In this document: piece by piece, positions 1 through 40,727 of the stretch
How positions within the stretch are numbered: the first letter of the stretch is position 1
Layout: every line of letters starts with the position of its first letter
DNA from: a virus
Reading direction: 5' to 3' (one strand)
DNA: 40,727 bases
Virus record (IMG/VR): IMGVR_UViG_3300022690_002568
Location: 1-40,727 of that record
The notes under the pieces: model-generated
The model's input: the letters and a program-made list of their open reading frames with translations, nothing else
Database searches by the model: none
What the model was told of the DNA's origin: nothing
Made by a program: the position numbers and the translations under genes

Positions 1-135
1 GAAGATCTAACAATTGAGAGTTTCGATCTTTCAGTAGGCGGATTGTACGAAAGTGATTTGGTAATACGATACGACAAAAAAGCAGCACATGCAGATGTTG
101 GTTCTTTTACAATTACGGCATTTGATATTGCATAG
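1..135 (+). CDS. Major capsid protein, 3' fragment (duplicate of the window end)
   Basis: These are the last 44 codons and the stop of the capsid gene annotated in full at 39531-40718. It is present twice only because the contig ends overlap. In the closed genome it joins directly to the small gene at 145. Confidence 0.95.
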   Translation, partial: EDLTIESFDLSVGGLYESDLVIRYDKKAAHADVGSFTITAFDIA

Positions 136-144
136 GACTGAAAA
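1..144. repeat. Terminal direct repeat, left copy
   Basis: The first 144 bases are identical to positions 40584-40727. The repeat lies inside the 3' end of the capsid gene, an unlikely place for packaged terminal repeats, so it most simply reflects an assembler closing a circular or circularly permuted genome of 40,583 bp. Confidence 0.95.
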
Positions 145-354
145 ATGGGTATCCTAGTTTGTTCAAGATGTAGAGCAAAAATAACAGCAGATTCAATTGA
201 AGAGGGTCGTAAAAGACTAGATCACAGTGTAGGTAATTACATTGGTAAGCCTTGTCAAGATGGAAAGGCAGAATTGTTTTTTACTGGCGATACAAAAGAT
301 ACACCCAAAGAGACTGTTAAAAAAAAGACTGTTAAAAAATCCGAATCTGAATAG
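145..354 (+). CDS. Small Cys-containing protein downstream of capsid
   Basis: This 69-residue protein starts nine bases after the capsid stop and is probably co-transcribed with it. It has an N-terminal CSRC pair (residues 6-9), one further Cys near residue 37, and a Lys/Thr/Glu-rich tail. Three cysteines could form part of a metal site but do not define a family. Its place after the capsid gene suggests an abundant late protein or head-completion role. That is inference from position only. Confidence 0.7.
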   Translation: MGILVCSRCRAKITADSIEEGRKRLDHSVGNYIGKPCQDGKAELFFTGDTKDTPKETVKKKTVKKSESE

Positions 355-368
355 ATAAATTTTTTATT

Positions 369-385
369 AAATGCATATATTTTTT
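369..385 (+). promoter_or_regulatory. Late-type promoter, copy 1
   Basis: AAATGCATATATTTTTT is an archaeal TATA element with a fixed upstream extension, found at eight places ahead of late-type genes. The C of CATATA (374) is 29 nt from ATG 403 but only 23 nt from ATG 397. The spacing rule of the other copies (29-31 nt) therefore favours 403 as the leaderless start. Confidence 0.75.
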
Positions 386-402
386 GAAATTGATGTATGC
401 TT

Positions 403-777
403 ATGGGATTAAGAAGTTCAGCGTATAATAGAGATGCTACACCTGCTACCGTCACAATTGTAGCTATTAATAAAATTTTAGAAAATGATATTGTCGTTAC
501 ATCAGATATGTTGGCAGGTGATTCTGGATTATTTAGAATATGGTGGTCATTTACAACGGGAGCAGATTATGAACTTACTGTTACTAAAAAAGGTGAAGCA
601 GATCTTACAAATTTTCCTCTTAAAGTTAATGCTGATCTTGGGTTTATATTAAAAGATGATGGATATTATAGATTTGATGTAGGTGTAAAGCCTGGTGATT
701 TAATTAATCTGAGTTCCAGTGTGGATATTACTCAGGTAAACGATTTACAAATCCAACAAATTCAGATAGGAGCATAA
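403..777 (+). CDS. Virion-type beta-rich protein, first of the tail cluster
   Basis: This 124-residue protein, starting MGLRSSAYN, has no recognised family. It is rich in beta-prone and small polar residues, with no Cys and no signal peptide, like many structural virion proteins. An in-frame ATG at 397 would add two residues, but promoter spacing favours 403. It opens a long cluster of overlapping genes on the same strand that runs to about 12.8 kb. Possible roles are a head-tail joining or decoration protein. The sequence does not decide between them. Confidence 0.75.
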   Translation: MGLRSSAYNRDATPATVTIVAINKILENDIVVTSDMLAGDSGLFRIWWSFTTGADYELTVTKKGEADLTNFPLKVNADLGFILKDDGYYRFDVGVKPGDLINLSSSVDITQVNDLQIQQIQIGA

Positions 778-778
778 A

Positions 779-943
779 TTGATTTATGCTGCAAAGCCAC
801 AAAAGGGAAATAAAAGTATTCAGGCAAATACAAATAATCCTCCTCAAGATCCACTATCTGAAATCATAGAAGAGCCAATATCTAAGGTGTCATGGTTTAA
901 ACGATTCATTCAAAAGATTCAAGGTATATTTCGGAGAAAATAA
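779..943 (+). CDS. 54-residue basic-tailed protein with TTG start
   Basis: The frame opens at TTG two bases after the previous stop, preceded by a purine-rich AGGAG ribosome-binding site at about 767-771. It ends at a TAA that overlaps the next ATG (TAATG), the same junction style used through this cluster. The protein has a Pro/Asn-rich middle and a basic C-terminal helix, SWFKRFIQKIQGIFRRK. The family is unknown. Its position and gapless packing between two structural genes support it being real. Confidence 0.65.
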   Translation: MIYAAKPQKGNKSIQANTNNPPQDPLSEIIEEPISKVSWFKRFIQKIQGIFRRK

Positions 944-2256
944 TGGTTCGTGCATATTTTCCTCAACAGTTCGAGTCTACACTAAATACAAATTCAACTA
1001 ATTCTCCACAGGGGGGACAAAGTCCAGTAATATCGGTAGGTGAACAATTACTAGCAATATATCCTCCAATAATAGATACAAGCTTTACCAATTTTAAATT
1101 CTATCAGGTAAATAATGGGGAATTTCCCATACCACAAACTGATTTTATTTGGAGGATCTCAGATGATGTGGGTAGTGGTATATTCGTACAGGCATCAGGA
1201 TTTGACATTAGACCATTTTTAAATAATGAGCGAGTCATAGAACAAGCCGTATCTACAGGTAATACATTTGATCCAGAGTTTACTATTAATGCAATGCAGT
1301 TATCAGATGATGAGCTTCATTTGTTTGTATGGGAGAATGGGGGAGCTATTAATGAATGGATATTATCTGCCCCAGGTGTATTTCCTACAACTGGAACACC
1401 ACCAGACTTTCAATTTGCACCATCTGAAACTAATGGTAGAGACATAAAATTTTTCGATGATGGAAACAAGATGGCGATAATTGGTGGTAACCAAGACACC
1501 ATAGAAATTTACAGTCTTCCTACACCTAATTCATTTAGTACGACTCCTATTTTATTGCAAAGTTTTAACGTAAATTTTATAGATAATGGTCCTGCATCAT
1601 GTGAATTTTCATCAGATGGTCTGAAATTATATGTAGTTGGTGGTATTAATGATCGAATAAATCAATGGAATCTTACAGAACCATTTATACTTCCAGCAGC
1701 AGCTACACCTCCTGACAGAGTATTTCCTTACGATCCTGATGTTACATTTAGCAATGGTAATATGAGAATGTTTCCAGACGGCTCGGCTTTCTATCTAGTA
1801 TCCATAGAGCCACAAGACCTGTTATGCAGATATGATCTTACTGATGCATTTAACATACCAACTGTTCTCACAGAACCAGATGCTACTGTTGACATAGGAG
1901 GATTAGACACAAATCCACGAGCAATGTCTGTCTCAAAGGACGGTTCATTAATCAGGTTTGCTGGTAGAATAAGTGGTCTAGTCCATGAGTTGCTTGTTCC
2001 AGGTAAATTACTAGAGTATAACGTTGTAGCTTTAAATTTTTTTACTGGTGTTTTTACAATAGATGTCAAGGTTCCAACAATACAAGATTTAACATTCATT
2101 CAACTGGTAATAGGTAATCCGGCTGCGGTGGATGGTTCAACCCCATTAGCCGCAGGTGTTGAACTATCAATACTCGAGACACCACTATTAACTAAAGCCG
2201 AGGATAATTTCCTAGTAGACGAGCTGGGAAGAAATATTGTGGCGGTGCAAACATAA
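943..2256 (+). CDS. Beta-propeller virion protein, likely adsorption or tail tip
   Basis: This 437-residue protein has about five visible propeller-type repeats between residues 110 and 340. Each carries an S/P-D-G or D-D-G turn followed by a hydrophobic strand and a Trp or Tyr strand (for example FFDDGNKMAIIGG and FSSDGLKLYVVGG). The repeats resemble NHL/WD-type or bacterial seven-bladed propellers. The N-terminus is a variable strand-rich domain and the C-terminus a separate small beta domain. It sits in the tail/adsorption cluster with TAATG overlaps at both ends. Host-surface binding is the likely role, by inference from fold and context. Confidence 0.75.
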   Translation: MVRAYFPQQFESTLNTNSTNSPQGGQSPVISVGEQLLAIYPPIIDTSFTNFKFYQVNNGEFPIPQTDFIWRISDDVGSGIFVQASGFDIRPFLNNERVIEQAVSTGNTFDPEFTINAMQLSDDELHLFVWENGGAINEWILSAPGVFPTTGTPPDFQFAPSETNGRDIKFFDDGNKMAIIGGNQDTIEIYSLPTPNSFSTTPILLQSFNVNFIDNGPASCEFSSDGLKLYVVGGINDRINQWNLTEPFILPAAATPPDRVFPYDPDVTFSNGNMRMFPDGSAFYLVSIEPQDLLCRYDLTDAFNIPTVLTEPDATVDIGGLDTNPRAMSVSKDGSLIRFAGRISGLVHELLVPGKLLEYNVVALNFFTGVFTIDVKVPTIQDLTFIQLVIGNPAAVDGSTPLAAGVELSILETPLLTKAEDNFLVDELGRNIVAVQT

Positions 2257-3788
2257 TGTCAGAAGAGATTAAAATTGGTGATCTAGTACAGGAACCAGTC
2301 TTAAATGCATCTAAAATAATATTTGAAAACTCGTCGGGGTTTACTAAGAGAGACACAGCATTTGGTATAGCTGCACTATCAAACGGTTCTACAGTAGAAC
2401 TCCTAGCCTCTCCTGCAGACTTGCCACCATTACTTCATAATTTTATACAATTAGAGCCAACTAGATCATACAGATTTACAGAACCTTTTGCCATTCCAAC
2501 TACAATATTAATTCCTGCTGGATATGTCGGATTTATCGAAGCAGAATTTCAACAAATTGATGGAATGGATTTTACTGGAACAGGGCCCATGTTTGCCACT
2601 CTAAACATAGATGGAATTATCAATAGTATTGTGGCAGCAGGAGCAGGAGCAATAACTGTAACTACAGATGCAAATCATGGACTGCTTGATGGTCAGTTTG
2701 TAAACATAACAGGAACATCTAATTATGACCAGCAACGATTGGTAGTTTCAAATGCCTCTGGATCAGTTTTTGATGTACAGATAGAATTTGTAATAAACGA
2801 GGGAGGATTCTTTGATACTGGTTATGAAGCTCTTACAATTGATGAAATTGATTTGACTAATGCATTTGCTAATGACTTGTTTGATCTTACTGCTGCCAAT
2901 TCTATTTCTGCTGTTTTTGCTGGTGACAGATTTACTGCTTTTGGGTTTTTGAGCCCTGGAATCATACGAGGGAGAACTATAGCAATTGACTTTGTATTGT
3001 TACCATTTATTGTTGATGGTTTGATTATAGAAAATGCCACCACTTTAATTATGACACAGGTTTTAATTCCAAGTTTGGATGTTACTTCTACTGCTAAAGG
3101 CCTTACACTTACTGGAGCGTCTACAGGAAGAGTAATAATAGATGGTGTTGTTTTTGATCTTGCAGATGTAGATCAACGCGCTATACGAATAGATCCATCA
3201 ATCACATCAGCCAGTATAGACATAATGGATTCACCTGACAATGAGGTTGCTAGTGCTTACTTTGATACATCAGGAGGAGGACTAGACGAGACAGATCCCC
3301 AAGTCAATGCTACAGATAACGGAGTAAGAAAAGACTCTCATACAATAGCAGAAGCTAGAACCAACGGTATTTTAGAGGTAGATGGATCAGGTGAAATACC
3401 TGTACCAGTTGTAGATATTGTTTCCGCAGCTGGTGATTGGATACAAGATTCAACCACAGAGAGACTTAGTATAGATATAACAACTGGACTGATTACATTT
3501 AATGGATTAAAGCCAGTAATTGCAATGATAAAATATGATATTAGCGCTGCACAAGCAAGTGGTAGTGCTCAAACCATAGATTTTACATTACAGATTAATG
3601 GAGTACCACAAACAAAATCAATGCGTACTGTTGTAACAGCAGGTACAGGAACTTTTATCCAAGTTGTGTATAACGGAGGAAACTTTGACATAAATCCAGG
3701 AGATACTATACAATTATTCAAAGATAATATCTCAAATGCAAATAATACAGAGGTTCAAAATGGAGTAATATTGTTTAATGTAGACTAG
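2256..3788 (+). CDS. Fibre- or spike-like protein with C-terminal jelly-roll-like domain
   Basis: This 510-residue protein overlaps the preceding gene at TAATG. The N-terminal 130 residues resemble a fibre shaft. Around residues 130-185 is a HGLLDGQFVNITG segment of the type seen in phage tail-fibre interdomains. The last ~130 residues (IKYDISAAQASGSAQ onward, ending ILFNVD) have the strand order of C1q/TNF-like trimerising heads common in fibres. No Cys and no membrane segment are present. The probable role is a trimeric receptor-binding or decoration fibre. A short AT-rich gap with a promoter follows. Confidence 0.65.
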   Translation: MSEEIKIGDLVQEPVLNASKIIFENSSGFTKRDTAFGIAALSNGSTVELLASPADLPPLLHNFIQLEPTRSYRFTEPFAIPTTILIPAGYVGFIEAEFQQIDGMDFTGTGPMFATLNIDGIINSIVAAGAGAITVTTDANHGLLDGQFVNITGTSNYDQQRLVVSNASGSVFDVQIEFVINEGGFFDTGYEALTIDEIDLTNAFANDLFDLTAANSISAVFAGDRFTAFGFLSPGIIRGRTIAIDFVLLPFIVDGLIIENATTLIMTQVLIPSLDVTSTAKGLTLTGASTGRVIIDGVVFDLADVDQRAIRIDPSITSASIDIMDSPDNEVASAYFDTSGGGLDETDPQVNATDNGVRKDSHTIAEARTNGILEVDGSGEIPVPVVDIVSAAGDWIQDSTTERLSIDITTGLITFNGLKPVIAMIKYDISAAQASGSAQTIDFTLQINGVPQTKSMRTVVTAGTGTFIQVVYNGGNFDINPGDTIQLFKDNISNANNTEVQNGVILFNVD

Positions 3789-3816
3789 CTCATATTCTAA
3801 AAATGTAACATCTATA

Positions 3817-3833
3817 AAATACATATATTTTTT
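3817..3833 (+). promoter_or_regulatory. Late-type promoter, copy 2
   Basis: AAATACATATATTTTTT lies upstream of ATG 3852. The C of CATATA is 30 nt from the ATG, as expected for leaderless archaeal transcription. It drives the connector/tail-tube gene string. Confidence 0.8.
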
Positions 3834-3851
3834 GGACGATAAAGTTGATAC

Positions 3852-4250
3852 ATGTCTACTCCTGTTCAGGTATTTTCTAATTTGGATGAAACTAAAAGAT
3901 TTCTAAACATTACTATATTAAATACTAGTGCAGACGTTAAAATTGGCGTATCACAAAATATGGCAGATAATTATGCCAATACTCAGATTGACTTGCATGA
4001 ACTTGTTCCATTAGATTCTGTACCACCTGTACTTGTTTCTTATGGCTCTGCCCTAGCTGCTGCATATTACAATTACTGGCAGAGCCCAGATAAAACAAAA
4101 CTTGTAGGTGATGTCAAATTATGGGAGGGTAAAGTTCAGGATTATATCATGGCAAACTATTCAAAGAAAAATCCAAGTGGTTTGGCAGGAGGTAAGGTGT
4201 TTGGTGTGACTGCAGCCATGACTGGTAATACATCTACAGGTAATGGTTAA
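3852..4250 (+). CDS. Head-tail connector candidate
   Basis: This 132-residue protein begins with a short beta region, then has two helices (about residues 57-100) with small residues and aromatics (YGSALAAAYYNYWQ and LWEGKVQDYIM). This resembles helical head-tail adaptor proteins of siphovirus type. It directly precedes the tail completion/tube candidates and ends TAATG into the next gene. The assignment rests on size, helix pattern and gene order, not on a diagnostic motif. Confidence 0.55.
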   Translation: MSTPVQVFSNLDETKRFLNITILNTSADVKIGVSQNMADNYANTQIDLHELVPLDSVPPVLVSYGSALAAAYYNYWQSPDKTKLVGDVKLWEGKVQDYIMANYSKKNPSGLAGGKVFGVTAAMTGNTSTGNG

Positions 4251-5230
4251 TGGTAGCTGCTGCAACTACACTCAAAGATATACTATTTGACGAGTGGGAT
4301 CTTTCAGGTGAATTAAGTAAGACATTAGAAGGTTCTGGTTCTTCACTTATGGATGAAGTTGTACAATTTTTTGATAGACTGCAAGTGGTAGGAAATGAGG
4401 TAACAAAGGCAGTAATTGTACAAAAGATAAACGCTGAAGGAAATGAGACCATAATCAGACACCCAAATTTTAATGAGATAGTGGATTTTTATGAAATTAC
4501 TGTACGATATAGAATAGTAGATGTAGATGCAGACAATTATTCAACTTCTCTAGATTTTATAGAACAAATGGGAACAGAAGTAGTAAGAATACTACAGACT
4601 GTGTATAATCCATCAACTACTCTAAATATTTATTTTCGAAATACAAATACTTGGACTAATGAGGATGTAGATATAGGAAATCAACGTGACCTTAGACGAA
4701 AATTACGATTTACACTAACTACCATTACTTCTGATGATGATGAAGTGTATAGTGGATTTGGTGGCGTATTAGTATTTGTTGATGGCGAATCTCAAGGAGA
4801 TTTACTTCCAGGAGCAGATTATATTTTTGCCTCTGTAAAAAATGTAGATGTAGATGAGGGATTTTCACAAATCCCAACACTAACCAAAGATGTTTCACAA
4901 GGTGTAGGTGTTCCTTTACTAATGAGGGGGCAGTTCTCAGGTACTTTTTCAGCGTTAATGTATGCGCAAAAAACAAACATTATTGGAAGTACAGTAGAGA
5001 AACTACAAAACATTTACCAACTTCAATTAAATTTACCAATAAGAGGACAAGTAGCAGAGGTTGTATTATTACGCTCAAACACAAACACAGAAGGTACAGT
5101 ATCTACACTTGGTAGAAAATCATTTATGAAGATAAATAGAATAAAAGAGAATGAACCAGATGAAGATTTGGTGTCTTATACTGTAACTGGTACATTATCC
5201 AGACCTACAATATTTACGGAGAGTACATAA
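4250..5230 (+). CDS. Tail-completion/tail-tube-like structural protein
   Basis: This 326-residue protein has two parts. Residues 1-160 alternate helix and strand (VVQFFDRLQ, FYEITVRYRI, VVRILQTV), like tail-terminator proteins. Residues 165-326 are a beta-rich domain (ADYIFASVKNV to the C-terminus) reminiscent of tail-tube folds. A terminator-tube fusion would explain the length, but one unfamiliar tail protein is equally possible. It overlaps its neighbours by one base on both sides, so the products are probably made in fixed ratios. Confidence 0.5.
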   Translation: MVAAATTLKDILFDEWDLSGELSKTLEGSGSSLMDEVVQFFDRLQVVGNEVTKAVIVQKINAEGNETIIRHPNFNEIVDFYEITVRYRIVDVDADNYSTSLDFIEQMGTEVVRILQTVYNPSTTLNIYFRNTNTWTNEDVDIGNQRDLRRKLRFTLTTITSDDDEVYSGFGGVLVFVDGESQGDLLPGADYIFASVKNVDVDEGFSQIPTLTKDVSQGVGVPLLMRGQFSGTFSALMYAQKTNIIGSTVEKLQNIYQLQLNLPIRGQVAEVVLLRSNTNTEGTVSTLGRKSFMKINRIKENEPDEDLVSYTVTGTLSRPTIFTEST

Positions 5231-5652
5231 TGTCTGATGTAGGATTCCAAGTAGATTTAGTAGATACACAAGATTCTATTCTAACTAATGTTACTAATGA
5301 TAAAACATACATTCAACTTACAGATTTAGTATTAGATATTGATAGTAATGTTACAAAACATCAATTGTCAGACGATACAATAAACAATGTATTCTCACTT
5401 CGTATGATTAGCATACAAGGTAATATGTGGATAACAAATCCAGAGTGGGCAGACCTTGTTGTGTTAACTGTAGATGTAAATGGTGTACTGCCATCTAAGG
5501 CATGGACTTTAGTGTGGACTGACCGATCAAATACATCAGTTACAACTACAATTAACGCACAAATGAAGACATTGCGAGTTATAGATAGAGGAATAGCTGC
5601 TCTTCAATTATTTTTTAGGCTAGAAGGTGACGAAACGGTAGGAGTGGCATAA
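5230..5652 (+). CDS. Small beta-rich tail protein, possible tube protein
   Basis: This 140-residue, strand-dominated protein has a centre VFSLRMISIQGNMW and an ending LRVIDRGIAALQLFFRLEG. The size matches tail-tube subunits, and the position just before a hydrophobic helical protein fits tube followed by tape-measure order. It has no Cys and no signal. It starts at TAATG on the preceding gene and hands over the same way to the next. Function is inferred from order and fold impression only. Confidence 0.5.
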   Translation: MSDVGFQVDLVDTQDSILTNVTNDKTYIQLTDLVLDIDSNVTKHQLSDDTINNVFSLRMISIQGNMWITNPEWADLVVLTVDVNGVLPSKAWTLVWTDRSNTSVTTTINAQMKTLRVIDRGIAALQLFFRLEGDETVGVA

Positions 5653-6329
5653 TGGCAACACTTGATGTAATAATTAAACAGATGATCTTATCTGCCTTTA
5701 GAAGTGCCAAGATGACTTCTGCTAGTCCTGGACATATTAACCGCTTTATTGGAATTGAATCTCAAGGCGGGATGGATGTTATCGGTTCTGCAGAAGAGCT
5801 TAATGCCGCAATACGAGAAGCAGTTGAAGGAATTACAAGTGATCTTGACTCTGCTGAGAATTTAGCAGAAAATCTTTTGGATTCAGAAACAAAGACTGGA
5901 ACCTCTAAAGGTAAACTTCAACAAACGGGGCTAACTGGACTATCCACCACAGCAAGAATAGGACAGGATCCAGCCAGTATAATAGCCAAAGTATTACCAT
6001 CCCTTCCACAGGCTACACTGATAGCATTTGCCTTATTATTAGCACCGTTAATCTTTGATATACTAACAAAACCTGGAGGACCACTTGACCTAAGATTTAA
6101 GAGAATCATATCTGATGAAGTAAATGCCTTTCTATCAAGGCAATCCCAACGAGACACAGAAATGGGAGTACGTCAAGTTATTATCCAATCAAAGACAGGA
6201 TTTACAGCAGTTAATGGATTTAATAACTATAATACAGTAAAAGGAATTAGAGAAGGCGGTGTAAATAAAGAACAGTTAGACCGAATCGGAAAGGTCGATC
6301 ACAGTCGTGGAGTGTTTGATTTTGGCTGA
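5652..6329 (+). CDS. Helical protein with hydrophobic segment, short tape-measure candidate
   Basis: This 225-residue, largely helical protein has a Gly/Ser/Thr-rich middle, a strong hydrophobic stretch at about residues 118-137 (ATLIAFALLLAPLIFDIL) and a basic, strand-containing C-terminus. A hydrophobic stretch in a helical protein after tube candidates is typical of tape-measure proteins, but 225 residues would imply a very short tail. It could instead be a membrane-penetrating internal tail protein. The next gene starts within its last codons. Confidence 0.5.
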   Translation: MATLDVIIKQMILSAFRSAKMTSASPGHINRFIGIESQGGMDVIGSAEELNAAIREAVEGITSDLDSAENLAENLLDSETKTGTSKGKLQQTGLTGLSTTARIGQDPASIIAKVLPSLPQATLIAFALLLAPLIFDILTKPGGPLDLRFKRIISDEVNAFLSRQSQRDTEMGVRQVIIQSKTGFTAVNGFNNYNTVKGIREGGVNKEQLDRIGKVDHSRGVFDFG

Positions 6330-6825
6330 CACTATCTTTCGTTTTACTAATGATGGTGATACAGAAGTAAGTGTAGATGATACTGAAAAAATAATATTTA
6401 ATACTGGTACTGTTCCTGATAATACGGGAAAACTAACCAAAACCAGTTTTAGAATGGCAAGTGATCTTAATCCGCACCCAAATCCTGATACGGCACTTAA
6501 TCAAATCCAAGATTCATTATTAGGAGTAGTAGAAGTTACAGTGGCAGGGTATTTTGTAGATCACAATTCAACATTGGGACCAGCAAATCTGTATAACTGG
6601 TCAGTTGATCCAGATGTAAATGAGGATTTTAGAAAAGGAAGATTCGGTCTTATATTATCTACAATGGCTGGAATTCTAGACCTCATACCAACTACAGGAT
6701 TAAACGGTACTGGATATATGCTCTCAGAAATTTTTGTAGAAGATGTTGAAGATCCGCGAACTGAGGTACCATTTATTGCCAAATTCTTTCGTAATGGTGT
6801 TATTACAAATGTGGTGCCGATATGA
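6322..6825 (+). CDS. Tail or baseplate-type protein
   Basis: This protein has 167 residues if translation starts at TTG 6322, which follows a GGAG at about 6309-6312 and overlaps the upstream stop by eight bases. A GTG at 6307 would add five residues. The product begins LADTIFRFTNDGD, is mixed alpha/beta, and has a helix-rich segment FRKGRFGLILSTMAGILDLI before a C-terminal strand pair. The family is not recognised. It overlaps the large tail gene with ATGA, supporting a baseplate or hub-proximal role by position. Confidence 0.6.
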   Translation: MADTIFRFTNDGDTEVSVDDTEKIIFNTGTVPDNTGKLTKTSFRMASDLNPHPNPDTALNQIQDSLLGVVEVTVAGYFVDHNSTLGPANLYNWSVDPDVNEDFRKGRFGLILSTMAGILDLIPTTGLNGTGYMLSEIFVEDVEDPRTEVPFIAKFFRNGVITNVVPI

Positions 6826-9800
6826 GTCTATACACAAAAGAGGTGATCATGAATCCAATAAATGTGTGGTTGTCTGGTGAAAATTACTTTATAGGAAATA
6901 CAGTAGAAAATGAAGGGTTGTTTTTTCGTGCCATTGCAGATCACACATCAATTACAACAACAAATGAACCGCCAAATATATCATTCTGGGAGGAATTTTT
7001 TCCAGTTGATCCAAATGTTGACATTTCAGACTTTGTAGAAACTATCCTTGATACAGAGATAGGTTCAGGTGAGGTTAGATCTTCCTCACTAAGAATTAAC
7101 GCAGATAGAGGAGCATTCATTACTGATACAAATGGTGGGCTCACTCCAATTATTGACCAGTTTACAAAGATTACCACTATAATATCAGATTCTAACGGGG
7201 GATCATACATTACAACTTATGAGGTGGATATTATTCATCCAACACAGGACGGACTACAAGGTACGATACTTCCTGTAGATTTATTGGGGCCAGAGTTTTA
7301 CCTTCAAAAGACACTCTTTGCCGACCAATTCTTTTTTAAATCAATGTTTGATGTATCAAATGGAATAATAGATCTTTACAACAAAAACAAGGGAACACTA
7401 CAGGTTAGAGTAGAAGTAGCAGGAGCAAATTCTGCTAGTAACGGGTTTAATGATTTGCCTGTGTTTACTGCCAATGATTACACGTTTAATCTAAGTGAAA
7501 CATCACATTATGACGGACTAATTCAGGTAATAGATAGGGGAGGCTCTAGTGTGGCTGCACAAGGGGCAGGTGATTTCTTTGAGATTGGTTTTACATCAAC
7601 TCTAAAAGATGTAGAAATGGTTAACTTTAGAGGTTTTTCAAGCGGAAATCCTCCTGATCAGACAATCATCCCAAACATCAAAAGTGATAATATCACACTA
7701 AATCCAGCAGAACAAGAAGGTGAAATAGATGCAACACTTGGCAACGTTACAGGTACATGGACTGATAGCTCCATTGGTACTTTACCGAGACAAAATGCAG
7801 ATTTTATTGGAGCATTAGAAGCATGGAGATTATTTCCTACTCATGTAAGTGGCGCCACATACCCCAAGGATTCAATTATTCTTGTAGTTAATACTCTAGA
7901 TTCACAAGGTGATAATTTCCATTACAAAGCAAACAAAGATACTGCTATTCTTCCACCTGTACCTCCTGCCGCATCTAATCTAGATTGGGATCAACACGAA
8001 TTTGTAGATTTTCTAACTACTGAGGTAAATTACACACTTGGTAGTTACTCGTTTTGGACTGCTGACAAAGATATAGCATGGAAATCAAATGGTGCAAAAA
8101 CTGCTGGAACTCTACAAGATGATCCTCCAGTTGATGGCTCTATGAAAGTATGGGATTCAAATCAGGTAAAGATAGACGGTACGCTACGCCAAACGTGGGT
8201 TGATGTTCGAGCATTAGATCCTTTGGGAATACCTACACCGTTTATCCGAAATGATAACGTATATCGTGGATTTCGTGTATTAGTAGATGGTGTGGGAACA
8301 GGTGACTTTGCAGGATTTGATAATAATGTAATACAGTGGGACGGTACACAATGGCTCATATTTCTGATTCCAGAAGATGATAATCTTGTAGGTGTGGATG
8401 AGGAAGCAAAGACATTCCAATTTGATAGTACAAGTAGTACATGGTCTGATATTACTACATCCATCGAACAGGCAAATGATGTATATCATTCAGTGTATGA
8501 TATTTTTAATAGTCAAGGACACAACAACAAAAACAATGGTACACCTGGAGGAGTAGGAGCTACTGCTGATGCAACTAATACTTTAGGATTTATTACCAGT
8601 GTAAATGTACTATCTGGAGGTTCTGGATATACAACAAATTCCACAACTCGACTTGAAGGAGGAAATCCAATAGTTGTAGCACGAGTTCAAGCTATTGTAT
8701 CAGGTGGGGTGGTAATTGGATTTAATATTCTAAGTGCAGGATTTGGGTATCAATCAGATCCTACAGTAGTTATCGAGGACGATGGTGGTAACTTTGGACA
8801 GACAGCAGCCGTAACATATGAATTTCGATATGAAAAATCAGACTCTATTTTTGGATTTGATTCGCCTACATTTTACAGACAGTTTGCAGGAGTTAATTTT
8901 CGTGTTCCTTATCCATTTAATTCTAATAATGGTAACATAATAGGAAACGATTATGGAAATAGTGATGATCTAGTCCCTGCAACTTTTGAGGCAGAAAATA
9001 TGGGACTAACAAGTTCTGGATTTTCTGGATTTAACAATGTAGAAGCAGAAGACTTGGGTCCATTGGATGCCTTGACATTTTTCATAAATCATGAATGGCG
9101 TTACAATAAGGATGCCTCTGGTGCTTTAGTTCTTGCTGGTAACTTTTCATACAGATGTGCCATATATGATATAGATGATACTGTAGTAATTCAAGACTTT
9201 GTAGTTCCGTTTAACAATTTATGGGAATCAGTATCATTACCCCTTGGCGGATTCAAGACATACAAGGCAAGATCTGCACTTGCTTTTGGTAATGCAGCCC
9301 AGAACATATTTCTACAAGAGTTAGAAGTTCTTAACTCTTTTAGATGGAGAAACCCCAAAAAGATCTCCATACATTGGCTTGGACCATACGATGATCAAGG
9401 AAGATACCAACCCCAATTTAATGTTGGAACTTTATTTCCATCCTTTATTGATGCCCTTATAGGATTATTCGTTGATGGCTTTAACGTAAAATTATCCATA
9501 GATTCTTTCCAGTGGTCAAAACCAGGATTATCGATTAGCCCGCCAAATACAGAAAGACCACTACAGCCAGAATTTTTCTATGAACCCTTAATTACCAACA
9601 AAATTCAAAACGATCAGGCAAACTTGGCAAAACTAGAGATTACAAAGTTTAGACACAAGGAATTTGAAGTAACAACGGTAGGGTTTAATGATATACGATT
9701 TGGTGACTCTTTCTTTTTAGAGAATCCCAAACTAATATCTGATTCAGACAGAACTACTGCAGATCTTGTTGCATGGGTTATTTCTACTGATTATACGGCA

Positions 9801-10040
9801 AATTTCAGCGATGTTCAAGATGCAGGTACAGGGTATCGTTGTATTCTAGATCATACATCTGATGAAACAAATCAACCAGCAAACGCTACATTCTGGGAAG
9901 TTTTAGCTGATCCCATACCTAATACGATTAAATTGGTTGCAAAAAAGATAGTTCGTGGAATAGACAAAAGACCTGATGGTGTAGGTGGGTTTATTCGAAC
10001 CATAACTGGAGTTAGAAGATTTGTGGAGGGTGAAGAATAA
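6822..10040 (+). CDS. Large tail/adsorption protein with sugar-binding-like modules
   Basis: This 1072-residue protein is the largest in the genome. Three segments look like CBM5/12-type modules, with aromatic/Gly spacing and a terminal FW or DW: about residues 12-56 (ending SFWEEF), 334-393 and 983-1026 (ending ATFWEV). Residues ~588-665 contain two GSGY/GFGY turns typical of phage beta-helical stalks. The central part contains jelly-roll-like stretches. It starts at ATGA on the previous gene and ends TAATG into the fibre. It is likely a baseplate-anchored receptor-binding or hub protein that contacts host glycans. That role is inferred from the modules. Confidence 0.7.
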   Translation: MSLYTKEVIMNPINVWLSGENYFIGNTVENEGLFFRAIADHTSITTTNEPPNISFWEEFFPVDPNVDISDFVETILDTEIGSGEVRSSSLRINADRGAFITDTNGGLTPIIDQFTKITTIISDSNGGSYITTYEVDIIHPTQDGLQGTILPVDLLGPEFYLQKTLFADQFFFKSMFDVSNGIIDLYNKNKGTLQVRVEVAGANSASNGFNDLPVFTANDYTFNLSETSHYDGLIQVIDRGGSSVAAQGAGDFFEIGFTSTLKDVEMVNFRGFSSGNPPDQTIIPNIKSDNITLNPAEQEGEIDATLGNVTGTWTDSSIGTLPRQNADFIGALEAWRLFPTHVSGATYPKDSIILVVNTLDSQGDNFHYKANKDTAILPPVPPAASNLDWDQHEFVDFLTTEVNYTLGSYSFWTADKDIAWKSNGAKTAGTLQDDPPVDGSMKVWDSNQVKIDGTLRQTWVDVRALDPLGIPTPFIRNDNVYRGFRVLVDGVGTGDFAGFDNNVIQWDGTQWLIFLIPEDDNLVGVDEEAKTFQFDSTSSTWSDITTSIEQANDVYHSVYDIFNSQGHNNKNNGTPGGVGATADATNTLGFITSVNVLSGGSGYTTNSTTRLEGGNPIVVARVQAIVSGGVVIGFNILSAGFGYQSDPTVVIEDDGGNFGQTAAVTYEFRYEKSDSIFGFDSPTFYRQFAGVNFRVPYPFNSNNGNIIGNDYGNSDDLVPATFEAENMGLTSSGFSGFNNVEAEDLGPLDALTFFINHEWRYNKDASGALVLAGNFSYRCAIYDIDDTVVIQDFVVPFNNLWESVSLPLGGFKTYKARSALAFGNAAQNIFLQELEVLNSFRWRNPKKISIHWLGPYDDQGRYQPQFNVGTLFPSFIDALIGLFVDGFNVKLSIDSFQWSKPGLSISPPNTERPLQPEFFYEPLITNKIQNDQANLAKLEITKFRHKEFEVTTVGFNDIRFGDSFFLENPKLISDSDRTTADLVAWVISTDYTANFSDVQDAGTGYRCILDHTSDETNQPANATFWEVLADPIPNTIKLVAKKIVRGIDKRPDGVGGFIRTITGVRRFVEGEE

Positions 10041-12796
10041 TGGGTAAGGCTCGTAGAATTCAAACAAGTGCGGATCGTCTTCGCAAAAATCAAATCGAAA
10101 TAAAACAACTGCAAGGACTGCAACGAAATAGAAATACGCCTCGTCCTGTAGCATCAACTGCATTTGCTGGAATTAGTGCAGCCGGTGATGTTGGCGGTGT
10201 TGGAAACTTTGTAAGAACTGCTGGTGATACTATGATTGGTCCACTTGCATTAGCACCTCCTGTCGAATTTAGAATTCAAATTGATATTGATGGTATTATA
10301 GATATTGGTGAGTCTAGCAGTAATTCACAATACACTAGCAATATCCAATTAGACGACATTCAGCCTAACACCTTTACATTAGATACTATTGCCGGAGCTG
10401 CATTTGATGGTCAAATATTGATACTAAGAACATTTGCACCTTCAACAATTACCATAGCACAGGCAACTCTAGATAATGGAGGTAACATTCAGACTCCAAA
10501 TGATACAGATTTTAACATGGGGAATCTGCAAATGATCTCTCTAATTTTTGATGCTTCTTTAGTAATATTTGGTAATGCGCCCGGAGGAACTTGGAGAGTA
10601 CTAACAGGCGATGCTACAGGCGGCGGTACTGGAATTACATTTCCTATAGATTTTCCAGAAGATGACAGAGGAACAGTTAGTACTTCGCCTCAGGACATTT
10701 TGTTTAGTGCTTCAACTAGACATTCTGTTAGGATGGAAATTACAGTAGATATTGAACTTACATTTACTTCACCACCAACTAATGAAACAGCATATACCAA
10801 CATCATAATAGCTCAAGATGGAACAGGAGGACATACTTTAGAATTACCTGCTGGAACTGTAAATAAAGAAACTGTAGAGGCTGGTTTTCTCTTAGGTGCT
10901 AGTGAAGAAACTGGAATTGTTATTAAATCTGCCTTTGGCTTATTTTATGCATTTCTGGAAACTGGAAATGTTGTATCTGGAGGTGCAGATATTTCTCAAT
11001 GGGCTACATTTCCCGCGGTAGCTGATGTTGATTATGCAACTTTTGATGGAATTAATATAGACAGATTGTTGTTCAGTCAAATACTTGCCAATAATTTACT
11101 TTCTGGAACAACAGGAATCACCAGTACTGCTGCAGGAGATATGGTTTCAAACGTTCCAGATGGGGCAGTCTATCAAAAAGACATAGATGGAACTGTAGTA
11201 TTAGGTTTATCTACATTAGGAAGTGTTACCAGTCTGGAAGTTGTAGGGGTTTTGGGATCTCAGCTTATACTTTCTGAAACTAACGGCGGTACAGTAGGAT
11301 CTATACTTCAAGGAACAGCAGTTTTACAATACACTACACCAACAGATCATGAATTTATTGTTGGGGTATCTAAAATTCTTGACATTACATCTGCTGGAAT
11401 TGTGATGAACCAAGATATTGATTTTGCAACTTTTGATGGAAAAAATATAGACCGATTGTCATTTGACCAAACAACAGGTGATGTTTTAGATGCCGCAACT
11501 ACAGGAATTACAAGTGATTCAGCTGGTAGCATGAACTTTAATGTACCAGATACAGCTAGTTTTATTTTTACGGAAAATAATGTTCTTCCTGCAGCTCTTG
11601 TAATTAATAATACAGGATTAATTGCACAAACAATTGTACCCGCCGAAGCTACTGATACCCTTGGATTCGCGATTCTTCCTTGGGATAATGTATTTACAGA
11701 TAAACTCACAGTAGACAATTTCATAGACATTTTTGAAATAGCTACACCTGACAACCCTGCTGTTGATACAGGTCGTCTTTATGTTAAAGATGTATCATCT
11801 ATAACTAATTTGTTCTTTAGAGATAGTGTTGGAACTGAAACTAATTTACTTGCTGCTGCTAGTGGAGCTAATACCACATTATCCAATCTGACCTCGCCAA
11901 CTGCAATAAATCAATTTATCAACATGGGTACAAATGCCATTACTTTTGATCCTTCAACTATTCTAATGGGTTCTCCTTCTGCTAATCTGTTAAACATAGA
12001 ATTTCCTACAGGTGCAGAGCTTAGTTTGTTGTTTAATGCATCTCCAATATGGGGTTTTTCAAGTACAGATTTAACAGGACCAAACATTATACTATCTAAT
12101 ACTCTCATCATAAATGACTCAAGTACTGATCCTGTAGCTAATGGTATGTTCTCAAGAAACGGTGATGTTCTCGGGTTGCAAATACCTACATTTCAGCTTC
12201 AAAGCGAAATTACAGGATCTTTCTCAGGTGACTTTAATCTTACCAAAGTGGATGCTGCTCCTTCTGGTGGTGAACCTATCTATAAAATTAATTTCAATTT
12301 ATTTGATTCTCCAACTAGTATTACATATTCTCAAATTAGAGGAGAAATCGTGGATGTCACTGATGCCGGTTCCCTTTTATTTAATGTAAGAGCTGATGGT
12401 GTATCTGATGTAAATGCCTTGATAATTGAAGGTTCTGCTGGTACAAGCAACAGAACTTTTGTTAGTCTAAATACTGAATCAAGAATTGGCTCTGATCTAG
12501 CATTTCAGTCTTCGATTGGTTCTACTGACCTTAAGATATTTCCTGCCCTAAATCAATTAGGTATTACTATGGATAATATTTCGTATACTGTAGGTACTAG
12601 GGGAGCATTATCTCCTCCGAGTGTAACCTTCTCTGAGGGTGCTCCGGGAACTGCTGTTACAGCAGATGCTTTAGGCGGTGACCATTTTGCAAACATGATA
12701 ATTACTGATGATGAAATAACTGGGTTATTTTTGTTTGTAAGACAAAAAAACGGTAATTGGGGAAGAGTGACCTTAACCTATGACGCTCTTGTCTAG
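10040..12796 (+). CDS. Tail fibre protein
   Basis: This 918-residue protein starts with a basic coiled-coil (residues 1-35), as in fibre anchors. It then has the classical fibre motif AGDTMIGPL near residue 60. A repeat built around DYATFDGINIDRL and ITSTAAGDM occurs at about residues 325-380 and again at 459-512. The remainder is Thr/Ser/Asn-rich shaft sequence, and the C-terminus ends GNWGRVTLTYDALV. It is the last gene of the tail string, and a T-rich run (12829-12834) follows before convergent minus-strand genes. It most likely determines host binding. Confidence 0.8.
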   Translation: MGKARRIQTSADRLRKNQIEIKQLQGLQRNRNTPRPVASTAFAGISAAGDVGGVGNFVRTAGDTMIGPLALAPPVEFRIQIDIDGIIDIGESSSNSQYTSNIQLDDIQPNTFTLDTIAGAAFDGQILILRTFAPSTITIAQATLDNGGNIQTPNDTDFNMGNLQMISLIFDASLVIFGNAPGGTWRVLTGDATGGGTGITFPIDFPEDDRGTVSTSPQDILFSASTRHSVRMEITVDIELTFTSPPTNETAYTNIIIAQDGTGGHTLELPAGTVNKETVEAGFLLGASEETGIVIKSAFGLFYAFLETGNVVSGGADISQWATFPAVADVDYATFDGINIDRLLFSQILANNLLSGTTGITSTAAGDMVSNVPDGAVYQKDIDGTVVLGLSTLGSVTSLEVVGVLGSQLILSETNGGTVGSILQGTAVLQYTTPTDHEFIVGVSKILDITSAGIVMNQDIDFATFDGKNIDRLSFDQTTGDVLDAATTGITSDSAGSMNFNVPDTASFIFTENNVLPAALVINNTGLIAQTIVPAEATDTLGFAILPWDNVFTDKLTVDNFIDIFEIATPDNPAVDTGRLYVKDVSSITNLFFRDSVGTETNLLAAASGANTTLSNLTSPTAINQFINMGTNAITFDPSTILMGSPSANLLNIEFPTGAELSLLFNASPIWGFSSTDLTGPNIILSNTLIINDSSTDPVANGMFSRNGDVLGLQIPTFQLQSEITGSFSGDFNLTKVDAAPSGGEPIYKINFNLFDSPTSITYSQIRGEIVDVTDAGSLLFNVRADGVSDVNALIIEGSAGTSNRTFVSLNTESRIGSDLAFQSSIGSTDLKIFPALNQLGITMDNISYTVGTRGALSPPSVTFSEGAPGTAVTADALGGDHFANMIITDDEITGLFLFVRQKNGNWGRVTLTYDALV

Positions 12797-12846
12797 TATG
12801 AATTAATGGAGTTCTCAAATTCGTACCGTTTTTTGATGGTATTTAA

Positions 12847-12966
12847 TTATTTATGTCGTGCAAAGAATTCTTCATTCTCTTTTTCCATTTCTTCTAATAA
12901 TAATTTACTACGTTTGTATAATAACATATTATACTCGTTAATCAATTCATCTATATTTTCGTCCAT
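12847..12966 (-). CDS. 39-residue acidic helical protein
   Basis: The minus-strand reading from ATG 12966 gives MDENIDELINEYNMLLYKR followed by a Glu/Lys-rich helix ending FFARHK. It is a single amphipathic helix with coiled-coil spacing. It is the last gene of the minus-strand cluster, starting seven bases beyond the preceding frame's extended stop. The plus-strand frame across the same DNA is low-complexity Ser/Asn/Leu and not credible. The family is unknown. Confidence 0.6.
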   Translation of the reverse strand: MDENIDELINEYNMLLYKRSKLLLEEMEKENEEFFARHK

Positions 12967-12972
12967 ATCATA

Positions 12973-13050
12973 TTATGGTGATACTGTTATTAAAATAGTA
13001 TAGATACCAATACCCAATGCAATCAGACTAGCACTTAGATCTTTGTCATG
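12973..13050 (-). other. Membrane-helix tail in frame beyond a stop codon
   Basis: Directly after the TAA of the 40-residue gene upstream, the same frame continues for 25 codons: HDKDLSASL, then a hydrophobic helix IALGIGIYTILITV, ending at a TAA (12973-12975). This would be a convincing single-pass membrane anchor if joined to the upstream frame. It lacks its own standard start codon. It is either a nonsense-truncated remnant, a strain polymorphism, or reached by readthrough. Confidence 0.5.
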
Positions 13051-13091
13051 TTATTTTGTGAACTGATCTTTGTCATCTTCTTTTGTGAACT
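13038..13091. repeat. Two 27-bp tandem units inside the small minus-strand gene
   Basis: Units 13038-13064 and 13065-13091 differ at two positions, and a third partial unit begins at 13092. On the minus strand they encode repeats of KDQFTKEDD. The two differences turn Glu-Asp codons into a stop and His in the distal unit. Confidence 0.85.
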
Positions 13092-13173
13092 GATCTTTGA
13101 GTTCTTTTCGCCATTTTTCAATAAATGTAATTAATTCATCAATTATAGGATCTTTATTATCTAGTGCTGACAT
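13051..13173 (-). CDS. 40-residue charged protein, possibly truncated membrane protein
   Basis: Read from ATG 13173, one base past the previous gene's stop, the product starts MSALDNKDPIIDELITFIEK and ends in two copies of KDQFTK. The stop lies within the second tandem unit, where its sister unit has a Glu codon. A membrane helix follows in frame. The intact ancestor was probably a 66-residue protein with a charged cytoplasmic part and a C-terminal membrane anchor. Confidence 0.55.
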   Translation of the reverse strand: MSALDNKDPIIDELITFIEKWRKELKDQFTKEDDKDQFTK

Positions 13174-13174
13174 G

Positions 13175-13366
13175 TTATCTAGAACCTTTTAAATGATTTA
13201 ACTCTTGTTTTATAGAGGAAATGTCTGTGACTATCATTTTGAACATCTTCAAATAACCCAATTGAGTATATTTTACATATTCCTCAAAAGTTAATTCTTT
13301 TTCCAAGTATTGTTTTACATACATTCGTTGTTTATGTAACAAAGTATCAAATTCTCGTTCGCTCAC
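13175..13366 (-). CDS. 63-residue helical protein of minus-strand cluster
   Basis: The product starts MSEREFDTLLHKQRMYVKQY and is predicted to be almost entirely helical and amphipathic, with Lys/Glu alternation. It lies nine bases downstream of the secreted-protein gene and one base upstream of the next small gene, so it belongs to the same transcription unit. No family is recognised. A soluble partner for the neighbouring membrane or secreted proteins is possible but not shown. Confidence 0.65.
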   Translation of the reverse strand: MSEREFDTLLHKQRMYVKQYLEKELTFEEYVKYTQLGYLKMFKMIVTDISSIKQELNHLKGSR

Positions 13367-13375
13367 TTTTTCACC

Positions 13376-14287
13376 TTATTCTACACTATAGTTTATAGTA
13401 CTCTCTACTGTTTCACTTCTATATTGAGATTTAACAATATATATTCCAGTTTCAGTAAATGTGCCACCAATTTCTATTGATTGAGAATATTCCCCAACAT
13501 CATTTGTATATATCTGTGCCATTACTGCTAGCATGCCATCTGGTCGTATAACTGATATTACTAATTCTTCCATTTTGGCATATTGTATTGTACCATAGAT
13601 TGTCATTGTCTCGCCTCCAGTATACGATTCTTTATCAGTTGCAATAGTAAGTTCCATAGGTAGAATTTCTTCTTCTACTATAATAGCATCTATTTTACCA
13701 TATCCTTCAATCTGTATAATATCATAATCTATCAAAAACGTTAGGGCGTCTATAAATTCTTCATCAACGATAGATCCATCTACCCAAAATGAGGCAATTG
13801 CCTTAACCCATTCTGGGATTAGTGAATCCTCTATTGGTGGATCATCTGGGATTGTTGGTTGAACACAACCCTCACCATTTATCACACACGTTCCAATAAT
13901 TTCAATATATGGATCACCTACTTTAAAATCAATTACTAATTGTCTAAAATCTGTGTTTGTTATAGATTCTACAAAATCAACTCTTGACCCAGATATGAAG
14001 ACAAGAAAATCTGCATCTGATCCATCTGCTTCTGCCGCCCATACAAATTCTCTAAGCAGATCCACTGTAAGGGTTCCATTATTTGTTGTGTTAATAGTAA
14101 CATATAATCCAATAAAATTCTCACCTAATGACATATTTTCAATTGTACCTCCTTCAATGGTATAATCTACATCGAAGGTTGGTGTACCGTCTACGTCTAC
14201 TACAAAAGTACCCTCTTCACCATAAACAATAGGTAACATCGTAGATAGTGTAATTAATAATCCAATCAAGATTTGTGCTTTGTTCAT
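13376..14287 (-). CDS. Secreted protein with thaumarchaeal surface-protein-like domain
   Basis: This 303-residue protein has a clear N-terminal signal peptide: a MNKAQ head, then a hydrophobic core ILIGLLITLSTMLPIVYG to about residue 23. The mature part is acidic and strand-rich, with a lone Cys pair near residues 171-179. Residues ~215-303 form a beta-sandwich unit beginning SYTGGETMTIYGTI and containing an IRPDG turn and a TETGIY strand. I associate this unit with secreted S-layer-associated proteins of ammonia-oxidising archaea. There is no C-terminal anchor helix. It may coat the host surface, block superinfection or act as a virion spike. It overlaps the upstream zinc gene by ATGA. Confidence 0.7.
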   Translation of the reverse strand: MNKAQILIGLLITLSTMLPIVYGEEGTFVVDVDGTPTFDVDYTIEGGTIENMSLGENFIGLYVTINTTNNGTLTVDLLREFVWAAEADGSDADFLVFISGSRVDFVESITNTDFRQLVIDFKVGDPYIEIIGTCVINGEGCVQPTIPDDPPIEDSLIPEWVKAIASFWVDGSIVDEEFIDALTFLIDYDIIQIEGYGKIDAIIVEEEILPMELTIATDKESYTGGETMTIYGTIQYAKMEELVISVIRPDGMLAVMAQIYTNDVGEYSQSIEIGGTFTETGIYIVKSQYRSETVESTINYSVE

Positions 14288-14601
14288 TTATTCATCTCTC
14301 CATGGATTTTTAGATATTCAAATTCAGTCATTGTACATACTTTCTTAAATTCAGGGCACATACATTTTTCACACTTTGTAATTATAGTAGGACGCTCTTC
14401 ATTGAATATCTTACCGGAGGAACCTATTAACCGTATAGTTTTATTGTAATGAGTCCAGTCGCGGTTAGAATTTTCCAAGAAATTATTATGATATATTGAA
14501 TCATGTCCACAATAACATATTTCTCTTTGGGGATCTTCTGTTGACCTAGAAGCATATTTCTTAAATTTAACATCTGTCTCTTCTTTACTCATAATCTTCA
14601 T
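14284..14601 (-). CDS. CxCGH-type zinc protein, head of minus-strand cluster
   Basis: This 105-residue protein has CYCGHDSIYH (residues ~29-38) and CEKCMCPEF (~77-85), a probable four-ligand zinc site. Other proteins here, at 21131 and 28603, share the same CxCGH...H...CxxCxC pattern. ATG 14601 lies 29 nt from the TATA box, arguing for a leaderless start, although an in-frame ATG three codons in follows a purine-rich stretch. It leads the minus-strand operon, so a regulatory role is plausible. Function is unknown. Confidence 0.7.
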   Translation of the reverse strand: MKIMSKEETDVKFKKYASRSTEDPQREICYCGHDSIYHNNFLENSNRDWTHYNKTIRLIGSSGKIFNEERPTIITKCEKCMCPEFKKVCTMTEFEYLKIHGEMNK

Positions 14602-14620
14602 TTCCTTTCAATAATGTCAT

Positions 14621-14632
14621 ATTTTTATACAT
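14621..14632 (-). promoter_or_regulatory. Promoter of the minus-strand cluster
   Basis: On the minus strand the sequence reads ATGTATAAAAAT, a good archaeal TATA box about 29 nt from the start codon at 14601. It faces the divergent ribbon-helix-helix-like gene at 14711. Confidence 0.6.
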
Positions 14633-14661
14633 ATAATGACTATATTTTACCATCAACTTAA

Positions 14662-14700
14662 ACTTTATTATTAAAGTAATATTTTTAAGTAATTTAACTT
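14662..14700. promoter_or_regulatory. Inverted repeats overlapping the divergent promoter
   Basis: ACTTTA-TTAT-TAAAGT (14662-14677) is a perfect six-base inverted repeat, and AAGT-AATTTA-ACTT (14687-14700) is another. They bracket the TATA-like stretch TAATATTTTTAAGT (14677-14690) that sits 30 nt before ATG 14711. This layout suits an operator for the adjacent ribbon-helix-helix-like protein. Confidence 0.5.
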
Positions 14701-14710
14701 TAAGACAAAT

Positions 14711-14836
14711 ATGAAAAAATCAATAAACATTATGGTAGACAGGGATAATTGGAACAAATTAAGATCAAAGGCTATACTTCACAATTTTACTCTTAGAGAT
14801 GAATTTGACAAAATGTTAAAAGGGTATGTAAAATGA
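14711..14836 (+). CDS. Ribbon-helix-helix-like DNA-binding protein
   Basis: The 41 residues begin with a beta-strand MKKSINIMVDRDNW, followed by two helices (NKLRSKAILHN and LRDEFDKMLKGYVK). This is the strand-helix-helix layout of CopG/Arc-type repressors and near their minimal length. The gene starts 30 nt from its TATA element and sits opposite the minus-strand operon, with inverted repeats between. Autoregulation and control of the divergent operon are likely by analogy. Residue-level proof of the fold is not possible here. Confidence 0.6.
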   Translation: MKKSINIMVDRDNWNKLRSKAILHNFTLRDEFDKMLKGYVK

Positions 14837-14873
14837 CAAAAAACTTTAAAATCATACCATATATTCATTAATC

Positions 14874-15158
14874 ATGTCTTGGACAGAAACAGATGATAAT
14901 GAAATTCAAGAGACTTATGATAAATTGATAGCTGCAAAAAAAGAACTAACAGACCAAGTAGCTCTAATTCAGGTTATACTTGGCAACACTGCCACAATTC
15001 TAACTAGAGAAATTAGGTCATATGATGATAAAAACCAACAAGTCATAACCCCAATTTTACCTAAAGACAAATGGGGCGAGGAAATGACTGATGAAAATAG
15101 ATTAATAATTAAAGATGAATGTATAGCTAAAACAAATGAACTTTTGGGTGTTGAATAA
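14874..15158 (+). CDS. 94-residue helical protein of unknown function
   Basis: The product starts MSWTETDDNEIQETYDKLIA and is mainly helical and acidic at the start, with a basic turn PKDKWGEEM before a final helix. It has no Cys and no membrane segment. It lies upstream of two virion-like beta proteins and its stop TAA overlaps the probable start of the next frame, so it belongs with them. A chaperone or baseplate accessory role is possible but unsupported by any motif. Confidence 0.65.
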   Translation: MSWTETDDNEIQETYDKLIAAKKELTDQVALIQVILGNTATILTREIRSYDDKNQQVITPILPKDKWGEEMTDENRLIIKDECIAKTNELLGVE

Positions 15159-15349
15159 TTTCTCAACAAGGATTTACAATAGTTAGTCTAGTTGCAGTAG
15201 GAAATAGAGAATGGTATGAAGACGATACAATATCGGTCTCAACAACAGGTGTAATTAATAATATAACACCTACTGGCACTGGAACAACAGAAGAAACTAC
15301 CATAATAGTTAAAGTAGTCGGAACCACACATACAACAAATGATGTATAA
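15158..15349 (+). CDS. 63-residue beta-rich protein with apparent ATT start
   Basis: A stop-free frame runs from a TGA at 15152 to TAA 15347-15349, and the next gene begins in TAATG there. No ATG, GTG or TTG lies near its 5' end. The first usable codons are ATA 15155 and ATT 15158, the latter in TAATT, exactly where TAATG junctions occur elsewhere in this genome. The product (ISQQGFTIVSLVAVGNREWY, then a Thr/Gly-rich region) looks like a small structural beta protein. Either ATT is used or a G-to-T change or sequencing error removed ATG. Confidence 0.5.
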   Translation: MSQQGFTIVSLVAVGNREWYEDDTISVSTTGVINNITPTGTGTTEETTIIVKVVGTTHTTNDV

Positions 15350-16167
15350 TGGTAATTAAAAGACAACGGGTTACGGCTACTTCTGCATTATTAGAAGTGG
15401 AAGCAGATAGTACAGATACGGTAGATGCATTTGGAACATCAGATATTATTAATACAGTAACCGCTAAAACTGCAAAGTTTTCAGATACCAGTGTAATGCA
15501 AGCCAATGCAGCACTTAGACTTGGAGTATTACAACTTCAAATTAATACAGGTACTAAAGCATTAAATTCTTCACGTACAAGAGATGTAATACGAAACAAT
15601 GTTTCTCTCAATGATGTACCAAATGCAATAGATAGTGACTTAGACACAAAGGCAACTAGTAGTTTTGCAGATATTTTCCCATTTGAAATTATAGTAATTG
15701 ATTTTGGAACAAGTGCTACCACATCCATCTTGGCTAAAGTAGAACATCGTGGTAGTAATCCTGGTACTACATTGGAAGTATCAGAAGATGACATTGATTG
15801 GGATGTGGTGTCAACTATTACCTCTACAGGAATACAAACACATAATGGAGGAGTACAAACCTACCAATTCGCGAGACTGAGACAAATAGAACCACTTTCA
15901 TCTGGATTCGCTGATGTATTTGAAATTTTTGATCAAGACCCAGCGACAGGTGAAGTAACTGTAAATATTCGTTCAAGTGCAACACAAGATGGAACAGATG
16001 GCACAATTTTAACAACCGAAGCCATTTTACCTGAATCATCTTTATTACTTGATACTGAATTATTTCTTACAGGAAATGGTGAATTTTTTACTCTAGAAAT
16101 AACTGCATTTGCAGAAGGTGAATTTGATGTATCTCTTTCAGATATAACATCAATCAGAGAAGAATAA
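15349..16167 (+). CDS. Virion-type protein with discoidin-like domain
   Basis: In this 272-residue protein, residues ~90-195 resemble a discoidin/F5-8C galactose-binding fold. The order is NAIDSDLDTKATSSF, then a hydrophobic strand IIVIDFG, a SEDDIDWDVV strand (the usual S.DG.W.. position) and a final FARLRQI strand where the fold typically has RY.RL. The N-terminal third is helical and Ala/Thr-rich, and the C-terminal ~75 residues form another beta domain. It is probably a glycan-binding surface or tail accessory protein. No signal peptide is present. Confidence 0.6.
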   Translation: MVIKRQRVTATSALLEVEADSTDTVDAFGTSDIINTVTAKTAKFSDTSVMQANAALRLGVLQLQINTGTKALNSSRTRDVIRNNVSLNDVPNAIDSDLDTKATSSFADIFPFEIIVIDFGTSATTSILAKVEHRGSNPGTTLEVSEDDIDWDVVSTITSTGIQTHNGGVQTYQFARLRQIEPLSSGFADVFEIFDQDPATGEVTVNIRSSATQDGTDGTILTTEAILPESSLLLDTELFLTGNGEFFTLEITAFAEGEFDVSLSDITSIREE

Positions 16168-16227
16168 TTATCTTATAGATCCCAAACACCTTAACCCTTT
16201 TTAATATGTTTATCATTTAATCTTTCA

Positions 16228-16482
16228 TTGAGTAACCCAGAATCAGTAACAGCAGAGCAACAATTTTTCCAACTATCAGGACAATACAAAAAACCTCTCA
16301 GAATCATTATGGGAGAAGCAGAAGAAGCAGTTCAAAATACCATTTCAAATTTAATTCAGCAATCTATTCAAATGAATAATGCCCTAAAAAACTCAAATCA
16401 AGAAATACAGCGACTACAAAAGCTACTTACAGATAACAATGTCAGTTTTACCAAATCAACAGAACATAAAAATAACACCTAA
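16228..16482 (+). CDS. Coiled-coil protein with TTG start
   Basis: The 84 residues start at TTG 16228, about 25 nt after a T/A-rich TATA stretch, consistent with leaderless initiation. The second half is a heptad-patterned helix (IQQSIQMNNALKNSNQEI...). It is soluble and has no Cys. It lies just ahead of the membrane-protein and protease module and may be a regulator of it, but nothing in the sequence proves that. Confidence 0.6.
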   Translation: MSNPESVTAEQQFFQLSGQYKKPLRIIMGEAEEAVQNTISNLIQQSIQMNNALKNSNQEIQRLQKLLTDNNVSFTKSTEHKNNT

Positions 16483-16560
16483 AATTAAAGCATTAATTCT
16501 ATTAGTAATTCAATAATTCATGGGTTACAAAGTCTTTTATCATGAGGTTATTATTGTATT

Positions 16561-16770
16561 TTGACTTGGAAGAAACGTGGTGCCAAACTACTTTCTGTAT
16601 TCTTTACAGGGTATGGCGGAGGATTTGCCGTAGTTATTCCAGCAAATTATTTGTACGCGCCAGATATAATGAACTGGACGGCCATATTCGCACTTCCACT
16701 AATATCAGGCTTAATAATGCTATGGCCTCAAGTTGGAAAGATGTTTGGAGAGATGGCTAATGGCTCTTAA
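16561..16770 (+). CDS. Two-helix membrane protein, holin-like
   Basis: The 69 residues start at TTG 16561 (MTWKKRGAK). A basic N-terminus precedes a first membrane helix (LLSVFFTGYGGGFAVVIPA), then a short loop NYLYAPDIMN and a second helix (AIFALPLISGLIMLW). The size, two helices and charged ends fit small holins. The next gene overlaps its last eleven bases. It is the first of three such proteins around the metalloprotease. Holin assignment is inference from topology and context. Confidence 0.6.
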   Translation: MTWKKRGAKLLSVFFTGYGGGFAVVIPANYLYAPDIMNWTAIFALPLISGLIMLWPQVGKMFGEMANGS

Positions 16771-16987
16771 AGAGGCACTTTTAGAATGGGTTCCAGATGC
16801 CTATTATGAAAATGGCACAAAAGCAGAATGTATTTGGTATAAAATTTTTAACATGTTTGATGTTCACAGTCAAAGTTTTAAGCAAGTGAAGGAAAAAAGA
16901 GATATGGATAAAAAAAAAGAGTTAAACTCAGTACCAATATGGGGTCCAGAGTTTAATAGTAGAACAGGAAAATTAGTAAAGTCCTAA
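16760..16987 (+). CDS. 75-residue soluble protein overlapping the holin-like gene
   Basis: ATG 16760 gives MALKEALLEWVPDAYYENG and a product with a single Cys, a basic stretch VKEKRDMDKKKEL and a C-terminus SRTGKLVKS. A longer frame from 16733 would overlap the previous gene more and is less likely. The stop lies 14 bases inside the 3' end of the opposing zinc-ribbon gene. No family is recognised. Translational coupling to the membrane protein suggests a shared process. Confidence 0.6.
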   Translation: MALKEALLEWVPDAYYENGTKAECIWYKIFNMFDVHSQSFKQVKEKRDMDKKKELNSVPIWGPEFNSRTGKLVKS

Positions 16988-17173
16988 TTCTTTTGCATCA
17001 AACCACATAATATGATGACATTTACTACATTTTGCTAGTGCATAGTTATAATTTTGTATTTTAACCATACTAGTACGTATTATGTCATATCCACAAATTG
17101 GACAGTTGAATTTTATGTTTTTTGATGTTAATATAGTTGTTATATCACGTTCCGTTATATCACCTCTTTGCAA
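16973..17173 (-). CDS. Zinc-ribbon protein on the minus strand
   Basis: This 66-residue protein has CPIC (residues ~24-27) and CSKC (~49-52), a standard two-knuckle zinc ribbon, with a C-terminus IMWFDAKELGLY. It starts at TTG 17173, about 25 nt from an A/T-rich TATA-like stretch on the minus strand. It interrupts the plus-strand lysis-type region and converges on the 75-residue gene with a 15-base overlap. Transcript interference with that module is possible. Its biochemical role is unknown. Confidence 0.65.
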   Translation of the reverse strand: MQRGDITERDITTILTSKNIKFNCPICGYDIIRTSMVKIQNYNYALAKCSKCHHIMWFDAKELGLY

Positions 17174-17277
17174 ATCCTTACAAAATTTGTATTTAACTCA
17201 TAAAATGCAATAAGGTCTATCTGAAAAAGGGATATGTGGCCAGTTTTTAAGTAACCTATATTGAATATAATTAAGAT

Positions 17278-17580
17278 ATGAGTTTAGACGATGACGCAAA
17301 AGCACTTGGTTCACTTGGACGACAAGAAATTCTAACTGTTTTAATAATTCTAGTTCTAATAATGATTCCAATTGGTGCCATTATATTAATAATAATAGCA
17401 CTATCAAATCCTGATGTTGTATCGAAAATTGATATTGAAGGAACTATAGACTTTGGACGATTTTTAGACAAGGTAATTGAGAGCTATGATGCATTCTTGT
17501 TACTTCTTGGAGTAGGAATAGGATCATCTGTAACAGTTGGCGGAATTAAGATGGGTCACGCTCTAAGAAAGACATCATGA
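17278..17580 (+). CDS. Two-helix membrane protein upstream of metalloprotease
   Basis: The 100 residues comprise an acidic N-terminus (MSLDDDAKALGS), a very hydrophobic helix (ILTVLIILVLIMIPIGAIIL...) and a second helix near residues 73-92 (AFLLLLGVGIGSSVTVGGI), then a basic tail. The stop overlaps the protease start by ATGA, a strong sign of coupled expression. Topology fits a holin or a membrane anchor for the protease. It has its own AT-rich promoter region after the divergent zinc-ribbon gene. Confidence 0.7.
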   Translation: MSLDDDAKALGSLGRQEILTVLIILVLIMIPIGAIILIIIALSNPDVVSKIDIEGTIDFGRFLDKVIESYDAFLLLLGVGIGSSVTVGGIKMGHALRKTS

Positions 17581-18326
17581 TTATCATGACTGATAAAATG
17601 TGCAGAGCAACGGTTAATGAAAAAGGTAAAATCTCTTTTGATAGTGCAATATCTAATGGTTCAACTCTAGAAGAAATTATTCAAGGTGATAAACAATATG
17701 GTATGATGGTTCCCAGAAATGGAGCATACTTTACGTATAGAGTAGAAGACTGGCAAAATAGATGGATGAAACTCAAACAACTAAGAAAAGGAATTGCCCT
17801 TGCTTGGACTACAGTCGAAAAAGTAATTGATATTGATGTAAGAGAAGCCAAAATCGATGAACTTCCAGACTTTACAATATATTTTAGAAAAACAGATGAT
17901 GATCCATATCTAACATCAAATACGTTAATGTATCATTATTATCCAATATCAGATATCAATAATCCAAACAGGGGAGTTTGTGTAGTTAATGCAGATTATA
18001 TATGGACTATGGATGGCGAAGGGATACCGCTATACATATTTGATCCTGAACATTATCCTGAACCTGTAGGATCGACTGTGAAAACATTTGACTTTGATGA
18101 TATCTATGTTCACGAAGGCCCCGGTCATGGATTAGGATTACCACACTCTCCAAATCTAAATACAAAAATGTACGGAAATGCATCAGGAATGGCAAACACA
18201 ATATTTGATGAAACACCATATGAAACCATTCCAAGACTACAAGCAAAATATCCAAAAAAAGAAATTAGTGCATGGCATTTATTTAGGTGGATTAGATATC
18301 TCCTTCGTAGAAGAGAGAAATATTAG
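17577..18326 (+). CDS. Matrixin-like zinc metalloprotease, candidate S-layer protease
   Basis: In this 249-residue protein, residues ~100-225 follow the matrixin (metzincin M10-like) order: strand FTIYF, a MYHYYP segment, NRGVCVVNADYIWTMDG, then VHEGPGHGLGLPHS (H179, E180, H184, H190) and a Met-turn-like KMYG (M198), followed by a helix IPRLQAKYP like the usual IQALYG. The zinc motif has one residue more than the canonical HExxHxxGxxH. There is no signal peptide. The gene is coupled to a membrane protein on its 5' side and followed by another. Thaumarchaea are bounded by a protein S-layer, so a protease could serve for release or entry (inference). Confidence 0.7.
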   Translation: MIIMTDKMCRATVNEKGKISFDSAISNGSTLEEIIQGDKQYGMMVPRNGAYFTYRVEDWQNRWMKLKQLRKGIALAWTTVEKVIDIDVREAKIDELPDFTIYFRKTDDDPYLTSNTLMYHYYPISDINNPNRGVCVVNADYIWTMDGEGIPLYIFDPEHYPEPVGSTVKTFDFDDIYVHEGPGHGLGLPHSPNLNTKMYGNASGMANTIFDETPYETIPRLQAKYPKKEISAWHLFRWIRYLLRRREKY

Positions 18327-18334
18327 CTGTAATT

Positions 18335-18652
18335 ATGGCAAAATTACCAAGAACAAAAAATATAATTCAAAATTTCGTAATTGTAATAGCAATGTTGTAT
18401 GTATTTGGAACCTCGGCTGTTGGTTACTTTGCTCCACAACTCCTTGCAGGTGAAGACGGCGAACTTACAGGATTCCAGAAACAAACACTTGAGAATTCGT
18501 ATATTCTTATAGTTGTAATCATTTCAGGTTCTATTGCAGCAATTGCATTAGATAAACGAGACTCACAAGAAACTGATATGGTCGAAAAACTTTTAGCAAC
18601 TTTAGATAAGATTGATCCTCAGATAGTCAAGAAAGCCCAAGAGAAACTATAA
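18335..18652 (+). CDS. Two-helix membrane protein downstream of metalloprotease
   Basis: This 105-residue protein has a basic N-terminus MAKLPRTKN, a first membrane helix (FVIVIAMLYVFGTSAVGYFA), a short loop with Gly/Glu, and a second helix (YILIVVIISGSIAAIALD). A charged C-terminal helix then ends IVKKAQEKL. This is the third two-helix membrane protein of the module. It starts eight bases after the protease stop. Holin-, antiholin- or spanin-like roles are all possible. Confidence 0.7.
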   Translation: MAKLPRTKNIIQNFVIVIAMLYVFGTSAVGYFAPQLLAGEDGELTGFQKQTLENSYILIVVIISGSIAAIALDKRDSQETDMVEKLLATLDKIDPQIVKKAQEKL

Positions 18653-18662
18653 TTAAAAATCC

Positions 18663-18688
18663 ACCTTATGACGTCCGAACCATAAGGT
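18663..18688 (+). terminator. Stem-loop after the protease module
   Basis: ACCTTATG (18663-18670) pairs perfectly with CATAAGGT (18681-18688) across a ten-base loop and is followed by T-rich sequence. It lies just past the 18652 stop and before the next late-type promoter, so it may terminate the module transcript. Confidence 0.5.
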
Positions 18689-18713
18689 TTCATCTTTTGC
18701 ATCAAACTAAATA

Positions 18714-18729
18714 AAATGCATATATTTTA
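18714..18729 (+). promoter_or_regulatory. Late-type promoter, copy 3
   Basis: AAATGCATATATTTTA matches the shared late element. The C of CATATA is 30 nt from TTG 18749. The ATG inside this element (18716) is part of the promoter rather than a start codon. Confidence 0.8.
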
Positions 18730-18748
18730 TATTTATTTGCTAAATATA

Positions 18749-19477
18749 TTGAGTCAAAATAAGATAGGACTAAACTATAAATTTCTACTTTTATTAGCTG
18801 TAATATTTATCGCATTTCAGGTAAATGATGCATACTCTATGAAAATTAGTTGTTCTGAGCAAGTCATTGCCTCTGGTGAATATCCAATATGTGACTATGT
18901 AGACGAGTGGAATGACTCACATGAATTTGGTGATTTGGTACTTGCAGAAAATACACTTAGAATAGACGAGCTAGGGCCATCCATTTTAGTAGAAACGGAT
19001 ATAGAGGATTTTATAGACGAAGAAATTTTTGAAGAACGTATAGTAGGTATGCTCATAGCTGACAGTATTATTAAAGAAGAAATAAACTATATCCTACAAG
19101 ATATTCTTATAGACGATGAGATTCTTATAGACGATGAGATTCTTATAGACGATGAGATTCTTATAGAAATAAAGTCCATTCTTGTAGAATATGTAGAAAC
19201 TGTAAAAGGCATAGAAAACATAAAAGACATTCTTTTCGACTACATAGAAAATCTAGCAACTATAACAGATATAGAAAATATTCTAGATAACGACATTGTT
19301 GTAGAAGCGGAATACACCGATTCCTTCCCATTAAATGCAGGTGATCAAGAGCTTATAGAGATATGGCAACAGATAAACCAAGACTCAATAGACAAAATAA
19401 ATATAGAATATCCCGGATTAGAAGAGAAATGCAACGAGCTTAGAGACTGGGTGTATGATAAGATAAAAATAAATTAA
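18749..19477 (+). CDS. Secreted acidic protein with tandem ILIDDE repeats
   Basis: The protein has 242 residues when started at TTG 18749, the position dictated by promoter spacing. The N-terminus MSQNKIGLNYKF, then LLLLAVIFIAFQVNDAYS, is a textbook signal peptide. The longer frame from 18716 would bury it. The mature part is very acidic and Ile-rich, with Cys near the start, three perfect repeats of ILIDDE, long amphipathic helices and a terminal Cys. Likely exported and possibly surface-associated or divalent-cation-binding. No family is recognised. It follows the protease module, so a role at the envelope is plausible. Confidence 0.65.
   Translation: MSQNKIGLNYKFLLLLAVIFIAFQVNDAYSMKISCSEQVIASGEYPICDYVDEWNDSHEFGDLVLAENTLRIDELGPSILVETDIEDFIDEEIFEERIVGMLIADSIIKEEINYILQDILIDDEILIDDEILIDDEILIEIKSILVEYVETVKGIENIKDILFDYIENLATITDIENILDNDIVVEAEYTDSFPLNAGDQELIEIWQQINQDSIDKINIEYPGLEEKCNELRDWVYDKIKIN
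19103..19168 (+). repeat. 18-bp tandem repeat encoding ILIDDE
   Basis: ATTCTTATAGACGATGAG occurs three times in perfect tandem (19103-19156) with a partial fourth unit to about 19168. Identical DNA units suggest recent slippage expansion, so copy number may vary among relatives. Confidence 0.9.
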
Positions 19478-19480
19478 TCA

Positions 19481-19747
19481 TTATTTATTAGACGTATGAA
19501 ATTTAGCCCAAGAGTTTATGGTTTTGTGTTTTGTTGGCTCGTATGAATAATTTGAATGTCCTTTATTATCAAACCATTCTACAGACAACCCTACTGTATC
19601 ATTTTTAAATCTGACCAAAATGCCAAAATTAGATATTTTATTTGTTTTGTCTTTATGTGAAATGACAAGCATTTTATCCACAATTGTTTGATCCAAATCA
19701 CAAAGAAATACCTTATTTCCAAAGTGTTTGTAATAAAGCCACGCCAT
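19481..19747 (-). CDS. 88-residue protein of unknown function, minus strand
   Basis: The product starts MAWLYYKHFGNKVFLCDLDQ and is mixed alpha/beta with several aromatic and His residues. No membrane span or paired-Cys motif is present. Its start lies 30 nt from a TATA element at 19771-19781 that also points the other way to the RNA candidate. It converges on the secreted acidic protein gene with three bases between stops. Function is unknown. Confidence 0.6.
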   Translation of the reverse strand: MAWLYYKHFGNKVFLCDLDQTIVDKMLVISHKDKTNKISNFGILVRFKNDTVGLSVEWFDNKGHSNYSYEPTKHKTINSWAKFHTSNK

Positions 19748-19770
19748 CAGGGTCAGTATATACTTACCGA

Positions 19771-19781
19771 CTTTATATATT
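19771..19781. promoter_or_regulatory. Bidirectional TATA element
   Basis: CTTTATATATT serves as a TATA box on both strands: about 30 nt from ATG 19747 on the minus strand, and about 25-30 nt before the structured segment beginning near 19800 on the plus strand. Confidence 0.55.
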
Positions 19782-19799
19782 GATCATTATCTTAGAGGT

Positions 19800-19922
19800 A
19801 TTACAATTACACGCCAAGCCACTTGGGTAAGTGACCTGACGCGCGAGAGCCCCGATGGCAAACACAAACGATTTTCATCTGAGTTTGTGAGGACTCTCTG
19901 TATGCTAATCTGCCATCTTTTT
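19800..19922 (+). ncRNA. Candidate pseudoknotted non-coding RNA
   Basis: This segment has no sensible ORF and is visibly richer in G/C than its surroundings. Visible pairings: hairpin CACTT/AAGTG (19820-19833); GAGAGCCC (19845-19852) with GGACTCTC (19891-19898, one mismatch); CACAAAC (19863-19869) with GTTTGTG (19883-19889), extended by GAT/ATC; and GATGGCA (19854-19860) with TGCCATC (19911-19917). The last helix crosses the second, an H-type pseudoknot. A TATA element lies upstream and a T5 run (19918-19922) follows the last pairing base, as in archaeal termination. I cannot assign an RNA family. It is neither a tRNA nor recognisable RNase P or SRP RNA. Confidence 0.6.
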
Positions 19923-19929
19923 CATAATC

Positions 19930-20083
19930 GACCAAGACATGATAGAGGTTAACAAATTAACATACAATAATTGATTTCTGAATTTAATTATAAGAATGTT
20001 AGTGAAATTAATTACACTGGTTAAAAACTAATAACACTTAATTACTTGTTAGTATTATTAATATTGACCAAGATGTATAGAGG
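19930..20083 (+). repeat. Duplicated leader element GACCAAGA..ATAGAGG
   Basis: GACCAAGACATGATAGAGG (19930-19948) recurs as GACCAAGATGTATAGAGG (20066-20083). Each copy carries an ATG and a GAGG ribosome-binding-like core. The second copy leads directly into the first gene of the early operon, while the first opens only an 11-codon frame. Confidence 0.6.
20001..20050. promoter_or_regulatory. Paired palindromes upstream of the early operon
   Basis: AGTGAAATTAATTACACT (20001-20018) is an 18-base palindrome with one mismatched pair. AACACTTAATTACTTGTT (20033-20050) is a second, less perfect palindrome with the same AATTA core. Their centres are about 32 bp apart in gene-free AT-rich DNA, suggesting operator or initiator binding sites for the operon that begins at 20092. 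The rest of the 19923-20091 gap shows only the duplicated leader element. Confidence 0.5.
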
Positions 20084-20091
20084 AGAAGAAT

Positions 20092-20328
20092 CTGAAAACG
20101 TTTAGTATTGAAGAATCAACGCTTGAGAGCGTCATAAAAACAATTCCCAAACTTGTTAACATCAACTACAAGTTACTCGGTATTGACATTTCAGATCTTC
20201 AAGTCCTCGGTAGAAATGCTTTAGCGTATTTTACAAAGTATCCACCTACCGAGGAACAAATTATTCGAATATCAAATGTAAGTTCAGGAAATAAGACCCT
20301 TCAAAAAATTGTGGAGGCGAAAGCATGA
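20092..20328 (+). CDS. First early-operon gene, apparent CTG start
   Basis: The 78-residue frame has no ATG, GTG or TTG before its body. CTG 20092 sits six bases after a strong GAGGAG ribosome-binding site. Alternatively, ATG 20073 opens MYRGEESENV in the neighbouring frame, and removing one A from the AAAA run at about 20095 would join it to this frame. The product (KTFSIEESTLESVIKTIPKL...) is helical, soluble and of unknown family. It ends ATGA into the next gene. Confidence 0.6.
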   Translation: MKTFSIEESTLESVIKTIPKLVNINYKLLGIDISDLQVLGRNALAYFTKYPPTEEQIIRISNVSSGNKTLQKIVEAKA

Positions 20329-20510
20329 GTAAAATCATTTATGATTCACAAAATCTTGATGTTTCTATCTGGTTTGATAAAAATGCTGGAGATGTAAAAT
20401 GGGAATTCAAAACTAGCACAGATTTTATTTCTATATACACCGCAACACAAATAAAAACACTTATTGAAAAACTTCAAGAATCTCTAGATTTTGAGTGGAA
20501 TCCAACATGA
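20325..20510 (+). CDS. 61-residue early-operon protein
   Basis: It starts MSKIIYDSQNLDVSIWFDKN and has three strands, then a helix (TATQIKTLIEKLQESLDF). It overlaps both neighbours by ATGA, with GGAGG upstream as ribosome-binding site. It has no Cys, unlike the genes that follow. No family is recognised. A small DNA- or protein-binding accessory is possible from the beta-alpha layout. Confidence 0.7.
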   Translation: MSKIIYDSQNLDVSIWFDKNAGDVKWEFKTSTDFISIYTATQIKTLIEKLQESLDFEWNPT

Positions 20511-20599
20511 ATATCTGTATTTATTGCCATAATTGCTTCGAGGCAACTGATTTGAATGTATGTGAGTGTGGCAGTTCTGATTATGAGGAAGAAATATGA
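20507..20599 (+). CDS. 30-residue zinc-knuckle miniprotein
   Basis: The sequence opens MNICIYCHNC and has CECG near residue 20, giving up to five Cys in 30 residues, enough for one zinc site. It is coupled by ATGA at both ends (20507-20510 and 20596-20599), which supports it being translated despite its size. It is the first of the Cys-rich miniproteins of this operon. Confidence 0.6.
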   Translation: MNICIYCHNCFEATDLNVCECGSSDYEEEI

Positions 20600-20730
20600 T
20601 CGGACTTAACGACTTGATGGATGCACGAATCAGAAAGAGACAAGAAAAATGCCCACATCTCTATCAATATTTGGTGTTTGCTTCTGACGGGGTGTTTTGC
20701 AGTAGATGTGCAAAGAGGGAGGAGAAATAA
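20596..20730 (+). CDS. 44-residue zinc miniprotein (CxH...CxxC)
   Basis: MIGLNDLMDARIRKRQEK is followed by CPHLY and FCSRCAKREEK. The CxH...FCxxC arrangement is the same as in the 63-residue protein at 20812, so the two are probably paralogues. The N-terminal basic helix could bind nucleic acid. TAATG joins it to the next gene. Function is unknown. Confidence 0.6.
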   Translation: MIGLNDLMDARIRKRQEKCPHLYQYLVFASDGVFCSRCAKREEK

Positions 20731-20825
20731 TGGGACTACAAGATTATATAGGAATACTTGCTGGGTGCCATGAACTTTCTACGGTTATTCAATTAGAGAT
20801 TAAAGAGATGAATGATGGAAATTAA
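20730..20825 (+). CDS. 31-residue early-operon miniprotein
   Basis: The sequence starts MGLQDYIGILAGCHELSTVI and ends IKEMNDGN, with one Cys and one His but no zinc motif. It begins in TAATG of the preceding gene and overlaps the next start by 14 bases. The overlap structure is the main reason to accept it. It could instead be a leader that tunes translation of the 20812 gene. Confidence 0.45.
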   Translation: MGLQDYIGILAGCHELSTVIQLEIKEMNDGN

Positions 20826-21003
20826 CAACGCACTAGATAAACTTGTTAAACAAAAACAAGCTAATTGTGATCATAATTTTCAAGATCGTATTGTAATTGG
20901 TAACGAAGCATTTTGTGGTAAATGTGGATTAAAAGAAATTTTTCATCAAAAAAATGTGTATGAGGATTATGAAAGAAAAATATGGGGAGATTCTAACAAA
21001 TGA
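20812..21003 (+). CDS. 63-residue zinc protein (CxH...CxxC)
   Basis: An N-terminal basic helix (MMEINNALDKLVKQKQAN) precedes CDHNF and FCGKCG, a probable single zinc site, and an acidic/aromatic tail. Its layout parallels the 44-residue protein at 20596. The next gene starts ATGA on its stop. It is probably a small nucleic-acid- or protein-binding regulator. This is inference from the family-like architecture. Confidence 0.65.
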   Translation: MMEINNALDKLVKQKQANCDHNFQDRIVIGNEAFCGKCGLKEIFHQKNVYEDYERKIWGDSNK

Positions 21004-21134
21004 GTTTCATTCCTCCAAAATGCACATTTTGCGCTGGCTCACTATCCAGAATTAGTAATGTGAACCCCAATCTCATTTGTTTGAATAGGGACTGTAAAAA
21101 AGAGTTTGAACTTTCGGAGAAATCACTGTCATGA
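21000..21134 (+). CDS. 44-residue zinc-ribbon miniprotein
   Basis: MSFIPPKCTFCAGSL opens with CxxC, and a second pair CLNRDC follows around residues 27-32, giving a complete four-Cys ribbon. ATGA overlaps occur at both ends. No family is recognised. Confidence 0.6.
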   Translation: MSFIPPKCTFCAGSLSRISNVNPNLICLNRDCKKEFELSEKSLS

Positions 21135-21316
21135 TATACAAAGCAAAACCATTTACAGATAATGATATTTGTAAATGTGGACATGTAAGAGGTTCTCATT
21201 ATAGTAAGAGTGTATTTCCTCAGTTATTCGGTTATGACAGTCCTACCAATCGGTGTTTTATTTGTATGTGCTCTAACTTTGTAGATAAGATAAATGATTC
21301 AGGAGAAACCAAATGA
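21131..21316 (+). CDS. CxCGH-type zinc protein
   Basis: In this 61-residue protein, CKCGHVRGSH (residues ~14-23) and CFICMCSNF (~42-50) match the pattern seen in the proteins at 14284 (minus) and 28603. The motif is conserved while the rest diverges, as in an old paralogous set. It is coupled to both neighbours by ATGA. Ligand spacing suggests one zinc per molecule. Role unknown. Confidence 0.7.
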   Translation: MIYKAKPFTDNDICKCGHVRGSHYSKSVFPQLFGYDSPTNRCFICMCSNFVDKINDSGETK

Positions 21317-21507
21317 CTGATTGTTACATTTGTCATATACCAATTAACAAACATTCTATGCCTAAATTAAAAAAATGTCTAGTGTGTTTGTACATTAGAC
21401 TAGATCAACTACTAGATGACTTGTTACCAAATTGGAAACGTTGGTTAAAGCGACTGAAAATATTCTATGGCTGGTATAAAATTTCTACTAATTCAAGATT
21501 AGAGTGA
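21313..21507 (+). CDS. 64-residue zinc protein with basic/aromatic tail
   Basis: The sequence opens MTDCYICHIPINKHSMPKLK and then has KKCLVCLYIRL, giving two CxxC pairs separated by about 17 residues with intervening His. A Trp/Lys-rich helix follows (NWKRWLKRLKIFYGWYK) that could bind nucleic acid or membranes. It ends nine bases before the next gene. Confidence 0.65.
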   Translation: MTDCYICHIPINKHSMPKLKKCLVCLYIRLDQLLDDLLPNWKRWLKRLKIFYGWYKISTNSRLE

Positions 21508-21516
21508 GGTGATTAA

Positions 21517-21840
21517 ATGAGCAAGTTAAGCGATTACCAAACAAGTGGAGATGCAATAGGGCTAGCCAAAATAGGTGCAGAGACCTTTACAATTACCAAC
21601 GTGGAGGATTCTCAGTATGATGGCGCACCATCCTTAATCATCACTACTAAAAAACCGATAAGTGTAGAGGGTGTAGAATATAATAAATTTTACACAAGTA
21701 GAAAAGCACTCTTAGACACATTGAAAAATGTACAAATTCGCGAGGATCTAAAGGCAGGAAAAACTTTGGGTCCAGTCAAATGTGTACTAACCAAAGCCAA
21801 AGGTGGAGGAAAAGACTATTGGATTTTGGAGGATGTATAA
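21517..21840 (+). CDS. 107-residue protein, possible OB-like nucleic-acid-binding protein
   Basis: A GAGGTGA ribosome-binding site precedes the ATG. The product is strand-rich, with YDGAPSLIITTKKP, a RKALLDTLK helix and a C-terminal PVKCVLTKAKGGGKDYWILEDV strand-turn-strand. Small phage proteins of this look often sit in replication operons and bind single-stranded DNA, but no diagnostic motif is visible. It closes the first half of the early operon and is followed by a long T run. Confidence 0.6.
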   Translation: MSKLSDYQTSGDAIGLAKIGAETFTITNVEDSQYDGAPSLIITTKKPISVEGVEYNKFYTSRKALLDTLKNVQIREDLKAGKTLGPVKCVLTKAKGGGKDYWILEDV

Positions 21841-21848
21841 TACATTCC

Positions 21849-21867
21849 TTTTTTTTTTAAAAAAAAA
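21849..21867 (+). terminator. T10-A9 terminator-like tract
   Basis: Ten T followed by nine A lies nine bases after the 21840 stop. The T run suits archaeal intrinsic termination, and the following A run could fold back on it. A new promoter-like GAATAAAAAATTA precedes the next gene at 21905. Confidence 0.55.
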
Positions 21868-21904
21868 TTTGTTACTCTAGATAGAATAAAAAATTAGAAT
21901 TAAA

Positions 21905-22225
21905 ATGAACAAAAAAGAAACAGTAAAAAAATACAAGAGGCAAATAGCCATGGAATTATTCTCTAGTGAATGTTATGTGTGCCATAAGAGATATGGTAAA
22001 AACTTCCACTTTCATCATTTGACGTATAGAGTTGGCGAAAAGGTCTATAGTGATTTTAAAAATAATGATGACTATCAATTATATATTTTACCAATAATTG
22101 AGAATAGAAATCTAGACTTTGAGTTATTGTGTAATAAACATCACTATTTGGTAGAACAGCTAAAACGATTTAGACATGAAAGATTGGAGAGGCTCTTTGA
22201 TGTTGTAAGAAGGAGTAATAAATGA
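21905..22225 (+). CDS. HNH-type endonuclease-like protein
   Basis: In this 106-residue protein, CYVCHKRYG (~residues 22-30) is followed by NFHFHHLTY (~32-40), the metal and catalytic His region, and LLCNKHHYLVEQ (~79-90), which completes an HNH-like treble-clef order (CxxC...HxHH...CxxHH). Many viral HNH proteins act in packaging or as mobile nucleases. Here it starts the second early unit, next to methyltransferases. Whether it cuts DNA depends on residues I cannot align. Confidence 0.65.
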   Translation: MNKKETVKKYKRQIAMELFSSECYVCHKRYGKNFHFHHLTYRVGEKVYSDFKNNDDYQLYILPIIENRNLDFELLCNKHHYLVEQLKRFRHERLERLFDVVRRSNK

Positions 22226-22479
22226 AAATTAAAGAAGATAGAAAATGTGCAATATGTACAGAAATATTTAGAACACTATCCATTTCTAACAGAAAAACTT
22301 GCTCAACTAAATGTTCAATAAAGTATCAAACAGAGTATCAAATAAAGTATAGCCAGAAACCAGAAGTTAAAGCTAAACAAAAAGAGTATCAAAAAAAGTA
22401 TCGACAGAAACCAGAAGTTAAAGTCAAACAAAAAGAGTATCAAAGAAAGAAATTGGAAAGAAAGAAGTTGGTACAATGA
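22222..22479 (+). CDS. Zinc finger plus basic repeat protein
   Basis: The N-terminal ~40 residues carry CAICTEIF and CSTKCSIKY, a treble-clef-like zinc finger. The rest consists of near-identical basic units built on QKPEVKAKQKEYQ (two full copies), which should form a positively charged helix. DNA binding is likely. It overlaps both neighbours by ATGA. Similar basic Tyr/Lys repeats also occur in the 162-residue protein at 31289. Confidence 0.65.
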   Translation: MKIKEDRKCAICTEIFRTLSISNRKTCSTKCSIKYQTEYQIKYSQKPEVKAKQKEYQKKYRQKPEVKVKQKEYQRKKLERKKLVQ

Positions 22480-23009
22480 CTAAAGCACAAACACACCAAA
22501 CAGTAATAAATGAAAATGACCTTTGGGAAACTCCACCTCTAGTTTTAGAAGAGGCCATGAAAAAATATGACATACATCCCTTACTTGATGTATGTGCAAC
22601 TAGAGAAAATAAAAAATTTTCAAACTTTATGACACCAGAACATAACGCACTAAATCAAGAATGGAGAGAAGATTTCTTCATGAACCCACCGTACTCTCAG
22701 ATAAACCAATGGATGCAAAAGGCCTATGAGCAACATGTCAAGTATAATGTAAATGGATTAATCCTAGTATTTGCAAAAACTTCGGTAAAGTGGTGGCACA
22801 AATATGTAGAAGGAAGAGCAGAGATTCATTTCCAAAAAGGAAGAATTAGATTTTTACTAAATGGTGTAGAGCCAAGATACTGTACAAAATGCAAGATAAG
22901 ATTTGCAAAAGAAGTTAGTCATTGTGAGAACTGTTATTGTACAATAGGAAAATCATCGCCAACCTATGATAGTGTATGGGTGATTTTTAGGAAAAAGGAA
23001 AGTGGATGA
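22476..23009 (+). CDS. Phage-type DNA N6-adenine methyltransferase with zinc insert
   Basis: In this 177-residue protein, the start of the core (LWETPPLVLEEA) and the catalytic FMNPPYSQI (N70-P-P-Y73) match the phage Dam-like N6-adenine methyltransferase family of compact enzymes. LDVCATRENKKF supplies the SAM-binding loop region. Unusually, CTKCKIRFAKEVSHCENCYC forms a zinc knuckle near residues 136-155, before the final strand. It probably methylates viral DNA against host restriction. It is followed directly by a second methyltransferase-like gene. Confidence 0.8.
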   Translation: MTKAQTHQTVINENDLWETPPLVLEEAMKKYDIHPLLDVCATRENKKFSNFMTPEHNALNQEWREDFFMNPPYSQINQWMQKAYEQHVKYNVNGLILVFAKTSVKWWHKYVEGRAEIHFQKGRIRFLLNGVEPRYCTKCKIRFAKEVSHCENCYCTIGKSSPTYDSVWVIFRKKESG

Positions 23010-23512
23010 TTTTGGTCCTACAAACTATTCAAATTGAACGAAGATGGGCTATGCCTAATCATAAAACATTTCAAATTAAACCAATCAAGGAATTAATTTA
23101 TGTTGAATTAGGAGAAAATTATACAGATGTTTTTCCTCATCCATATGATAGAGACGCTTTAGAACTTTTACAGAGTATTAAATCCGAGTCTATTAAAAAA
23201 TTGGCTTTTGATCCTGTTTATTCATTAAGGCAACTCAAAGAGAAATATGAATCTAAAGGCATTTCATTAACCCAACATGAAACTCAATCCTATTGGAGCG
23301 ACTTACGAAAACAAATTGCAAGAGTAATAAAAATAGATGGTAAGGTTATTTCATTTGGCTGGAATAGTATTGGTATAGGTAAAAAAAGAGGATTTGAGAT
23401 TAATAGAATTCTATTAGTTTGTCATGGTGGACATCATAATGATACTATATGTACTGTAGAAACTAAATTACGCAAAACATTTCAAATCAACAGTTCAGGA
23501 GAGAAAAAATAA
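23006..23512 (+). CDS. Degenerate DNA methyltransferase-like protein (DPVY in place of DPPY)
   Basis: This 168-residue protein has the framework of a viral DPPY adenine methyltransferase: FQIKPIKELI, a short YDRDALELLQ region, LAFDPVYSLRQLKEKY (D69-P-V-Y72), YWSDLRKQIARVIK, VISFGWNSIGIGKKRGFE, and LLVCHGGHHNDTICTVE. The second Pro of the catalytic motif is Val, and the usual VDPFA-type SAM motif region is shortened. It may be inactive or altered in specificity. Translation could begin at 23006 (ATGA overlap) or ATG 23051, which is nearer the usual family start. Confidence 0.65.
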   Translation: MILVLQTIQIERRWAMPNHKTFQIKPIKELIYVELGENYTDVFPHPYDRDALELLQSIKSESIKKLAFDPVYSLRQLKEKYESKGISLTQHETQSYWSDLRKQIARVIKIDGKVISFGWNSIGIGKKRGFEINRILLVCHGGHHNDTICTVETKLRKTFQINSSGEKK

Positions 23513-23715
23513 TGGCTTGTAAAGGAATCTGTGACAAATATAAAGCTAAAAAGCCTGCTGGAGCAGGCCGATATGCAAATGGACAGCGTCGGTGCAGGAC
23601 CTGTGATATTTTCATAAAATGTGATAATATACACTGTCCTTGTTGTGGATATAGATTAAGGACACATCCTCGTAACAGAAAAGCCAAAGAAAAGTGTAGG
23701 GGATTGAGGATGTAG
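23512..23715 (+). CDS. MACKGIC-type zinc protein, copy 1
   Basis: This 67-residue protein starts MACKGICDKYKAKKP, then has CRTC and CPCCGYRLRTHPRNRKAKE, a multi-Cys treble-clef or ribbon with a basic tail. I know this architecture as a widespread small family of thaumarchaeal genomes, which supports the host call. It overlaps the methyltransferase-like gene by one base (TAATG). It is the first of three tandem copies; its 3' part is almost identical in DNA to copy 3. Confidence 0.8.
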   Translation: MACKGICDKYKAKKPAGAGRYANGQRRCRTCDIFIKCDNIHCPCCGYRLRTHPRNRKAKEKCRGLRM

Positions 23716-23717
23716 AA

Positions 23718-23921
23718 ATGGCTTGTAAAGGAATTTGTGTTAAATATAAAGCTAAAGAGATTCCTGGGATCAGTCGGTATGCTATAACACACAGTATATG
23801 CGCAACTTGTGAAATTGTTATGATAATTGGTAATACACATTGTCCTTGTTGTGGACATAAATTAAAAAAACATCCTCGTGGTATTCAAAAAAAAGAGAAT
23901 TTGAGGGAATTAAAGGTATAG
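23718..23921 (+). CDS. MACKGIC-type zinc protein, copy 2
   Basis: This 67-residue paralogue (MACKGICVKYKAKEIPGI) keeps every Cys of copy 1 (CATC, CPCCG), but its C-terminal half has diverged (KLKKHPRGIQKKENLREL). It shares its N-terminal DNA with copy 3 more than with copy 1. It starts two bases after copy 1. The conserved metal ligands in a diverged copy argue that all copies are functional. Confidence 0.8.
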   Translation: MACKGICVKYKAKEIPGISRYAITHSICATCEIVMIIGNTHCPCCGHKLKKHPRGIQKKENLRELKV

Positions 23922-23924
23922 AAT

Positions 23925-24128
23925 ATGGTCTGCAAAGGAATTTGTGTTAAATACAAAGCTAAAAAGATTTGGAAAACTAGTAGCTATGCTATAGGACAAA
24001 GTAAATGCAAAAATTGTGACATTTTCATGATGTTGGATGGTGTATTTTGTCCTTGTTGTGGATGTAGATTAAGGACACATCCTCGTAACAGAAAAGCCAA
24101 AGAAAAGTGTAGGAATGATATATCTTGA
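23925..24128 (+). CDS. MACKGIC-type zinc protein, copy 3
   Basis: This 67-residue paralogue starts MVCKGICVKYKAKKIWKT, with CKNC and CPCCGCRLRTHPRNRKAKE. The last 66-base block (24048-24113) differs from copy 1 (23635-23700) at a single base, whereas the front half matches copy 2 better. This mosaic suggests gene conversion. Its stop overlaps the TTG start of the next gene. Confidence 0.8.
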   Translation: MVCKGICVKYKAKKIWKTSSYAIGQSKCKNCDIFMMLDGVFCPCCGCRLRTHPRNRKAKEKCRNDIS

Positions 24129-24427
24129 ATTCTGATCCAGATGTAATTGATGAGATACATGCAGAAGGTACCATCTACATTGCACATCAATGGATTCCAA
24201 TAGATACTGTCGTTATTGTGTACAAAGAAACTGACAAGGCATATTTTGGAAATGTTGTGGTGTTCGAGTCTGTTAATACAATGCGAGTAGATGACACAGG
24301 TGAAATATTTAAAAAAGAAAATACTTGGATTCCAAAATCAATGAGTAGTAATGTGTGGTGGATTTGCACAAAAATGTTTGGGCATCCAGATAAAGTTGCA
24401 AATAGGAGATTTGAGAATGAATATTGA
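24125..24427 (+). CDS. 100-residue early protein with TTG start
   Basis: TTG 24125 overlaps the preceding TGA. The product contains TIYIAHQWIP, KAYFGNVVVF and the segment ENTWIPKSM, a short pattern seen in small phage proteins of unknown function near replication genes. It is beta-rich, with one Cys. It overlaps the primase start by eleven bases, implying coupled translation. Confidence 0.65.
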   Translation: MNSDPDVIDEIHAEGTIYIAHQWIPIDTVVIVYKETDKAYFGNVVVFESVNTMRVDDTGEIFKKENTWIPKSMSSNVWWICTKMFGHPDKVANRRFENEY

Positions 24428-26636
24428 TGACCTGAATACATCCTCCAAAGTTGCCAGATATTTAAGAGAGCAAGGAAGAAACATAATTCCAATCATACCT
24501 GGTACAAAGATTCCACCAAAAGGATTCAAGTTGGAATCATACTTTAACAAAATGTGTGATTATCCAATTACTGATGATATGAGTATAGCAATTTTACATG
24601 GTACAATATCCAACACGTTTGGAATTGATATAGATATGAAAAGTGGTGGTGGATGGGAAGACGCAATACATGTAGTTGCAAAAGATATTGAAAAGATACT
24701 ATCAAAAACAATGGTAATAAAGACGCCAAAACAAGGGTGTCACTTTATCGTATCTCCAATGGGTTATCTACCACCAAAGAATGCGAAATATTTCAACAAA
24801 GATGGAGTAGAAATAGACATAAAGACACAAGGCGGATATACATTACTTCCACCGTCCATTCATCCTGAAAGACAGCTAGGAAAATATCAATTCATCTCAG
24901 AGACTTTACAATGTGATCCTACGGACTGGTTAAAGTTTGAAGCACACTTGGCACAAAAGGGATTCTTTCTAAAAGAAGATTTGGATGATAAAAGTCTTAG
25001 AAATGATTACAATCTAGATACATTATTAGAAGGAAAATTTATCAAAGGGAATAGACGAAGATCACAAAATTCATTATATTGCAAATTGAGAATCAGGAAA
25101 TATTCAGAAGAGGATGCAGTAAGACAAGTATATGTAGTAAATAAAAAGTGTGCAGAACCACTGGATGAAAAGGAAATCATACGTAACATAAAGTATGCAG
25201 AAGCTTTCTTTCAGAATATAATACTACCATCAAAAAATGAATATACAAAAGTAGATAATACAGCCATAAGTTACAAGGATCCAGCCAAAATAGATATTGC
25301 TACAGATATTTTGATGAATAATTACTCGTTTATCACACCAAGAGGAACAGACAAGATATTACTGTATAATGGTATGATATATAGTAACTATGAGGCAGAG
25401 GCAATAATCAAGGAAGAAACTGAAAAATTACTAGAGCACTGTAACAAATCAAATACACTAGAGGTAATTGATAAAATTAAAAGAAAAACCTTTGTAGACC
25501 TTAAGGACTTTGACTCTGATCCTAATATAATTACAGTTATCAACGGCATACTAAATATCAAAGAGAAGATATTAACCCCTCATACTTTCAAGAATATCAG
25601 CCAAGTTTTATTATCTGTAGAATACATTACACCAAAATACACAATTAGTGATGAAAACATTTTTGGAGATATTGAGAAAAATCTTGAAAACACATTGTTT
25701 TGGAGAACTCTTAAAGACTCTTTTACAGTTAATGGTAAGTTCAGAAGAGATGATTTTGAGACAGTTCTTGAAATTATGGCATCACCAATAATAAAGCGCC
25801 ATATTGATGAAAGGGCATTTATGTTTTTGGGAAGTGGTGAGAATGGAAAGTCCGTATTTTTCTCATACATTGAATGTATGATTGGAAAAAACAATGTCTC
25901 AAATATCACACTTCAAGATATGGCAGACGACAAGTTTATGAGTGCCAATCTGGACGGGGTGTCTGTAAATATTTTTACAGATTTGGGACAAAATGAGCTA
26001 AAACACACCGGCAAGATAAAGGCCATTACGTCAAATGAGGGTATCGAGGTACAAAAGAAACATCAACAGGGATTTACGCTATATCCATTTTGTAAGTTAA
26101 TGTTCTCATGTAATAGGTTTCCCAAAGTATATGATCAGACTCAGGGGTTCTTTAGGCGCTGGATTATCGTAAAATGGGAACATAATTTTGAGAATGACCC
26201 AAATAGGATTGAATATCTAAAAGAAAAACTGATGGATAATCAAGCGGAAAAAAATCTAGTGTTCTCTTGTTTAGTATCTATTGCCAATAAACTAAATAAA
26301 ATTGGTAAATTCACTCACTCTAAAGACTGGAAAGTAATACAAAGAGAATGGAACGCAAACGCTGATCCTGTTGATGATTTTGAAATTAATTACATCAAAG
26401 ATAGTGAAAGTCATAAAACAAAAAGAGAGACATATCAATTTTATAAGAAAGTCATGCTAGAAAAAGGTGAAACTCCTCTAGGCATGGGTCAGTTTTCGAA
26501 GGCTTTTGAAGAATACCATGATTATGATAGAATGGAGATGGATATAGAATCAAATAGAAGAACTGAGAGGGTTTGGCTTAATATTGATTTTAAGGTGTCA
26601 CAACAAATCAGTTTATTTTCTAGTGAAGGTGTATAA
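24417..26636 (+). CDS. Primase-polymerase/SF3 helicase replication protein
   Basis: The protein has 739 residues from ATG 24417, preceded by an AGGAG site; a longer frame from 24351 runs through the upstream gene. Residues ~1-190 are a PrimPol (archaeo-eukaryotic primase-like) domain: FGIDIDMKSG (D71, D73), CHFIV (H109) and VEIDIKTQGGY (D134). Residues ~430-620 are a D5/P4-type SF3 helicase: Walker A GSGENGKS (K478), VNIFTDLG (D522), LMFSCNRF (N566) and an arginine pair in FFRRW. It should prime and unwind viral DNA at the origin. No DNA polymerase gene is present, so host polymerases probably extend. Confidence 0.9.
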   Translation: MNIDDLNTSSKVARYLREQGRNIIPIIPGTKIPPKGFKLESYFNKMCDYPITDDMSIAILHGTISNTFGIDIDMKSGGGWEDAIHVVAKDIEKILSKTMVIKTPKQGCHFIVSPMGYLPPKNAKYFNKDGVEIDIKTQGGYTLLPPSIHPERQLGKYQFISETLQCDPTDWLKFEAHLAQKGFFLKEDLDDKSLRNDYNLDTLLEGKFIKGNRRRSQNSLYCKLRIRKYSEEDAVRQVYVVNKKCAEPLDEKEIIRNIKYAEAFFQNIILPSKNEYTKVDNTAISYKDPAKIDIATDILMNNYSFITPRGTDKILLYNGMIYSNYEAEAIIKEETEKLLEHCNKSNTLEVIDKIKRKTFVDLKDFDSDPNIITVINGILNIKEKILTPHTFKNISQVLLSVEYITPKYTISDENIFGDIEKNLENTLFWRTLKDSFTVNGKFRRDDFETVLEIMASPIIKRHIDERAFMFLGSGENGKSVFFSYIECMIGKNNVSNITLQDMADDKFMSANLDGVSVNIFTDLGQNELKHTGKIKAITSNEGIEVQKKHQQGFTLYPFCKLMFSCNRFPKVYDQTQGFFRRWIIVKWEHNFENDPNRIEYLKEKLMDNQAEKNLVFSCLVSIANKLNKIGKFTHSKDWKVIQREWNANADPVDDFEINYIKDSESHKTKRETYQFYKKVMLEKGETPLGMGQFSKAFEEYHDYDRMEMDIESNRRTERVWLNIDFKVSQQISLFSSEGV

Positions 26637-26649
26637 TGGGATACTTAAG

Positions 26650-26841
26650 TTATCTAGACCTAAGAGTTTTAGGTTTGTTCCATATCTTTGATTTACATGA
26701 TGGGCATGTGTTTATCTTCATATTACCAGAATGATAGATTCTTGGGTACCATTCATAGTTACATCTTTCACATATACAGGGTTGCAGGTTAGTCATATAA
26801 CGAGTAGCCGTTGCTACATAGATAATCCAGTCAGGTATCAT
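26650..26841 (-). CDS. Zinc-ribbon protein, minus strand
   Basis: The 63 residues include CICERCNYEWYPR and CPSCKSKIWNKP, a classic archaeal rubredoxin-like zinc ribbon with the YEWYPR and W.KP edges typical of small archaeal DNA- or RNA-associated ribbons. It is coupled to the upstream minus-strand gene by TAATG. It converges on the primase gene with 13 bases between stops. Confidence 0.7.
   Translation of the reverse strand: MIPDWIIYVATATRYMTNLQPCICERCNYEWYPRIYHSGNMKINTCPSCKSKIWNKPKTLRSR
26658..26674. terminator. Short hairpin between convergent genes
   Basis: ACCTAA-GAGTT-TTAGGT (26658-26674) is a six-base stem with a five-base loop at the convergence of the primase gene and the minus-strand zinc gene. 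It may end transcripts from one or both sides. It lies in the last codons of the zinc gene, so this is tentative. Confidence 0.35.
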
Positions 26842-27014
26842 TAATTCTCATAATCCGTATTTTCTAATTGTTGTGCAATACTTTTTGCTTTTGATAATCT
26901 AAGAATTAATTGTCTCCAATCCTGTTGACTTGTTTGAGAGATTGCTGCTGCTATTTCTTCAAAAATTATAGCCTTGAAATCTTCTTTTTGTTGGTATGTT
27001 ATTGCTTGTTTCAT
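26841..27014 (-). CDS. 57-residue helical protein, likely regulator with own operator
   Basis: Read from ATG 27014, it starts MKQAITYQQKEDFKAIIFEE and continues as helices AAAISQTSQQDWRQLILRL and KAKSIAQQLE. No standard helix-turn-helix is certain. It heads a two-gene minus-strand unit with the zinc ribbon. Its TATA box (AAAATATATATATT on the minus strand) is flanked by a perfect inverted repeat, as expected for an autoregulated small repressor or antitoxin-like protein. Function is inferred from that layout. Confidence 0.55.
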   Translation of the reverse strand: MKQAITYQQKEDFKAIIFEEIAAAISQTSQQDWRQLILRLSKAKSIAQQLENTDYEN

Positions 27015-27021
27015 ACTTATC

Positions 27022-27059
27022 TTACGTTAAGGTAATATATATATTTTACTTTAACGTAA
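27022..27059. promoter_or_regulatory. Operator-flanked TATA box
   Basis: TTACGTTAA (27022-27030) and its exact reverse complement TTAACGTAA (27051-27059) bracket the TATA stretch of the minus-strand unit, with centres about 29 bp apart. Binding of a dimer at both would block TBP access. Confidence 0.65.
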
Positions 27060-27133
27060 ATATTTGAAGTTAATGTCTAGATAACTTGTTAGAGTACGTA
27101 ATTGTCCGATATGTGATGTTTTAATAGTGAGCT

Positions 27134-27240
27134 GTTCCCGACACTTTACTAAAATATACTTTGTTACAAAAAAAATATAGAGAGAAAGTATGTTTAACTA
27201 AAGTGTCGGGAACTACAGGCACGAAATCCCGACACTTTAG
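27134..27240. repeat. Long inverted repeat plus direct copy, origin or operator candidate
   Basis: GTTCCCGACACTTTA (27134-27148) is matched perfectly by TAAAGTGTCGGGAAC (27199-27213), and imperfect complementarity continues inward for about 18 more bases. A third copy CCCGACACTTTAG (27228-27240) follows in the orientation of the first. The region is gene-free (27015-27399), AT-rich and just beyond the replication gene, which suits an origin with initiator sites. A promoter-operator is the main alternative. Confidence 0.6.
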
Positions 27241-27399
27241 TTGAAACTCTTTTTAGCCCATAATACACCAGTTAACAACCTTACGGGATTCGTCTTAGGT
27301 GAATTTTCTGTTCTCTACATAATTACTAGTTTTTTCATTCACAGAACCTATTTTCTCATACAGAAAATCTTAAACAATTATAAATTAGCACAAAAACGA

Positions 27400-27549
27400 T
27401 TGAATGTGAGAGGTAATATTCAATTAGTAAAAGATGGTGGATTTGGGAAATACCAAAAAGGTGAAAATGATATTGTAGATACATATACAAACGCAGATTT
27501 AGCAGTAAAAGCAATGTTAAAATTCGTTGAACAGAAAGCAAATAAATGA
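27400..27549 (+). CDS. 49-residue protein, leaderless TTG start
   Basis: A longer frame from 27241 runs through repeats and hydrophobic junk. TTG 27400 lies about 23 nt after a TATA-like TTATAAATTA (27377-27386). The resulting protein (MNVRGNIQLVKDGGFGKYQK, then a helix ADLAVKAMLKFVEQKANK) is compact and well behaved. The family is unknown. The 27550-27633 gap that follows shows only a weak TATA-like stretch. Confidence 0.5.
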   Translation: MNVRGNIQLVKDGGFGKYQKGENDIVDTYTNADLAVKAMLKFVEQKANK

Positions 27550-27633
27550 GATAGTCTTCTGCGTAATCACTAGTAATTTCTAGAATTTCATTCACATAAT
27601 TCTTTAAATGGTGTTATTAGTAAGATATATCAG

Positions 27634-27873
27634 ATGTCACTTTTTGACTTTGGAGTAATTTCTGAAAGAAAAGATTATTTTCCTCCTGAAAATAATCAAA
27701 ATATTTTAGATATTCCTGTTTGGATAAAAACTATGTTTACATCTGCTGAATCATTTTATCCAAATGATGCCTTAAAATCATCATCACTTGATCCAGAACT
27801 TGAAACATTATCACAAAAGGTTATGAAAGAAACTTGGGACAATAAAGATGATAAGTTCTGGGATACCTATTGA
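27634..27873 (+). CDS. 79-residue acidic protein
   Basis: The product starts MSLFDFGVISERKDYFPPEN and is acidic and soluble, with Pro/Asn-rich loops and a C-terminal helix LETLSQKVMKETWDNKDDKF. It has no Cys and no membrane segment. It stands alone between two short AT-rich gaps and probably has its own leaderless transcript. No function can be assigned. Confidence 0.6.
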   Translation: MSLFDFGVISERKDYFPPENNQNILDIPVWIKTMFTSAESFYPNDALKSSSLDPELETLSQKVMKETWDNKDDKFWDTY

Positions 27874-27925
27874 TCCTAACTATGTACATGGAAATACTTA
27901 AATTTTGAAGATGTGTAACTAAGGT

Positions 27926-28057
27926 ATGACCCAATTAGTAGATGATACATCAGGTAGTGGAGTATTAATTGACGAAATCGATAAATTTGAATTATCAATT
28001 TCCTTGGGTTCTACGTTAATTATTGATCAACCTTCATACATACTTGAAGATGCATAA
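27926..28057 (+). CDS. 43-residue acidic miniprotein
   Basis: ATG 27926 lies about 29 nt after a TATA-like ACTTAAATTTT. The product starts MTQLVDDTSGSGVLIDEIDK and has strands ELSISLG and STLIID. The next gene begins inside its last codons (ATG 28050), which supports coupled translation. The family is unknown. Confidence 0.5.
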   Translation: MTQLVDDTSGSGVLIDEIDKFELSISLGSTLIIDQPSYILEDA

Positions 28058-28229
28058 TCAAATGTCACAACAAATGCAAGTATATCAAACTTTATCATTG
28101 GGTCAACTAACAGTTCCGACAATGGGAATTATACAAATCAACGATGATGATACTTTAGATATTGCAAGAGCATATCTTGATGTTTTAGAGAAGAGAATAA
28201 AAGAATCTAATACTAAACTTGAGAATTGA
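28050..28229 (+). CDS. 59-residue protein coupled to preceding gene
   Basis: ATG 28050 overlaps the previous stop by eight bases; ATG 28062 is an alternative. The product (MHNQMSQQMQVYQTLSLGQL..., then INDDDTLDIARAYLDVLEKR) has a C-terminal amphipathic helix with coiled-coil spacing. A longer TTG frame at 28023 would overlap more and seems unnecessary. Its position before the terminase leaves a small-terminase-type role open, but there is no direct evidence. Confidence 0.5.
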   Translation: MHNQMSQQMQVYQTLSLGQLTVPTMGIIQINDDDTLDIARAYLDVLEKRIKESNTKLEN

Positions 28230-28312
28230 AAATATAGAAGAATCACAAGGTGTGATATAGCAGAACCCAAAATCAGAATGTTTTTAATAAAAGGGTGCAC
28301 TATACTATATAA

Positions 28313-28603
28313 ATGCCAGTAGGAGAGTCAAATATGGATTATAACAGTAGAACGTTACAATCTATTCTAGCTGATCAAGCAACACGTTATTTCAAATTCA
28401 CTAATGCACATAAGGAGAGAGAATTTGATAAAGAGACTGCTGATTTAGCCTGTAAAGTAAGCTATACTCTTAATATTGCATCAGGTATTCATAAGACGTT
28501 TAAGCAAGAAAAGAGACTAAAAGCACTAGAAGACAGAATCAAAATAAATATGGCCATACCTATGAGAATGTTTGAAGAGCCACAAATGGAGAAATATAGA
28601 TAA
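28313..28603 (+). CDS. 96-residue helical protein upstream of terminase
   Basis: The product starts MPVGESNMDYNSRTLQSILA and is almost wholly helical, with basic and acidic faces (KEREFDKETADLACKV, KQEKRLKALEDRIKI). ATG 28334 is an alternative start. Size, helix content and location a few genes before the large terminase make it the best candidate here for a small terminase subunit, though no helix-turn-helix is obvious. It ends TAATG into a zinc gene. Confidence 0.5.
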   Translation: MPVGESNMDYNSRTLQSILADQATRYFKFTNAHKEREFDKETADLACKVSYTLNIASGIHKTFKQEKRLKALEDRIKINMAIPMRMFEEPQMEKYR

Positions 28604-28755
28604 TGACAAACACAGAATCTACATGCCGTAATGAGCTATGTGTATGTGGGCATATATACAAAAATCACGAGACTAGAGATAGAAATACTGTTGGTTGTAC
28701 ATATTGTTCATGTGTGCAGATAATAATATGTACAAATACAACTGGAGAAGTATAG
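28603..28755 (+). CDS. CxCGH-type zinc miniprotein
   Basis: In this 50-residue protein, CVCGHIYKNH and CTYCSCVQI reproduce the CxCGH...H...CxxCxC pattern of the proteins at 14284 and 21131, with additional Cys at both ends. It begins in TAATG of the preceding gene and ends immediately before the next ATG. It is probably a single zinc module. Its role is unknown. Confidence 0.65.
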   Translation: MTNTESTCRNELCVCGHIYKNHETRDRNTVGCTYCSCVQIIICTNTTGEV

Positions 28756-28887
28756 ATGCCTGTTTGTCCTAATTGTTCTAAACAACTATTAATAATGGCA
28801 AATTTAGTTTCTTGTCGTCACTGTGGATTTTATACAGATAATAATAATGAAAACCTACATAATCCCATGTTTTCTGATGAACCATAA
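28756..28887 (+). CDS. 43-residue zinc-ribbon miniprotein
   Basis: It starts MPVCPNCSKQLLIM, and the second knuckle CRHCGFY gives a compact four-Cys ribbon, followed by an Asn/Glu-rich tail. It begins directly after the stop of the preceding zinc gene, so the pair is co-translated. Confidence 0.6.
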   Translation: MPVCPNCSKQLLIMANLVSCRHCGFYTDNNNENLHNPMFSDEP

Positions 28888-28901
28888 TTGAAAAAGTGTG
28901 G

Positions 28902-28982
28902 ATGATGAAACCAGAATTGAAAGAGAGAAAGACAAATTATATATGGTTTTGCTACAAAACAGTTCTTCCAAAAAAAGAATAA
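28902..28982 (+). CDS. 26-residue basic miniprotein ahead of terminase
   Basis: A frame from ATG 28902 reads MMKPELKERKTNYIWFCYKT and ends LPKKE, with its TAA abutting the terminase TTG. The packing argues for translation or for a coupling leader. With only 26 residues, coding status is uncertain. Confidence 0.35.
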   Translation: MMKPELKERKTNYIWFCYKTVLPKKE

Positions 28983-30845
28983 TTGCCTCACACAATTGAT
29001 TATCGTTTTGAACAGGTCGAGGATCAATTTGAACAGATGGAAAACCCAAATTTTAATCGTCTCGAAGCAAAAGATGTATGGGAGTGGATACAAAAGTACA
29101 GACCAAATGTAGGTGGTGACACTAGGAACTTTGATCTTATACCGTTTTGGAAGGAATTTTATCTAGACTCACACAAAAGAAAAGGTGCTTTATGTGGAAG
29201 GCAGGTGTACAAAAGTACAGCAGCAACAGACCACTTGGCATATCTTCCAACTACAGGTGCATTTAGAAGTACGGGGTATGTTGTTCATGATCCTGATTCA
29301 CTAGAGGCATTTTCAACTGAGAGAGTACGAGAGGGTACGTTCCTTGCTAATCCACAATTGGCATCATTTCTACCTCATGGTAGAGCAAATGTAAAGACCA
29401 TACGATTAACTAACCATTCTCGAATATACTTTAGGCATTCTCAGCATAATTATTCAAAGGTAGAAGGATTAACATTGTGGTTGTTAGTATTAGATGAAGC
29501 TCAGAAACATGACCTAACAAAACTTAGAGTGGCCATGCATACTATTCGTACAACCAAAGGACCGTTAATTATGTTTGGGATAGGTGGTGAGGAGGGAAGT
29601 TCATGGCATGACTTGATAACTAGAGAGGCGGAAATATATGATTGGGTGTATGATGATACATCTGATTATATAGATTCAGTAACCGGTAAAACGTGGCAAA
29701 AACAAGGATGGCGTAATAAACTAATATTTGATGGTGAAGGTAAGATAACTAACACATCTGACGAGTTATCGACTATTTTAGCTGGTGATGTAAGCCTAGT
29801 ACATAGTCCAACGTCAGGTGTGCCAACGTATAAGATCTATCATTTTCCTCAGGAGATATTTGCAACAATTCCATTAACCATATCTGATTGTAAAAAATAC
29901 AAAATGGAAATACAAGATTCTATAGAGTATCAAGAGATTCATGAATCAGATGATTTATTTCAAGCACATTGTAAGGGTTGGTTTTATGCTGCAAGAGGCC
30001 GACCCCTTACCCTTAATATGATTAGAAAATGCTATGATGGTGCAATAGGCTTTCTTACACCCAACGAAATACAATCACTTAAAGAAAAACATGGCAGTGA
30101 TATGTATGTTACTGCAGGGATAGATTGGGGTTCCAATAAATCTGGAAAATCTTACACTGTGTTTGTCGTGTTGCTTTGTTTTAAAAAGAACATGTACGAA
30201 ACCGATCACTTTCAAATAGCATATATGAAAAAGTTCCTCAAGGAACGCTCAGATACAGAAGAGGCCTTGGATCTTATTCCCCTAATACAAAAATATCATG
30301 TGGATAATACCGCAGCAGATCTGGGCTTTGGTAAATCCGGTGTAAAGATATTGCAGGACGGCTTACCACATTTAGGAGTAAAGGGATTATCCAGAGGTAA
30401 AGTTCATGGAGTATTTACTTTGGGTAATTTATTAGAAGAAACACACACATATCAGATAGAGGCGGAAACTGAGGGAATAAAGAATCCATTTCTAAAGGTA
30501 CACAAAACAGAAAGGGTTGATGATTTAATACAAATAGTAAAGTCCACCATCCCCGATAAAAAAGACCCGACAAATAAAGAAAAGGCAAAACCTAAACTGA
30601 TCATTCCATATGAAAATCCACATGATGTAGATTCATTAGAACAAGGATTACTAAAGATAAAAAGAGCAGATCTGGAAGATGATACATTAGGTATAAAGTC
30701 AGAAGGTGATAAACGGCAGTACCCAGAGAAACTATATGAACATTACTGGGATGAAGTGTCAGCACTTATCCATGCATTTATTGCATTTGAGAACTATGAC
30801 CCTGGAGCATATACTATGAGAGTTGTTAAAAGAAAACATCACTAA
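28983..30845 (+). CDS. terL: Terminase large subunit
   Basis: The protein has 620 residues from TTG 28983, which abuts the previous stop; an in-frame ATG at 29037 is possible. ATPase: Walker-A-type GRQVYKST (residues 72-79) in which Tyr replaces the usual Gly before Lys, and Walker B LLVLDEAQ (D171, E172). RNase-H-like nuclease: AGIDWGSN (D381), AADLGFG (D446) and YWDEVSALIHAF (D590), giving the expected acidic triad. It translocates DNA into proheads through the portal. The portal gene is displaced about 2 kb downstream by an accessory block. Confidence 0.9.
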   Translation: MPHTIDYRFEQVEDQFEQMENPNFNRLEAKDVWEWIQKYRPNVGGDTRNFDLIPFWKEFYLDSHKRKGALCGRQVYKSTAATDHLAYLPTTGAFRSTGYVVHDPDSLEAFSTERVREGTFLANPQLASFLPHGRANVKTIRLTNHSRIYFRHSQHNYSKVEGLTLWLLVLDEAQKHDLTKLRVAMHTIRTTKGPLIMFGIGGEEGSSWHDLITREAEIYDWVYDDTSDYIDSVTGKTWQKQGWRNKLIFDGEGKITNTSDELSTILAGDVSLVHSPTSGVPTYKIYHFPQEIFATIPLTISDCKKYKMEIQDSIEYQEIHESDDLFQAHCKGWFYAARGRPLTLNMIRKCYDGAIGFLTPNEIQSLKEKHGSDMYVTAGIDWGSNKSGKSYTVFVVLLCFKKNMYETDHFQIAYMKKFLKERSDTEEALDLIPLIQKYHVDNTAADLGFGKSGVKILQDGLPHLGVKGLSRGKVHGVFTLGNLLEETHTYQIEAETEGIKNPFLKVHKTERVDDLIQIVKSTIPDKKDPTNKEKAKPKLIIPYENPHDVDSLEQGLLKIKRADLEDDTLGIKSEGDKRQYPEKLYEHYWDEVSALIHAFIAFENYDPGAYTMRVVKRKHH

Positions 30846-30863
30846 AATTTATATCAGAGTTTG

Positions 30864-30880
30864 GGTTCTGTTAACTTAGG
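30864..30880 (+). repeat. Outer inverted repeat, left arm
   Basis: GGTTCTGTTAACTTAGG lies 18 bases after the terminase stop. Its reverse complement occurs at 32825-32841 with one mismatch, just before the portal promoter. Confidence 0.75.
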
Positions 30881-30888
30881 TGGGAAAA

Positions 30889-31194
30889 ATGATTGTTACT
30901 GATCAGTTGGTAAATGGGCATCCATCAGAGTTTATAGAGATTAATGGTAAACAGGTAGAAATAGATAAAGAATTAATTCCGTTAATACAAGAACTAAACA
31001 AAGTTGGACTAATCACTACTCAATGCTGTCAAGGTGGAAAAGGAACACTTGCAAATGAACCCGAAAAAGACTGCGCTGCACATATTATCTTTAATCTAGA
31101 TAGCAATGTAAAGATCGAGATAGTACCATTAGGGGATTATGACAAACAGAATCTAATAATTTACTGGAAAAAAAATGGAAGGGTGTTGTTCTAA
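30889..31194 (+). CDS. Small phage-type protein with CCQGG motif
   Basis: The protein has 101 residues from ATG 30889 (GGTGG five bases upstream); GTG 30880, about 30 nt from a TATA-like stretch, is also possible. VEIDKELIPLIQELNKVGLI and TTQCCQGGKGT form a conserved core I recognise from short uncharacterised phage proteins, followed by strands AAHIIFNL and LIIYWKKNG. Paired Cys suggest metal or redox chemistry. It is the first gene of the inverted-repeat-bounded block. Confidence 0.6.
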   Translation: MIVTDQLVNGHPSEFIEINGKQVEIDKELIPLIQELNKVGLITTQCCQGGKGTLANEPEKDCAAHIIFNLDSNVKIEIVPLGDYDKQNLIIYWKKNGRVLF

Positions 31195-31288
31195 AAAGAT
31201 GTTGATTATTTTATGATTACATTAAATATCCATTATTGCAGAAAGAAAAGGCTGAGACATTAAGAATGAAATTGGTAAGTAATGAATA

Positions 31289-31777
31289 ATGAACTATCCA
31301 AAACTAAAATGTGAAGACAAAAAAAATACCATAGTCTGTAGTTTGGATATTAAGAAAATGAAAGAGATGCGTAAAGAAGGTTTTACGTATTCAAAGATAG
31401 GTGTGACTTTGGGGATATCAGCAGGCACAGTGCAATATCATATTAATCCCACACAAAATACTAAAGAATACTTAGAAAAAAAAAGGAAACGTAACAGTGA
31501 ATATAACAAACGACGATATGCAACTGATCCTGAATTTAGACAAAAGATGAAGGATTCCACAAATAAATATCATAAGGAAAGGTGGAATAATGATCCTAAA
31601 TTTAGAAAATGGTATCAACAAACGACTCGCAAAAATTATTCAATATGGGTAAAAAAACAACAAAAAAAACATCCTAGTTGGTCTTTTACATGTGCAAAAG
31701 GTCTTCATGAAACTATTACTTATATGTGGAAATGTAAAAATAAATTTGGAAAGTGTAGGTGTCCATGTCATAAATAA
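31289..31777 (+). CDS. HTH and zinc DNA-binding protein
   Basis: In this 162-residue protein, residues ~20-50 (IKKMKEMRKEGFTYSKIGVT, then LGISAGTVQYHI) form a resolvase-type helix-turn-helix. A middle section has basic repeats with the DPEFR/DPKFR signature (YATDPEFRQKM, NNDPKFRKWY). The C-terminus CAKGLHE...CKNKFGKCRCPCHK looks zinc-binding. This mix resembles DNA-binding proteins of small mobile elements. Its stop overlaps the inner left inverted repeat. A recombination or regulatory role for the block is possible. Confidence 0.65.
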   Translation: MNYPKLKCEDKKNTIVCSLDIKKMKEMRKEGFTYSKIGVTLGISAGTVQYHINPTQNTKEYLEKKRKRNSEYNKRRYATDPEFRQKMKDSTNKYHKERWNNDPKFRKWYQQTTRKNYSIWVKKQQKKHPSWSFTCAKGLHETITYMWKCKNKFGKCRCPCHK

Positions 31778-31791
31778 GGTTCTGCTAACTT
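31777..31791 (+). repeat. Inner inverted repeat, left arm
   Basis: AGGTTCTGCTAACTT is matched perfectly in reverse complement at 32022-32036. The similarity extends inward (GTAGACCT against ATCGAGACCT) with a two-base gap. It starts in the stop codon of the HTH gene. Confidence 0.8.
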
Positions 31792-31833
31792 GTAGACCTA
31801 AAACTAAATAACAATACTAGCATCAATAATGTT

Positions 31834-32028
31834 ATGAATCATAATATCTGTATAATGTGTAATAAAATTATTTGCGGGTTTACTAAATGGTTAAAACACT
31901 CTGACAAAAACAGCATCACTGAATGTAATATTTGTGGTATAGATGTTGGACTAGTACCTTTTTGTTCAGATAAATGTATGACAAAATGGGAAAAGGAAAT
32001 TTATTCTAAGCAGGTCTCGATAAGTTAG
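31834..32028 (+). CDS. Zinc-finger protein enclosed by inner inverted repeats
   Basis: This 64-residue protein has CIMCNKIICG, CNICGIDVG and FCSDKCMTKW, seven Cys giving one or two zinc sites in an FCS/MYM-like arrangement. It ends inside the inner right repeat (ISIS-stop). Being the only gene between the two inner arms, it looks like the cargo of a small cassette. Function is unknown. Confidence 0.6.
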   Translation: MNHNICIMCNKIICGFTKWLKHSDKNSITECNICGIDVGLVPFCSDKCMTKWEKEIYSKQVSIS

Positions 32029-32036
32029 CAGAACCT
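32022..32036 (-). repeat. Inner inverted repeat, right arm
   Basis: AAGTTAGCAGAACCT is the perfect reverse complement of 31777-31791, with the two arms about 230 bases apart. Confidence 0.8.
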
Positions 32037-32080
32037 GATTAAATCATAGTTTAATATAACTATGCTTTAGAATTTGTATC

Positions 32081-32218
32081 ATGCAAGAAATAATCAATAG
32101 AGAAGAAAAAATGCAAAATATATTCGAAACTGCGCAAAAAATGAAAAATGGTACAATAAAGCCAGCAAAAGTATACGACAGTATTGATGAGTTTGCAAAA
32201 AAACTAAAAAGAGTTTAA
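32081..32218 (+). CDS. 45-residue helical protein
   Basis: ATG 32081 lies about 30 nt after a TATA-like TTAATATAAC. The product (MQEIINREEKMQNIFETAQK, then a turn and DSIDEFAKKLKRV) is basic and helical, with a C-terminal helix of the kind found in small antitoxins and coiled-coil regulators. There is no adjacent toxin-like partner, so antitoxin function is only a possibility. Confidence 0.5.
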   Translation: MQEIINREEKMQNIFETAQKMKNGTIKPAKVYDSIDEFAKKLKRV

Positions 32219-32314
32219 GTCCAATGTGAAGAATCACAATCGTTAATTGCAAATGTTCTTTAAGAAAATAGTATTATTATTAATAACGTGAGGGGAAATT
32301 AATTAGTTCAATGT

Positions 32315-32470
32315 TTGGGGTATCGATATGGTACTGACTGCCAAAAAGTATTGCGAGCTTCTCGTCATTTGCCCTCTTGGGAAAAGTATCAACTGTGTTC
32401 AAAATGTGCAAAAAGCCCACATACTAGAGTTTATCGATTATCCAAAAATCTCATATATGATATGAATTAA
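32315..32470 (+). CDS. Zinc-type miniprotein without a normal start
   Basis: A frame of about 51 codons from TTG 32315 reads LGYRYGTDCQKVLRASRHLP and ends with LCSKCAKSP. A Cys codon three bases upstream of the TTG would complete a CLGYRYGTDC...CSKC zinc motif, so translation should begin earlier, yet only TAA, TTA, GTT and CAA precede it. GTG 32288 lies in the same frame beyond that TAA. It is either a non-standard start or a gene interrupted by a point mutation. Confidence 0.4.
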   Translation: MGYRYGTDCQKVLRASRHLPSWEKYQLCSKCAKSPHTRVYRLSKNLIYDMN

Positions 32471-32490
32471 GGTTATGTTGACTGAAAAAT

Positions 32491-32631
32491 ATGAATGATG
32501 AATGTGAAGTATGTGGTAGTTTAGATACGGGATATTGTAGAGATTGTAATGCTTGTCTTTGCAAAGATCATGATCTAAAAGGAAATCATGTTACTGAATG
32601 TCAGTTAGTAGTTATTGAGGAATATTTATAG
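32491..32631 (+). CDS. 46-residue B-box-like zinc protein
   Basis: CEVCGSLDTGYCRDCNACLC, then KDHDLKGNH and a final Cys follow a B-box-like CxxC...CxxC...CxC..H...H order. It starts ten bases after a degenerate copy of the block's inverted-repeat motif (GGTTATGTTGACT, 32471-32483). B-box modules mediate protein contacts in other systems. Here that role is only suggested by the ligand pattern. Confidence 0.55.
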   Translation: MNDECEVCGSLDTGYCRDCNACLCKDHDLKGNHVTECQLVVIEEYL

Positions 32632-32656
32632 TCATTATGCAAATGGCTTTATTGTT

Positions 32657-32845
32657 ATGGTTACATTGAATATACAAGTAATTGAAGAAGAAGATATTGT
32701 AATTATAAGAGGATTGGAATTTCCAAATGTAATAGTTCAAGGTAAGACATACACAAAAGCAAAGAAAGAATATCTTAAAGCACTAGATTATTTTTTCACA
32801 GTTCGTGCAAAACTTGGAGATACACCTAACTTAACAGAACCATAA
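32657..32845 (+). CDS. HicB-like protein without visible HicA partner
   Basis: The protein has 62 residues from ATG 32657. The segment DIVIIRGLEFPNVIVQGKTY, then KAKKEYLKALDYFF, matches the HicB partial RNase-H-like fold (a strand, a PxxxxxG turn, then a helix rich in Ala/Lys/Leu). A longer TTG frame at 32615 overlaps the previous gene and is less likely. No HicA-type toxin of about 60 residues is adjacent. Possible roles are an antitoxin against a host HicA or an orphan regulator. Confidence 0.55.
   Translation: MVTLNIQVIEEEDIVIIRGLEFPNVIVQGKTYTKAKKEYLKALDYFFTVRAKLGDTPNLTEP
32825..32841 (-). repeat. Outer inverted repeat, right arm
   Basis: CCTAACTTAACAGAACC is the reverse complement of 30864-30880 with one mismatch in 17. 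It overlaps the 3' end of the HicB-like gene and stops a few bases before the portal promoter. Confidence 0.75.
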
Positions 32846-32861
32846 AATGCATATATTTTTT
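32845..32861 (+). promoter_or_regulatory. Late-type promoter, copy 4 (portal)
   Basis: AAATGCATATATTTTTT matches the shared late element. The C of CATATA is 29 nt from the portal ATG at 32879. It begins at the last base of the HicB-like stop codon. Confidence 0.85.
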
Positions 32862-32878
32862 AAAAGCATCTTTGAATT

Positions 32879-34531
32879 ATGAAGTTACCTTCATCAAAAA
32901 GTATTAGACAAAGTATGGCTAAATTTATTCAGCCACAAAGCAATATTCCCAAAGTAATCAACAATACAAACTCTCTATCTTTACAGTCATTAAAACATCA
33001 TATGAATATGCCAATAACTGAATTGTCACCGGGAATGTCTCAGCCGGTATGGGGGCCTGAATTATCTACAGTTGGTGCATATTCTAGAGAAGGTTACACA
33101 TCAAAGACATTTGATATTCCAGCCGTATTATTCAGTATACAGGCCAAGGCATTGCAAATTGATGAGGATGTACAGTATTCAATAAATAATTTATCTGCAC
33201 AAATTACAGGTGGCGAGCATTACATTAAGACGGCTTCACAAGAATTAACAGAATATATGGAGGAATTTTCACATGATATAGACTTTGATACATTTGATAC
33301 TGTACTGATTAAAGAATTATTGTGGTATGGCAACTCTGTCTGGAAACCTCGTATGGGAATTCAAAATGTAAGATCATATAAGGATTTAATGCATATTCCA
33401 ATATCATCATTTGTTAGGGTCTGGTGGGACAGGCAAAGACAACCGTACAAGTATGAGTTTAGGGGAGCAGAATATCAGGGGTATCACAATCCAGGTGAGA
33501 TTATCCACTTTGTTTGGAATCCTATAGATGCTTCGGTATTCGGTACAGGCTTTGGAGTAGCAGTTACATCACCCAGAGTATTTAGTATGGTGGTTAATGG
33601 AGATGAAGTACAGACAGTTACATTGCCATCAATGCTTGACAGAAAATACGCTACACAGTTTATCATGCAGATGGCAACACAGAGATACGTTCCAAGAAAT
33701 GTCTATACTGCCATTGGAGGAAGTGAAGATGAAAGAAATCAACTACAATCTTTTGTAGAACAACTACAGATTGGCGAAGATTTGGTATCAGGTACACAAC
33801 TAGATGTTCAAGAACTGGGTACCAATACGCGCTCTTTTAATCCTACAGAGCATATTGAAACTGTCGCCTCACCAATTATGAAGGGGTTGAATGACTTTTC
33901 AGGAAAGCAAGGATCAGAAAGCTCTCACACCTTTGCCAATGCTGAAACTGCCAAAGAAGAATCAGATGGAGGATTGACAGCATTTACCATTAACATAAAG
34001 ACGCAGCTTGCAAAGAAATTATTCCGTCCTTGGTATGAAGCAAATCCATTTATGGGAAATATGTATCTGGATGGGTTGATTCCTGTTGATTGGAATGACG
34101 TAAAGTTTGAGCTTAACTTTGGCAAATTAGAGAAGAAAGATATTCCAATAGAGGACTTGATTAAATTGATAGACTCTTATCAGAATAATCCGGTATTAAT
34201 GCAGAACATAAAACCTCTACTTGATATGTATAAGATGGCAGGTATTCCTATTGATGATGATACTGCAGAGAGCATCAACAATATGTATAACGATCCTACG
34301 GGTCAACTGGCATTAAATAATGTAGAAAATGATTCTGAATTACCGCAAAATGATATGGGTGGTGGAGAGGTAGAACCGCAATTTAATAATCAAACAATGG
34401 GTAATCCACCAATGGATGATGATATTTATGATTCAATGATGAAAGATGTACGGGGAAGTGATTATTTCCAATCAGATGTATCACAAGACTTTGATTATGG
34501 AAGATACTATGAAACGAGGAAGAAAAAGTGA
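32879..34531 (+). CDS. Portal protein
   Basis: This 550-residue protein has the layout of siphovirus-type portals. The early part has SIQAKALQIDEDVQYSINNL, then the wing region with LLWYGNSVWKPRMG and VWWDRQRQPYKYEF, a GEIIHFVWNPID strand, and the stem/crown helices around LQSFVEQLQIGEDLVSG to the FRPWYEANP region. The acidic Asn/Met-rich C-terminal tail is typical. It forms the dodecameric DNA channel at the head vertex. It is led by a late-type promoter and overlapped at its 3' end by a small basic gene. Confidence 0.85.
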   Translation: MKLPSSKSIRQSMAKFIQPQSNIPKVINNTNSLSLQSLKHHMNMPITELSPGMSQPVWGPELSTVGAYSREGYTSKTFDIPAVLFSIQAKALQIDEDVQYSINNLSAQITGGEHYIKTASQELTEYMEEFSHDIDFDTFDTVLIKELLWYGNSVWKPRMGIQNVRSYKDLMHIPISSFVRVWWDRQRQPYKYEFRGAEYQGYHNPGEIIHFVWNPIDASVFGTGFGVAVTSPRVFSMVVNGDEVQTVTLPSMLDRKYATQFIMQMATQRYVPRNVYTAIGGSEDERNQLQSFVEQLQIGEDLVSGTQLDVQELGTNTRSFNPTEHIETVASPIMKGLNDFSGKQGSESSHTFANAETAKEESDGGLTAFTINIKTQLAKKLFRPWYEANPFMGNMYLDGLIPVDWNDVKFELNFGKLEKKDIPIEDLIKLIDSYQNNPVLMQNIKPLLDMYKMAGIPIDDDTAESINNMYNDPTGQLALNNVENDSELPQNDMGGGEVEPQFNNQTMGNPPMDDDIYDSMMKDVRGSDYFQSDVSQDFDYGRYYETRKKK

Positions 34532-34689
34532 TATACAAAATTAAAAGATGTGTAGATAAAATACAGAAAAAAGATATAGATTATGCGTATGCATATGTCA
34601 AATGCAACGCACCTATAGAAGAAAGCATCAACAAACAAATAGTTGAAGCTAGTTTAAAGAGGAAATGTAAATGTCAGAAAAAGAGTTGA
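34528..34689 (+). CDS. 53-residue basic Cys-containing protein
   Basis: GTG 34528 overlaps the portal stop (GTGA). The product is MIYKIKRCVDKIQKKDIDYA..., with a C-terminal KRKCKCQKKS and four Cys in all. It overlaps the start of the next gene by 19 bases. Tight overlap on both sides supports translation. The basic, Cys-bearing nature suggests nucleic-acid contact or a metal site, possibly in head assembly. Confidence 0.5.
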   Translation: MIYKIKRCVDKIQKKDIDYAYAYVKCNAPIEESINKQIVEASLKRKCKCQKKS

Positions 34690-36320
34690 TGATATTAGAT
34701 GCAAACACTTTACAAAAAAAGAAACAACTACGTAACAAAGAATTAGAAGATAGAGGAATTCCTGAACCTGAAAGAAGTAGGGCAGTAGAGGCGGAGTTTG
34801 TTGATTATATCACACCTGACGCTGAGCCTTGGCCTGGTGAAATAACTGGAATAGACTTGGCAGGAAACATTAATTTTGATCTTATATTTGCATCACGATT
34901 TCCACCAATAATCCAGCCAACCACTCCATATACTCAGCCATTCCCAACCGCATCTACTAATCCATATCCAAACAATCCGACACCAGATCCAAACAGTGTT
35001 GAAAATGAATCCAACACATATGATGTTGTGAATTATCCTGCAGAGCCATCACACAATTGGATAGCAACTGGTAATCAGACAAACTCCGAACCACACTCAG
35101 AAGGAGTAAACGGATTTAATTCTTATAAAGCAATACCTGAATGGCGTTATCCCATAGAGCAACGAAGAATGGATATTAACATTCCACCAATAATTATTGA
35201 ACCCAGCGGTCAGTTTAACGAGGCCATAATTCCTAAAGAAGAGAAAAAATCATTACTTAAAAAACTGGCACCTTTGTTGGCTGTATTGGGTGCAGGATTT
35301 TCTGCCAGCCAACTAATTGATGATTATATGGATGATGCACCAGAAGAACCAAAAGCACGAGACAGATATTTTACATACACTCCTATGGAATTAATTGCAG
35401 AGTTTACACTATCATCTTCACATACAGGTAAAGACGTATGTGATGATTATGTAGGAAAATCATTTGATTTACTAAATACAACAAACAGGCCTGTACTTCC
35501 TAGTGAAGGCAAAGGGTACACTGAACTTGTGCATCCCAATTGCCATTGCACATGGAAGATTATAAAAAAGCCAAAGACAGGAATTGATACACTAACTAGA
35601 AAACAAACGACAGAGTTTGATGATATAAATGCACATATTAAAACGGCTGCCAAAAATCATACCCTACACACAGTAAAGGCTGATGGCTCTCTATCCAAAA
35701 GAACTCGCGGTACAAATCCAATCCAAGAGATAATAGGAAAGATAAGAGATCAGGTAAAATGGCTATCTGATGAATATATTACAAAGGCAAAAGAAACTGC
35801 CCTAAATAATAATGGTGTATTATATCTGATAAAGGCAGCAGCAGAAACAATCACCGATCATAGATCAGAAGGTGAAGAATACCGTAGAAAGTTATCCGGA
35901 AAGGAATTAAATTCAATGGCTAGAACTGCAGTAGGGCAAAAAATGGACATTAATCATAATCCAGATTATATCACAGGTGGAATAATTGCTGACTCTGAAT
36001 ATGACTCGCAAAGAAAAGAGATACAAATGTTAGTTATAGAAACAGATCCACAGATCAATCAGTATATCGCGGATGGTTCTATTAGTGCCGTGTCAATTAA
36101 TGGCGGTAACCCCCGTTCACAAAGTATAGAACCATGTCATGATGGATGTATTGGTGATCAATGTGAATTGTGCAATGTTCCTCAAGGTGTAATATTAGGA
36201 GAAATAGATGGTGTTGGCATGACTTGGGTTGTTACTATACCACAGGGAATAATATGGAAAGGTATCCATATTCCAGAGGCCACACCTGGAATTAAATCAA
36301 CTGTAATTGAAATATTGTAA
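34671..36320 (+). CDS. Head morphogenesis protein fused to prohead protease
   Basis: This 549-residue protein has several parts. Residues ~70-190 are a Pro/Asn-rich linker and ~200-230 a hydrophobic segment (LLKKLAPLLAVLGAGFSA). Residues ~235-300 carry the minor-head (Mu gpF/SPP1 gp7-like) end motif HPNCHCTW (288-295), with an upstream conserved Cys (DVCDDY). Residues ~410-549 resemble an XkdF-type prohead protease: YITGGIIADSEYDSQRKEI, INQYIADGSISAVSINGG and a terminal strand set. The fusion would bring capsid maturation cleavage and portal-proximal assembly together. The family calls are from motif recognition, without alignment. Confidence 0.65.
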   Translation: MSEKELMILDANTLQKKKQLRNKELEDRGIPEPERSRAVEAEFVDYITPDAEPWPGEITGIDLAGNINFDLIFASRFPPIIQPTTPYTQPFPTASTNPYPNNPTPDPNSVENESNTYDVVNYPAEPSHNWIATGNQTNSEPHSEGVNGFNSYKAIPEWRYPIEQRRMDINIPPIIIEPSGQFNEAIIPKEEKKSLLKKLAPLLAVLGAGFSASQLIDDYMDDAPEEPKARDRYFTYTPMELIAEFTLSSSHTGKDVCDDYVGKSFDLLNTTNRPVLPSEGKGYTELVHPNCHCTWKIIKKPKTGIDTLTRKQTTEFDDINAHIKTAAKNHTLHTVKADGSLSKRTRGTNPIQEIIGKIRDQVKWLSDEYITKAKETALNNNGVLYLIKAAAETITDHRSEGEEYRRKLSGKELNSMARTAVGQKMDINHNPDYITGGIIADSEYDSQRKEIQMLVIETDPQINQYIADGSISAVSINGGNPRSQSIEPCHDGCIGDQCELCNVPQGVILGEIDGVGMTWVVTIPQGIIWKGIHIPEATPGIKSTVIEIL

Positions 36321-36395
36321 AATGATTCTATAGTGTCGTTTGGTAATATCTAGAAAAATCCAAGAATTTTTATATTAACCAAATAAATATATTTT

Positions 36396-36596
36396 ATGGA
36401 TGATGAAACTGCAAATACTGTTAGTAAAATATTAAATATTGTCGAAAAATATGATGAAAAAATTGATGAATTAAAAAAACAAGTTAGTATTAATTGTACT
36501 AAACTAGACAAAATGGACAATAAACTAGATCAACTTCAAGATATAGGTGAGAAAAATCAAAATTCAATAAATGAATTAATTATACAAACCCTTTAA
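36396..36596 (+). CDS. Coiled-coil protein
   Basis: This 66-residue protein starts MDDETANTVSKILNIVEKYD. Residues 10-62 show clean heptads (DELKKQVSINCTKLDKMDNK and LDQLQDIGEKN), predicting a parallel coiled coil. An AT-rich TATA stretch lies about 30 nt upstream of the ATG. It could be a trimerising or scaffolding element of the head module. No catalytic residues are evident. Confidence 0.6.
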   Translation: MDDETANTVSKILNIVEKYDEKIDELKKQVSINCTKLDKMDNKLDQLQDIGEKNQNSINELIIQTL

Positions 36597-36619
36597 AATA
36601 TTTAAAGTGAGATAATAGT

Positions 36620-36958
36620 GTGACAGAATGGACATACCCAAATACTAAAATTCTCAAAGTAGTCGATGCTGACACATTTGACGTAATGATTGATCATGGA
36701 TGTGATATTTATTCAAAGACTAGAATTAGGCTATCTGGTATTGATGCTGCAGAATCATATGGAATACATAGAACTGAACTAGGAAAAATAGCTAAACAGC
36801 ATTGTAAAGAATTGTTAGAAGGTAAAACATTCACTCTCATATCTAAAGAAAAAGAGGGAAAGTATGGACGATTGATAGCTGATATACAACTTGATAGTGA
36901 TCAATTATTATCAGATCATTTGGTAGGCAAAGGCTATGCAAAATATGTAAAGTATTGA
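36620..36958 (+). CDS. Staphylococcal-nuclease-like protein
   Basis: The protein has 112 residues from GTG 36620. Thermonuclease signatures: VVDADTFDV (D16 and D18 calcium site), TRIRLSGIDAAES (R37, E45) and GKYGRLIADI (R84), so the catalytic Arg-Glu-Arg set appears intact. No signal peptide is visible, so it is probably cytoplasmic or packaged. Possible jobs are host DNA degradation, genome processing or repair. The placement inside the head cluster is unusual and could mean co-packaging with the virion. Confidence 0.8.
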   Translation: MTEWTYPNTKILKVVDADTFDVMIDHGCDIYSKTRIRLSGIDAAESYGIHRTELGKIAKQHCKELLEGKTFTLISKEKEGKYGRLIADIQLDSDQLLSDHLVGKGYAKYVKY

Positions 36959-36995
36959 TTCAAACTCTAAAAATTTACTAATTATTTTAAGTATA

Positions 36996-37011
36996 GAATA
37001 CATATATTTTT
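36996..37011 (+). promoter_or_regulatory. Late-type promoter, copy 5
   Basis: GAATACATATATTTTT, with the C of CATATA 29 nt from ATG 37030, drives decoration-type protein 1. Confidence 0.8.
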
Positions 37012-37029
37012 GAAAAAGTTACACTATAC

Positions 37030-37542
37030 ATGCCAAACACTAACAGATTTCCAGGTCTAGCTAGTGGTCCAATGGATCACAAATCAAGCAGCATTGTTAA
37101 CATGATCTCTGAGGAAGCATTAGATATGGGATCAGCCATTCAAACTATCTTGTTCATTCCTTCTCTTCCTTTAGAAATATTACATAGAGTAGAAGAAATT
37201 AGTGGTGGTCAAGGTAGTAGTAGAATCTATGGTATAGTAGTTGCTGGAGTAATTGATGGTATATATGGTAATGGTTCAGTTAGTGTGGATGATTCAACTA
37301 GAGCCACAAATGCTGCTGGTCAAGGTGTAGTTATTTTAACGCAAGGAAGATGTTTAGCTAGAGTTTTTGGGGGTACTGGTGGTATTTCTGTAGGAAATAA
37401 ACTTACCCAATCCGCAGTTAAAGGCGTATTGGAACTTGGAATTTCCCCCCATACAGTTAATGCAATGGCACTTCAAGATGTATTAGCAAATGATACAGAC
37501 ATGATTGCAGTAGATGTTCAGAGAGAGGGTGATATACCATAA
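37030..37542 (+). CDS. Decoration-type capsid protein, paralogue 1
   Basis: In this 170-residue protein, core features shared with paralogues at 38476 and 39040 are GPMDHKSSSIVNMIS, DMGSA, RVEEI, YGIVVAGVIDGIYGNGS, DDSTRATNAAGQGVV, TQGRCLARV and DMIAVDVQR. The beta-rich design and position before the capsid gene fit a head-decoration (cement) protein such as those around DUF2190/gpD-like folds. It is the most divergent of the three. It has its own late promoter, so its dosage can be set separately. Confidence 0.65.
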   Translation: MPNTNRFPGLASGPMDHKSSSIVNMISEEALDMGSAIQTILFIPSLPLEILHRVEEISGGQGSSRIYGIVVAGVIDGIYGNGSVSVDDSTRATNAAGQGVVILTQGRCLARVFGGTGGISVGNKLTQSAVKGVLELGISPHTVNAMALQDVLANDTDMIAVDVQREGDIP

Positions 37543-37559
37543 TTATTATTTCTGTAACT

Positions 37560-37573
37560 AAATGCATATAATC
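37560..37573 (+). promoter_or_regulatory. Late-type promoter, copy 6
   Basis: AAATGCATATAATC, with the C of CATATA 29 nt from ATG 37594 of the scaffold-like gene. Confidence 0.8.
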
Positions 37574-37593
37574 AAATAAAATATACACAAATT

Positions 37594-38418
37594 ATGAATA
37601 ATTTAATTAATAAACTTCGTGAAGCAAAAACTCTAGTTGATGCAGATCCTATTTTAACACAATTGGGTGCAAATGGAGCTATAAGAAAACTTGTAGAAGC
37701 AAGCATCTTACAGAGAATGAGTAATAATCCAGCAAGTTATGAATATGGAGTAACAATGTTAAATGGCGCAATACAAGAATTAGAAAAAGATGAAGAGCCA
37801 GCATCACCTGAATCTCCAGGACTTAAAATTAAAAATGGTAACTTTAAAGAAGAAACTTTAGATAATAATAATCCAGAAGGACATAATGCTGGATCTGAGC
37901 AATCAACAGAAAACACTGAACCATACTCTGGTGAAGGTAAAAAGACTGGTGATGAAGATATGCTTAATGCACCTGATACTGAAAATCAAATGTCAGAAGT
38001 AGAGCCACCATTTCCAAAGAATCTAAGTGAAATGGGAGGATTGCATCCAGATATAGCAAAACAAATGGGTGCAAAAATGCCAACAATGCCACCAATGAAT
38101 CCAGCAGATCAAATGAAACAAACTCGTTATACTCTTCAAAAATATCATGAAACAATTGTAAAGCCCTTACTTGCACATTCAAAACAACAGGATACAGCAA
38201 TTAAAAAACTCTCACAAAAAATCAGAGAAACAGAGGCAAGAGCTGGAACATATAAACTTGATTTAGATACGGTAAAATCTCATTCCCTTGCAAAGGTACA
38301 AGAAACTACACTACCAGTAAACCCATTAGAACAAGTTCCACGAATACAGAATAAGGATTTTGAACTAAACCAAACAAGAAATGAAATTAGATTTATGAAT
38401 GACCAAATGTCACAATAA
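37594..38418 (+). CDS. Scaffold-like protein
   Basis: This 274-residue protein has a helical N-terminus (MNNLINKLREAKTLVDADPI), a long acidic, Gly/Pro/Asn-rich disordered centre (residues ~68-150), then a coiled coil (LAHSKQQDTAIKKLSQKIRE) and a C-terminal helix ending FMNDQMSQ. Charge, disorder and helices, plus location immediately before the decoration and capsid genes, match prohead scaffolding proteins. It has its own late promoter. No enzymatic motif is present. Confidence 0.65.
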   Translation: MNNLINKLREAKTLVDADPILTQLGANGAIRKLVEASILQRMSNNPASYEYGVTMLNGAIQELEKDEEPASPESPGLKIKNGNFKEETLDNNNPEGHNAGSEQSTENTEPYSGEGKKTGDEDMLNAPDTENQMSEVEPPFPKNLSEMGGLHPDIAKQMGAKMPTMPPMNPADQMKQTRYTLQKYHETIVKPLLAHSKQQDTAIKKLSQKIRETEARAGTYKLDLDTVKSHSLAKVQETTLPVNPLEQVPRIQNKDFELNQTRNEIRFMNDQMSQ

Positions 38419-38441
38419 CTGACAAATCTCTTTTTATTTTT

Positions 38442-38456
38442 AAATACATATAATTA
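38442..38456 (+). promoter_or_regulatory. Late-type promoter, copy 7
   Basis: AAATACATATAATTA, with the C of CATATA 29 nt from GTG 38476. The constant spacing supports GTG as the true start of paralogue 2. Confidence 0.8.
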
Positions 38457-38475
38457 AAAACAAAGTAAATTACTT

Positions 38476-38982
38476 GTGTCATTTCTTAACCAACTTCCAG
38501 GACTAGCTCGTGGTCCATTAGATCACAAATCAAGTTCTGTTATTAACATGATCTCTAATGGTGCCATAGATATGGGATCATCTGTTGCATTATCTTCTGC
38601 TATTATTGGAGATGAAACTTTACCTAGAGTAGAAGAAACTAGTAGTGAAGGAGCTCAGCTATATGGTATAGTTGTTGGTGGTGACGCTGATGGTATTTAT
38701 GGTGATGGCAGTGCTAGCACTGATGATTCAACTAGAGCTACAAATGGGGCTGGTCAAGGTGTCGTAGTAGTTACACAAGGAAGATGTTTAGCTAGAATCA
38801 GGGCTAATGGTGCAATTCTTCCGATTTCTGGTGAACATCTATCACAATCCACAATATCAGGTGTGTTAGAGGTGATAACTGGTTCTCCAGTTATTGCAAT
38901 GAGTTTAGCAGCAATAGATGTAAACCCGGAGATGACAAATATTGCTATAGTAGATGTTCAGAGGGCAAGTCCAACAACTTGA
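38476..38982 (+). CDS. Decoration-type capsid protein, paralogue 2
   Basis: The protein has 168 residues from GTG 38476, the only start that fits promoter spacing. It shares GPLDHKSSSVINMIS, DGIYGDGS, DDSTRATNGAGQGVVVVTQG and RCLAR with its neighbours. A 75-base block (38722-38796) is identical to paralogue 3 (39289-39363), including silent positions, while the flanks differ. It is a likely head-surface protein. Three related subunits may occupy distinct symmetry positions or present alternative surfaces. Confidence 0.65.
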   Translation: MSFLNQLPGLARGPLDHKSSSVINMISNGAIDMGSSVALSSAIIGDETLPRVEETSSEGAQLYGIVVGGDADGIYGDGSASTDDSTRATNGAGQGVVVVTQGRCLARIRANGAILPISGEHLSQSTISGVLEVITGSPVIAMSLAAIDVNPEMTNIAIVDVQRASPTT

Positions 38983-39003
38983 TCATACATGTTGTAGAAA
39001 TTA

Positions 39004-39017
39004 AAATGCATATAATC
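39004..39017 (+). promoter_or_regulatory. Late-type promoter, copy 8
   Basis: AAATGCATATAATC, with the C of CATATA 31 nt from ATG 39040. It drives paralogue 3 and, by overlap, the major capsid gene. Confidence 0.8.
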
Positions 39018-39039
39018 AAATAGTTTTCATACTAATCGT

Positions 39040-39534
39040 ATGACAAGTACAAATAGATTTCAAGGACTTCATAGAGGTCCAATAGATCACAAATCAAGTT
39101 CTGTTATTAATCAAGTATCCGATGGTGCCATAGACATGGGATCAGTTATTGCATTAGTTGCTCCTGTTATTACAAGTGAAACATTACCTAGAGTAGAAGA
39201 AATTACCGATGCTGGAAGCGAGCTGGTTTACGGTGTAGCTGTTGGTGGAGATACTGATGGTATATACGGTGATGGCTCAGTTAGTGTAGATGATTCAACT
39301 AGAGCTACAAATGGGGCTGGTCAAGGTGTCGTAGTAGTTACACAAGGAAGATGTTTAGCTAGAGTTCTTGGTCCTGTATCTATTGGTAATCTTCTTACAC
39401 AATCCGGAACAAGTGGTGTGTTAGACATTGCAGATACCGATTTGGATGCAGTTATAGCAATTGCACTATTTGATATTCCTGGAACTGATACAGACATGAT
39501 TGCAGTAGATGTTCAAAGAGGTGGAGTCGTATGA
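39040..39534 (+). CDS. Decoration-type capsid protein, paralogue 3
   Basis: This 164-residue protein, the closest relative of paralogue 2, has GPIDHKSSSVINQVS, VYGVAVGGDTDGIYGDGS and ATNGAGQGVVVVTQG, ending DMIAVDVQRGGVV. Its stop overlaps the capsid start by ATGA, so it and the capsid protein are translated together, the usual arrangement for a stoichiometric decoration protein. Function is inferred from context and beta-rich sequence. Confidence 0.7.
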   Translation: MTSTNRFQGLHRGPIDHKSSSVINQVSDGAIDMGSVIALVAPVITSETLPRVEEITDAGSELVYGVAVGGDTDGIYGDGSVSVDDSTRATNGAGQGVVVVTQGRCLARVLGPVSIGNLLTQSGTSGVLDIADTDLDAVIAIALFDIPGTDTDMIAVDVQRGGVV

Positions 39535-40718
39535 CCAAATCCAAAATGAATAGACAAACAATTTTGGCAATGCCAGAGTTTGCTCATATTAAAGAAGCCC
39601 TACATGCAACTGCTCAAGCCAGAGGTACTAAAGACATTTGGCAACCAATTAGAGAAACACCATTCGAAGTATTTTATGCTAAAGGAGATAATTCATTTTA
39701 CAAAGAAACACCAAATCCAAATTTACCATCAATCTGGAAAGATATGTATGGTATGAGAATTGGTGATATGGCAACTGGTAACGCAAAAATTGGCGGAATA
39801 CCCTTACAAGAAACAGTATCAGTTCCAAACAGTTTATCTGCTTTGAAAATTGCAGATGAGATATTAGAGGGTGCAGAGCCTTATTCCAACTGGAAACAAT
39901 ACTCTCGCGTTATAGATATGAGTACACCAAAAGTCAATGTTCCAATTACAAAATATACTGATACTGTAGGTGGTTCAATTACTGATCAGAAAGGAATTAT
40001 AATTTTCAAAGAAGGCGGTACAGGAACACCTCCAGCAATAGGCGGTAAGGTAGAAACTGTAGAGCTAGATTGTTCAGGTACAAATAATTCATACCGAGGT
40101 ACCTTAGCAGTAGAAAGAAATGATGTTAAAGATAATAACTTTTTAGCAGTTGAACAGTCACTAAAAAATGCAGGTAATGAATTTTACTATATGGTAGGAG
40201 AAGACCTAATTACATCTCAAGTGGCAGCAACAATAAATACTGATACAAAATCAAACTTAGCTAGTGGAGTACCATCAAACAAAGAACTAGAAGCCTTAGT
40301 CCAAGTGATTAGAGGCGAATTCCCCGGTTCACAAAGAAATAGAGCAGATACAATGTTTATTCATCCTCTTGATGCAGCACTAGCTGTAAAGAACGCAGGA
40401 ACAAATGGTGAATATGCATTTATCAGTAGATTCTTACTTGGTCCAACTGATGCCTCAGATGTAGTAAATAACTCAGGTCTGGCAATAGCATTAGGACTAC
40501 GAAATGTATGGGAAACCCCACAAATTATCCAGGGTACAGTTCTTATCACAAAAAGAGATATCAACCAAGTTGTTGGACTTCGTGAAGATCTAACAATTGA
40601 GAGTTTCGATCTTTCAGTAGGCGGATTGTACGAAAGTGATTTGGTAATACGATACGACAAAAAAGCAGCACATGCAGATGTTGGTTCTTTTACAATTACG
40701 GCATTTGATATTGCATAG
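39531..40718 (+). CDS. Major capsid protein (HK97-type)
   Basis: This 395-residue protein has an N-terminal helical region (MTKSKMNRQTILAMPEFAHI), an E-loop-like stretch near residues 60-110, and a spine helix around VEQSLKNAGNEFYYMVGEDL. P-domain strands follow, with RADTMFIHPLDAALAVKNAG (the common 'position the residue in the subunit' motif of phage capsids), IALGLRNVWETPQIIQGTVL and a final ESDLVIRYDKK strand. Size and pattern fit HK97-fold capsid proteins, and all genes around it are head genes. It is coupled to decoration paralogue 3 and followed in the circle by the 69-residue gene. Confidence 0.85.
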   Translation: MTKSKMNRQTILAMPEFAHIKEALHATAQARGTKDIWQPIRETPFEVFYAKGDNSFYKETPNPNLPSIWKDMYGMRIGDMATGNAKIGGIPLQETVSVPNSLSALKIADEILEGAEPYSNWKQYSRVIDMSTPKVNVPITKYTDTVGGSITDQKGIIIFKEGGTGTPPAIGGKVETVELDCSGTNNSYRGTLAVERNDVKDNNFLAVEQSLKNAGNEFYYMVGEDLITSQVAATINTDTKSNLASGVPSNKELEALVQVIRGEFPGSQRNRADTMFIHPLDAALAVKNAGTNGEYAFISRFLLGPTDASDVVNNSGLAIALGLRNVWETPQIIQGTVLITKRDINQVVGLREDLTIESFDLSVGGLYESDLVIRYDKKAAHADVGSFTITAFDIA

Positions 40719-40727
40719 GACTGAAAA
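40584..40727. repeat. Terminal direct repeat, right copy
   Basis: This is identical over 144 bases to the start of the window. It shows that the sequence closes on itself in the capsid gene and the adjoining nine-base spacer. Confidence 0.95.

Follow-up and report, generated by a model that had tools for sequence, protein, structure and literature searches.

The viral record IMGVR_UViG_3300022690_002568, analysed here over its whole 40,727 nucleotides (the window), encodes what is probably a late lysis cassette of a tailed archaeal virus, organised like a holin-endolysin system but with a protease replacing the peptidoglycan hydrolase. The evidence comprises the matrixin fold of the protease, the coupling of its gene to that of a small membrane protein, the recurrence of this pairing and the swapping of the partners in other viruses, and purifying selection on the cassette genes of relatives. 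In the proposed mechanism, the two-helix protein p100 would gather in the cell membrane, probably partnered or timed by p69 and p105, and the two-helix proteins would then open the membrane. The matrixin, produced in the cytoplasm without a leader, would reach the outside through the opened membrane and cut the protein S-layer, upon which the cell would burst. An S-layer lysis module had been proposed for this DNA in an earlier note; the proposal is partly supported, with the conserved pairing, the two-sided partner swapping and the archaeal hosts indicated by the MCM helicases of relatives now added in its favour.

The first and last 144 bases of the 40.7-kb record are identical (1-144 and 40584-40727), and because of this exact direct terminal repeat at both ends the genome is complete; the gene that follows the MCP gene runs on at window position 145. 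The virus is a tailed one, with a large terminase that has a PHROG terminase match (28983-30845). The cassette (Table 1) is located beyond the tail and fibre genes and away from the capsid gene, while in most relatives it is found between the major capsid gene and the tail genes. The protease start codon overlaps the p100 stop codon by ATGA, a second two-helix ORF begins 8 nt past the protease stop, and a third small membrane ORF with a TTG start is located ~0.8 kb upstream of the protease, a layout that the earlier note had described, and its coordinates hold without exception. A 66-aa Cys-rich, zinc-ribbon-like ORF, the homologue of which is absent from related loci, is encoded on the minus strand between p75 and p100 (16973-17173). 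Just past the cassette, a 253-aa protein is encoded that has a tandem ILIDDE repeat and whose N-terminus is signal-like (18716-19477), and three tandem 67-aa Cys-rich, zinc-ribbon-like paralogues occur at 23512-24128. In the conserved head protein encoded between the portal and MCP genes (34671-36317), two residues of the C-terminal domain, His429 and Ser475, are invariant.

Table 1. Coordinates of the cassette genes and of the head genes in the window.
Feature	Position	Strand	Remarks
p69, 69-aa putative two-helix membrane protein	16561..16770	+	TTG start, basic N-terminus; conserved cassette partner
p75, 75-aa soluble protein	16760..16987	+	overlaps p69 end
p100, 100-aa two-helix holin-like protein	17278..17580	+	acidic inter-helix loop, basic C-terminus
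Matrixin-fold metalloprotease, 249 aa	17577..18326	+	PF00413, profile, Foldseek, alignments A1, A6, A11
p105, 105-aa two-helix protein	18335..18652	+	charged amphipathic tail; read directly
Portal	32879-34531		label from gene order and conservation
Head protein	34671-36320		label from gene order and conservation
MCP	39531-40718		label from gene order and conservation

The window protease matches the Pfam family PF00413 (Peptidase M10) above the cut-off (E 3e-7, 30.9 bits, cut-off 24), with its relatives scoring up to 94 bits. When a profile of eleven viral homologues was compared with the PDB, human MMP-12 was matched with an E-value of 2.4e-21, and MMP-12, MMP-3 and MMP-13 all fell at ~2e-21 to 3e-21. 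An AlphaFold model of the window protease derived with fifteen homologues (pLDDT 77, pTM 0.79) matched MMP-13 in Foldseek (E 4.4e-7, probability 1.00, TM 0.73 of the target); a first model based on 11 sequences was set aside (pLDDT 54). The matrixin-like character that the earlier note had ascribed to the protease is thus borne out by family, profile and predicted structure. Neither a signal peptide, a TM helix nor a signal-like hydrophobic segment was found in the matrixins inspected, those of the window and its relatives, and the enzyme would therefore need help in leaving the cell. No fused structural or adhesin domain was seen on the matrixin. Every one of the 15 sequences in alignment A6 has a Cys near the N-terminus, provided that L132 starts at its TTG, as the residue appears in L132/L088 if translation begins at this upstream codon. 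In most A6 members the conserved Cys is 5-12 residues from the start, and it is placed deeper in L122/L030 and L124, the starts of which were probably called too far upstream. In the L145 matrixin, which falls outside A6, residue 5 counted from the called start is a Cys. By analogy with the cysteine switch of the MMPs, it may be speculated that the N-terminal Cys holds the enzyme latent inside the cell.

The zinc motif of the window protease, HEGPGHGLGLPH, corresponds to the canonical HExxHxxGxxH with one extra residue; the three His and the Glu are all kept, and the Met-turn (M198) is located past the motif. Most relatives, including the closest ones (L131, L050 and L052), carry the canonical HExxH(xxGxxH), and variants with one additional residue recur in L145 (HELGGH) and L129 (HEFGHSIIGLRH). 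The HEGPGH of the window protease, in which Gly-Pro-Gly falls within the catalytic helix, could possibly render the enzyme inactive. A sequencing error was considered an unlikely source of HEGPGH, given the in-frame gain of a single codon and the HELGGH of L145. The proline in the active helix and the canonical HExxH of the closest relatives would speak for a decayed cassette in the window virus, with the module real in the relatives, the window copy inactivated by the extra residue and lysis brought about by something else. This reading, which does not conflict with a lysis cassette as the main explanation at family level, is nevertheless unlikely, as the Met-turn, the Glu and each of the three His are kept, L145 also has a hexapeptide, and passages of a report on M49 peptidases describe these enzymes in active hexapeptide HEXXGH as well as pentapeptide forms (PMC5805324).

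The p100 protein shares 58% identity with the 105-aa proteins of L080 and L081, the genes of which overlap matrixin genes by the same ATGA, with a dN/dS of 0.21 against L080. With its 100 aa, two helices and ATGA overlap, it fits the pattern of a small protein with one to three TM helices encoded beside a lytic enzyme gene. For p69, which itself carries two weaker predicted helices, full-length homologues are encoded in L046-L049, L052, L125/126, L145, L146 and L148 (34-41% identity to those of L046, L048, L052, L125, L145, L146 and L148), showing that this TTG-initiated gene is real. A p75 homologue is encoded beside the p69 homologue in L052/L088 (40% identity over 40 aa) and L146 (36%). Homologues exist for all cassette ORFs except p105, for which none was found in related loci and only a weak match to a PHROG holin (E 0.039) was obtained; a second holin or an antiholin is a possible role for p105. 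Three holin-like proteins, as counted in the earlier note, is thus too generous: p100 and p69 stand with conserved homologues, while p105 does not. Spurious short ORFs were ruled out for p100 and p69 by these homologues and by dN/dS values below 0.35, and across the cassette genes of the relatives dN/dS ranges from 0.05 to 0.35, indicating purifying selection. None of the window membrane proteins matched a Pfam or PHROG family above threshold, and the membrane protein of one relative showed a weak match, below the cut-off, to Phage_holin_8. Holins are hyperdiverse, and the missing family match therefore lowers the likelihood of a known holin but leaves that of a protein working like one. The label holin is applied here on the basis of size, predicted topology and gene position.

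With the window protease as the single query sequence, zero relatives were returned from viral contigs, genome contigs or GenBank phages, and the matrixin family surfaced only when the whole records of the collected MCP relatives were searched; later rounds made use of the protease and p69 alignments. A matrixin above the cut-off is encoded in ten of the 46 MCP-relative records. The other 36, many of which are fragments, are without one, as is the closest complete-length relative (G005), and MCP relatives without a matrixin must use other means. After merging of near-identical contigs, 17 independent loci were distinguished, namely the window, L027/L031, L032, L030/L122, L042, L053, L059, L050, L052, L062, L085, L125/L126, L127, L128, L131, L145 and L146. 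In 13 of these the gene immediately upstream of the matrixin on the same strand encodes a two- or three-helix protein of 60-108 aa, with gaps of -65 to +79 nt (starts as called) and several instances of ATGA coupling. Among the remainder, L128 and L131 are near misses, with a 53-aa one-helix protein 35 nt and a three-helix protein 165 nt upstream of the matrixin, respectively. No TM gene is adjacent upstream in L085, where a homologue of the L125 two-helix protein occurs ~0.5 kb downstream, nor in L062/L089, where a two-helix gene is found ~1.4 kb upstream. By comparison, only five of 510 other genes of at least 150 aa in the matrixin genomes are preceded in this way, two of the five being the HEALH genes described below. 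The binomial P for 10 of 15 loci, a count since raised to 13 of 17, was 2e-17, a value to be taken as a guide only, as the loci are related by descent and a simple rule based on hydropathy was used to count helices. The earlier note had made conservation of the gene order its own test, and the order does extend beyond the window; a small membrane protein of two or three helices is paired with a matrixin in many viruses, and this pairing is strongly conserved.

The membrane proteins upstream of the matrixins belong to types without visible similarity to one another (window/L080/L081; L082/L083/L084; L087; L088; L125/L085; L030/L046/L048; L127/L131), with L086 possibly belonging to the type of the window. 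The L030/L122 membrane protein precedes a matrixin, while its 69%-identical homologue in L046, like its homologue in L048, precedes a HEALH protein of 158-181 aa. This HEALH protein (L046:13483-13959 and L048:11673-12218) is a non-matrixin found in the matrixin's place behind the same two-helix protein, and a convincing family match was not found for it. Thus different enzymes follow one and the same type of membrane protein, and different membrane proteins precede one and the same type of enzyme. Partner exchange of this kind is how phage lysis cassettes evolve, and swapping on both sides is therefore as a lysis cassette predicts. The p69 gene directly precedes the TM protein and matrixin genes in L125/L126 and L145, and the order p69-p75-TM-matrixin of the window recurs in L052/L088 and L146. 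An HNH-endonuclease-like gene (L088:14662-15168) is inserted between p75 and the three-helix gene in L088. The order p303-p272-TM-matrixin is also kept in L127, and in L148/L149 p69 is present and a matrixin was not found in the records. A homologue of the window MCP was not detectable in the L145, L146, L127, L128 and L131 records, some of which are fragments, and with the cassette present in such records the module seems to cross virus groups. It is plausible, if somewhat short of probable, that a widespread class of archaeal-virus lysis systems exists in several unrelated tailed-virus groups, in which interchangeable holin-like proteins would free a leaderless, Cys-latched matrixin or other HExxH zincin that dissolves the S-layer. 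Further small HExxH proteins, of 87-142 aa and forming a set of their own, are encoded at L046:12506-12925, L087:12117-12536, L082:11980-12357, L083:9652-10062, L098:17215-17505 and L104:3716-4072, several with an N-terminal helix and usually between a 330-390-aa one-helix protein and a two-helix gene. The four members scanned against Pfam gave zero matches; this set may represent a second protease acting on the envelope.

The related records G033, which is matrixin-bearing, G038 and G049 each encode an MCM helicase (666-703 aa). The G038 MCM, the only one tested, matches fourteen phage-collection records, all of archaeal viruses. Archaeal hosts for the virus group are thus supported by the MCM helicases of its members, and the window virus, which encodes a P4-type primase instead of an MCM, very probably infects archaea as well, a host assignment that we infer from these relatives. 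For the thaumarchaeal host presupposed in the earlier note no link was found: neither AmoC nor TFB, used as host markers, occurred in the related records, and the MCP had no match in GTDB genome contigs. The position of the TATA box showed no more than a weak excess at -31 to -26 and was dropped as a host marker.

The main rival to a lysis cassette is a virion-associated entry protease, in which the particle would bring the matrixin along to breach the S-layer on entry, with the membrane proteins either unrelated or aiding injection. Phage tail lysins clear the wall at entry, the same S-layer barrier is met there, and the location between the major capsid and tail genes in most relatives is one where a virion protein would also sit. 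The window gene, however, lies beyond the tail and fibre genes, the matrixin is without a fused structural or adhesin domain, its constant partner is a small membrane protein rather than a tail gene, and another HExxH enzyme is swapped in beside the same membrane protein, which makes this rival unlikely. An accessory gene acting on host proteins, in surface remodelling, superinfection exclusion or the killing of competitors rather than in lysis, would be in keeping with the patchy distribution and with the second small HExxH protein nearby in several matrixin-bearing viruses. Such a role is improbable, as the matrixin lacks an export signal and a function other than lysis would hardly account for its tight coupling to two-helix proteins of changing type. 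Capsid maturation, with the matrixin processing virion proteins in assembly, is highly improbable despite the late region and the proximity to capsid genes in relatives, as only a minority of MCP relatives encode the enzyme, pairing with a membrane protein is unexpected for a maturation enzyme, and the separate conserved head protein resembles, by eye only, a prohead serine protease. Searches of Pfam, PHROGs, NCBIfam and PDB sequences gave zero support for a prohead-protease identity of the head protein.

A lysis cassette is thus retained as the preferred reading. In a 2015 review, holins and S-layer proteases in archaeal viruses were only a hypothesis, the isolated archaeal viruses were without a known holin gene and S-layer-degrading enzymes were unknown (PMC4456609). 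The archaeal entries in a survey from 2025 of the lytic proteins of prokaryotic viruses are pseudomurein peptidases and pyramids, and a text search of this survey returned no metalloprotease (PMC12596118). Capsid-type proteases are mentioned in a paper on thaumarchaeal proviruses, in which holins and lysis do not occur (PMC6563490), and a survey of archaeal tailed viruses mentions neither holin nor protease (PMC8651126). No published description of a module of holin-like protein and matrixin was found in the open-access literature. An explanation is still sought for the lysis by tailed viruses of archaea that lack (pseudo)murein, and for protein-walled cells the cassette is a strong candidate answer, and it supplies named genes and many natural variants for direct testing at the bench. 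If the reading is true, it would represent a previously undescribed proteolytic counterpart of the holin-endolysin system.

As in the holin-endolysin systems of tailed phages, a small multi-helix membrane protein is encoded directly before a leaderless soluble enzyme, wall-degrading in phage and putatively so here, and both parts occur in many unrelated types that are freely recombined. The cassette differs in its matrixin-type protease in place of a murein hydrolase, in a host wall that is presumably of protein and in a pore that is so far conjectural. The viral matrixins share the fold, the HExxHxxGxxH-type zinc site and the Met-turn with the matrix metalloproteinases (MEROPS M10A), but show no MMP-like propeptide and have neither a secretion signal nor a hemopexin-like extension, and those of the window and L145 have a hexapeptide HExxGH. 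The best structural matches among viral proteins are the matrix metalloproteases of insect viruses (granulovirus, ascovirus and iridovirus), likewise virus-encoded matrixins; these are, however, enzymes of eukaryotic viruses without a link to holins. Like the putative S-layer protease described here, the pseudomurein endoisopeptidases of psiM1 and psiM100 are wall peptidases of archaeal tailed viruses which cross the membrane by an unexplained route (PMC4456609), but their target is pseudomurein and no holin has been identified beside them. The virus-associated pyramids of STIV and SIRV2 also provide egress of an archaeal virus through an S-layer-covered envelope, as proposed for the cassette, but do so by means of a single membrane protein that forms a seven-sided exit, with no protease.
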